From an uncultured Clostridia bacterium (GTDB taxonomy: Bacteria; Bacillota; Clostridia; Oscillospirales; Oscillospiraceae), in assembly GCA_946629065.1 (NCBI GenBank), contig CAMOXK010000014.1, positions 1 through 36,118 of the forward strand: a stretch of DNA of 36,118 bases, given 5' to 3'. The notes under the pieces were generated by a model. That model worked only from the letters and a program-made list of their open reading frames with translations. It had not been told where the DNA came from and did no database searches. Below, in pieces: positions 1 to 36,118 of this stretch. Position numbers and translations under genes: made by a program. Within the stretch, counting starts at the first letter, position 1, and each line of letters opens with the position of its first letter.

Positions 1-456
1 GCCCCTCCCATGGAGCTCTACATGAACCCCATCGATCTGGAGGCCGCCGACTTCATCGGCAATCCCCGCATCAATTTCCTGGCCGGCAAGGCGGAAAAGA
101 AGGACGGCAAGCTCTTTGTCAGGTGCGAGCTGGATTCCTATGTTTTCCCGGCAGAAGACTTCACCGGCGAGACCATCCCCGAGGGTGAATTCGACTGCGT
201 TGTGGCCATCCGTCCCGAGCAGGTCCAGATCTTCGAGGAACCCGGCGAAGATCGGATCCCCGTCACGGTCTACGCCAACCAGCCCGCCGGCTCCGAGACC
301 CTGATCTCTCTCAAAAAGGGAAGCAGCGATTTCCTTTCCAAGCAGATCGGCCTGGTCCACTATGATCTGGACCAGCAGGTCTATGTCTCCGTTGCGCCGG
401 AAAAGATCAACGTCTACAACGCCGAGACCACCCGCCTGATCAAGCGGGCCCACTGA
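1..456 (+). CDS. ABC transporter ATP-binding protein, C-terminal part (MalK/UgpC/FbpC type)
   Basis: The reading frame is open from the first base, so the gene starts upstream and only about 151 C-terminal residues are present. The nucleotide-binding domain is missing. What remains begins with a typical end-of-ATPase stretch (PPMELYMNP, then FIGNPRINFL) and continues into a TOBE-like regulatory domain (VAIRPEQVQI). This is the usual tail of cytoplasmic ATPases that power sugar, iron or organophosphate importers. It lies 76 bp ahead of a binding lipoprotein, so the two probably form one importer operon whose permease genes are outside the window. The substrate cannot be read from this fragment. 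High confidence for the family, low for the substrate. Confidence 0.9.
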   Translation, partial: APPMELYMNPIDLEAADFIGNPRINFLAGKAEKKDGKLFVRCELDSYVFPAEDFTGETIPEGEFDCVVAIRPEQVQIFEEPGEDRIPVTVYANQPAGSETLISLKKGSSDFLSKQIGLVHYDLDQQVYVSVAPEKINVYNAETTRLIKRAH

Positions 457-532
457 AACAAGTCCAACAGCGGCGGATGCCGCATAAAATAGGAATCATT
501 ACCCTGCAAAAATTGAAAGGAGTACGAAAAAG

Positions 533-1873
533 ATGAACAGCAAACGGATCCTGGCCCTGCTGATGGCCCTGTGCATGGTCCTCAGCTTCGCCGCCTGCGG
601 CGAAAGCGCCGCCCCCGCCCAGCAGAGCGAAACCGCCAAGGAGGAGGCTCCCGCTGCGGAGGCTCCCGCCGCTGAAGCCCCTGCTGAAGAAGCCCCCGCC
701 GAGGAAGCCGCTCCCGCTGTGGAGGACTCCCAGTTCTTTGGCCCCATCTATGATGACTGGAGCAAGATGACCGACGAAGAGCTCTATGCTCTGGCCCAGG
801 AGGAAGTGAAGGACGGCAGCGCCATCAACATTTACGCCACTTCTTCCAAGATGCTCAAGGTGAAGGATAGCTTTGAGGAAGCCTTCCCTGGCCTCACCGT
901 GGACATCATGGACCTGGACAATGACGAAGTGCTGCAGAAGTGCCGCCTGGAAGCCAATTCCGGCAACGTCCAGGGCGACGTGCTGCAGGTGAAGGACGTC
1001 AACGGCGACGTGTTCTTCGGCGACTATGAGGACGGCATCATCTCCGCCTTCTACCCCGAAGACATCTGCGCCCACATTGACGAGGGCCTGCTCCGCTACG
1101 GCTATCCGCTCTACGCTTCCCAGTCCTTCTGGTTCTACAACACCGAAGCCTTCCCCGAGGGTCAGCCTGTTGACAGCTGGTGGCAGATCATTGAGAAGAA
1201 CGAGGACGGCAGCCAGAAGTACCGCATCTTCACCAAGGAGATCGGCTCCGAGACCGCTTACCTGTCCCTCTTCGCCAGCTTCATCGTGAACGCTGACCAG
1301 ATGGCCGCCAACTACAAGGAAGTCTACGGCGAGGATCTGGAGTACACCTATGACGCCAGCGCCTTCCCCAACATCCCCGCGGACAATGCCGGCATTGAGT
1401 ATCTGTGGCGCTTCAGCCAGATGAAGATCACCTTCATCGGCGACGGCGACGAGCTGGTGGAAGCTGTCCACAACTCCACTGCCGAGGATCCCGCGCTGGC
1501 TCTGGCCTCTGCCGGTAAGATCACCAACCGCGACGATTCCGGCTTCAACATCGGCTGGGTCGTGCTGAACCCCTACAATGGCCTGCAGAACCTGGAGTAC
1601 CTGTACGTTGTGAACAACTGCAAGCACCCTGCCGGCGCCCGTCTCTTCATCCGCTTTGTCACCGGCGGCGCTGACGGCGAAAGCGGCGGCTTCAAGCCCT
1701 TTGCCAAGGAAGGCAACTGGCCCGTCCGTGACGACATCAAGGACAAGAAGAACGAGATGACCCTGGCCGAGCTGAACGCGGCTGAGCCCGATCTTGCCTC
1801 CATCTACAACGTGTTCCTGGATGCTCAGGACCTGTGGATCTACTGGCTGGACCAGAACCCCAACATCGGCTGA
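533..1873 (+). CDS. ABC transporter substrate-binding lipoprotein
   Basis: A 446-residue extracellular solute-binding protein. A signal peptide (hydrophobic residues about 5-21) ends in the lipobox FAAC, so Cys22 should be lipidated and anchor the protein outside the membrane. Residues about 25-65 are a low-complexity Ala/Pro/Glu linker of repeated APAAEAPAEEA units. The folded domain starts near INIYATSSKMLKVKDSFEEA, resembling the iron/polyamine/phosphonate/hexose-phosphate group of binding proteins rather than classical maltose binders. A good AAAGGAG site precedes the ATG. It follows the ABC ATPase fragment and is closed by a terminator at 1889-1923. The ligand is unknown; a nearby set of HAD proteins makes a phosphorylated ligand possible, but that is inference. 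Confidence 0.88.
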   Translation: MNSKRILALLMALCMVLSFAACGESAAPAQQSETAKEEAPAAEAPAAEAPAEEAPAEEAAPAVEDSQFFGPIYDDWSKMTDEELYALAQEEVKDGSAINIYATSSKMLKVKDSFEEAFPGLTVDIMDLDNDEVLQKCRLEANSGNVQGDVLQVKDVNGDVFFGDYEDGIISAFYPEDICAHIDEGLLRYGYPLYASQSFWFYNTEAFPEGQPVDSWWQIIEKNEDGSQKYRIFTKEIGSETAYLSLFASFIVNADQMAANYKEVYGEDLEYTYDASAFPNIPADNAGIEYLWRFSQMKITFIGDGDELVEAVHNSTAEDPALALASAGKITNRDDSGFNIGWVVLNPYNGLQNLEYLYVVNNCKHPAGARLFIRFVTGGADGESGGFKPFAKEGNWPVRDDIKDKKNEMTLAELNAAEPDLASIYNVFLDAQDLWIYWLDQNPNIG

Positions 1874-1888
1874 TTTTATGACTTAGGC

Positions 1889-1923
1889 AACTGCGGAGCG
1901 GCTTCGCCCGCTCCGCAGTTTTT
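1889..1923 (+). terminator. Intrinsic terminator after the binding protein gene
   Basis: Perfect 13-bp arms (AACTGCGGAGCGG at 1889-1901 and its complement at 1908-1920) enclose a 6-nt loop and run into five T. The next gene starts only 10 nt after the T-run, so the hairpin may act as a partial terminator that lowers expression of downstream genes. Confidence 0.9.
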
Positions 1924-1932
1924 GAAAACGCT

Positions 1933-2514
1933 ATGGACAAAAACCAAGTTTCCCGCGAAACCAGAGAGCTGGAGCGGGAAAGCCGCCGTCAGCAAAGACA
2001 GAAGAAGTGGGACGAGCGGGCCAAAAGCTTTTGGAAGACCTTTCTCTTTACCGAGAACGGCAAGCCCAAGAGCGGCTTTCTGGTCTATACCTTCTGCCTG
2101 AGCATCGTCTTTATTGCCCTGCTCCTGATCGGCTTCAACTTTATCGTGGACTGGCTCTCGCCGCTCACGGCGAGCTGGCCCGTCACGCTGGGGAATCTAT
2201 TTGCTTCCCTCTGCGTCAGCGCGGCCGTTTTGCTCATCGGTTCCGTGCTGCACCGCCTGCTCAGCGACAAGCGGCTGATGCTGGGCACCTATCTGTGGCT
2301 GCTTCTGTATCTCGTGGCGTCTGTCATCACCATGGCGCTTTTGCTGCGGGATTGGGAGACGATGCGCGTGTTTCTGCACTTTGTGCTATGGTTTGCGGCG
2401 ATCCCCGTAGGCCTGGGCCTGCTGCTTTTTTATCTGCTTTACCGCCGGGATTACAGAGCTCCTGTACCTGTACAGGAAGAGCCCGCATGGAAAAAATATG
2501 TCCGCCGCACCTGA
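1933..2514 (+). CDS. Four-TM membrane protein of unknown function
   Basis: I do not recognise a named family. The 193-residue protein has a very charged N-terminus (residues 1-34, rich in Arg, Glu and Gln, probably helical and cytoplasmic), a short FLFTENGKPKSGF segment, and four hydrophobic stretches at about 48-73, 84-105, 114-138 and 147-170, followed by a short basic tail. It sits between an ABC binding protein and a HAD gene, 28 bp from the latter, so an accessory role in the transporter operon is plausible but not shown. The ATG lies just after a terminator hairpin and has no recognisable ribosome binding site. No better in-frame start exists, so translation may be weak or depend on a leader context. 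Confidence 0.8.
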   Translation: MDKNQVSRETRELERESRRQQRQKKWDERAKSFWKTFLFTENGKPKSGFLVYTFCLSIVFIALLLIGFNFIVDWLSPLTASWPVTLGNLFASLCVSAAVLLIGSVLHRLLSDKRLMLGTYLWLLLYLVASVITMALLLRDWETMRVFLHFVLWFAAIPVGLGLLLFYLLYRRDYRAPVPVQEEPAWKKYVRRT

Positions 2515-2542
2515 GTGCCGCGGATGATAGGGAGGATGACCC

Positions 2543-3298
2543 ATGATCACTTCCGTGATGTTTGATATGGGCGGAACGCTGGAGGACGTCTTTGTAGACG
2601 AACAGTCCGAGCTTGCCGCCGTGGAAGAGCTGGACCGAATGCTGAAGGCCGGCGGGCTGGATCCCCGGGTGGATCTTGCGGAGCTGAAGCGCCGCGTAGA
2701 CGCCGGGTGGAAGCGCTACGGCGCCTTCCGGGACAGCTGCGACGTGGAGCTCAAACCCATTCCCATCTGGCGGGACTATGCTCTGGCAGACTTTGATTTT
2801 CCCCGGGAAATTCTGGAGCCCCTCTGCGAGCCTATCGCCCACATGTGGGAGCTGACCCATTACCACCGCAGCCTGCGTCCCCGGGTCCGGGAGATGCTGG
2901 AGGGACTGCGGGATCTGGGCCTGAAGCTTGGTGTCATCAGCAACACCGCCGCCATGTATCAGGTCTTTGACAGCCTGGAGGAATACGGCATTCGGGATCT
3001 GTTCCAGGATGTGACCCTCTCCTCTGTCACCGGCATGCGCAAGCCTCTGCCGGATATCTTTGAGGTCTCCACCCGCCAGCTTCGGGTAAAGCCCGAGAAC
3101 TGCGTCTACGTGGGAGACACCATCTCCCGGGACATCATTGGCTCCAAGCGCGCGGGCTTTGCCTGCTCCATCCAGATCTGCTCCAAGTTGACCCGGGAAA
3201 AGGACGCCGGGGTGAAGCGGGAGTTTGAGCCGGACTTCGTGGTGGAAAACATCTACGACGTCCTGCCTGTGGTGAAGGGCCTGCTGGAAGGCAACTGA
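2543..3298 (+). CDS. HAD-like hydrolase, DxG variant (paralogue 1)
   Basis: A 251-residue haloacid dehalogenase superfamily protein with a C1-type helical cap. Motif I is FDMGGTLED, with nucleophile Asp8; the usual second Asp (general acid/base) is Gly10. Motif II Ser133 (GVISN), motif III Lys167 (GMRKP) and motif IV Asp192/Asp197 (YVGDTISRD) are intact. The motif spacing is identical to the HAD gene at 5530, so the two are close paralogues. It has a clear GGGAGG site, lies 28 bp after the membrane protein gene and 81 bp before an MgtC-like gene. The likely substrate is a small phosphorylated metabolite, but loss of the general acid means phosphatase activity should not be assumed. Confidence 0.92.
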   Translation: MITSVMFDMGGTLEDVFVDEQSELAAVEELDRMLKAGGLDPRVDLAELKRRVDAGWKRYGAFRDSCDVELKPIPIWRDYALADFDFPREILEPLCEPIAHMWELTHYHRSLRPRVREMLEGLRDLGLKLGVISNTAAMYQVFDSLEEYGIRDLFQDVTLSSVTGMRKPLPDIFEVSTRQLRVKPENCVYVGDTISRDIIGSKRAGFACSIQICSKLTREKDAGVKREFEPDFVVENIYDVLPVVKGLLEGN

Positions 3299-3317
3299 AT
3301 CAGGAAACAAATATGCT

Positions 3318-3346
3318 GCAGGGCTCCGGTTCATCCCGGGCCCTGC
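3318..3346 (+). other. Intergenic hairpin between HAD1 and MgtC1
   Basis: Seven-bp arms GCAGGGC (3318-3324) and GCCCTGC (3340-3346), with further short pairing inside. Only four T follow after a few bases, so this is a weak terminator or an mRNA-stabilising hairpin. Confidence 0.45.
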
Positions 3347-3379
3347 CTGCGTTTTGGAATAGAAAGGGAAGGGATCAAA

Positions 3380-4108
3380 ATGACGATGATACAATATCTG
3401 CACAGTCAGTTTGCTCCTGTGCAGATTCTGGACTTTGCTGGCAGACTGCTGCTGGCCTGCCTTTGCGGAGCTGCCATCGGCTATGAGCGGAGCAAGCGGT
3501 TCAAGGAGGCGGGCATCCGTACTCATATCATCGTATGCTGCGCGTCCGCGCTGTTCATGCTGGTATCAAAATACGGCCTTGCGGATATGGTCACGGCTGA
3601 CGGCGCGTTTTCTTTCGGGACCCATGGGACGGACCCGGCCCGTGTGGCGGCCCAGGTGGTCAGCGGCATCAGCTTCCTCTGCGCGGGTGTGATCTTCAAA
3701 AACGAGGGCCTGGTCAAGGGCCTGACCACAGCCGCCGGCCTTTGGTTCACGGCCGGGCTTGGCCTGGCAATAGGTTCGGGGATGATTTTTCTTGGCATCA
3801 TCGCCACCGTGCTGATCAGCGCCATCCAGTATTTCATGCACCGCTACGCCGTTGGGGCGGACGCCTATGCTGCCAACCGCATCCAATTCACCGTCAAAAG
3901 CGACACGGACTTTCATGAGGCCTTGCTGCGGCAGCTGGAGCAGTGGAACGCTCAGGTGGCGGAGAGCAAGATCGCCCGCCGCCGGGACGGCACCACGGAC
4001 TATGATCTCATCCTCCGCCGCCGCACCGAGATCAGCTATGGGGAACTCAAAGCCTTCATGGACTCCCGGTCTGAGATCCTCAGCGCCAGCAACAGCCCGA
4101 TTCGATAA
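3380..4108 (+). CDS. MgtC/SapB family membrane protein (paralogue 1)
   Basis: 242 residues. The N-terminal half holds the MgtC core: several membrane helices and the family signature IGYERSKRFKEAGIRTHIIV (about 34-53), with the conserved Arg/Glu positions. A soluble C-terminal domain (about 160-242) follows, ending SRSEILSASNSPIR. MgtC-like proteins are linked to magnesium limitation, phosphate homeostasis and membrane potential; the exact role here is unknown. A GGGAAGGG site precedes the ATG. It is closely related to the gene at 13349, including a 41-bp stretch of identical DNA (3638-3678 versus 13613-13653). A bidirectional terminator follows the stop codon. Confidence 0.93.
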   Translation: MTMIQYLHSQFAPVQILDFAGRLLLACLCGAAIGYERSKRFKEAGIRTHIIVCCASALFMLVSKYGLADMVTADGAFSFGTHGTDPARVAAQVVSGISFLCAGVIFKNEGLVKGLTTAAGLWFTAGLGLAIGSGMIFLGIIATVLISAIQYFMHRYAVGADAYAANRIQFTVKSDTDFHEALLRQLEQWNAQVAESKIARRRDGTTDYDLILRRRTEISYGELKAFMDSRSEILSASNSPIR

Positions 4109-4146
4109 AAAAGATGGATGTGAAATCGATTCACATCCATCTTTTT
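4108..4146. terminator. Bidirectional terminator between mgtC1 and the lacI-type gene
   Basis: AAAAAGATGGATGTGA (4108-4123) pairs perfectly with 4131-4146, giving a hairpin with an A-run before it and a T-run after it. It serves the plus-strand MgtC-like gene and the minus-strand regulator, which converge here. Confidence 0.93.
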
Positions 4147-4152
4147 CAACGA

Positions 4153-5169
4153 TCACAGCCGCTTGCGGTAGGGGGCGCAGGAGGAGCGTTCCACCAGAGT
4201 GGGGGAGAGAATCCGGTGGGAGTAGCCCGCCTGCTCGTTCTGGATCTTGTCCAGCAAGGTATCCACCGCCACGGAAGCCAGCATCTTCTTGGGCTGCTCG
4301 ATGGTGGTGAGCTCGATGCGGGGCAATCCACTGTCCCGGATGTTGTCAAAGCCCAGCAGAGACAGATCCTCCGGGATGCGCAGGCCGATCTCCTCCGCCG
4401 CCTGCATGATGCCCAGGGCGTTGGTGTCGGTGGCGGCGAAGATGGCGGAGAAGCGCCGCTCCTGGGAGAAAAGCTGCTTTGCCAGCTGATAGCCGTATTT
4501 GATGGAGGAAGAGGAGAAGGTGTTGTTGCAGTAGCGGGGCGTCAGCCCAAAGCGCTCGCAGGCGGCGGCGTAGCCCTCTGCCCTGAGCTGATGGGTGGTG
4601 CTGGCCCGGCGGCGGCCAAAGTAGAGGATGTCCCGGTGGCCCAGCTTGTAGAGATACTCCATGCCCATCTGGGCGCCACGGAAATTATCCACAGAGACGT
4701 AACTCTCCGGCACCTCTCGCAGGTTCTCTCCGATAAAGACCGTGGGGATGCGGCTGAGGTAGGGGGAGAGCTTGTTGTAGCTCTCCATGCCGGAGGGGAT
4801 CAGCAGGACCCCGTCCACCTGCCGGCCGATCATCAGCTCGAAGAGCTCACGCTCCTGTTCCGGGTCCCGGGAGGAGTTGCAGAGGATGATGTTGTAGCCC
4901 CTGGCGCGGACCTGCCGGTCGATGTGGTAGGCCAGCTCCGCCATGAAGGGATTGTTCACACTGGTGAGGATCAGGCCCAGAAGCTTGGTGCTCTTCATGA
5001 CCATGGAGCGGGCCACGGTGTTGGCTGTATAATTCATGTCCTTGCAGATCTGCAGGATCCGCTCCCGGGTCTCCTGACTGATCTCGGGACTCCCCGTCAG
5101 GGCACGGGAGACGGTGGAATAGGAGACACCGGCGGCCTTGGCCACGTCTTTGATGGTAACATTCTTCAT
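4153..5169 (-). CDS. LacI-family transcriptional regulator
   Basis: 338 residues. The N-terminal helix-turn-helix is textbook LacI: VTIKDVAKAAGVSYSTVSRA at about 3-22, then the hinge region YTANTVARSM. The rest is a periplasmic-binding-protein-like sensor domain (LGLILTSVNNPFMAEL, VDGVLLIPSG, SVDNFRGAQMGMEYL, LLGFDNIRDSGLPRIELTTI). I start it at 5169, where GGGGGAACC precedes ATG, and not at an upstream ATG, because the HTH must be near the N-terminus. It is divergent from the HAD/phosphoglycerate mutase/PfkB operon and is the probable regulator of that operon and of itself. The effector is likely a sugar or related metabolite; which one cannot be told. Confidence 0.95.
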   Translation of the reverse strand: MKNVTIKDVAKAAGVSYSTVSRALTGSPEISQETRERILQICKDMNYTANTVARSMVMKSTKLLGLILTSVNNPFMAELAYHIDRQVRARGYNIILCNSSRDPEQERELFELMIGRQVDGVLLIPSGMESYNKLSPYLSRIPTVFIGENLREVPESYVSVDNFRGAQMGMEYLYKLGHRDILYFGRRRASTTHQLRAEGYAAACERFGLTPRYCNNTFSSSSIKYGYQLAKQLFSQERRFSAIFAATDTNALGIMQAAEEIGLRIPEDLSLLGFDNIRDSGLPRIELTTIEQPKKMLASVAVDTLLDKIQNEQAGYSHRILSPTLVERSSCAPYRKRL

Positions 5170-5184
5170 AAGGTTCCCCCACAA

Positions 5185-5196
5185 CGGAAATTTCCG
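5185..5196. promoter_or_regulatory. Putative LacI-type operator, autoregulatory
   Basis: A perfect 12-bp palindrome, CGGAAATTTCCG. It lies about 10-21 bp downstream of the predicted start of transcription of the LacI-type gene, where a repressor would block transcription. It shares the half-site CGGAAA with the sites at 5389-5402 and 5495-5508. Confidence 0.5.
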
Positions 5197-5212
5197 GGAC
5201 ATTACCGAAAAT

Positions 5213-5241
5213 ATTGTAACCGATCCCTTCCAAAAACGCAA
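5213..5241 (-). promoter_or_regulatory. Promoter of the LacI-family gene
   Basis: On the minus strand, TTGCGT (5241-5236), a 17-bp spacer, then TACAAT (5218-5213). The start of transcription would be near 5206. Confidence 0.65.
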
Positions 5242-5450
5242 GGCAAATTTTGTGAAATATCACGGAGAATCCCCCAAAGATATAAGCGGAACCAACGGAG
5301 AATCTGGTGAAAATGACGGACGCAATGGAAAAACCACACAATTGCCGGGAATGTTCGGGAATGAACCGAAAAATAGGCGAAAACAATGCGGAAAAGTTTC
5401 GGAAACGGCAGAAAACAATTGAAAACCAGCAATTTGCGGGAAACTCATGC
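5242..5450. other. A-rich intergenic region with CGGGAATG and CGGAAA repeats
   Basis: No gene is seen between 5170 and 5529; the base composition is clearly more AT-rich than its surroundings. It holds a direct repeat CGGGAATG at 5346-5353 and 5356-5363, spaced exactly 10 bp (one helical turn), and a near-palindrome CGGAAAAGTTTCGG at 5389-5402, related to the operator candidates on either side. It is probably a regulatory region shared by the divergent genes. Confidence 0.5.
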
Positions 5451-5479
5451 TTGACGAACCGGAGGAAAAGCGGTATCCT
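5451..5479 (+). promoter_or_regulatory. Promoter of the HAD/phosphoglycerate mutase operon
   Basis: TTGACG (5451-5456), a 17-bp spacer, TATCCT (5474-5479). The predicted start of transcription is near 5486, about 44 bp before the first HAD start codon. Confidence 0.75.
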
Positions 5480-5494
5480 GTTAGAGGATTGAAC

Positions 5495-5508
5495 CGGAAA
5501 CGTTTGAG
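5495..5508. promoter_or_regulatory. Putative LacI-type operator of the HAD operon
   Basis: CGGAAACGTTTGAG contains the AAACGTTT core (5498-5505) with the central CG typical of LacI-family operators. It sits about 10-20 bp downstream of the predicted transcription start, matching the position of the palindrome downstream of the regulator's own promoter. Confidence 0.55.
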
Positions 5509-5529
5509 TAACAAGAAAGGAGCGCTGAG

Positions 5530-6273
5530 ATGATCAGAGCTGTGCTGTTTGACCTGGGCGGAACGCTGCACACGTCCTCTACCTCCCCGGAGAGAGACCT
5601 GTGGTTCTGCCGGCGTATCCTGGATCGGATGGGGGATTACGGCATCCATCTGGATGGCGGCGCAGAGCTGCTGGTAAGGCGCCTGCCTGTGAACAGCGAA
5701 ATCTACAAGCACGAATCGGAGCAGACCCTGCGGGAGCTGCCCGCGGCGGAGATCTGGAGCAAGTATTATCTCCGGGAATACGGCCTCACGGGGGAGCAGC
5801 TTGCGCCCTTTGCGGAGGAACTGAGTTTCCTGTATGACTATGAGCGCCCCCGCGTGATGCGCAGGCCCCACCTGATGGAGACGATGGTGGAACTCAAGGC
5901 CATGGGGATCCGCCTCGGTGTCATCAGCAACATCATTTCCCGTTCAGTGGTGCGTCACTTCCTGGCGGAATACGGCATCGAAGAGATGATGGACTGCGTC
6001 ATCACTTCTGCGGAGACCGGAATCCGCAAGCCCTCGCCGGAGATCTTCCGCATAGCGGAGGAGGCCATGGGCCTGAAGCCGGAGGAGCTTGCCTATGTTG
6101 GGGACACCATCTCCCGGGACGTGATCGGGACACGCAATGCCGGCTGGGCCATGATGATCCAGATCAGCAATCCCTCCATTGCCCACCGGGACGCGGGCCT
6201 GGAGAATGCCGGATGGGAGCCGGATTACCGCATCGAGGACCTGGCTGAGATCCCGGCGATCCTGAAACGATAA
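5530..6273 (+). CDS. HAD-like hydrolase, DxG variant (paralogue 2)
   Basis: 247 residues, first gene of the LacI-divergent operon, preceded by AAAGGAG. Motif I is FDLGGTLHT with Asp8 as nucleophile and Gly10 in place of the second Asp. Ser133 (GVISN), Lys167 (GIRKP) and Asp192/Asp197 (YVGDTISRD) occupy exactly the same numbers as in the HAD at 2543, so these two proteins are the closest pair of the five. The cap domain (about 18-110) carries the family's EIWxKY segment. It probably acts on a phosphorylated small molecule. It is 43 bp from the next HAD gene. Confidence 0.93.
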   Translation: MIRAVLFDLGGTLHTSSTSPERDLWFCRRILDRMGDYGIHLDGGAELLVRRLPVNSEIYKHESEQTLRELPAAEIWSKYYLREYGLTGEQLAPFAEELSFLYDYERPRVMRRPHLMETMVELKAMGIRLGVISNIISRSVVRHFLAEYGIEEMMDCVITSAETGIRKPSPEIFRIAEEAMGLKPEELAYVGDTISRDVIGTRNAGWAMMIQISNPSIAHRDAGLENAGWEPDYRIEDLAEIPAILKR

Positions 6274-6316
6274 GGAATAATCGATAAAACAGATGCAAAG
6301 AAAGGAAGGACGGAAC

Positions 6317-7045
6317 ATGCAGAATCTGGATGCCATTTTCTTTGACGTTGGCGCAACGCTTCGCTATGTGGTGGAGGACAAGGAATTTGCCGCCGCCGCC
6401 GAGCGGGAGCTGATGGAACTGGTAGGCTCCACCGAAGAGCACGACGCTTTTTTTGAAAAGCTCAATAAAAACTGGAAGGCCTATCGCAAGTGGGCCAAGA
6501 CTGAACTTTTGGACGTGTCCGAGATGGAGCTATGGCTCCAGTATCTGCTGCCGGACTATCCTGCGGATAAGGTGGCGCCCAACGCCGCCCGTCTCACCCG
6601 GCTCTGGCGGGACCATGACGGACGCCGCGTGGTCCACGATGGCACCCTGGAGACCCTGCGGGAGCTGAAGCGCAGGGGCTATAAGCTGGGCATCATTGCC
6701 AATACCATCACCGAAACCGAGATCCCCGACTGGATGTGCCGGGACCATGTGGCGGACTGCTTCACCACCGTGATCCTCTCCTCCAAGGTGCGCCTGCGCA
6801 AGCCGGATCCGGCCATCTACCTGCTGGGTGCCCGCTGCATCGGCAGCGCCCCGGAAGCCTGCGCCTATGTGGGCGATAACCCGGTGCGTGACGTGGAAGG
6901 GGCCAAGGCCGCAAACTTCGGCGCCATGGTGCTCTTTGAGGACGCCGGCACCGCCGACCGGGAGGGCAAGGCCCCCACGGTGCTGCCGGACTATACCATC
7001 AAGTCCATCCCCGAGCTGCTGGACCTCTTCCCGCCCAGGACCTGA
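6317..7045 (+). CDS. HAD-like hydrolase, DxG variant (paralogue 3)
   Basis: 242 residues starting MQNLDAIFFD; I prefer this ATG to one 24 bp upstream because AAAGGAAGGA lies 6 nt before it. Motif I is FDVGATLRY (Asp10, with Gly replacing the second Asp). Motif II reads GIIAN, so the usual Ser/Thr is Ala128, a second departure from the HAD consensus. Lys162 (LRKPDP) and Asp187/Asp192 (YVGDNPVRD) are kept. The cap has the AYRKWA...MELWLQYLLP pattern shared with paralogues 4 and 5. It may bind rather than hydrolyse its ligand, or be a slow enzyme. Ten bp separate it from the next gene. Confidence 0.93.
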   Translation: MQNLDAIFFDVGATLRYVVEDKEFAAAAERELMELVGSTEEHDAFFEKLNKNWKAYRKWAKTELLDVSEMELWLQYLLPDYPADKVAPNAARLTRLWRDHDGRRVVHDGTLETLRELKRRGYKLGIIANTITETEIPDWMCRDHVADCFTTVILSSKVRLRKPDPAIYLLGARCIGSAPEACAYVGDNPVRDVEGAKAANFGAMVLFEDAGTADREGKAPTVLPDYTIKSIPELLDLFPPRT

Positions 7046-7055
7046 GGAGAGCGGC

Positions 7056-7787
7056 ATGAAAGAGATCAAAGGCGTATTCTTTGACCTGGGCGGCACCCTC
7101 CGCATTGCGGAGCAGGTGCCCGAGTACCAGGAGGCCGCCATGCGCCGTATGGCGGAGCTGGCAGGCTATGAGGACGCGCAGGGCTTCATCGACATGGTGG
7201 AGCAGCGCTACAAGCCCTACCGGGATTGGGCCCTGAGCGAGATGAAGGAGAGCAATGATTTCGAGCTCTGGCACAAGTGGCTGCTGCCGGAGATGGATGA
7301 GGAGAAGACCCGGGAGATCTGCCACGAAATGACCTATCAGTACCGCCAGTTCAAGGGCCTGCGCCATCTGGTGGAGGGCGGCCGGGAGGTCATCGAGACC
7401 CTGCATCAGCGGGGCTACAAGCTGGGCATCATCTCCAACCTTATCGGTGAGTATGAGATCTATGACTGGCTGAAGGCAGACGATCTGGAGCAGTACTTCG
7501 ACGCGGTGATCCTTTCTCCCGTCGTTGGCATCCGCAAGCCGGATCCCAGAATGTACTGGCTGGGCTGCGAGAAGCTGGGCCTGGAGGCAGGGGAGTGCGC
7601 CTCCGTTGCGGACAACCTGGACCGGGACATCACCGGCGCCATCGCGGCGGGCATCGGGGCCAACATCCTCTTCATCAGTCCCCAGAAGCTGGCGAAGAAG
7701 ACCATCACCGACGCGAACCGCCCCGATTACATCGTCCACCGTTTCCTGGACATTCTGGATCTGCCCATGCTGCAGGGAGGCAAATGA
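7056..7787 (+). CDS. HAD-like hydrolase, DxG variant (paralogue 4)
   Basis: 243 residues; the ATG at 7056 follows GAGGAGAG. Motif I is FFDLGGTLRI (Asp10, Gly12 instead of Asp). Motif II Ser127 (GIISN), motif III Lys161 (GIRKPDP) and motif IV Asp186/Asp191 are present, although the loop reads SVADNLDRD instead of the usual YVGDN. The cap segment PYRDWALSEM...FELWHKWLLP is shared with paralogues 3 and 5. The stop codon overlaps the start of the next HAD gene (TGATG), which implies translational coupling. Substrate unknown. Confidence 0.93.
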   Translation: MKEIKGVFFDLGGTLRIAEQVPEYQEAAMRRMAELAGYEDAQGFIDMVEQRYKPYRDWALSEMKESNDFELWHKWLLPEMDEEKTREICHEMTYQYRQFKGLRHLVEGGREVIETLHQRGYKLGIISNLIGEYEIYDWLKADDLEQYFDAVILSPVVGIRKPDPRMYWLGCEKLGLEAGECASVADNLDRDITGAIAAGIGANILFISPQKLAKKTITDANRPDYIVHRFLDILDLPMLQGGK

Positions 7788-8518
7788 TGGAACAGAACAT
7801 CAACACCATATTTGTAGACCTGGGGGACACCTTCCGGGTCATCCGCAAGGATCCGGCCTATGAGCTGGAGGCCAAGACCGTCATCACAAGGTGCCTGGGT
7901 ACCGATGAGGACCCCACGGAATTCTATCACCGGGTCATCGAGCCCCGCTACGACAAGTACCGGGAGTGGGCCCTGCATTTCTACTGCGAAGCGCCGGTGA
8001 AGGAACTCTGGACCCGCTGGCTTGCCTATGACTTCCCCCGGGAGCGGGTGGAGGCCGCGGCGGACGAGATGACCTATGCCTATCGCCGTACCAAGGGCGA
8101 GCGGGTGGTCACCGACGGCGGCGTCGAGACCGTGAAGGAGCTTTACGCCAGAGGCTACACCCTGGCCATCGTCAGCGACCTGGTGGGCACCCATGAGGTG
8201 GACGAGTGGCTGGATCGGGACGGGCTGCGGCCTTACTTCAAGAGCGTGCAGCAATCCTCTGTCTGCCTGATTCGCAAGCCCCATCCCGCCATTTACTATT
8301 ACGCCCTGGAAGAGTGCGGCGCGGACCCCAAGCGCACCTGCTACGTGGGCGACAACCTGAACCGGGACATCGTGGGCGCCAAAGCAGCGGGCCTCGGCAT
8401 GACGGTGGCGGTGCAGTACCCCAACAAGAAACCTCAGACCGTGACGGACGAGAACCGCCCCGACCGGTTCATCACCCATTTTTCACAGCTGCTGGATATC
8501 TTCCCGCCGCTGCGCTGA
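7787..8518 (+). CDS. HAD-like hydrolase, DxG variant (paralogue 5)
   Basis: 243 residues. Two adjacent ATG codons (7784 and 7787) are possible; the second has the better spacing (6 nt) from AGGGAGG. Motif I is FVDLGDTFRV: nucleophile Asp11, Gly at the second-Asp position, but an Asp one residue later (DLGD). Ser130 (IVSD), Lys164 (IRKPHP) and Asp189/Asp194 (YVGDNLNRD) are intact. The cap carries KYREWAL...KELWTRWLAYDFP. It overlaps the preceding HAD gene by 1 nt and ends 16 nt before the permuted phosphoglycerate mutase, so all are co-translated from one transcript. Confidence 0.93.
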   Translation: MEQNINTIFVDLGDTFRVIRKDPAYELEAKTVITRCLGTDEDPTEFYHRVIEPRYDKYREWALHFYCEAPVKELWTRWLAYDFPRERVEAAADEMTYAYRRTKGERVVTDGGVETVKELYARGYTLAIVSDLVGTHEVDEWLDRDGLRPYFKSVQQSSVCLIRKPHPAIYYYALEECGADPKRTCYVGDNLNRDIVGAKAAGLGMTVAVQYPNKKPQTVTDENRPDRFITHFSQLLDIFPPLR

Positions 8519-8534
8519 AGGAGGACAACACAGA

Positions 8535-10103
8535 ATGTTTGACAAGACCTTTCACGGGGGCGAGGCCCTGGCCAAGGCCGTAGAGCATGCCTATACCCAG
8601 GGCCAGACCGATTACTCCCTGGAGCCTATGGTCCTGGTGGACGAGAAGGGCGAACCCGTTGGGAAAATCAAAAACGGCGACCATGTGGTGTTTTGCTGCC
8701 GCCGGGGCGAGCGGGAGATCGAGCTGACCGAGGCTTTCACCGACAAGGACTTCCCCCATTTTGAGCGGGAGTACATGCCGGACCTGGACTTCGCCATTAT
8801 GACCATGTATCACGAGAAGTTCAAGAACCTGCCCATCGCCTTTGCCCCCGAGCGGGTGCAGAAGCCCCTGGCCCAGGTGTTGAGCGAGGCGGGACTGAAG
8901 CAGTTCCACTGCTCCGAGTCGGAGAAGTTTGCCCATGTGACCTTCTTCTTTAACGGCGGCTACAACCAGCCTTTCCCGGGTGAGACGGACCTCTGCATCC
9001 CGTCTCCCAAGGGCATTCCCTTCGATCAGCAGCCGGTGCTGAGCCTGCCCACCGTGGCGGAGAAGGTGCAGGGCGCTGTGGACGAGGGCTATGACTTCAT
9101 CGTGACGAACTTTGCCAACGGCGACGTCATCGGCCACACCGCCAACAAAGACGCTAAATTGGAGGCCGCCGCGGCGATTAGCCGTTATGTAAACCAGGTT
9201 GCCCACTACGCCAAGGACAAGGGCTATGTGGTGGCCGTTACGGCGGACCACGGCAACATTGAGGCCCTGTACACCAAGGAGGGCAAGCCCCATGTGGCCC
9301 ACACCACGAACCTGGTGCCCTTCCTGATCCTGGATCCCCAGGGCAGGGAAGTGACGCTGCGGGACGGCCGCCTGGGCGACGTGGCCCCCACCATCCTCTC
9401 GGTGCTGGGGCTGGAGCAGCCGGAGGAGATGACCGGCCATAGTCTAATCGAGACGCCGGACTTCCACAATGACAAGATGATGCTCATCATCCTGGACGGC
9501 TGGGGCTTCGGCACCCATGACGAGGGCGACGCCATCTACCTGGCCGAGACGCCTGAGTGGGACGCGATGCTGGCCAAGTACCCCGGCAGCAAGCTCCGCG
9601 CCTCCGGCGAGGACGTGGGCCTGAAAGCCGGGAAGGCCGGCAACTCCGAGGCCGGTCACAACAATCTGGGCGCCGGGCGGATCGTGGCCCAGGACGACGT
9701 GCGTATGGACCAGTCCATCCAGGACGGTTCCTTCAAGCGCAATCCCGTCTTCCTCCACGCCATCGAATCGGCGAAGCAGGAGGGCACGGCCCTGCATCTG
9801 CTCTCCTATCTCACGGAAAAGTCCAGCCACGGCTGCATTGACTATCCCCTGATGCTCACCGAGATGGCCGAGGGAGTGGAGCAGGTCTATCTGCACATCA
9901 TCTTCGACGGCCGAAGCACCGAGCCGGGCTCCGCGCCCGCCATGCTCCGGGCTCTGGATGAAAAGCTCGCTGCCATCGGCCGCGGCGTGATCGTGGACGG
10001 CGTGGGCCGGGGCGTTGCCCTGGACCGGGACAAGAACTATGCCAAGGTCAAGCGCGCCTACGACGCCATGACCATCGGCACAGGCGCCGCCTATCAGGCC
10101 TGA
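8535..10103 (+). CDS. Circularly permuted cofactor-independent phosphoglycerate mutase-like protein
   Basis: 522 residues, the usual length for cofactor-independent phosphoglycerate mutase (GpmI, alkaline phosphatase superfamily), but with its parts in swapped order. Residues 1-304 match the C-terminal half of GpmI: RxxR at Arg57/Arg60, SEK131FAHVTFFFNGG, NFANGDVIGH (Asp197, His201), TADHGN (Asp238, His239), AHTTN (His256), ending EMTGHSL. After a 10-residue linker, residues 315-522 match the GpmI N-terminus: LIILDGWG (Asp321), GNSEAGHNNLGAGR (Ser371, the phosphorylated Ser), FDGRSTEP, ALDRDK (497-500), ending AYDAMTIGTG. Metal ligands and the catalytic Ser are present. The canonical SDGGVHSH segment reads SYLTEKSSHG, so one substrate His is lost, and DGRD is DGRS. 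Activity is plausible; specificity may differ. AAGGAGG precedes the ATG. Confidence 0.9.
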   Translation: MFDKTFHGGEALAKAVEHAYTQGQTDYSLEPMVLVDEKGEPVGKIKNGDHVVFCCRRGEREIELTEAFTDKDFPHFEREYMPDLDFAIMTMYHEKFKNLPIAFAPERVQKPLAQVLSEAGLKQFHCSESEKFAHVTFFFNGGYNQPFPGETDLCIPSPKGIPFDQQPVLSLPTVAEKVQGAVDEGYDFIVTNFANGDVIGHTANKDAKLEAAAAISRYVNQVAHYAKDKGYVVAVTADHGNIEALYTKEGKPHVAHTTNLVPFLILDPQGREVTLRDGRLGDVAPTILSVLGLEQPEEMTGHSLIETPDFHNDKMMLIILDGWGFGTHDEGDAIYLAETPEWDAMLAKYPGSKLRASGEDVGLKAGKAGNSEAGHNNLGAGRIVAQDDVRMDQSIQDGSFKRNPVFLHAIESAKQEGTALHLLSYLTEKSSHGCIDYPLMLTEMAEGVEQVYLHIIFDGRSTEPGSAPAMLRALDEKLAAIGRGVIVDGVGRGVALDRDKNYAKVKRAYDAMTIGTGAAYQA

Positions 10104-10121
10104 GATTTCCCATACAAATTC

Positions 10122-10144
10122 CTCCCGCCCCATCGGGGCGGGAG
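10122..10144 (+). other. Strong hairpin between the mutase and PfkB genes
   Basis: CTCCCGCCCC (10122-10131) pairs perfectly with 10135-10144 around a 3-nt loop. No immediate T-run follows, so this is more likely a partial terminator or a transcript-stabilising stem inside the operon than a full stop. Confidence 0.55.
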
Positions 10145-10175
10145 AGAAGCATTTTATAAAGAGGAAACAAAAACG

Positions 10176-11057
10176 ATGAAAGAATACGATCTGATGATCC
10201 TGGGACCGGCCACACGGGATGTGAACATCGATTATACCGGCGCGGAAGACCGGAGCGCCGGCGGCGCTGTGACCTTCTGCACCCCGGCGGCCCGGGCCAT
10301 GGGAGCCAGTGTCTTCGCGGCGGTGAAGATCGCCCCGGAGGATCGGGACATCATGGATGTTTTCGACATGCCGGCGGAGGACAAGGCTCTGCTGCCCTCC
10401 AGGCGCACCACCCTCATGCGCAACGAGTACTTCACCCCGGATCGGGAACGCCGCCGCTCCGGCTGCGCCGCCCAGTCCGACCCCATCCTGCCGGGCGAGC
10501 TGCCGGAAATCTCCTGGAAGCTCTGCCATCTGGCTGGGCTGCTGTACGGGGACTTTCCGGAGGAGCTGCTGGAGGAGCTGCACAAGCGGGCGCAGCTCTC
10601 CGCCGACGCTCAGGGCTTCCTGCGGCATAACAAGGGCGGCAGCATGTCCCTCCACGACTGGGAAGAGAAGCTGCGCTTCCTGCCCTGGATGGACTTTTTC
10701 AAGACCGATGCCGCCGAGGCGGAGATGCTTACCGGCCTCTCTGACCGGGAGGCCGCGGCACGGCAGCTCTGCACCTGGGGTGCCAAAGAAGTGATGGTCT
10801 CCCACAACGCGGAAATGCTGGTCTGCGACGGGGAGCACATTGCCACCTGCCCGGTGAAGGCCCGGAACCTCTCCGGACGCACCGGAAGGGGAGACACCAC
10901 CTTCGGCTCCTATCTCGCCATGCGGATGACGGGACATGATATGGAAACCTCGCTGCTCTATGCCACCGCCTGCGTCTCCCTGAAGATGGAGACGCCGGGG
11001 GTGTTCAAGGGCAGTCTCAAAGACGTGGAGGAATATATTCAAAATTTCTATCGTTAA
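10176..11057 (+). CDS. PfkB-family carbohydrate/nucleoside kinase
   Basis: 293 residues. The N-terminal strand LMILGPATRDVNIDY and the diglycine SAGGAVTFCTPAARAMG match the PfkB fold. DFFKTDAAEAEMLTG is the usual (N/D)xxE-type segment, and TGRGDTTFGSYL near the C-terminus is the PfkB signature with catalytic base Asp240. It should transfer phosphate from ATP to a sugar, sugar alcohol, sugar acid or nucleoside; divergence in the N-terminal substrate lid prevents naming which. It lies 72 bp after the permuted mutase with GAGGAAA upstream, and is probably the last gene of the LacI-controlled operon. Confidence 0.92.
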   Translation: MKEYDLMILGPATRDVNIDYTGAEDRSAGGAVTFCTPAARAMGASVFAAVKIAPEDRDIMDVFDMPAEDKALLPSRRTTLMRNEYFTPDRERRRSGCAAQSDPILPGELPEISWKLCHLAGLLYGDFPEELLEELHKRAQLSADAQGFLRHNKGGSMSLHDWEEKLRFLPWMDFFKTDAAEAEMLTGLSDREAAARQLCTWGAKEVMVSHNAEMLVCDGEHIATCPVKARNLSGRTGRGDTTFGSYLAMRMTGHDMETSLLYATACVSLKMETPGVFKGSLKDVEEYIQNFYR

Positions 11058-11072
11058 TATACAAAAGTCCTA

Positions 11073-11103
11073 TTGGAAGAGCAGACAACGATTCTGATAG
11101 AAT
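11073..11103 (+). promoter_or_regulatory. Possible promoter of the pyrophosphatase gene
   Basis: TTGGAA (11073-11078) and TAGAAT (11098-11103) with a 19-bp spacer, which is longer than ideal. Offered as a weak candidate because the pyrophosphatase gene may still be co-transcribed with the PfkB gene. Confidence 0.3.
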
Positions 11104-11136
11104 ACGGGTATCAAGTCAACGGAGGGAGAAAGAACA

Positions 11137-13224
11137 ATGGAAAAGTACTTTATTCTCGGTTTTCTGGGTTCGATCCTGGCCCTGGGCTTTTCGGTGATCC
11201 AGCGGCGCAGGGTCCTGTCTGTTTCGGAAGGAAATGAGCGTATGCAGAAGATCGCGGCGGCCATCCGCTCCGGCGCCAACGCCTACCTGAAGCACCAGTA
11301 CACCACGGTGTTCAAGGTCTTCGGCATCGTGTTCGTGCTGCTGCTGATTCTTGCCTTTGCCTCCGGCGGCAGGATGCTCTCCCGGGTGACGCCCTTTGCC
11401 TTCCTCACCGGCGGCATCTTTTCCATGCTGGCCGGCTACATCGGCATGAAGATCGCCACCTCCGCCAATGCCCGTACTGCCAACGCCGCCAGCGAGAGCC
11501 TGAACAAGGGCCTGCGGGTGGCCTTCTCCTCCGGCAGTGTCATGGGCTTTTCCGTGGTGGGCCTGGGCATGCTGGATGTGACCATGTGGTTCTTTATCCT
11601 GCGCTATGCCCTGGGCATCACCGAGCCGGAGCAGATCGGCTCCATCATGGTCATGAACGGCATGGGCGCCAGCTTTATGGCCCTCTTCGCCCGTGTGGGC
11701 GGCGGCATCTATACCAAGGCCGCTGACGTGGGCGCGGACCTTGTCGGCAAGGTGGAAGCGGGCATCCCCGAGGATGACCCCCGCAACCCCGCCACCATCG
11801 CAGATAACGTGGGCGACAACGTGGGCGACGTGGCCGGCATGGGCGCGGACCTGTACGAGAGCTATGTGGGCTCGATCCTCGCCACCTTCTCTCTGGGTGC
11901 TATCGCGGGCTATGGTTTCCAGGGCATGCTGCTGCCGCTGCTGCTGGCAGTGGTGGGCATCCTCTGCTCCATCCTGGGCTCCTTCCTGATCCGCACCAAG
12001 GAGGACGCCAGCCAGGAGGATCTGCTGAAGAGCCTGCGTACCGGCACCTACTCCGCGGCCATCCTGGCCGCAGTTCTCGGCGCACCGCTGACTTACTTCC
12101 TGCTGCACAGCTGGGGCGTGTATATCGCCATCCTCTGCGGCCTGGTGGGCGGCTGCGTCATCGGCTATTTCACCGAGTACTACACCTCCGATACCTATAA
12201 GCCCACCCGAGAGCTGGCGGCCGAGAGCGAGACCGGCAGTGCCACCATCATCATCGGCGGCCTCTCCCTGGGCATGCGCTCCACCATGGTGTCCATCCTG
12301 GTGGTGGCCGCGGCGGTGCTGCTGAGCTTCTACTGTGCCGGCGGCGCCAGGTCCTTCAACATGGGCCTCTACGGCATCGGCATCGCCGGCGTGGGCATGC
12401 TCTCTACCCTGGGCATCACCCTGGCTACCGACGCCTACGGCCCCGTGGCCGATAACGCCGGCGGCATTGCCCAGATGGCGGAGCTGCCCGAGGAAGTCCG
12501 GGAGCGCACCGACGCCCTGGATTCTCTCGGCAACACCACCGCTGCCACCGGCAAGGGCTTTGCCATCGGCTCCGCCTCCCTCACGGCCCTGGCTTTGCTG
12601 GTGAGCTATGTGGACATCGTCCAGTCCAAGACCGAAGAGGTGCTGGACCTCTCCCTTACGAACCCTCTGATGCTGGTTGGCCTTTTCATCGGCACCATGC
12701 TCACCTTCCTCTTCACCTCTCTCACCATGAACGGTGTGGAGCGGGCGGCCCAGTCCATCGTGGTGGAGGTCCGCCGCCAGTTCAAGGAGATCAAGGGCAT
12801 CATGGACTACCAGGCGGACCCCGAGTACGCCAGATGCGTGGCCCTCTGCACCAAGGGCGCCCTGCATGAGATGATCGCCCCGGCGCTGATCGCCGTGGTC
12901 ATGCCCATTATCACCGGATTGATCCTGGGTCCTGTGGGCGTGGTCGGCATGCTGGGCGGCGTCTCCGTCTCCGGCTTTGCCATGGCGGTGTTCATGTCCA
13001 ACGCCGGAGGCGCCTGGGACAATGCCAAGAAGTACATCGAAGCAGGACACCATGGCGGCAAGGGCAGCGAGCAGCACAAGGCCGCCGTCGTAGGCGACAC
13101 TGTGGGAGATCCGCTGAAGGACACCTCCGGCCCCAGCCTGAACATCCTCATCAAGCTCTGCTCCACCGTCTCCATCGTCTTCTCCGGCCTGATCCTGGCC
13201 TTCAACCTGGTAGGCTTGCTTTAA
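11137..13224 (+). CDS. hppA: Membrane-bound ion-pumping pyrophosphatase, potassium-dependent type
   Basis: 695 residues with about 16 hydrophobic segments, the expected size for the V-type pyrophosphatase. It couples hydrolysis of pyrophosphate to export of H+ or Na+ across the cytoplasmic membrane. The pyrophosphate/Mg site is clear: [19 protein letters not shown], then [20 protein letters not shown] (about 197-245), and near the C-terminus [14 protein letters not shown] and [23 protein letters not shown] (Ala469, where potassium-independent enzymes have Lys) indicates the potassium-dependent subfamily, many members of which pump Na+. GGAGGGAG precedes the ATG. The enzyme would recover energy from pyrophosphate made by biosynthesis in a fermenting cell. 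Confidence 0.97.
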
Positions 13225-13264
13225 AGTCTGAAAGACATTTACCGCACTTTAAAGTCTGAAAGAC
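13219..13264. repeat. Two 18-bp direct repeats upstream of mgtC2
   Basis: CTTTAAAGTCTGAAAGAC occurs exactly at 13219-13236 and 13247-13264, 28 bp apart. Each unit holds two small palindromes, CTTTAAAG and GTCTgaaAGAC. The first overlaps the pyrophosphatase stop codon; the second abuts the -35 box at 13265, the place where an activator or repressor would bind. Confidence 0.75.
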
Positions 13265-13293
13265 TTGCCTCCTGGCATCTTCTGTGGTAATAT
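13265..13293 (+). promoter_or_regulatory. Promoter of mgtC2
   Basis: TTGCCT (13265-13270), a 17-bp spacer, TAATAT (13288-13293). The direct repeats end immediately before the -35 box. Confidence 0.65.
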
Positions 13294-13348
13294 AGCATAA
13301 AATCCTACCACGGAAGAACAGAAAAGTTGTTGGAAAGGACAGAACGTG

Positions 13349-14083
13349 ATGAAAGAGACTTTGATCGCGTATATGAACTGCCAGTTCCCGCTGATACAGG
13401 TGCTGGACTTCTGCGGAAGGCTGCTGCTGGCTTGCGTGCTGGGAGCGGTGATCGGCCTGGAGCGCAGCAAGCGATTCAAAGAGGCCGGTATCCGCACCCA
13501 CATCATTGTCTGCTGCGGCGCGGCCCTCATGATGCTCGTCTCCAAATACGGCTTCGCGGATATGATCGCGGCCGATGGTGCGGAGCTCTACGGCACGCAT
13601 GGCACCGATCCCGCCCGTGTGGCGGCCCAGGTGGTCAGCGGCATCAGCTTCCTGGGCGCCGGTGTTATCTTCAAAAACGGAGCCTCCATCAAGGGCCTGA
13701 CGACTGCTGCCGTGCTTTGGTTTACAGCCGGTGTGGGCCTAGGCGTGGGAGCCGGGATGATTTGGGTCTCGATCGTCGCTACCATGTTCGTGTTCCTCGT
13801 GCAGATCCTGCTGCACCGTTATGCTGTGGGCGCGGACGCCTATTCCGGCAACCGCCTGCAGTTCACGGTGAAAAACGGCCATGACTTCAATGCCGCTCTC
13901 ACCGAGCAGCTGGAGAAGTGGGGAGCTCAGATCACCGACAGCAAGGTGAACCGCCGGCGGGACGGCACCACCGAGTATGAGCTCACCATCCGCCGCCGCA
14001 CCGAGATCAGCTATGACGAGATGAAGAGCTTCATGGAGTCCCGACCGGAGATCCTCAGCGCCAGCAACAGCCCCATGCGCTAA
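13349..14083 (+). CDS. MgtC/SapB family membrane protein (paralogue 2)
   Basis: 244 residues; I use the ATG at 13349 (GGAAAGGA 9 nt upstream), while a GTG directly before it is also possible. The MgtC signature IGLERSKRFKEAGIRTHIIV is followed by helices and a soluble C-terminal domain with RRRDGTTEYELTIRRRTEISY, ending SRPEILSASNSPMR. By eye it is roughly two-thirds identical to the protein at 3380. It has its own promoter and direct-repeat control region, unlike paralogue 1, and a strong bidirectional terminator. Likely role: adaptation to magnesium or phosphate status; nothing in the window proves which. Confidence 0.93.
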   Translation: MKETLIAYMNCQFPLIQVLDFCGRLLLACVLGAVIGLERSKRFKEAGIRTHIIVCCGAALMMLVSKYGFADMIAADGAELYGTHGTDPARVAAQVVSGISFLGAGVIFKNGASIKGLTTAAVLWFTAGVGLGVGAGMIWVSIVATMFVFLVQILLHRYAVGADAYSGNRLQFTVKNGHDFNAALTEQLEKWGAQITDSKVNRRRDGTTEYELTIRRRTEISYDEMKSFMESRPEILSASNSPMR

Positions 14084-14094
14084 TTTACATACGC

Positions 14095-14132
14095 CATAAA
14101 AAATGCACCCCGTTTGGGGTGCATTTTTTATG
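14095..14132. terminator. Bidirectional terminator between mgtC2 and citXG
   Basis: Perfect 17-bp arms (14095-14111 and 14116-14132) with a GTTT loop; the stem base is an A-run on one side and a T-run on the other. It ends both the plus-strand mgtC2 and the long minus-strand citrate operon. Confidence 0.95.
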
Positions 14133-14142
14133 GAAAAGAAGA

Positions 14143-15492
14143 TCAGGTTTCCTTCCAATCGTGGAGGAAATAGGCCGCGGCCAGCAGGTCCGCGCAGCCG
14201 CCGGGGGAGAGGTTTTGCCGGATGAAGTCCCGGTCCAGCTCTTCCGCACAGGAGAGAGGCGGGAAAGGTTCCCGCTCAAGCGCTGCCCGAAGATCCTCGG
14301 ATACGGCTGAGGCCAGCTTCGCCCCGCCGCGCTTGATCATATTGCTGTCCTGGCCCAGCGCGATGAGATGAAGCAGCGCCGCGACGCCGGCGTCGTTCCG
14401 GCTGAGGCCGCGGGCCAGACCCTCTTCCAGCCTGGGCAGGGCGGTTTCCAGCAGGGAGGGGAGCCCCGCTGCCAGTTCGCCCCGGATGCCTTTGAGCCCG
14501 GAGGAGAGATAGAGCCGTTCGCCTGCGGTCAGGGGCGCGCGCCCGCGGTCCAGGGCGGTAAAGTCCGCTTCCACAGAGGATGAACAGAGCTGCGCCGCGG
14601 TACTGCAGATCCTGTCGAAGGCCCGGCAGGGGGCCTCCGCCGTCCATAGCCTGCCGATGGCGCCGCAGAGGGTGCCCAGGGTGAAGAGGACGCCCTTGTG
14701 GGTGTTGACCCCACCGGTAGCCCGGAACATGGTGTTTTCCGCCTGCAGACCCAGATCCTTCAGTCCGGCGAAGGCCGCTTCCGGGGAGGCATCCGCGGTC
14801 TCCGCTCCCGTGAGAAAGCAGCCTTTCCAGTAGCCCCGGAGGGCCTCCGCGCTACGGCGGAAGGTCCCGGGGTCCATATCCCGATGGGAGCCGTTGTTGT
14901 TCCGGTCCACCAGGCCCGGCTTCGGCGTGGTGTCCACCTCGTCCAGCAGGGCTTTTGTTGCAAGCCGGTCCAGGGCCTCGGCGTCCTCGGCAAGCAGTCC
15001 CTGCCGCAGGAGCCCTGTGACGGCGGCATCCAGCTCAGAAAGGCTGTGTACCCGGCGGGATGCGCAGCCCCGGCCTCTCTTGCCGCAGACCAGGCAGCAG
15101 CGTTCTTCCTGCCGCGCCAGCTTCTGCCCGTCCGGCCCGATCACGTCCAGATCGAAAAGCCTGCCCAGGGGGCTGCGCTCTTCGATCTCCAGACAGACCG
15201 CCTTCAGTGCCGCCGCCTCCGCCTCCACGGCGCAGAGCAGCTCGCAGCCGGTAGGCTCCCGTCGTTCTTCCCGGGAGAGAAGCGGGAGACCGGCCTGCTC
15301 CAAAGCCTTGTCCAGCCGGCGCAGGCCCGCGTCAAAGCCCCGGCGGATGAGGGGACTGTCCTTGACCGGCCCGGGGATATTCATGGTGAAGGACAGGACC
15401 GGCCGCTGAAACTGCCGCAGCAGTTCCCGCTGTTTCCAGGCCCGGCGCTCCCGGGCATCCAATACCTCCTGGAGACTGATCTCTCGCATCAA
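14143..15492 (-). CDS. citXG: Fused CitX-CitG: citrate lyase prosthetic-group synthesis and transfer
   Basis: 449 residues with two enzymes in one chain. Residues 1-160 are CitX (holo-citrate lyase synthase: QRPVLSFTMNIPGPVKDS, PTGCELLCAVEAEA, LFDLDVIGPDGQKLAR, CLVCGKRGRGCASRRVHS), which attaches the phosphoribosyl-dephospho-CoA arm to CitD. Residues about 170-449 are CitG (triphosphoribosyl-dephospho-CoA synthase: DTTPKPGLVDRNNNGSHRDM, AENTMFRATGGVNTHKG), which makes that arm from ATP and dephospho-CoA. The fusion is known in some other bacteria, while many have separate genes. It overlaps citC by 4 nt and is the last gene of the citrate operon. Confidence 0.95.
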   Translation of the reverse strand: MMREISLQEVLDARERRAWKQRELLRQFQRPVLSFTMNIPGPVKDSPLIRRGFDAGLRRLDKALEQAGLPLLSREERREPTGCELLCAVEAEAAALKAVCLEIEERSPLGRLFDLDVIGPDGQKLARQEERCCLVCGKRGRGCASRRVHSLSELDAAVTGLLRQGLLAEDAEALDRLATKALLDEVDTTPKPGLVDRNNNGSHRDMDPGTFRRSAEALRGYWKGCFLTGAETADASPEAAFAGLKDLGLQAENTMFRATGGVNTHKGVLFTLGTLCGAIGRLWTAEAPCRAFDRICSTAAQLCSSSVEADFTALDRGRAPLTAGERLYLSSGLKGIRGELAAGLPSLLETALPRLEEGLARGLSRNDAGVAALLHLIALGQDSNMIKRGGAKLASAVSEDLRAALEREPFPPLSCAEELDRDFIRQNLSPGGCADLLAAAYFLHDWKET

Positions 15493-16526
15493 TAATGCCT
15501 CGCTTCTTCCATGGCGCGAATGGCGGCGATCACCGGGGCCGCCTCGGCGCTTTCAAAATAGCGCAGTGTGCTCTCCGGTAGCATGCAGGCCACAGAGGAC
15601 AGCTCCCCGTTCTGAATGGCCTGGCGCACGGTGCTTGCGCTGACGGTTTCGCCTTCCAGTGCGAGCCGCGGGATCTCCCGGAAGCCCAGTCCCAGGGCAG
15701 GCAGCTCTCTGGCCATGGTCTCGTTGTAGAGCGCAGTCACATGGCTGCTCTTTTCCTCCCCCACGTAACGGGCCGTGATCCCAAGGGAGGCCGCGATCTT
15801 CCCGAAGACGGCCAGGTCCAGCCGCGCATGGGCCAGGATGGCCGCGTCCTCATCCCGCAGGAAATAGCTGGGGAAGGTGGCGGAGGAAATGATGTAGGGC
15901 CCGGAATCGTGGAGGATCACGTTTGTCAGATCCGCCACGCCCTCCCGGACCAGCCGCTTGCGCACAGAAAAGGGGATGGGACCCGCCTCCTCGCTGAGGA
16001 GAAAGAGGTGGACCCAGTCGTTTTCTGCTGCTGCCTGTTCCACCAGGTGCCGGTGGCCCAGGGTAAAGGGATTGGCGTTCATCACGATGGCGGCGCATTT
16101 GCCCTCCTGCCGGGTCTTGGCCAGGGCCTTCAGATAGCGGCCGAAGCCGTCCCGCCGGTTTTCCAGGAAGACAAGCTCCCCCTCCACCCGGGCGATCTCG
16201 TAGAAGCCCAGGTCCGCAAAGATCCGGGCGTTTTTTGCCTTCGTATAGAGAAAGACATGACTGTTGCCATGCTGCATCTGCCGCTCCAGCAGATGGCTCA
16301 CCACCTGGTTCATGAGCCCTTCGCCCCGGTGCTCCGAGGAGACGGCGAGACAGCGCAGGGTTTTTTTGAAGCTGCTGCCGGTGGCGATGAGCGTACCGTC
16401 CTCGTCAAAGACGCCGCAGCTGTAGTCCAGGTTCTTGTCCCGCCGGATGCCCTCCGCCAGAAGGAGCGCGTCCATCTGGCCCTGAGAGCGGCGGTCGTAG
16501 GGATAGATCTCACCGAGAGATGCCAT
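15489..16526 (-). CDS. citC: Citrate lyase ligase (acetate:SH-citrate lyase ligase)
   Basis: 345 residues. Start chosen at 16526 (MASLGEIYPY) because GAGGT lies 6 nt upstream; an in-frame TTG at 16544 is less likely. The N-terminal part is GNAT-like (LAVSSEHRGEGLMNQVVSHL, about 60-79), the C-terminal part a nucleotidyltransferase fold with the HxGH-type motif NPFTLGHRH (about 142-150). It uses ATP and acetate to acetylate the thiol of the CitD prosthetic group, switching citrate lyase on. It follows the citrate transporter gene after a hairpin that may reduce its expression, and overlaps citXG. Confidence 0.95.
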   Translation of the reverse strand: MASLGEIYPYDRRSQGQMDALLLAEGIRRDKNLDYSCGVFDEDGTLIATGSSFKKTLRCLAVSSEHRGEGLMNQVVSHLLERQMQHGNSHVFLYTKAKNARIFADLGFYEIARVEGELVFLENRRDGFGRYLKALAKTRQEGKCAAIVMNANPFTLGHRHLVEQAAAENDWVHLFLLSEEAGPIPFSVRKRLVREGVADLTNVILHDSGPYIISSATFPSYFLRDEDAAILAHARLDLAVFGKIAASLGITARYVGEEKSSHVTALYNETMARELPALGLGFREIPRLALEGETVSASTVRQAIQNGELSSVACMLPESTLRYFESAEAAPVIAAIRAMEEARHY

Positions 16527-16541
16527 GGTCATACCTCGTTT

Positions 16542-16580
16542 CAAAAAGGATCCCCCTGATAGGATCGTACCAGGGGGATC
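16542..16580 (-). terminator. Hairpin/attenuator between the citrate transporter and citC
   Basis: Ten-bp perfect arms (16571-16580 and 16549-16558) with a 12-nt loop, followed on the minus strand by CTTTTTG. It looks like a partial terminator that would make the ligase and prosthetic-group enzymes less abundant than the lyase and transporter. It covers the citC leader. Confidence 0.65.
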
Positions 16581-16608
16581 GGCTGGTGTGTGATTGGATG
16601 CGTTTGCC

Positions 16609-18021
16609 TTACAGCGGCATGACGCCGATAATCACGGCAAAGAGCATGCAGAGGATGGAGAAGATCCACACATAGAAGAAGCTGTTCTTGATGTGGTCCT
16701 TGATGTCCACGTCCGCAAGGCCGGTGCCGAGCAGGGTGGCAGGCACCATGGGGCTGATGAAGGTGGCGCAGTTGCGGCAGACCACCATGGCCACGGCGAT
16801 GGGCAGAGCCTCCACGCCGAAGGCAGCGCCGATGCCGATGATGACGGGCATGAGACCATAGAAGTAGGAGTCGGTGTCGAAGGCCAGGGCCAGAGGCACA
16901 GACAGGAAGCCGATGACCAGAGGCAGATTCTGACCCAGAAACTCAGGCAGAATGCCGGAGACGATGCCGGCCAGGCAGCGGACTACGGAAGGAACGGCAT
17001 CCGCGGGCAGCTCCATGACCTTGGCGGAGATGACCTTGCCGTCGGCGCCGATGCTGGAGGTCAGCACGCCCATCAGAACGGCGGCGCCCATAAGGGTGGA
17101 GCACATCATCAGAGCGGGACCGGCATGGAGGTTGATGATCTTCTTGTGCATCTTGGCGGTGAAGCCGTAGTTCACGAAGAGAGCGATGGCGCAGCCGATC
17201 ATGAAGGGGAAGTAGGTGGGCAGATCAAAGCCGTCGCCCCAGATCAGCAGGAAGATAACGCCGATGGTGAGCAGAATGTTGAACCAGAAGAGCTTGGGGC
17301 GGGCCAGATCGCTCTGGGCCTGCTCGGCGGCTTCTTCCAGCTCCACGGTGCCCTCGATCTCGGCCAGCTTGCCGTTCAGGCCGGCGCCGCGCTTCTTCTC
17401 CTGCAGACCGGTGAGGAAGGCGTGGGCCAGAGCCAGCACGATACCGAAGATCTGGATGGGCAGGATGGTCTGCCACAGGCTGCCGGCCTCAATGCCAAGA
17501 ACGGAGGCGGCGCGCATGGTGGGGCCGGCCCAGGGCATCAGGTTCAGAACGCCCATGGCAAGCACCGCGATGCGGAGCAGGGAGGTCTTACGCATGTGCA
17601 TGCGCTTGAAGACGGGCAGCATGGCGGGGACAACGATGCAGAAGGTGGAGGCACCGCCGCCGTCCAGGTGGCCGATCAGCGCGATGACGGCGGTCATCAT
17701 GCACACGCCGACGACACTGTCGCCCACCAGTTTCATGAGCTTGTTGATGATGACGTCGAACATGCCCGCGTCCGTCATGATGCCGAAGTACAATACCGAG
17801 AACACGAACAGGGCTGCGGTGGGGCCGGTGCTGGAGAAGCCCGCCTTGAGCATGGCGGAGAAGTTCTCGCCGGTGATACGGCCGCCGATGATCAGGATCA
17901 GCGCCAGGATCGTGGGCCACACGATAAAGGCGATGGCGGGCTGGGTCTTGCTCTTGAACAGGGTGACAACGATGGCTATGATGGTGAGCAAGCCAAGAAT
18001 GCCAACTAAGGTTTCACTCAT
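16609..18021 (-). CDS. CitMHS-family citrate transporter
   Basis: 470 residues, hydrophobic throughout with about 12 membrane segments and one charged central loop (about 200-235, EEKKRGAGLNGKLAE region). The pattern MSETLVGILGLLTIIAIVV, GIMTDAGMFD, IGHLDGGGASTFCIVVPAML and NLMPWAGPTMRAAS is characteristic of the CitMHS family, which imports citrate, usually as a complex with a divalent metal, with protons. It lies between citF and citC, so it supplies the substrate for citrate lyase. The gap to citF (67 bp) holds a small hairpin. An AGAGAGGG site precedes the ATG. Confidence 0.95.
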   Translation of the reverse strand: MSETLVGILGLLTIIAIVVTLFKSKTQPAIAFIVWPTILALILIIGGRITGENFSAMLKAGFSSTGPTAALFVFSVLYFGIMTDAGMFDVIINKLMKLVGDSVVGVCMMTAVIALIGHLDGGGASTFCIVVPAMLPVFKRMHMRKTSLLRIAVLAMGVLNLMPWAGPTMRAASVLGIEAGSLWQTILPIQIFGIVLALAHAFLTGLQEKKRGAGLNGKLAEIEGTVELEEAAEQAQSDLARPKLFWFNILLTIGVIFLLIWGDGFDLPTYFPFMIGCAIALFVNYGFTAKMHKKIINLHAGPALMMCSTLMGAAVLMGVLTSSIGADGKVISAKVMELPADAVPSVVRCLAGIVSGILPEFLGQNLPLVIGFLSVPLALAFDTDSYFYGLMPVIIGIGAAFGVEALPIAVAMVVCRNCATFISPMVPATLLGTGLADVDIKDHIKNSFFYVWIFSILCMLFAVIIGVMPL

Positions 18022-18055
18022 GTTTTTCCCTCTCTTTTCAATTCAATATGAAACC

Positions 18056-18072
18056 AGAAGGCTGCGCCTTCT
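18056..18072. other. Small hairpin between citF and the transporter gene
   Basis: AGAAGGC-TGC-GCCTTCT. It has a T-run only in the plus-strand direction, so it is not a normal terminator for the minus-strand operon; it may protect or process the transcript. Confidence 0.45.
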
Positions 18073-18088
18073 TTTTTCACGGGGGGGA

Positions 18089-19654
18089 TCAGCCCTCGTC
18101 CAGGGTATAGGGCTTGATCTTGCGGATCACGTCCAGAATGGTGCCGTCCCGGGCTTCCAGCACGGCCACCACCTTGTCCTCCCACTGCAGATCGTCGGGA
18201 CGGCCCACCAGGGAGTAGGCCTTTTCCTTCAGCTCCTCCACCGTGACGTGGGGGATACCGGCCTTGTTCAGGCACTCGATCAGGTCGGGACGCAGGGGGT
18301 TCACGGCGATGCCGTAGTCGGTGACCAGCACATCAACACAGTCGCCGGGTGTGGTGACGGTGACCACGTGCTCGCAAACCGTGGCCATGCGGCCGCGGAT
18401 CAGCGGGGTGACGATGATGCAGCACTTGGCGCCGGCTGCGGTATCCGGGTGGCCGCCGGGAGCGCCGCGAAGCACACCGTCGGAGCCGGTGAGGACGTTG
18501 ACGTTGAAGCCGGTGTCGATCTCCAGGGCGGCCAGCACCACGAAGTCCAGCTTGTTGACGAAGGCGCCCTTGTTGGCGGGATTGGCGTACTGGGAGGCGG
18601 ACATCTCAAAATGGTTGGGGGTCTGGTTGATGGAGTTCACCGCGTCCAGGTCAAAGTCCTGCACGTCGATGACCTTGCCCACCTTGCCCTTCTTGAGGAG
18701 CTCCACCATGGGGCCGCAGATGCCGCCGATGGCCCAGCCCATCTTGATGTTCCGCTCGTCCATGTACTTTTCCAGGAAGAGGTTTGCCGCGAGGGACGGA
18801 CCGCCCACGCCGGTCTGGAAGGAGAAGCCCTCCTTGAAATAGGGCGTGGCGGCGATGACCTTGGCCACGTTCTCCGCCATCATCAGATCCCGGGGGTTCT
18901 GGCTGATGCGGGCGGCGGCGGAGGCGATCTTTTTGGGATTGCCGATGGAGTCCACCACCACAACGGCGTCCACGTCGATGGCCTCGACGCTGGCGGGCAT
19001 GTTGGGGAAGTCCACCAGGCAGTCGGTGACGACCACCACATGGTCGGCGTACTTGGCGTCGGTCATGGCGTAGCCCATGGAGCCGCAGTTGGACTTGCCG
19101 CCGATGCCGCGGCAGTTGCCCACGCAGTCACTGGTGGGGGCGGCGATGAAGGCGATGTCGATATGGACCTCTCCGCCCTCGATGGCGCGGGGACGTCCGC
19201 CGTGGCTGCGGATGATGGCGGGGGTCTTCAGCTTGCCGGCGGAGACTACCTCGCCCATGCGGCCGCGGATGCCGCTGGTCTGGATGCCGATGACCTTGCC
19301 CTGCTCGATGTAATCGGCAATGGGGTCGTGGGCGTTGCCCAGGGAGGAGGCGGCGATGGTCAGATCCTCCAGGCCCAACTCCTCGATGGCGGCCTTCATG
19401 ACCATGTTCACCACATAGTCGCCGTCACGCAGGTGATGGTGGAAGGAGAAGGTCATGCCGCTCTTGGCGCCGCACTGCTTGAGGGCGTCGGCCAACGTCT
19501 CCACCAGCTTGCTCTCCTGGGGCGTCTCATAACGGCGGGTGCGGGGGGATGCCTTCTGGATGTACTTGCCATCCATGTAGTTTTTGCCCTGATAGACTTC
19601 CTTGCCGTCCTTCAGCAGGAAATCAGGGATCTCTCTGCCAACTGCGTTTTTCAT
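18089..19654 (-). CDS. citF: Citrate lyase alpha subunit
   Basis: 521 residues, full length for CitF. This subunit moves the acyl carrier from acetyl to citryl (citrate:acetyl-ACP transferase), the first half-reaction of citrate cleavage. Recognised from the family segments FSFHHHLRDGDYVVNMVM, IQTSGIRGRMGEVVSAGKL, RSHGGRPRAIEGGEVHIDIA, SNCGSMGYAMTDAKYADHVV and VTVTTPGDCVDVLVTDYGIA. The start codon overlaps the stop of citE (ATGA), so the subunits are translationally coupled for equal amounts. Cytoplasmic, in complex with CitD and CitE. Confidence 0.97.
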   Translation of the reverse strand: MKNAVGREIPDFLLKDGKEVYQGKNYMDGKYIQKASPRTRRYETPQESKLVETLADALKQCGAKSGMTFSFHHHLRDGDYVVNMVMKAAIEELGLEDLTIAASSLGNAHDPIADYIEQGKVIGIQTSGIRGRMGEVVSAGKLKTPAIIRSHGGRPRAIEGGEVHIDIAFIAAPTSDCVGNCRGIGGKSNCGSMGYAMTDAKYADHVVVVTDCLVDFPNMPASVEAIDVDAVVVVDSIGNPKKIASAAARISQNPRDLMMAENVAKVIAATPYFKEGFSFQTGVGGPSLAANLFLEKYMDERNIKMGWAIGGICGPMVELLKKGKVGKVIDVQDFDLDAVNSINQTPNHFEMSASQYANPANKGAFVNKLDFVVLAALEIDTGFNVNVLTGSDGVLRGAPGGHPDTAAGAKCCIIVTPLIRGRMATVCEHVVTVTTPGDCVDVLVTDYGIAVNPLRPDLIECLNKAGIPHVTVEELKEKAYSLVGRPDDLQWEDKVVAVLEARDGTILDVIRKIKPYTLDEG

Positions 19655-20565
19655 ACCAGATCACCCTCCCAGAGCCCGCAGGCGCGGGCAAGCTTCAAGG
19701 TCCTCTCGGCGCCGGGGATGAAGGCGATGTCGATCATCTTGCCGTCCACGGTGAAGACGCCCACGCCCGCGGCGCTCTGCTCGCGATAGGCGCGCACGAT
19801 CTTCTCCGCCTGGCGGATCTCCTTCTCCGTCGGGGCGAAGACCTGGTGGACGAAACGGATCTGCTTGGGGTTGATGAGGCTCTTGCCGTCAAAGCCCATG
19901 GCCTTGTTCTGCAGCACCTCGGCCTCGAAGCCCTCCTGATCGTCCAGGTTGGTAAAGACGGTGTCAAAGCACTGGATGCCGGCGGCACGGGCCGCGATCA
20001 GCATCTGGCCCCGGGCGGCCAGCATGTCAACGCCGTCCCGCTGGGGCGCGGTCTGCATGCACTTGCGGAAGTCGCCGCCGGAGATGGCAACGCCGAACAT
20101 GCGGGGAGAGGCGGCACAGATCTCATAGGCGTTCAGGATGCCCTTGGGGCTCTCCAGTGCGGCCATCAGCAGGGTCCTGCCCTTTTCCACGCCGAACTCT
20201 TCCTCAGCGGCCTCCACGGCCTTTTCCACGGTCAGCACATCCTGGGCGCTTTCGCATTTGGCGATGCGGATGCCGTCGGCCCCGCCGGCCACGCACACGC
20301 GGATGTCCTCCTGCCAGTGGGGGGTGTCCAGGCCGTTGATGCGTACGATCACTTCGGTTTCGCCGTAGTCGATGGTCTTCAGCGCGTGGTACAGGGAGAA
20401 GCGGGCCGCGTCCTTCTGATTCTCGGCAACCGCGTCCTCCAGGTCCAGCATGATGCTGTCGCAGCCGTAGATGTAGGCGTCTTTGATGAGGCCCGGCTTC
20501 TGCGCGTTCATGAACATCATGGTCCGGCGCAGGCGGAAGCGCTCCGGTCTCGGTCTCGGGATCAT
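19651..20565 (-). CDS. citE: Citrate lyase beta subunit (citryl-ACP lyase)
   Basis: 304 residues of the HpcH/HpaI aldolase family. RRTMMFMNAQKPGLIKDAYI, YGCDSIMLDLEDAVAENQKD, EVIVRINGLDTPHW and ALESPKGILNAYEICAAS are CitE hallmarks. It splits citryl-ACP into oxaloacetate and acetyl-ACP using Mg2+. The gene overlaps citD (ATGA) at its start and citF at its end. GGGAGGT lies 9 nt before the ATG at 20565; a later Met (residue 16) is possible but has no better site. Confidence 0.97.
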   Translation of the reverse strand: MIPRPRPERFRLRRTMMFMNAQKPGLIKDAYIYGCDSIMLDLEDAVAENQKDAARFSLYHALKTIDYGETEVIVRINGLDTPHWQEDIRVCVAGGADGIRIAKCESAQDVLTVEKAVEAAEEEFGVEKGRTLLMAALESPKGILNAYEICAASPRMFGVAISGGDFRKCMQTAPQRDGVDMLAARGQMLIAARAAGIQCFDTVFTNLDDQEGFEAEVLQNKAMGFDGKSLINPKQIRFVHQVFAPTEKEIRQAEKIVRAYREQSAAGVGVFTVDGKMIDIAFIPGAERTLKLARACGLWEGDLV

Positions 20566-20864
20566 CTCACAACACCTCCCCAGGGAATGTTGGCGTCAGA
20601 AGCGTCGCAGCTGCGGAAGACCGCGCATTCCACGCGGGCCTTGATGGTGCAGTCCAGCGCGCCCTTGTCCACCACGGTGACCCGGGCTTTCTCCACGCCC
20701 AGGCGCTCGAGAGTCTCCAGCACCGTCGCCTTGATCTGGCGGCCGTACTGGTTCATGACGCTGCTCTCCAGGTACAGCTCGATCCCGTCCTCGGCGGGCT
20801 CCACTGCCACCTGGGCGTCACTGGATTCCAGGGTACCGGCGATGGCCGGTTTCAGAATTTCCAT
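20562..20864 (-). CDS. citD: Citrate lyase acyl carrier protein (gamma subunit)
   Basis: 100 residues when started at 20864, where GGAGGAG lies 6 nt upstream; an upstream start in the same frame would add a non-family leader. The N-terminus MEILKPAIAGTLESSD places Ser14 where CitD carries its phosphoribosyl-dephospho-CoA arm, and GLDCTI-like ALDCTIKARVECAVFR follows late in the protein. It is the acyl carrier of the citrate lyase complex and the target of CitXG and CitC. First gene of the operon. Confidence 0.95.
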   Translation of the reverse strand: MEILKPAIAGTLESSDAQVAVEPAEDGIELYLESSVMNQYGRQIKATVLETLERLGVEKARVTVVDKGALDCTIKARVECAVFRSCDASDANIPWGGVVR

Positions 20865-20913
20865 AAGCCTCTCCTCCTTTTTCACAATTTAACAGGATAA
20901 AAGAACTGGCTCA

Positions 20914-20942
20914 ATTATATCAGCTTGTTCATAATTTGGCAA
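20914..20942 (-). promoter_or_regulatory. Promoter of the citrate lyase operon
   Basis: On the minus strand: TTGCCA (20942-20937), a 17-bp spacer, TATAAT (20919-20914). Transcription would start near 20907, about 43 bp before the citD start codon. Confidence 0.8.
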
Positions 20943-20950
20943 TGAATTTT

Positions 20951-20996
20951 TGTGCATTTTCCCAAAATAGGAATGTGCATTTTCCAAAATGGGAAG
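20951..20996. repeat. Two 23-bp direct repeats upstream of the citrate promoter
   Basis: Two imperfect copies, 20951-20973 and 20974-20996, both starting TGTGCATTTTCC. Each holds a dyad: ATTTTcccAAAAT in the first and CATTTTccAAAATG in the second. They lie just upstream of the -35 box, the expected place for an activator of citrate fermentation. No regulator gene for citrate (CitI or CitAB type) is in the window. Confidence 0.65.
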
Positions 20997-21108
20997 CACA
21001 GAATTGACATCGTTTTTGACCGGGAAACAGCCGGCAATCAACCGAAAACAAAGAGATTCGTCCCGTTTACACAAGAAAAAGAGGGGAATTGGAGCCGAAA
21101 AAAGACGA

Positions 21109-21138
21109 AAAAAACGTCGGTTTTGCCCGACGTTTTTT
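21109..21138 (-). terminator. Terminator of the lipoate ligase gene
   Basis: Twelve-bp perfect arms (21109-21120, 21127-21138) around a 6-nt loop, ending in a T-run on either strand. It starts at the stop codon of the minus-strand gene. Confidence 0.92.
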
Positions 21139-22136
21139 TAGCGGAAAAGAAGAGAGAACAGCTGCTCTTCGGAAAGACCCAGGAAATAGCGGGAGACCTC
21201 CGTATGCTCCAGCGCGGCAGAGAGGGCTTCCCGATCCAGGGGAAGACCCAGCAGGCGTTCTGCCAGCGTTTCCGGCTCCTCCGCGCTGAAGAAGTCTCCG
21301 CGGAAGCTCAGCGCCGCGATGCGTCCGTGCTCGACCTGCAGCCGGGCTTCCACCGTCCCGCAGCCCTCGAAGCGCTGCCGGCGGATCAGGGAGCAGGGCG
21401 GGGAAGCGCCCACGGTCCAGTCCCAGCTGCGGTAGCGGCTCTCGCTGAGCGCTTCGATCTCCCGCAGCTGCTCCCGCGAGAGGGTCAGCTCCTCGCCGGG
21501 ATGCTCGGCCAGCAGCTCCTGCAGCAGCAGCTCCCGGAAGCGGGGCAGGTCGACCTCATCCGGCAGGAAGGGGCACAGATTGGTCACCCGGCTGCGCACC
21601 GACGCCAGACCCTTGGAACGAATCTTTTCCGGGTCCACCCGGAGAGCCCGGGTGACCATGTTGAGATCCGAGTCGATGAGCAGGGTCCCATGGTGCAGGA
21701 CCCTGCCTTTGTAGAGGTGCTGTGCGCTGCCGGAGAATTTCTGCCCGTTCACGGTCATGTCGTTGCGGCCGCTTAATGCAGCAGGCACGCCCAGACGACG
21801 GAGCAGGCGCAGCACCGGCGCGCAGAAAAGGGCCATATCCGGGGCCTTGCTGCCTTGTGCCTCCGTGATAACGGAATAATTGAGATTGCCCAGGTCGTGG
21901 TACACGGCCCCGCCGCCGGAGATCCGGCGCACCAGCTGGATGCCGTTTTCCTCCACAAAGGCCCGGTCGATCTCGGCCAGGGCGTCCTGGTGGCGGCCGA
22001 TGACCACGGCGCTGCGGTTCTGCCAGAGGAGAAAACAGCTCTCTCCCCGGGGCAGAGTGTCAAAGATCACCTGTTCCGCGGCCAGGTTCCCGGCAGCGTC
22101 GAGGCTGTTCAAAATGAGATAGGAAAAACTGCTCAT
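21138..22136 (-). CDS. lplA: Lipoate-protein ligase A
   Basis: 332 residues. It activates lipoate with ATP and attaches it to a lysine of lipoyl-domain proteins. The family motif RRISGGGAVYHDLGNLNYS (about 70-88) and the catalytic lysine region FSGSAQHLYKGRVLHHGTLL are clear, and a C-terminal accessory domain is present (about 240-332). Only 22 bp lie between it and the preceding beta-galactosidase gene, and no good ribosome binding site is seen (an A-run precedes the ATG), so translation may be coupled to lacZ. No lipoyl-dependent complex is in the window. Confidence 0.95.
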   Translation of the reverse strand: MSSFSYLILNSLDAAGNLAAEQVIFDTLPRGESCFLLWQNRSAVVIGRHQDALAEIDRAFVEENGIQLVRRISGGGAVYHDLGNLNYSVITEAQGSKAPDMALFCAPVLRLLRRLGVPAALSGRNDMTVNGQKFSGSAQHLYKGRVLHHGTLLIDSDLNMVTRALRVDPEKIRSKGLASVRSRVTNLCPFLPDEVDLPRFRELLLQELLAEHPGEELTLSREQLREIEALSESRYRSWDWTVGASPPCSLIRRQRFEGCGTVEARLQVEHGRIAALSFRGDFFSAEEPETLAERLLGLPLDREALSAALEHTEVSRYFLGLSEEQLFSLLFR

Positions 22137-22158
22137 CTTTTTTTTGTGCTCAGCCCTT

Positions 22159-25100
22159 TCAGATCCCCTTGAAGCGGAAGCGCAGAATCAGATCCTGCCC
22201 GGCGGGCAGCAGATCCTCCGGATGGGTCTTGGCGCCCCAGCTGTCGTCTCCGCCAACGCCCATCTGCTGCAGGGCGACGCGCACCACCGTGTAGTGCACG
22301 GGGGGCAGCTCATAGGCGTGGGCGGCGTTTTCCAGCTCGTGAGGCGTCCAGGGCAGCACATTCACGCTCAGCTCGTCCCCGCGGAATTCCATGCCCCGGC
22401 CCCGCCGGTCCATGACCTTCGCCCAGCGGACGCCGCAGCGGTTGCCGCATTCCTGGGGCACCAGGTAGCGGGACAGGTTTTGCTCCGCCGTGGTCTCATA
22501 GACGCCCAGGCGTGCGCCCGCTTTCCGGTCCACATAGTTCTCCTCCGGTCCCAGACCGTAGAAGCGGAAGCGGTCAAAGTCCGCGTTGAGCTTGAAGAGC
22601 ATGCCGAATTCCGGCATGTCGCAAAGGCCCTCCACCGCGTCATAGGAGAGGGTAGTCTCCACTGTGCCGTCGCCAAAGACCTCATAGGTGACCCGGCACT
22701 CGCTGCTCGGCTGGGTGGGCATAAAGTAGCGGAAGCTCACCTTCACGCTGTGCTCCTTTTGCTCCAACTCCGGGAAGAGGGGAGCGTCGGGACCCTTGCC
22801 GGTGACATAGAGGCTTGCGATCTTCCACTGGGCATAGCGCTGGGGCATCAGGTTTCCCGCGTCGTTGTCGTTGGGAGCCCGCCAGAAGTTTGGCATGGGG
22901 ATCTGCTCGATCAGCTCTACCCCGTCATAGACGTAGGAGGTTAGCCCCTGCTTGAGAACGGAGAACTGCGCCGAGAAGCCCTTGCCCCGGACGCCCAGAT
23001 TCCAGCGTCCCCGCACCACGGTGAGGGGTGCGGTGCAGCAATAGGGGAGCACTTCCCGCTTCCAGACCTTCTGGCCCCAGGCGATCTCGTGGCTGGCTTT
23101 GGCCCAGAGCGTATCCTCCCGCAGCCGGAAGGAGACGGTCAGCGCAAACTCCGGCAGGGCCTTGCCCAGAGAGATAGCTGCACGCTCCTGCACTTCCATT
23201 TCCCGCAGCAGCGCTTCGGGGATGGAATAAGTCCGCTTCTCCAAAGGCGGCACGGAGACGGAGAGGGGCTCCCGCTTCCATTCCTCGCCGTCCTTCAGCA
23301 GAAGCGCTTCGGCGGCAAAGCGGTCGGTATCGGTGAAGAGGAACTTGTTTTCAACCGTGAAACTTGTATCGGTGAAGCTTACGGCAATGTTCCGGTAGTT
23401 GTATTTAACCTCCTGCATCTTGGGAGAGGGGGAGCGGTCCCCACCGTAAACGATGCCGTTGCCGCTGAAATTATAGTCCGTGGGCCGTTCGTAGCTGTCC
23501 CCGCCATAGGCCTGGAACCACTGGCCGTAACGGTTCTTTTTGTAGAGAGACTGGTCCACATAGTCCCAGATGAAGCCGCCCTGGTAAAGAGGCTCCCGGT
23601 CCGTGAGGTTGGTGTACTTCACCATGCCGCCGCAGGAATTGCCCATGGCGTGGGTGTATTCGCAGCAGATCAGGGGCTTTTCCCGGTGCTCCCGGAGGAA
23701 GGCAGCGATCTCGTCGGCGGGGGTGTACATGCGGCTTTCCATGTCGCTGGTCTCGGGATAGCTGGGGTCCCAGGTGATGCCCTCGTAGTGTACCAGGCGG
23801 CTGGGGTCCAGCCTGCGCAGCAGCATGCTCATGTCCCGGATCACGCTGCCGCCATAGCTCTCGTTGCCGCAGGACCAGATGAGGATGCAGGCGTGGTTCT
23901 TGTCCCGCTCGTACATGGAGCGGATCCGGTCCAGAAGCAGCGGGGCAAATTCCTGATGGTCCTTGGGGATCACAAAGTCCGGCCCTTCCTGCTTGCGCAG
24001 ATAGGCGTCCCAGCTGCCGTGGGTCTCCATGTTGCACTCGTCCATCACATAGATCCCGTAGCGATCGCAGAGAGCGTAGAGCTCGGACTGATTGGGGTAG
24101 TGGGAGGTGCGGATGGCGTTGATGTTGTGGCGCTTCATGGTGAGGATGTCCCGCAGCAGCTCCTCGTGATTCGGCACCCGTCCGTAGATGGAACTGAAAT
24201 CGTGCCGGTCCACGCCCTTGAAGACGATGCGCTTGCCGTTGAGGCACATGAGATTGCCCCGCATCTCAAAGCGGCGGAAGCCCAGCTCCTGCTCCGTCAC
24301 CTGGGTGGTGTTCCCGCCCGCGTCCAGCACCGTTACATGCAGGGTGTACAGCTCCGGATCCTCCGCGCTCCAGAGGGCGGGGGAGGCCACCGTGAGCAGA
24401 GCCTCGGCAGCGCCATCCCGGATGTCCGCTTCGGCAGAGCAGAGCTCCAGCCCCTCCCGGCGCAGGCTCAGGCGCAGCTTGCCCTCGCCCCGGGTTTTCG
24501 CCATCACCTGAACGGTGCCGCGGCTGTAATCCTCAGTCAGTTCGGGCTTCACGCTCAGATCCAGCAGGGCGGTTTCCGGCAGCGCGTAGAGAAAGACGCT
24601 GCGGTAAATGCCGGAGAAGCGGAAGAAGTCCTGGTCCTCAAACCAGCTGCCCGGGGTCCACTTGAAGACCCGTACCGCCAGACGGTTCGTTCCTTCCTTC
24701 AGCGCCTCATCCAGACAGAAGTCCGAGGGGGTGAAGCTGTCCTCGCAGTAGCCCAGGTACTGCCCGTTGAGCCAGCAGGCAAAGCCGCTTTCCACCCCCT
24801 GGAAGGAGACGTTCACCTGCATGCCGTGAAAGCGTCGGGGCAGCTCGAATTCCGTCACATAATCCGCAACAGGGTTAAAGAAGCCGGGAACCTCGCCGGG
24901 CCGCAGCTCCTCCAGTGCGTCCCAGGGATACTGGGTGTTCACGTAGGCGGGCTTGTCGTGGCCCTCCATCTGAATGTGGGCCGGGACACGGATGGTCTCC
25001 CAGCCGGAGAGATCGACTCCCTCCCGCCAGAAGCCCTCCGGGGCGGCGCTGAGATTTGCGGCATAGTGGAACTTCCACACCCCGTCGAGAGAGAGGCGCA

Positions 25101-25227
25101 GGCTGCTCTCTCCGGCGGCCAGTTCTTCCTCGTTGCGGAAGGCGATATGGTCGGAGTGGGCGGGCAGCCGGTTCTCGGCGAAAACAGCCGGGTCCAGAAG
25201 GCAGCGTTCAACAGAAAACTCGTTCAT
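22159..25227 (-). CDS. lacZ: Beta-galactosidase, glycoside hydrolase family 2
   Basis: 1022 residues, the length of E. coli LacZ, with the same five-domain layout: N-terminal jelly roll (LSLDGVWKFHYAANL), immunoglobulin-like domains, TIM barrel, and C-terminal Bgal_small_N domain (WRAPNDNDAGN). Catalytic parts are intact: Mg ligands in DECNMETHGSW (Glu401, His403), acid/base Glu456 in WSCGNES, nucleophile Glu523 in CCEYTHAMGNS. No signal peptide, so it cleaves lactose or other beta-galactosides in the cytoplasm. TAGGAGAA precedes the ATG; I see no convincing promoter in the short gap upstream. No lactose transporter adjoins it. Confidence 0.97.
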   Translation of the reverse strand: MNEFSVERCLLDPAVFAENRLPAHSDHIAFRNEEELAAGESSLRLSLDGVWKFHYAANLSAAPEGFWREGVDLSGWETIRVPAHIQMEGHDKPAYVNTQYPWDALEELRPGEVPGFFNPVADYVTEFELPRRFHGMQVNVSFQGVESGFACWLNGQYLGYCEDSFTPSDFCLDEALKEGTNRLAVRVFKWTPGSWFEDQDFFRFSGIYRSVFLYALPETALLDLSVKPELTEDYSRGTVQVMAKTRGEGKLRLSLRREGLELCSAEADIRDGAAEALLTVASPALWSAEDPELYTLHVTVLDAGGNTTQVTEQELGFRRFEMRGNLMCLNGKRIVFKGVDRHDFSSIYGRVPNHEELLRDILTMKRHNINAIRTSHYPNQSELYALCDRYGIYVMDECNMETHGSWDAYLRKQEGPDFVIPKDHQEFAPLLLDRIRSMYERDKNHACILIWSCGNESYGGSVIRDMSMLLRRLDPSRLVHYEGITWDPSYPETSDMESRMYTPADEIAAFLREHREKPLICCEYTHAMGNSCGGMVKYTNLTDREPLYQGGFIWDYVDQSLYKKNRYGQWFQAYGGDSYERPTDYNFSGNGIVYGGDRSPSPKMQEVKYNYRNIAVSFTDTSFTVENKFLFTDTDRFAAEALLLKDGEEWKREPLSVSVPPLEKRTYSIPEALLREMEVQERAAISLGKALPEFALTVSFRLREDTLWAKASHEIAWGQKVWKREVLPYCCTAPLTVVRGRWNLGVRGKGFSAQFSVLKQGLTSYVYDGVELIEQIPMPNFWRAPNDNDAGNLMPQRYAQWKIASLYVTGKGPDAPLFPELEQKEHSVKVSFRYFMPTQPSSECRVTYEVFGDGTVETTLSYDAVEGLCDMPEFGMLFKLNADFDRFRFYGLGPEENYVDRKAGARLGVYETTAEQNLSRYLVPQECGNRCGVRWAKVMDRRGRGMEFRGDELSVNVLPWTPHELENAAHAYELPPVHYTVVRVALQQMGVGGDDSWGAKTHPEDLLPAGQDLILRFRFKGI

Positions 25228-25259
25228 CGGATTCTCCTATAAATATGATAATGACAGGA

Positions 25260-25294
25260 AAAACGCTCCCCCGCCTGGGGCAGGAGAGCGTTTT
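25260..25294 (-). terminator. Terminator of the DUF937 gene
   Basis: AAAACGCTC (25260-25268) pairs with the complement at 25286-25294; inner pairing of GCC and GGC strengthens it. T-run on both strands; on the minus strand it ends the upstream DUF937 gene ahead of lacZ. Confidence 0.85.
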
Positions 25295-25316
25295 GCCTTC
25301 AAAGAATGCGGATCGA

Positions 25317-25928
25317 TCAGCCCTTGAAGCTCAGCAGAGCGGACAGCAGATCGTTGCCGTTCAGGCTGTTGTCCTTCTCGTTCTTCTTGTTGGTCTTGCC
25401 GGCGCCGGTCAGGCTGCCCAGCAGACCGAAGGGGCTTGCGGAAACCTTGCCGCCGCCCAGAAGGGCCGCCACGTCAGAGAGATCCAGCCCATCGGAGAGG
25501 TCCACCTTGCCGGCGTTCCCGGCGGAGGCGGTGGCGGAGCTCAGGGTGCTCAGCAGGGCCGGAGCAAGGCTGCCCAGGGCGGTGTTGACCTGGTTGCCGG
25601 AGAGGCCGGACTGGCTGGCCAGGCTCTGCACGGCCTGGTCGTTGTCCTTGCCCAGAATGTGCAGCAGGATCTTGCCGCCATCGGTCTGATCGGCCTCGGC
25701 GATCTGCTCGGGCAGGGGCTTCTTGCTGGTGTGCTGGCCCAGCGCGCCCAGCAGGGAGAGGGCGCCGGACTGGTTGGAGGCGTTGCCGGTCAGGTACTTC
25801 AGCAGCAGGGGCAGCGCCAGGGGAATGAGCTTTTTGAGCTGTGCGGAGCTCAGGCCGGTTTTCTTGGCCAGGGCGGTCAGGGTGGACTTGCCCAGCAGGG
25901 CCTTCAGCAGAATACTCAGAAGATTCAT
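25317..25928 (-). CDS. DUF937 (YidB-like) family protein
   Basis: 203 residues, no signal peptide. It is built from short helical repeats of the DUF937 type: LLKALLGKSTLTALAKKTGL, LIPLALPLLLKYLTGNASNQ, GGKILLHILGKDNDQAVQSL and LSGNQVNTALGSLAPALLST, then a low-complexity Gly/Ser/Leu region. The function of the family is unknown; the sequence suggests a helical self-assembling or scaffold-like protein. It has its own promoter, a GGAGG site, and a terminator, so it is a single-gene unit. Confidence 0.88.
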   Translation of the reverse strand: MNLLSILLKALLGKSTLTALAKKTGLSSAQLKKLIPLALPLLLKYLTGNASNQSGALSLLGALGQHTSKKPLPEQIAEADQTDGGKILLHILGKDNDQAVQSLASQSGLSGNQVNTALGSLAPALLSTLSSATASAGNAGKVDLSDGLDLSDVAALLGGGKVSASPFGLLGSLTGAGKTNKKNEKDNSLNGNDLLSALLSFKG

Positions 25929-25978
25929 GAACTATCCTCCATTGTCAATTTGGTGGGGAATCAAAAACCGCTGAGAAA

Positions 25979-26007
25979 AGTATACCGCGCCTTTCGTCGT
26001 TTTTCAA
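25979..26007 (-). promoter_or_regulatory. Promoter of the DUF937 gene
   Basis: Minus strand: TTGAAA (26007-26002), a 17-bp spacer, TATACT (25984-25979). Confidence 0.6.
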
Positions 26008-26049
26008 GACAAAACGACCCGTGGAATGATTTTTGAAAAAACAATTTTT

Positions 26050-26067
26050 CCTTAGGTTCGTCTAAGG
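26050..26067. promoter_or_regulatory. Dyad upstream of the beta-helix lipoprotein gene
   Basis: CCTTAG-6 nt-CTAAGG, in the divergent control region. It may be an operator; no regulator can be assigned and no clear -35/-10 pair for the plus-strand gene was found. Confidence 0.35.
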
Positions 26068-26116
26068 CTAGGGCGTTATGATTAGGCCACAACAAAGAAA
26101 GGACGGTTGAACCAAT

Positions 26117-27436
26117 ATGAAAACCAGAACCATCATCAAAGCCATCGCGCTGGCCCTCGCCGTCAGCGGCTGCGCCATCTTCACCCTGCATGGCCTCACC
26201 ACCACCGCCGCGGCGGATGACAGCATATACGCGGACACCGTGCTCGTCTCCTCCGCAACCCGGAGCGGAAGCACCGCATCCTCTGGCAGCGCCTTACTGG
26301 ACACCGAGGAGCTCTTCACCTCCCGGGATCTGGAGCAGACCGCGGATCTGAGCGAAGCACAGACCATCACCGTCAGCAACGGGCAGCAGATCACCATCAG
26401 CAGCGAGGGCGTCTATGTCCTGCAGGGCAGCGCCGGGAACGCCACCGTCATCGTGGAGGCGGACGACTCCGCCAAGGTCCAGCTGGTGCTGGACGGCCTG
26501 AGCATCACAAACGAGGATTTCCCCTGCATCTATGTGAAGAGCGCGGATAAGGTCTTCGTCACCACTCTCTCGGACAGCAGCCTCTCCGTCACCGGCACTT
26601 TCCTTCCCGACGGGGACACCAACACCGACGCCGTGATCTTCTCCAAAGACGACCTGACCCTGAACGGCACCGGCACGCTCACGGTCTCCTCCACAGAGAA
26701 CGGCGTAAGCTGCAAGGACGACCTGAAGGTCACCGGCGGAAGCTACGTCATCAGCGCATCCTCCAAGTGCCTGGAGGGCAAGGACTCCATCCGCATCCTG
26801 GACGGCGTCTTCTCCCTCACCGCAGGCACCGACGGGCTCCACGCCGAGAACGACGAGGACGACAGCCTTGGCTATGTCTGCATCGGCGGCGGCAGCTTCG
26901 TTATCAGCGCCGGGGATGACGGCGTCCACGGCAACGCCTTCGTGCAGATCGACGGCGGCAGTCTCCAGATCACGGCGGCCGAGGGCGTCGAGGCAAGCTT
27001 TGTTCAGATCAACGACGGCAGCATCAGTATCCAGAGCTGGGACGACGGCATCAACGCATCCAACAAGTCTGGCGCCTACCCCATATGCGTGGAGATCAAC
27101 GGCGGTGACATCAGCATCGCCATGGGCGCCGGCGATACCGACGGCATCGACGCCAACGGCAGCATCGTCATAAACGGCGGCACCGTCAGCATCACCGGCA
27201 ATTCCAGCTTCGATTATGACGGAACGGCCCAGCTCAACGGCGGCACCGTCATCGTGAACGGCCAGACCCTGGATTCCATCCCCAACCAGATGATGGGCGG
27301 CGGCATGGGCGGCTTCGGCGGCCAGATGGGCGGCGGCTTCGGCGGAAACGGCGGCATGGGCGGCCAGTCCGGAGGCTTCGGCGGAAACGGCGGCTTCGGA
27401 GGCGGCTTTGGCGGCGGCCCCGGCGGCAGACACTAA
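26117..27436 (+). CDS. Secreted carbohydrate-binding beta-helix lipoprotein with Gly-rich tail
   Basis: 439 residues. The signal peptide ends in lipobox AVSGC, so Cys19 should be lipidated. Residues about 85-380 form a ladder of short repeats with recurring INGG, IDGGS and SAGDDGVHG turns, the pattern of the Cthe_2159-type (DUF4353) beta-helix family whose founding member binds polygalacturonan and calcium. The many DDG and DGI turns would supply calcium ligands. The last 45 residues are almost entirely Gly, Met, Phe, Gln and Asn (GGGMGGFGGQMGGGFGGNGG), likely disordered. I infer a surface protein for polysaccharide or cell adhesion; catalytic activity is not evident. AAAGAAAGGA precedes the ATG. 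Confidence 0.87.
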   Translation: MKTRTIIKAIALALAVSGCAIFTLHGLTTTAAADDSIYADTVLVSSATRSGSTASSGSALLDTEELFTSRDLEQTADLSEAQTITVSNGQQITISSEGVYVLQGSAGNATVIVEADDSAKVQLVLDGLSITNEDFPCIYVKSADKVFVTTLSDSSLSVTGTFLPDGDTNTDAVIFSKDDLTLNGTGTLTVSSTENGVSCKDDLKVTGGSYVISASSKCLEGKDSIRILDGVFSLTAGTDGLHAENDEDDSLGYVCIGGGSFVISAGDDGVHGNAFVQIDGGSLQITAAEGVEASFVQINDGSISIQSWDDGINASNKSGAYPICVEINGGDISIAMGAGDTDGIDANGSIVINGGTVSITGNSSFDYDGTAQLNGGTVIVNGQTLDSIPNQMMGGGMGGFGGQMGGGFGGNGGMGGQSGGFGGNGGFGGGFGGGPGGRH

Positions 27437-27497
27437 ATAATCAAAGAAAAAGGGTATGCTGCAAAACACGAAGAAGAGCGCAAACCCCTGGTCATAA

Positions 27498-27643
27498 CGT
27501 AGGGGAGGGCCTTGTGCCCTCCCGGCGGAACCTGGCCATATTATGAGAAAATGTTCGGCGAATTCGTACAAGCTGCGAATTCGCCGAACATTTTTCTGAA
27601 CCTAAATTATCTGCTGCCGGGAGGGGCAAGCCCCTCCCCTACG
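27498..27643. repeat. 146-bp nested palindromic element (copy A)
   Basis: Outer inverted repeats 27498-27526 and 27616-27643 begin CGTAGGGG and end CCCCTACG; each outer arm is itself self-complementary (GGGAGGG...CCCTCCC). Inside, 27548-27566 pairs perfectly with 27576-27594 (19 bp, loop 9 nt), with core GGCGAATTCGTAC. No coding capacity. Same layout and same length as the element at 33787. It accounts for most of the gap 27437-27727, in which I see no gene. Confidence 0.85.
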
Positions 27644-27727
27644 GTGCAGACCGGGCCATGCATTTATTATGCAACGAGCCCTTTCCTTTATAGAAAGATA
27701 CATCAATTCCAAATACCGAACTGCGAA

Positions 27728-29068
27728 TCAGTATCTGCAGATCTCCGCGCCCAGCATTTTGGCAAGCTGCTCCAGGGTCCTGCCGTGGCGGCCTTTCATC
27801 ACCACAAAGTGAGGCTCAAAGCCCGCCAGCACGCTCTCTTCCACCAGCGTCCGGCTCTCGCTGTCCGTGCGGATGACGAGAGAGGTGCCGATGAACTGCC
27901 GGGGCTTGTCCAGAGCCTCGCCCTCGGCGATGAAGAAACGGAAGCTGCCGTCCGGCTCCCGGCCGATGCGGAAGACGGTGGCCTCGGGGAAGGCCTCGCA
28001 GCCAAAGTTCATGGCCGGGCCGATCTTCCGGTTGGGGTGCACGCCGATCTCGGCGCCGGTGTCCTTCCGGGCCAGGGAGCAGGCGGCGGCGCCGCAGTGC
28101 CAGAAGGTCAGGCTGTTCTCCCCCTCGTCCAGGGAGACGGGGTCGCCGAAGAACACGGGCTCACCGCTGAGCCGCATCCCCACCCACATGGAGAGAGCAC
28201 CGTAAATGTCCGCCTCACAGGCGGCGGCAACGCCATCGTCGTTCAGCAGACTCAGCACCGTGCACACCGGAGTGCCGAAGGCGGTGAAGAAGTCCGGCCA
28301 GCAGCGGCTGGCCAGGGCGCCGATGCCGTTGGTCTGTACATAATCGCTGTATGCCTTGTAGAGCCGGGCGTGGTCCAGACGGTTGCGCTCCGGGGTCTTA
28401 TCCAGTCCACAGGTGGCGCAGGCGGTCTTTTCCAGATAGGCGGCGCATTCCTCGTCCGTATAGCCCTTGGCCCGGTCGATGAGCTCTCTTGCCTCGATGG
28501 CCTCCAGCTCAACACCGAAGGACTGCATCAGCTCTCCGTCCAGCGCCCGGCCAAAGCCGAAACCCTGTGGCGTGTGGCCGATGGCCGCCAGCTTGAGGCT
28601 GCGCATCTCCTTCTTCACCCGGGCGGCAGCTACGCTTGCCCGCAGCGCCTTGCCGACTTCGTTCTCCTCCGGCGCGCCGAAGGTATAGGCAAAGGCCCTG
28701 CCCCCGAAGGCGCGGAGGGTGTTGGCGGCGGAATAGGCTCCCGTGAGGGAGTTGAGACGCAGACGGCCCCCGTCGATCACCGGCTCCCGCAGCGTCCAGA
28801 GCAGCACCGGGCAGTCAAAGCGCCGCAGCACCTCGGACATGTAGGCGGCGTTGGCAAAGGTCAGATTCTGGAACACGATCAGATCCGGCTGGAGCGGCTC
28901 CAGATAGGCGCGGAGCTTGTCCAGGGAGAGAAGCATCTCCTCCGGGCAGACAAAGTCCGCGTCGATGCTTTTCAGCACCCGGATGCTGCGCTCAAACTGG
29001 TCCTGGGCGCTCTCCAGGTGGAAGGTGGGCACGCCCACCGGAATATAGACAGGGGTAAAAGGATGCAT
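27728..29068 (-). CDS. FucI/AraA-like sugar isomerase family protein
   Basis: 446 residues; the ATG at 29068 (MHPFTPVYIPVG) is preferred because GGAGG lies 8 nt upstream, inside the codons of a longer in-frame start at 29083. It belongs to the L-fucose/L-arabinose isomerase-like group (COG2407 type): PDLIVFQNLTFANAAYMSEV, IGHTPQGFGFGRALD, then SRCWPDFF, CEADIYGALSMWVG with acidic metal ligands and TFWHCGAA with the metal-binding His. It should interconvert an aldose and a ketose. It is divergent from the split transketolase operon with back-to-back promoters, so it probably serves that pathway; conversion of sulfoquinovose to its ketose is my leading idea, but another hexose is possible. Confidence 0.88.
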   Translation of the reverse strand: MHPFTPVYIPVGVPTFHLESAQDQFERSIRVLKSIDADFVCPEEMLLSLDKLRAYLEPLQPDLIVFQNLTFANAAYMSEVLRRFDCPVLLWTLREPVIDGGRLRLNSLTGAYSAANTLRAFGGRAFAYTFGAPEENEVGKALRASVAAARVKKEMRSLKLAAIGHTPQGFGFGRALDGELMQSFGVELEAIEARELIDRAKGYTDEECAAYLEKTACATCGLDKTPERNRLDHARLYKAYSDYVQTNGIGALASRCWPDFFTAFGTPVCTVLSLLNDDGVAAACEADIYGALSMWVGMRLSGEPVFFGDPVSLDEGENSLTFWHCGAAACSLARKDTGAEIGVHPNRKIGPAMNFGCEAFPEATVFRIGREPDGSFRFFIAEGEALDKPRQFIGTSLVIRTDSESRTLVEESVLAGFEPHFVVMKGRHGRTLEQLAKMLGAEICRY

Positions 29069-29101
29069 GGCGGGATCCTCCATATTATCAATTTCAAGTT
29101 T

Positions 29102-29130
29102 ATCCTAATCCCCCGGCGGACGATTGTCAA
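29102..29130 (-). promoter_or_regulatory. Promoter of the isomerase gene
   Basis: Minus strand: TTGACA (29130-29125), a 17-bp spacer, TAGGAT (29107-29102). Confidence 0.75.
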
Positions 29131-29150
29131 GAACCGGTGGCGAAATGCAG

Positions 29151-29179
29151 TTGACAAAGCAGGGGAGGGGGAATAAAAT
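29151..29179 (+). promoter_or_regulatory. Promoter of the split transketolase operon
   Basis: TTGACA (29151-29156), a 17-bp spacer, TAAAAT (29174-29179). It is back to back with the isomerase promoter; only 20 bp separate the two -35 boxes. Confidence 0.85.
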
Positions 29180-29235
29180 TCTTTTGTTGAGCATTTTTCA
29201 TGATTCTATCATGCGATCGGAAAGGAGATCTGGAT

Positions 29236-30063
29236 TTGGACTGCGATCTGAAAGCCATCAGCAGGGACATCCGCTGCGACACCCTGGCGGCCATCGGCCA
29301 CCTGGGAGTAGGCCACCTGGGCGGCTCCCTCTCCCTGGCGGAGCTATTGGCGGTACTGTATTTCAAGGAAATGCACATCGACCCGAAAAACCCAAAAATG
29401 CCCGGACGAGACCGGCTCATCTGCTCCAAGGGCCACGCAGGCCCTGCGATCTACGCGGCGCTGGCAAACCGGGGCTACTTCGAGAAGGAGCTGCTCATGA
29501 CCCTGAACCAGGGCGGTACCCGGCTCCCCAGCCACTGCGACAGCAATCTCACCGTAGGCATCGACATGACCACCGGCTCCCTGGGCCAGGGCTTCAGCTG
29601 CGCTGTTGGCGCGGCATTGGGTTCCAAGCTGGAGGAGGACGGCGCCACCATCTACACCATCATCGGCGACGGGGAGACCCAGGAGGGCCAGATCTGGGAG
29701 GCGGCCATGTTTGCCGCCGCCAAGAAGCTGGACAATCTCATCGCCTTTACCGACCGCAACAAGCTTCAGCTGGACGGACCGGTCTCCCAGGTCAACGACA
29801 TCTCCCCTCTGGCGGAGAAGTGGGCCGCCTTCGGCTGGAATGTCATCGATGTTGAGGACGGCAACGACGTGGACCAGGTGGAGGCCGCCGTGGCTCACGC
29901 CAAGCTGGGCCGGGACAGCGAAAGACCCACCATGGTCATCCTGAACACCCGCAAGGGCTGCGGCGTTCCCTGGATCGAAGAACTGGGTGCCGCCAACCAC
30001 AACACCAATATCACCGAGGAGCAGGCCCTTGCGGCCATCGCGGCGATCCGGGGGGAGGGCTGA
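29236..30063 (+). CDS. Transketolase, N-terminal (thiamine diphosphate-binding) subunit
   Basis: 275 residues starting at TTG 29236, 8 nt after AAAGGAG; upstream ATG/TTG codons in frame lack a site and precede the family N-terminus. It carries the PP domain of a two-gene transketolase: GVGHLGGSLSLAELLAVLYF, CSKGHAGPAIYAAL, TTGSLGQGFSCAVGAALG and the ThDP/Mg motif GDGETQEG (144-151) with Asn175. It pairs with the next gene, 3 bp away, to form the full enzyme, which moves two-carbon units between ketoses and aldoses. Split transketolases are often pathway-specific rather than housekeeping, which fits this cluster. Confidence 0.95.
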   Translation: MDCDLKAISRDIRCDTLAAIGHLGVGHLGGSLSLAELLAVLYFKEMHIDPKNPKMPGRDRLICSKGHAGPAIYAALANRGYFEKELLMTLNQGGTRLPSHCDSNLTVGIDMTTGSLGQGFSCAVGAALGSKLEEDGATIYTIIGDGETQEGQIWEAAMFAAAKKLDNLIAFTDRNKLQLDGPVSQVNDISPLAEKWAAFGWNVIDVEDGNDVDQVEAAVAHAKLGRDSERPTMVILNTRKGCGVPWIEELGAANHNTNITEEQALAAIAAIRGEG

Positions 30064-30066
30064 GAC

Positions 30067-30990
30067 ATGGAAATGAGAGCGGTTTATGCCGAATGCCTGG
30101 CTCAGCTCATGGAGCAGGACAGGCATGTGGTGGTGCTGGACGCGGACCTTGCCCGGGCCAGCGGCACCCTGAAGCTTTATGAGCGCTTCCCCCGGCAGAT
30201 GTTTGACTGCGGCATTGCCGAGCAGAACATGGCCTCCATTGCGGCGGGCCTCTCCAGCTACGGCTTCAAGCCCTGGATCGAGAGCTTTGCCCCCTTTGCC
30301 ACCCGGCGCATCTGCGACCAGATCGCCATCTCCATCTGCTACGCCAAACAGAACGTGAAGATCGTGGGCACGGACCCCGGCATCTCCGCCGAACTCAACG
30401 GCGGCACCCACATGAGTATGGAGGACATGGGCGTTGTCCGCTCCATCCCCGGCATGGTGATCTATGAGCCGGTGGACGAGCGGCAGCTGCGCGCCGCCAT
30501 GCCGGTGCTGAACGCCTACGTGGGACCGGTTTACATCCGCCTTTTCCGCAAGGCCCAGCCGGACGTGTTCCCGGAGGGCTACAAGTTCGACCTCTTCAAG
30601 GCCAATCTTCTGCGGGAGGGCAAAGACCTGAGCATCTTTGTCACCGGCATGATGACGAAGGACTGCCTGGACGCAGCCCGGATCCTGTTGGAAAAGGGCA
30701 TCGACGCCGAGATCATCAACGTGCACACCATCAAGCCCGTGGACCGGGAAACGGTGCTGGCTTCCGCCCGAAAGACCGGGGCGGTGCTCACCGTGGAAAA
30801 CCACAACGTCATCGGCGGACTGCACTCCGCCATTCTGGAGACCCTGGCCCGGGAGAAGATTCCCGCCATGGCCGTGGGCGTCCAGGATCGCTTCGGCGAA
30901 GTGGGCAAGCTCCCGTACCTCCGCGAGGCGGTGGGCCTCACGGTGGAGAACATCGTTGCCACCGCTGAGGAAGCAATAAAGCTGAAATAA
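30067..30990 (+). CDS. Transketolase, C-terminal (pyrimidine-binding) subunit
   Basis: 307 residues. DCGIAEQNMASIAAGLSSYG contains the catalytic Glu52 that activates thiamine diphosphate, and ESFAPFATRRICDQI and NGGTHMSMEDMGVVRSIPGM follow as in Pyr domains. The last third is the transketolase C-terminal domain (DLSIFVTGMMTKDCLDAARI, VLTVENHNVIGGLHSAILET). It overlaps in operon logic with the N-terminal subunit (gap 3 bp). The subunit boundary is the standard one, so this is a natural split and not a frameshift. An array of palindromes follows before the next gene. Confidence 0.95.
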   Translation: MEMRAVYAECLAQLMEQDRHVVVLDADLARASGTLKLYERFPRQMFDCGIAEQNMASIAAGLSSYGFKPWIESFAPFATRRICDQIAISICYAKQNVKIVGTDPGISAELNGGTHMSMEDMGVVRSIPGMVIYEPVDERQLRAAMPVLNAYVGPVYIRLFRKAQPDVFPEGYKFDLFKANLLREGKDLSIFVTGMMTKDCLDAARILLEKGIDAEIINVHTIKPVDRETVLASARKTGAVLTVENHNVIGGLHSAILETLAREKIPAMAVGVQDRFGEVGKLPYLREAVGLTVENIVATAEEAIKLK

Positions 30991-30994
30991 AGTT

Positions 30995-31261
30995 CGTAGG
31001 GGCGGCTATCAGCCGCCCGTGTACCCGCGTTTCGTAGGGACGGCCATTGGCCGTCCGCAAAGCCTTCCCCGCGCACGGGGAAGGTGCCCCAGTGCTCACA
31101 CTGGGGCGGATGAGGTCCTTCGCGTAGGGAGCGATCCCCTGATCGCTCCGCTTTTCCCCGGTCAGGGGAGCCTAAGATGAAAGGAAGACCCCTCAGTCAC
31201 GGCGCTTGCGTGAGACGCGCCGCGACAGCTCCCCTTGGCAGGGGAGCCAAAGATGAAAGGA
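30995..31261. repeat. Array of extragenic palindromes in the transketolase-isomerase gap
   Basis: Successive units: 30995-31019, 31033-31057 and 31123-31150, each CGTAGGG followed by a different self-complementary core (GGCTATCAGCC, GGCCATTGGCC, GCGATCccctGATCGC); hairpins 31063-31084 and 31086-31107; and a near-identical 23-bp pair at 31163-31185 and 31239-31261 (CAGGGGAGCC, then AAGATGAAAGGA). The final copy supplies the ribosome binding site of the next gene. No open reading frame of note lies in this 278-bp gap. Confidence 0.8.
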
Positions 31262-31268
31262 GATCGTA

Positions 31269-31745
31269 ATGAAAATAGCCATTGGAAGCGATAAATCCGG
31301 TTTTTCCGCCAAGGAAGCCATTAAAGCATATCTCACCGAGTCCGGTGCGGACTTCGAAGATCTGGGCACCGTGGATCTGAACGAGGTGCACCCCTATTAC
31401 CAGGTGGCCGACACCGTGGCCCCCCTGGTGCAGAACGGGACCTTTGACCGGGCCGTCCTCATCTGCGGCACCGGCGCCGGCATGTGCGTGGTGTCCAACA
31501 AGTATAAGGGCGTTTACGCCGTGGCCTGCGAGGGCGTGTATTCCGCCAAGATGGCCCGGGCCATCAACAACGCCAGCATTCTCTGCATGGGCGGCTGGAT
31601 CGTGGGACCCGAGATGGCTGTGGAGATGGTAAAGACCTTCCTCGCCACCGACTGGTGCCAGGATCTGGAGGACTGGCGCGCCGCCAACATGCACAAGTTT
31701 GCAAAGCAGGTCTCCGCCATTGAGGACAAGATCTATGATAAGTGA
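31269..31745 (+). CDS. RpiB/LacAB-family isomerase with altered active site
   Basis: 158 residues, full length. The fold signatures are clear: KIAIGSD, LICGTGAGMCVVSNKYKGV (active-site Cys66 and Thr68), VYSAKMARAINN. Several residues strictly kept in ribose-5-phosphate isomerase B are changed: SDH is SDK (Lys9); the ring-opening His of the RxHN segment is Ile99; the phosphate-binding Arg of the GxR segment is Trp110; and the C-terminal RHxxRV segment reads WRAANM. Loss of phosphate contacts suggests a non-phosphorylated substrate, for example a sulfonated tetrose. RBS AAAGGAG comes from the upstream repeat. The stop overlaps the next gene. Confidence 0.9.
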   Translation: MKIAIGSDKSGFSAKEAIKAYLTESGADFEDLGTVDLNEVHPYYQVADTVAPLVQNGTFDRAVLICGTGAGMCVVSNKYKGVYAVACEGVYSAKMARAINNASILCMGGWIVGPEMAVEMVKTFLATDWCQDLEDWRAANMHKFAKQVSAIEDKIYDK

Positions 31746-32835
31746 GTTCGTCTATGCCCAGCCGGTAAAGATCTTTTTCGGCCAGGGCGAGTTTCAGAAG
31801 CTGGATGCCGTGCTGGACGAGTTCGGCGTCACCCGGGCCGTGCTCTGCTGCGGGCGGCATTTCGCCCCCGAGGCGGAGAAGCTCCTGGCGGAGGACTGCC
31901 GCATCGTGGCCGTTTTCTCCCAGGTGGAGCAGAACCCCCAGCTCTCCGGCATCGAAGAGACCACCCGCCTCTGCCGTGCCTATTGCGCGGACGGCGTCAT
32001 CGGCATAGGCGGCGGGAGCTCCTTGGATACCGCCAAGTTCGCGGCAGCGGTAGCCCCCAATCCCGGGGAGCCGCTGGACTACTATGAGGGCCGCCGCGCT
32101 CTCGTGAAGGAGAACCGCCTGCCCGTCATCGCCGTGCCCACCACCGCCGGCACCGGCAGCGAGGTGACCCAGGTCTCCGTGGTGAGCCACGAGACTGAGA
32201 AGAAGACCATCAACAATCCCGCTTTCATGCCCGCCGTCGCTATCGTGGACCCGGGCATGACCCTGGGCGTGCCGCCCCGCACCACCATGAACACCGGGCT
32301 TGACGCCATGGCCCACGCCCTGGAGGGCTACTGGAGCCGCAACCACCAGCCCATCCCCGACCTGATGGCCATTGAGGCTGTGCGCCTGATCCTGGAGAAC
32401 CTGGAGAAGGCTTGGCGGGACGGCAGCGACCTGCAGGCCAGAACCAACATGTCCTGCGCGGCTCTCCTGGGCGGACTCAGCTTTGCCCTGCCCAAGACCG
32501 CGGCCAGCCACGCCTGCAGCTATCCGCTCTCGGAGGACTATCATCTGCCCCACGGGGAGGCCTGCGCCTTCACCCTGGACAGCCTGGTGCGTATCAACGC
32601 TGACGCCCGGCTGGAGGAGCTCTGCCGCCGGGTGGGTCTCAGCGGCACGGAGGAGCTGGCGGAGCGAATCCGTGCGCTCAAGAAGCTGGGCGGTTTGCGC
32701 AGCCGAATTTCCGACCTGGGAGAGGTGGACCTGGACAAGCTCTGCCGGGACTGCGCCGCCCATCCCCTCATGAACAACAACCCCGTCAAGCTGGACGAAG
32801 CGGCCCTGCGCCGGATGTTTGAAGCCCTGGCATGA
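31735..32835 (+). CDS. Iron-containing alcohol dehydrogenase
   Basis: 366 residues; ATG 31735 overlaps the preceding gene by 11 nt and has GAGGA 8 nt upstream. NAD(P)-binding GIGGGSSLDTAKF (about 90-102), PTTAGTGSEVTQVSVV, and a complete metal site: Asp190 and His194 (TGLDAMAHALEGYW), His259 (SHACSYP) and His273 (LPHGEACAF). It would reduce an aldehyde to an alcohol, or the reverse. The family contains reductases of phosphono- and sulfo-aldehydes, so reduction of sulfolactaldehyde to dihydroxypropanesulfonate would fit the sulfoglycolysis hypothesis. That assignment is inference. Confidence 0.93.
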   Translation: MISEFVYAQPVKIFFGQGEFQKLDAVLDEFGVTRAVLCCGRHFAPEAEKLLAEDCRIVAVFSQVEQNPQLSGIEETTRLCRAYCADGVIGIGGGSSLDTAKFAAAVAPNPGEPLDYYEGRRALVKENRLPVIAVPTTAGTGSEVTQVSVVSHETEKKTINNPAFMPAVAIVDPGMTLGVPPRTTMNTGLDAMAHALEGYWSRNHQPIPDLMAIEAVRLILENLEKAWRDGSDLQARTNMSCAALLGGLSFALPKTAASHACSYPLSEDYHLPHGEACAFTLDSLVRINADARLEELCRRVGLSGTEELAERIRALKKLGGLRSRISDLGEVDLDKLCRDCAAHPLMNNNPVKLDEAALRRMFEALA

Positions 32836-33734
32836 AGCAGAGCCTGAAAACCGTCCGGCTCTTCGGCGGCATGATCCTGTCCTGGTCCGTCTATTACGCG
32901 GCCAGCAAGGTCCTGGTGGGGGAGACGGGATCGCCCCTTCTCGCGGGCTTCCTGCTGCGCGCGGCGGCGCTCATCTTCCTCACGGCCCAGCTTTTGCTGG
33001 ACGGCAGCTTTTCCCGCCTGTTCCACCAGGGCAAGGCGGTGAAGATCCTGCTGATGATCGGCGTCTTCGGCTTCCTGCTGGATCTCTTTGCCAACCTTGG
33101 CTACGCCGGCGGCAGCCTTTCCACCGGCACGGCGCTTTTGAAGACGGACGTGCTCATGGTGAACCTGGTCACCGTGATCCTCTATCACAAGAAGCTCTAT
33201 TTTTCCGACTGGCTGGGCACCGCCGTGATGCTCCTGGGCGTTCTGCTGGTGCTGGGCGTGGACTTTGGCAGCATGACGATCCATGCCACGGATCTCTTCT
33301 TCCTTCTCTCCGCCGCCTGCGTCACCGCCAACGCCTTCATCATCAAGCGGGCCCAGGAAAAGTACCACGAGGACGCGGACATGATCTCCTATTACAATAA
33401 CTTTGTGGTGCTGCTGCTCTTTGGCCTTTCCGCTGGCCTTGCGGGGGACATGAAGTCCCTTCCGCAGCTGCCCCTGGGTAGCCTCTGGTGGCTGATCCTC
33501 CTGGGCGGCCTTGCCCAGACCGGGATCTATTTCTTCTATTATCGGAACCTGAAGAGCCACGAGGTCTGGGAAGTAAAGTTGGCCCTGCTGCTCATGCCGG
33601 TGGTGAGCTGCTTCATCGGCGTCCTCTTCCTGCGGGAGGAGATGACGTCCCTCAAGCTCCTCGGCATCGCCGTGGTGCTGCTGGGCGCGGCCCTGCTGCT
33701 TCTGCGCGGCAAGCTCCACCCGGAAAAAGAATGA
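32832..33734 (+). CDS. EamA/DMT-superfamily transporter
   Basis: 300 residues, ten predicted membrane segments in two five-helix repeats, typical of the drug/metabolite transporter superfamily (GMILSWSVYYAASKVLVGE; second half LVVLLLFGLSAGLAG, LLLMPVVSCFIGVLFLREEM). It overlaps the dehydrogenase gene by 4 nt (ATGA) and is the last gene of the operon, so it probably exports the pathway's end product or imports its substrate. Directionality cannot be read from sequence. The protein ends in a short basic/charged tail (KLHPEKE). Confidence 0.92.
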   Translation: MKQSLKTVRLFGGMILSWSVYYAASKVLVGETGSPLLAGFLLRAAALIFLTAQLLLDGSFSRLFHQGKAVKILLMIGVFGFLLDLFANLGYAGGSLSTGTALLKTDVLMVNLVTVILYHKKLYFSDWLGTAVMLLGVLLVLGVDFGSMTIHATDLFFLLSAACVTANAFIIKRAQEKYHEDADMISYYNNFVVLLLFGLSAGLAGDMKSLPQLPLGSLWWLILLGGLAQTGIYFFYYRNLKSHEVWEVKLALLLMPVVSCFIGVLFLREEMTSLKLLGIAVVLLGAALLLLRGKLHPEKE

Positions 33735-33786
33735 ATGGTCTGTTACAAAATTGACAGCAATCATGGGCAAAAGCCGACTTCCTGGA

Positions 33787-33932
33787 CGTAGGGGCGCATC
33801 ACGATGCGCCCGGCGCTCCGGATGGGAATGACACAAAAGGGTCAGGCGAATTCGTACTTATTTCGAGTTCGCCTGACTCTTTGTGATTCTTGTCCGCTCT
33901 GCTGCACGGGCGCATCGTGATGCGCCCCTACG
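33787..33932. repeat. 146-bp nested palindromic element (copy B)
   Basis: Outer arms 33787-33812 and 33907-33932 are perfect 26-bp inverted repeats starting CGTAGGGGCGCATC; each arm is itself a palindrome. Inner arms 33832-33854 and 33864-33885 pair with few mismatches and share the core GGCGAATTCGTAC with copy A at 27498. The length is again exactly 146 bp. Arm sequences differ from copy A but pairing is kept. Confidence 0.88.
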
Positions 33933-34122
33933 CCTTGCGAAACATTGAGCGCGTGATCCATGGCACAGTTCTTCGTTTGCAGGACGTCTTTTTGAGGAAC
34001 GCTTGGAATGACATGGCGGCGTGGAGCAATTGATTCGGCCTGTCTATTTTGCCAAAAGCGGGGAATACTGGGACATGCGGGAAATGCCGTGAGAATGAGG
34101 GCGTGAAAGAGGAGAACAGAGG
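33933..34122. other. Intergenic stretch with no recognised feature
   Basis: I see no convincing gene, repeat or RNA here. Small open frames have no ribosome binding site or coding character. Confidence 0.6.
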
Positions 34123-34148
34123 TAGGAGTTAAATACTTCTAACTCCTA
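34123..34148. promoter_or_regulatory. Upstream dyad of the DUF3793-flavodoxin promoter
   Basis: TAGGAGTTA (34123-34131) and TAACTCCTA (34140-34148), an inverted repeat ending 2 bp before the -35 box. It shares TTCTAAC-like half-sites with the dyad at 34187. Confidence 0.6.
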
Positions 34149-34150
34149 TC

Positions 34151-34179
34151 TTGACAATGGGAAATATATATGGTATAAA
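34151..34179 (+). promoter_or_regulatory. Consensus promoter of the DUF3793-flavodoxin operon
   Basis: TTGACA (34151-34156), a 17-bp spacer, TATAAA (34174-34179). Predicted start of transcription near 34186. Confidence 0.88.
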
Positions 34180-34186
34180 CAGAGCA

Positions 34187-34202
34187 GTTAGAAGAATCTA
34201 AC
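34187..34202. promoter_or_regulatory. Operator-like dyad at the transcription start
   Basis: GTTAGAagaaTCTAAC: six-bp arms around 4 nt, at about +1 to +16. The pattern recalls boxes of metal-responsive repressors (Fur/PerR or DtxR families), which would fit an iron-regulated flavodoxin. The repressor is not in the window. Confidence 0.55.
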
Positions 34203-34225
34203 CAATGAGCAAAGGAGGCGAAGAC

Positions 34226-34777
34226 TTGAGTACGGAACTGCTGATCCGCTGCTGTGCGCCAACGCTTGCCGGCATGAAAACAGGCAGCATGTATTCCTGC
34301 CCCTGCGCCGATCGGAAGACCCTTCTGCGGGACCTGCAGGGGATGAACCGTCTTCTTTCTCCCAAGGGGCTGTGCATCCTTCCCCTTCGCTTTGACGAGG
34401 GGCGCGCTCTGCTGTACCTGTTCCGCCCGGCGGAGCTGGAGCGGGACCTGCGCTGCCCCGTTGCGCGCCGCATCCTGGAGGAAGCGGGCTACGAGGATCT
34501 TCGCCTGGGGAAATGTCTTTGCTGCCTGGTGCGGAAGCTCCAGCGGCGGCAGGACTTTCCCCATGAGGTGGGCCTCTTCCTCAGCTATCCGCCGGAGGAC
34601 GTGCGGGGCTTTATCCAGAACCGTGCCCAGAATTACAAGCGTGTCTGCGCCTGGAAGGTGTACGGAGACGAGGAGCTGGCCCAGCGGACCTTTGCCAGAT
34701 ATCAGAAATGTACCGAATCCTACTGCCGGGCCTTCCGGGCCGGAAAAAAGCTGGAAGAGCTTGCAGTGGCAATATGA
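34226..34777 (+). CDS. DUF3793 family protein
   Basis: 183 residues started at TTG 34226, because AAAGGAGG (34211-34218) lies 7 nt before it and the family N-terminus (STELLIRCCAPTLAGMKTGS) begins right there; an ATG at 34205 would put the ribosome site inside the gene. DUF3793 proteins are cytoplasmic, Cys-rich and of unknown biochemistry; this one has Cys pairs near CCAPT, SCPCAD and KCLCCLV. They commonly neighbour flavodoxin genes in Clostridia, as here (15 bp). The promoter dyads point to metal or redox control. Confidence 0.88.
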   Translation: MSTELLIRCCAPTLAGMKTGSMYSCPCADRKTLLRDLQGMNRLLSPKGLCILPLRFDEGRALLYLFRPAELERDLRCPVARRILEEAGYEDLRLGKCLCCLVRKLQRRQDFPHEVGLFLSYPPEDVRGFIQNRAQNYKRVCAWKVYGDEELAQRTFARYQKCTESYCRAFRAGKKLEELAVAI

Positions 34778-34792
34778 CAGGAGGTTTTCAGC

Positions 34793-35209
34793 ATGAGTAA
34801 AACAGCAGTGATCTATTGGAGCGGCACCGGCAACACCGAGGCCATGGCCAAGGCGGTCCAGAAGGGCGCGGGTCTTGGGGCCCAGCTTTTTGCCGTTTCG
34901 GATTTTGACGCGTCCAAGGTGGACGCCTTTGACGCTTTCGCTCTCGGCTGCCCCGCCATGGGCAGCGAAGCCCTGGAGGACGGCGAATTCGAGCCCCTCT
35001 TCAACGAGATCAAGGGACAGCTTGCCGGCAAGAAGGTCGGCCTCTTCGGTTCCTACGGCTGGGGCGACGGCGAATGGATGCGCACCTGGGAAGACGACTG
35101 CGCCGACGCCGGCATCACCCTTGCCGCCGAGAGCGTCATCTGCAACGACGCGCCGGACGATGATGCCCTGGAGGCCTGCCGCTCCCTGGGCGAGACCCTG
35201 GCCCAGTAA
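34793..35209 (+). CDS. Short-chain flavodoxin
   Basis: 138 residues. The FMN phosphate-binding loop YWSGTGNTEAMAKAV is at the N-terminus, and the isoalloxazine-loop segments GCPAMGSEALED and GSYGWGDGEWM are typical of clostridial flavodoxins. It carries electrons in place of ferredoxin, mainly when iron is scarce. GGAGG lies ahead of the ATG; it is co-transcribed with the DUF3793 gene and followed by a terminator. Confidence 0.96.
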   Translation: MSKTAVIYWSGTGNTEAMAKAVQKGAGLGAQLFAVSDFDASKVDAFDAFALGCPAMGSEALEDGEFEPLFNEIKGQLAGKKVGLFGSYGWGDGEWMRTWEDDCADAGITLAAESVICNDAPDDDALEACRSLGETLAQ

Positions 35210-35235
35210 ATCGATAACCCACCTCTTTTCTGTTG

Positions 35236-35272
35236 GAGGCGTCCGGTCATCCGTACCGGGCGCCTCTTTTTT
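35236..35272 (+). terminator. Terminator after flavodoxin
   Basis: GAGGCG and CCGGT pair with ACCGG and CGCCTC across 35236-35266, followed by a run of T to 35272. Confidence 0.92.
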
Positions 35273-35345
35273 GCGCCGAGTCGGAAAAACCTTGGAAATC
35301 TGCACTTTTTTCTTACACTGTCTAAATTTTTCCGCGCTGCCTTCC

Positions 35346-35374
35346 TTGCTTTCTTCTTTCCGCTCATGTATAAT
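35346..35374 (+). promoter_or_regulatory. Promoter of the iron-sulfur protein gene
   Basis: TTGCTT (35346-35351), a 17-bp spacer, TATAAT (35369-35374), 66 bp before the start codon. Confidence 0.75.
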
Positions 35375-35439
35375 AACTATAAGCGTGCATTTTTTGCTTT
35401 GCTCTGTGAAAAATACATTTTGAGGGAGAGAAACATATC

Positions 35440-36118
35440 ATGGCTGAACTGAGACCGAAAATCGTCAAGCTCTGTCATATCGTCGGCGGCCTGACCGGCG
35501 TTGTGAACAAGATCGACGAGAACGCCCCCGAGTACTATTCCCTGGCCAGCATCGTCACCGATGACGAGGCTGATGTTGCCATCGCGGCAGGCCTGCGCAA
35601 GGAGCGCACCGTAGAGTACCTGGCCAAGAAGGTCGGCAAGCCCGTGGAAGAGGTGGAGAAGCTGGCCAAGCACCTGGCCTGGATCGGCGTCTTCCGCTGC
35701 ACCTATGACGAGAAGCTGGGAGAAGACGTGTACTTCATGCAGATCTTCGCCCCCGGCATCATGGAGATGCTGGTGAACAACCAGGAGCTGCTGGACACCC
35801 ATCCGGAAGTGGGCAAGGCCTTTGAGGAATACACCCGCATCCGTATGCAGACCATGTCCCCCCTGATCCCCAACGGCTACGGCCTGATGCGCGTGGTCCC
35901 CGTGGAGAGCGCCATCAAGGATCTCCCCGGCGTGCACCCCTATGAGAAGCTCAGCTACTATCTGGACAAGTACGACACCTTCTCCGTGTCTCCCTGCTCC
36001 TGCCGCGCCTCCCGCACCTCCATCGGCGACGGCTGCGGCCACCTGGCCGAGGAGATGTGCATCCAGATGGGCAAGGGCGCGGAGCACTACATCCGCTCCG
36101 GCCGTGCCCGCAAGATCA
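35440..36118 (+). CDS. Iron-sulfur oxidoreductase-like protein, N-terminal part
   Basis: Open to the end of the window, so only the first 226 residues are seen. ATG 35440 follows GAGGGAGAG. Residues about 50-120 resemble a winged-helix-like module (ERTVEYLAKKVGKPVEEVEK, then VYFMQIFAPGIMEMLV). Residues about 188-226 hold a Cys cluster, SPCSCRASRTSIGDGCGHLA, EEMCIQMGKGAEHYI, similar to the leading segment of large Fe-S/FAD oxidoreductases of anaerobes. I cannot see ferredoxin CxxCxxCxxxC motifs or a nucleotide-binding domain because the gene is cut. Redox function likely, partner unknown. Confidence 0.75.
   Translation, partial: MAELRPKIVKLCHIVGGLTGVVNKIDENAPEYYSLASIVTDDEADVAIAAGLRKERTVEYLAKKVGKPVEEVEKLAKHLAWIGVFRCTYDEKLGEDVYFMQIFAPGIMEMLVNNQELLDTHPEVGKAFEEYTRIRMQTMSPLIPNGYGLMRVVPVESAIKDLPGVHPYEKLSYYLDKYDTFSVSPCSCRASRTSIGDGCGHLAEEMCIQMGKGAEHYIRSGRARKI

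Follow-up and report, generated by a model that had tools for sequence, protein, structure and literature searches.

A gene in a 36,118-nucleotide stretch of DNA from an uncultured Clostridia bacterium (hereafter, the window) encodes a real circular permutation of the cofactor-independent phosphoglycerate mutase (iPGM, GpmI) fold, in which the two halves of the canonical protein (TIGR01307; PDB 1ejj, 1o98) appear in swapped order. The permuted protein is a member of an old, widespread family rather than a lone oddity. No description of a permuted iPGM was found among the titles and abstract openings of the open-licence literature searched, where the papers found included ones on PGM3 and glutathione synthetase; the permutation is undescribed in that literature, in line with the original prediction. 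Human PGM3 is a phosphomutase with a natural circular permutation too, but it is an unrelated alpha-phosphohexomutase in which the permutation lies within one domain and affects only about 60 residues (PMC5570346).

The permuted gene is a single ORF in one frame, with an AGGAGG site (Table 1). Its 522-amino acid product matches TIGR01307 with 473.8 bits (cut-off 330.65) in two stretches, so that homology spans both domains, and the strongest of these stretches pairs protein residues 10-305 with profile positions 211-504. Both Pfam domains of iPGM, PF01676 and PF06415, are found, each split into two stretches. In the alignment with PDB 1ejj, residues 15-305 correspond to 219-509 of the chain and residues 315-521 to 6-214, which places the new termini between residues 214 and 219 of 1ejj, in support of the new ends named in the original prediction. 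The two halves also align separately with the canonical GpmI of the same genome, residues 14-306 with 218-505 (41% identity, 209 bits) and residues 314-517 with 5-210 (41% identity, 156 bits), compared with a top score of 26.6 bits among 200 shuffles, and this bears out the predicted order of the C-terminal and N-terminal halves within one frame. The canonical phosphatase-transferase-phosphatase order of domains is absent from the profile, 1ejj and own-GpmI alignments alike. In an ordinary iPGM, the transferase domain is inserted in the phosphatase domain; by these domain boundaries, both termini of the permuted chain fall within the transferase domain, leaving the phosphatase domain as one unbroken segment in the middle. 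Archaeal-type iPGM (apgM, TIGR00306) belongs to the same metalloenzyme superfamily and is matched only weakly (28.8 bits against a cut-off of 320).

Table 1. Features of the window around the permuted gene.
Feature	Coordinates	Strand	Basis and remarks
ABC transporter ATPase, UgpC-like, 3' part, open at window edge	1..456	+	family search
ABC transporter solute-binding protein (SBP_bac_1)	533..1873	+	family search
HAD-family hydrolase E, motif I DMGGT	2543..3298	+	family search, paralogue comparison
MgtC-family membrane protein	3380..4108	+	family search
LacI-family regulator, divergent from HAD genes	4153..5169	-	scanned as 4156-5154; start chosen by reading
HAD-family hydrolase A, motif I DLGGT	5530..6273	+	family search, paralogue comparison
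HAD-family hydrolase B, DVGAT	6317..7045	+	family search (scanned from 6293), paralogue comparison
HAD-family hydrolase C, DLGGT	7056..7787	+	29-39% identity with the other four HADs
HAD-family hydrolase D, DLGDT	7784..8518	+	scanned from 7595; ends 16 nt upstream of permuted gene
Permuted iPGM homologue, 522 aa	8535..10103	+	GpmI C-terminal part residues 14-306, linker, N-terminal part residues 314-517
Linker joining former C and N termini, residues 306-314	9450..9476	+	alignment ends; sequence variable among relatives
Predicted nucleophile Ser371 (1ejj Ser62)	9645..9647	+	alignment and conservation; role presumed
Ser461, standing for iPGM Asp154	9915..9917	+	alignments
PfkB-family kinase close to TM0415, RTGRGD motif	10176..11057	+	structure-relative search, alignment
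Membrane ion-translocating pyrophosphatase	11137..13224	+	family search
Second MgtC-like protein	13346..14083	+	shares blastp cluster with 3380-4108

Structure modelling had been proposed as a check of the permutation, and AlphaFold2, with 41 permuted sequences as input, produced a confident model (mean pLDDT 90.2, pTM 0.82) that is consistent with the iPGM fold: the Foldseek search of the PDB yielded 22 matches at E<=0.001, all 22 of them iPGMs. The best matches, 1o99 and 1ejj, cover 296 columns with a TM score of about 0.47, a value that reflects partial coverage because Foldseek aligns in sequence order, so that the permutation limits the match length.

The assembly of the window genome is fragmented (203 contigs, 67% complete), which could favor the view that the permuted order is an artefact of assembly or gene calling, a doubt that the original prediction itself had raised. 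The genome-contig scan does not bear this out: the permuted order is identical in all 80 loci kept from it (the best 80 of 102 relatives), including that of the strain Oscillibacter valericigenes An860 (L099), and is found in deeper relatives too. An artefact is, accordingly, extremely improbable and was rejected. In 78 of the 80 loci, one ORF covers both parts; L084 has two ORFs in unchanged order, and in L090 the ORF ends at residue 441. The carriers are metagenome-assembled genomes (MAGs) of Oscillospiraceae, Lachnospiraceae, Ruminococcaceae and unclassified Clostridia or Bacillota, along with two Christensenella, two Chloroflexi MAGs and the above strain; the proteins of L035 and L037 are the same in sequence. 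In the sample of 200 genomes of the family, full-length permuted matches occur in four, each from a different genus (the window genome, G014, G029 and G155), with 69-79% identity between the window protein and the other three; three of these four genomes recur in the scan (L004 = L061, L005 = L055, L006 = L099). Among the matches listed, full-length permuted proteins come from 2 of 301 Chloroflexota genomes (G588, G618) and, at E<=1e-120, from 2 of 391 genomes of the class sample; in the phylum sample, the listed matches give permuted proteins in 12 of 398 genomes at E<=1e-95 (G1172 to residue 436 only). The window genome is among the carriers in both the class and the phylum samples. A viral or plasmid origin was considered and rejected: no relative was confirmed in the viral contigs scanned, and among phages and plasmids (22 and 44 records, respectively) every match is below 60% identity, the five listed for each being two-piece and hence, by inference, canonical in order.

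All sampled permuted sequences form one clade. With the permuted rows rearranged to the canonical order, the tree splits 23 permuted from 22 canonical sequences (bootstrap 100, SH-aLRT 98); the canonical rows took in L222 alone of six further canonical loci, and the permuted rows comprise 14 sequences of the window's group (group A), five of group B, three of group C and L146, a long branch of unsure placement. In an earlier tree of 94 rows, 27 permuted rows grouped with SH-aLRT of 96. On reading the sequences, the break point appears identical across all groups. The permutation thus has one apparent origin that seems to be old and common to many bacteria; we infer a single event in a paralogue released from its glycolytic role, such as a tandem duplication with subsequent trimming.

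The permuted proteins share with GpmI the fold, the two-metal site, the nucleophilic serine and most of the substrate arginines together with a lysine. The metal ligands are retained as originally claimed: D321, S371, D197, H201, D238, H239 and H256 are invariant in all 82 full-length permuted proteins (78 distinct), among 166 positions that are invariant across the 82 sequences. The equivalents of H123, R153, R185, R191, R261, R264 and K336 are retained in all 27 permuted rows compared. The claim that the RxxR and DRDK substrate residues are all kept holds for the former, which is R57-G-E-R60, and fails for the lysine of the latter (K500), which is variable (G in 45 and K in 30 of the 82 proteins). 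The permuted class differs from GpmI in Asp154, a residue that we take to contact the glycerate hydroxyl: it is D in all 67 canonical rows and is replaced by S (26) or G (1) in all 27 permuted rows. The other class-marking changes include G121S, V122S and F260R, the last of which introduces an extra arginine, R56, in 22 of 23 permuted rows, and the GGVHS segment of iPGM becomes (K)SSHG. The alterations noted originally in the SDGGVHSH and DGRD segments are therefore real and characteristic of the clade, with the DGRD change being the loss of Asp154, and this loss supports altered substrate handling. The two metals and Ser371 would still take the phosphate from the substrate, and with Asp154 replaced and Arg56 added, the alcohol site would be less acidic and could fit a substrate that is more phosphorylated than phosphoglycerate.

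The permuted enzyme is probably something other than the glycolytic mutase because the window genome has a separate canonical gpmI (contig C33) and none of the aligned permuted rows retains Asp154; given that gpmI, the possibility that the permuted gene is the sole phosphoglycerate mutase is unsupported for this genome. A canonical-order gpmI is matched also in the other three permuted-gene genomes of the family sample, and canonical GpmI is likewise encoded by 14 of the 20 permuted-gene genomes in one set (with a fragmented, stop-interrupted match in G606) and by 8 of the 12 in a second set; apgM is present in 4 of 12 permuted-gene genomes searched, namely, the window genome (G000), G589, G604 and G618. 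A second true phosphoglycerate mutase, with the ordinary 3PG/2PG activity, that serves next to the canonical enzyme or replaces it altogether in some genomes, would be compatible with the TIGR01307 score above the curated cut-off, with the retained arginines, lysine and H123, and with the lack of canonical GpmI in eight genomes that carry the permuted gene (G596, G597, G598, G600, G607, G955, G1028 and G1279), of which the first five also lack apgM. Nevertheless, this alternative is unlikely given the replacement of Asp154, the canonical GpmI of the window genome and many others, the apgM of G589 and G618 and the conserved, non-glycolytic neighbors, which are indicative of a chemistry of inositol phosphates and pyrophosphate; the function of phosphoglycerate mutase in the original prediction, accordingly, is not upheld. 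Three permuted-gene genomes (loci L125, L126, L127) have, as the only canonical form found, a highly divergent, long-branch iPGM of canonical order.

The neighborhood of the group A genes was analyzed in 81 loci (84 before L004, L005 and L006 were dropped as the repeats identified above). A HAD hydrolase gene is directly upstream of the permuted gene in 74 of the 77 loci with enough sequence, and among the 54 loci with more than 6 kb upstream, a LacI regulator is present in 53, and four or five HAD-cluster ORFs in 43. The five HAD paralogues of the window are 25-39% identical to one another; motif I reads D-x-G-x-T in 299 of the 317 ORFs of the HAD cluster, without the usual second Asp, which was found in none of 255 ORFs by a second, Asp-allowing pattern. 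The PfkB kinase is present in 24 of the 25 loci with more than 9 kb on either side (the exception is L080) and lies immediately downstream of the permuted gene in 26 of 70, and 30 of the 81 loci contain the membrane pyrophosphatase. IolG is encoded directly downstream in 5 of the 81 (L092, L093, L094, L108, L112), and the proteins scanned at two of these five both exceed the TIGR04380 cut-off. In the Chloroflexi locus L111 (3014-5424), the permuted gene is followed by a PRK/uridine kinase-like protein and apgM. Elsewhere in the window (29200-30990), two adjacent ORFs resemble split transketolase halves.

The wealth of HAD hydrolases, together with the LacI regulator, the ABC importer and MgtC, would suit a phosphate-scavenging cluster in which the permuted protein is a broad or unrelated sugar-phosphate phosphatase, with inositol as one of several substrates. 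This is a rather improbable reading, given that the 166 invariant positions suggest a defined substrate. The best explanation, tentative and with a little less than an even chance of being right, is that the permuted protein is an iPGM paralogue freed from glycolysis which, in group A, uses iPGM chemistry as an inositol-phosphate phosphatase or mutase. This assignment is a guess by gene association: the neighbors of the permuted gene include a TM0415-like kinase, frequently an ion-translocating pyrophosphatase and, in five loci, IolG. The substrate would likely be an inositol mono- or bisphosphate, imported or made via the neighboring ABC transporter and HAD hydrolases, from which the enzyme would remove a phosphate or shift it to a neighboring hydroxyl, working alongside a putative PPi-dependent inositol kinase and the ion-pumping pyrophosphatase.

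The closest solved relative of the PfkB kinase is TM0415 (PDB 5ysp), which is described as a PPi-dependent myo-inositol kinase with the donor residues K171, F221, R229, R232 and M266 and the inositol contacts D11, N78, Q141 and R145 (PMC5931981). Judging by the alignment, the neighboring kinase keeps four of the five PPi-signature residues and all four inositol contacts, each of them in 61 of the 63 members of the kinase cluster, and the RxGRGD motif and the K171 equivalent are present in it. The position of F221 is occupied by V in 37 members and I in 24 (gap in 2), which counts against the inositol reading. In the family sample, kinases 71-73% identical to that of the window (whose own genome gives 100%) occur in exactly those 4 of the 200 genomes that have the permuted gene, in G014 on a different contig. 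The window genome and G155 also encode second, 49% identical TM0415-like paralogues; the paralogue of the window genome (L187, about 9558-10430) is about 1 kb away from a region (about 11548-12291) that weakly matches glycerophosphodiester phosphodiesterase. Distant TM0415-like kinases (30-33%) are found in G008 and G176, both lacking the permuted gene, which is another point against the inositol reading.

Genome-wide, IolG scores above the cut-off in 13 of the 24 permuted-gene genomes examined (26 before G590 was merged with G155 and G603 with G029) versus 2 of the 200 family genomes, two sets that differ in taxonomy. In the family sample, a sub-cut-off match is seen in one of the four permuted-gene genomes, against IolG matches in 4 of the 196 others; genome-wide presence was therefore dropped as a marker in favor of adjacency. 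The search for IolG came up empty in the window genome, in G014 and G029 (98 and 97% complete, respectively) or in seven others, and the negative result in the first three is a further argument against the inositol reading. For Dysosmobacter welbionis, the route from myo-inositol to butyrate is reported to be incompletely characterized (PMC12482443).

A common neighbor for the entire permuted clade was sought and not found. Four group B loci (L210, L211, L213, L215) comprise, by reading, a GntR-type gene, a cyclic 2,3-diphosphoglycerate (cDPG) synthetase-like gene, three genes for an ABC transporter and the permuted gene itself. The family searches covered representatives (the L213 GntR and the L211 binding protein and synthetase), and the L211 synthetase matches cDPG synthetase structures at about 1e-133. 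The group C genes adjoin rapZ (L212 and L216) or a phosphohexomutase (L212 and L217), with L212 scanned and the rest judged by reading. Around the L146 gene, 16 kb show, on reading, no neighbors of the group A, B or C kind, and IolG of that genome (G618) is on another contig. Because the neighbors in group B, group C and L146 differ, it is improbable that one substrate serves the entire clade, and the substrate may differ between groups.

The group B context suggests a general phosphatase or mutase of vicinal bisphosphates, such as 2,3-bisphosphoglycerate, that would act on glycerate bisphosphate in group B and on inositol phosphates in group A. Here, the GntR-synthetase-importer-permuted gene arrangement of the four loci is complemented by the distribution of the synthetase, which 6 of the 7 group B genomes searched carry and none of the 28 others, and the charge shift at the alcohol site, with Asp154 lost and Arg56 gained, fits as well. 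The differing neighbors of group C and L146 speak against it, and we consider this generalization a serious contender that is, nonetheless, somewhat unlikely. A cDPG synthetase link was rejected for group A, none being found in the group A genomes searched. The synthetases themselves, at L211:3364-4704, at L213:3416-4753 and in four more group B genomes, are located in Bacillota clusters together with an ABC importer and the permuted gene; the cDPG solute is said to occur only in hyperthermophilic methanogens (PMC10690619).

A more specific version of the inositol-phosphate assignment, and a highly unlikely one, is a phosphomutase that feeds the PPi kinase running in reverse, so that energy would be gained from phytate phosphate. 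The enzyme would move a phosphate on inositol, for instance, from the 2-position, to the position used by the kinase, which would convert inositol phosphate and Pi to inositol and pyrophosphate, and the membrane pyrophosphatase would then turn the pyrophosphate into an ion gradient. Common phytases typically leave the phosphate at the 2-position. In the open-licence literature searched, none of four phrases for an inositol phosphate mutase was found.

All three permuted proteins that were scanned exceed the cut-off of TIGR01307, an equivalog model for phosphoglycerate mutase, and genomes may therefore be credited with the wrong function. A permutation of a whole protein that swaps which domain is inserted in which, and that has been preserved throughout a deep clade of bacteria, amounts to a natural experiment on folding and on closure around the substrate. 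If the inositol link is true, the gene cluster would be a lead to inositol-phosphate use by Oscillospiraceae in the guts of humans and livestock.
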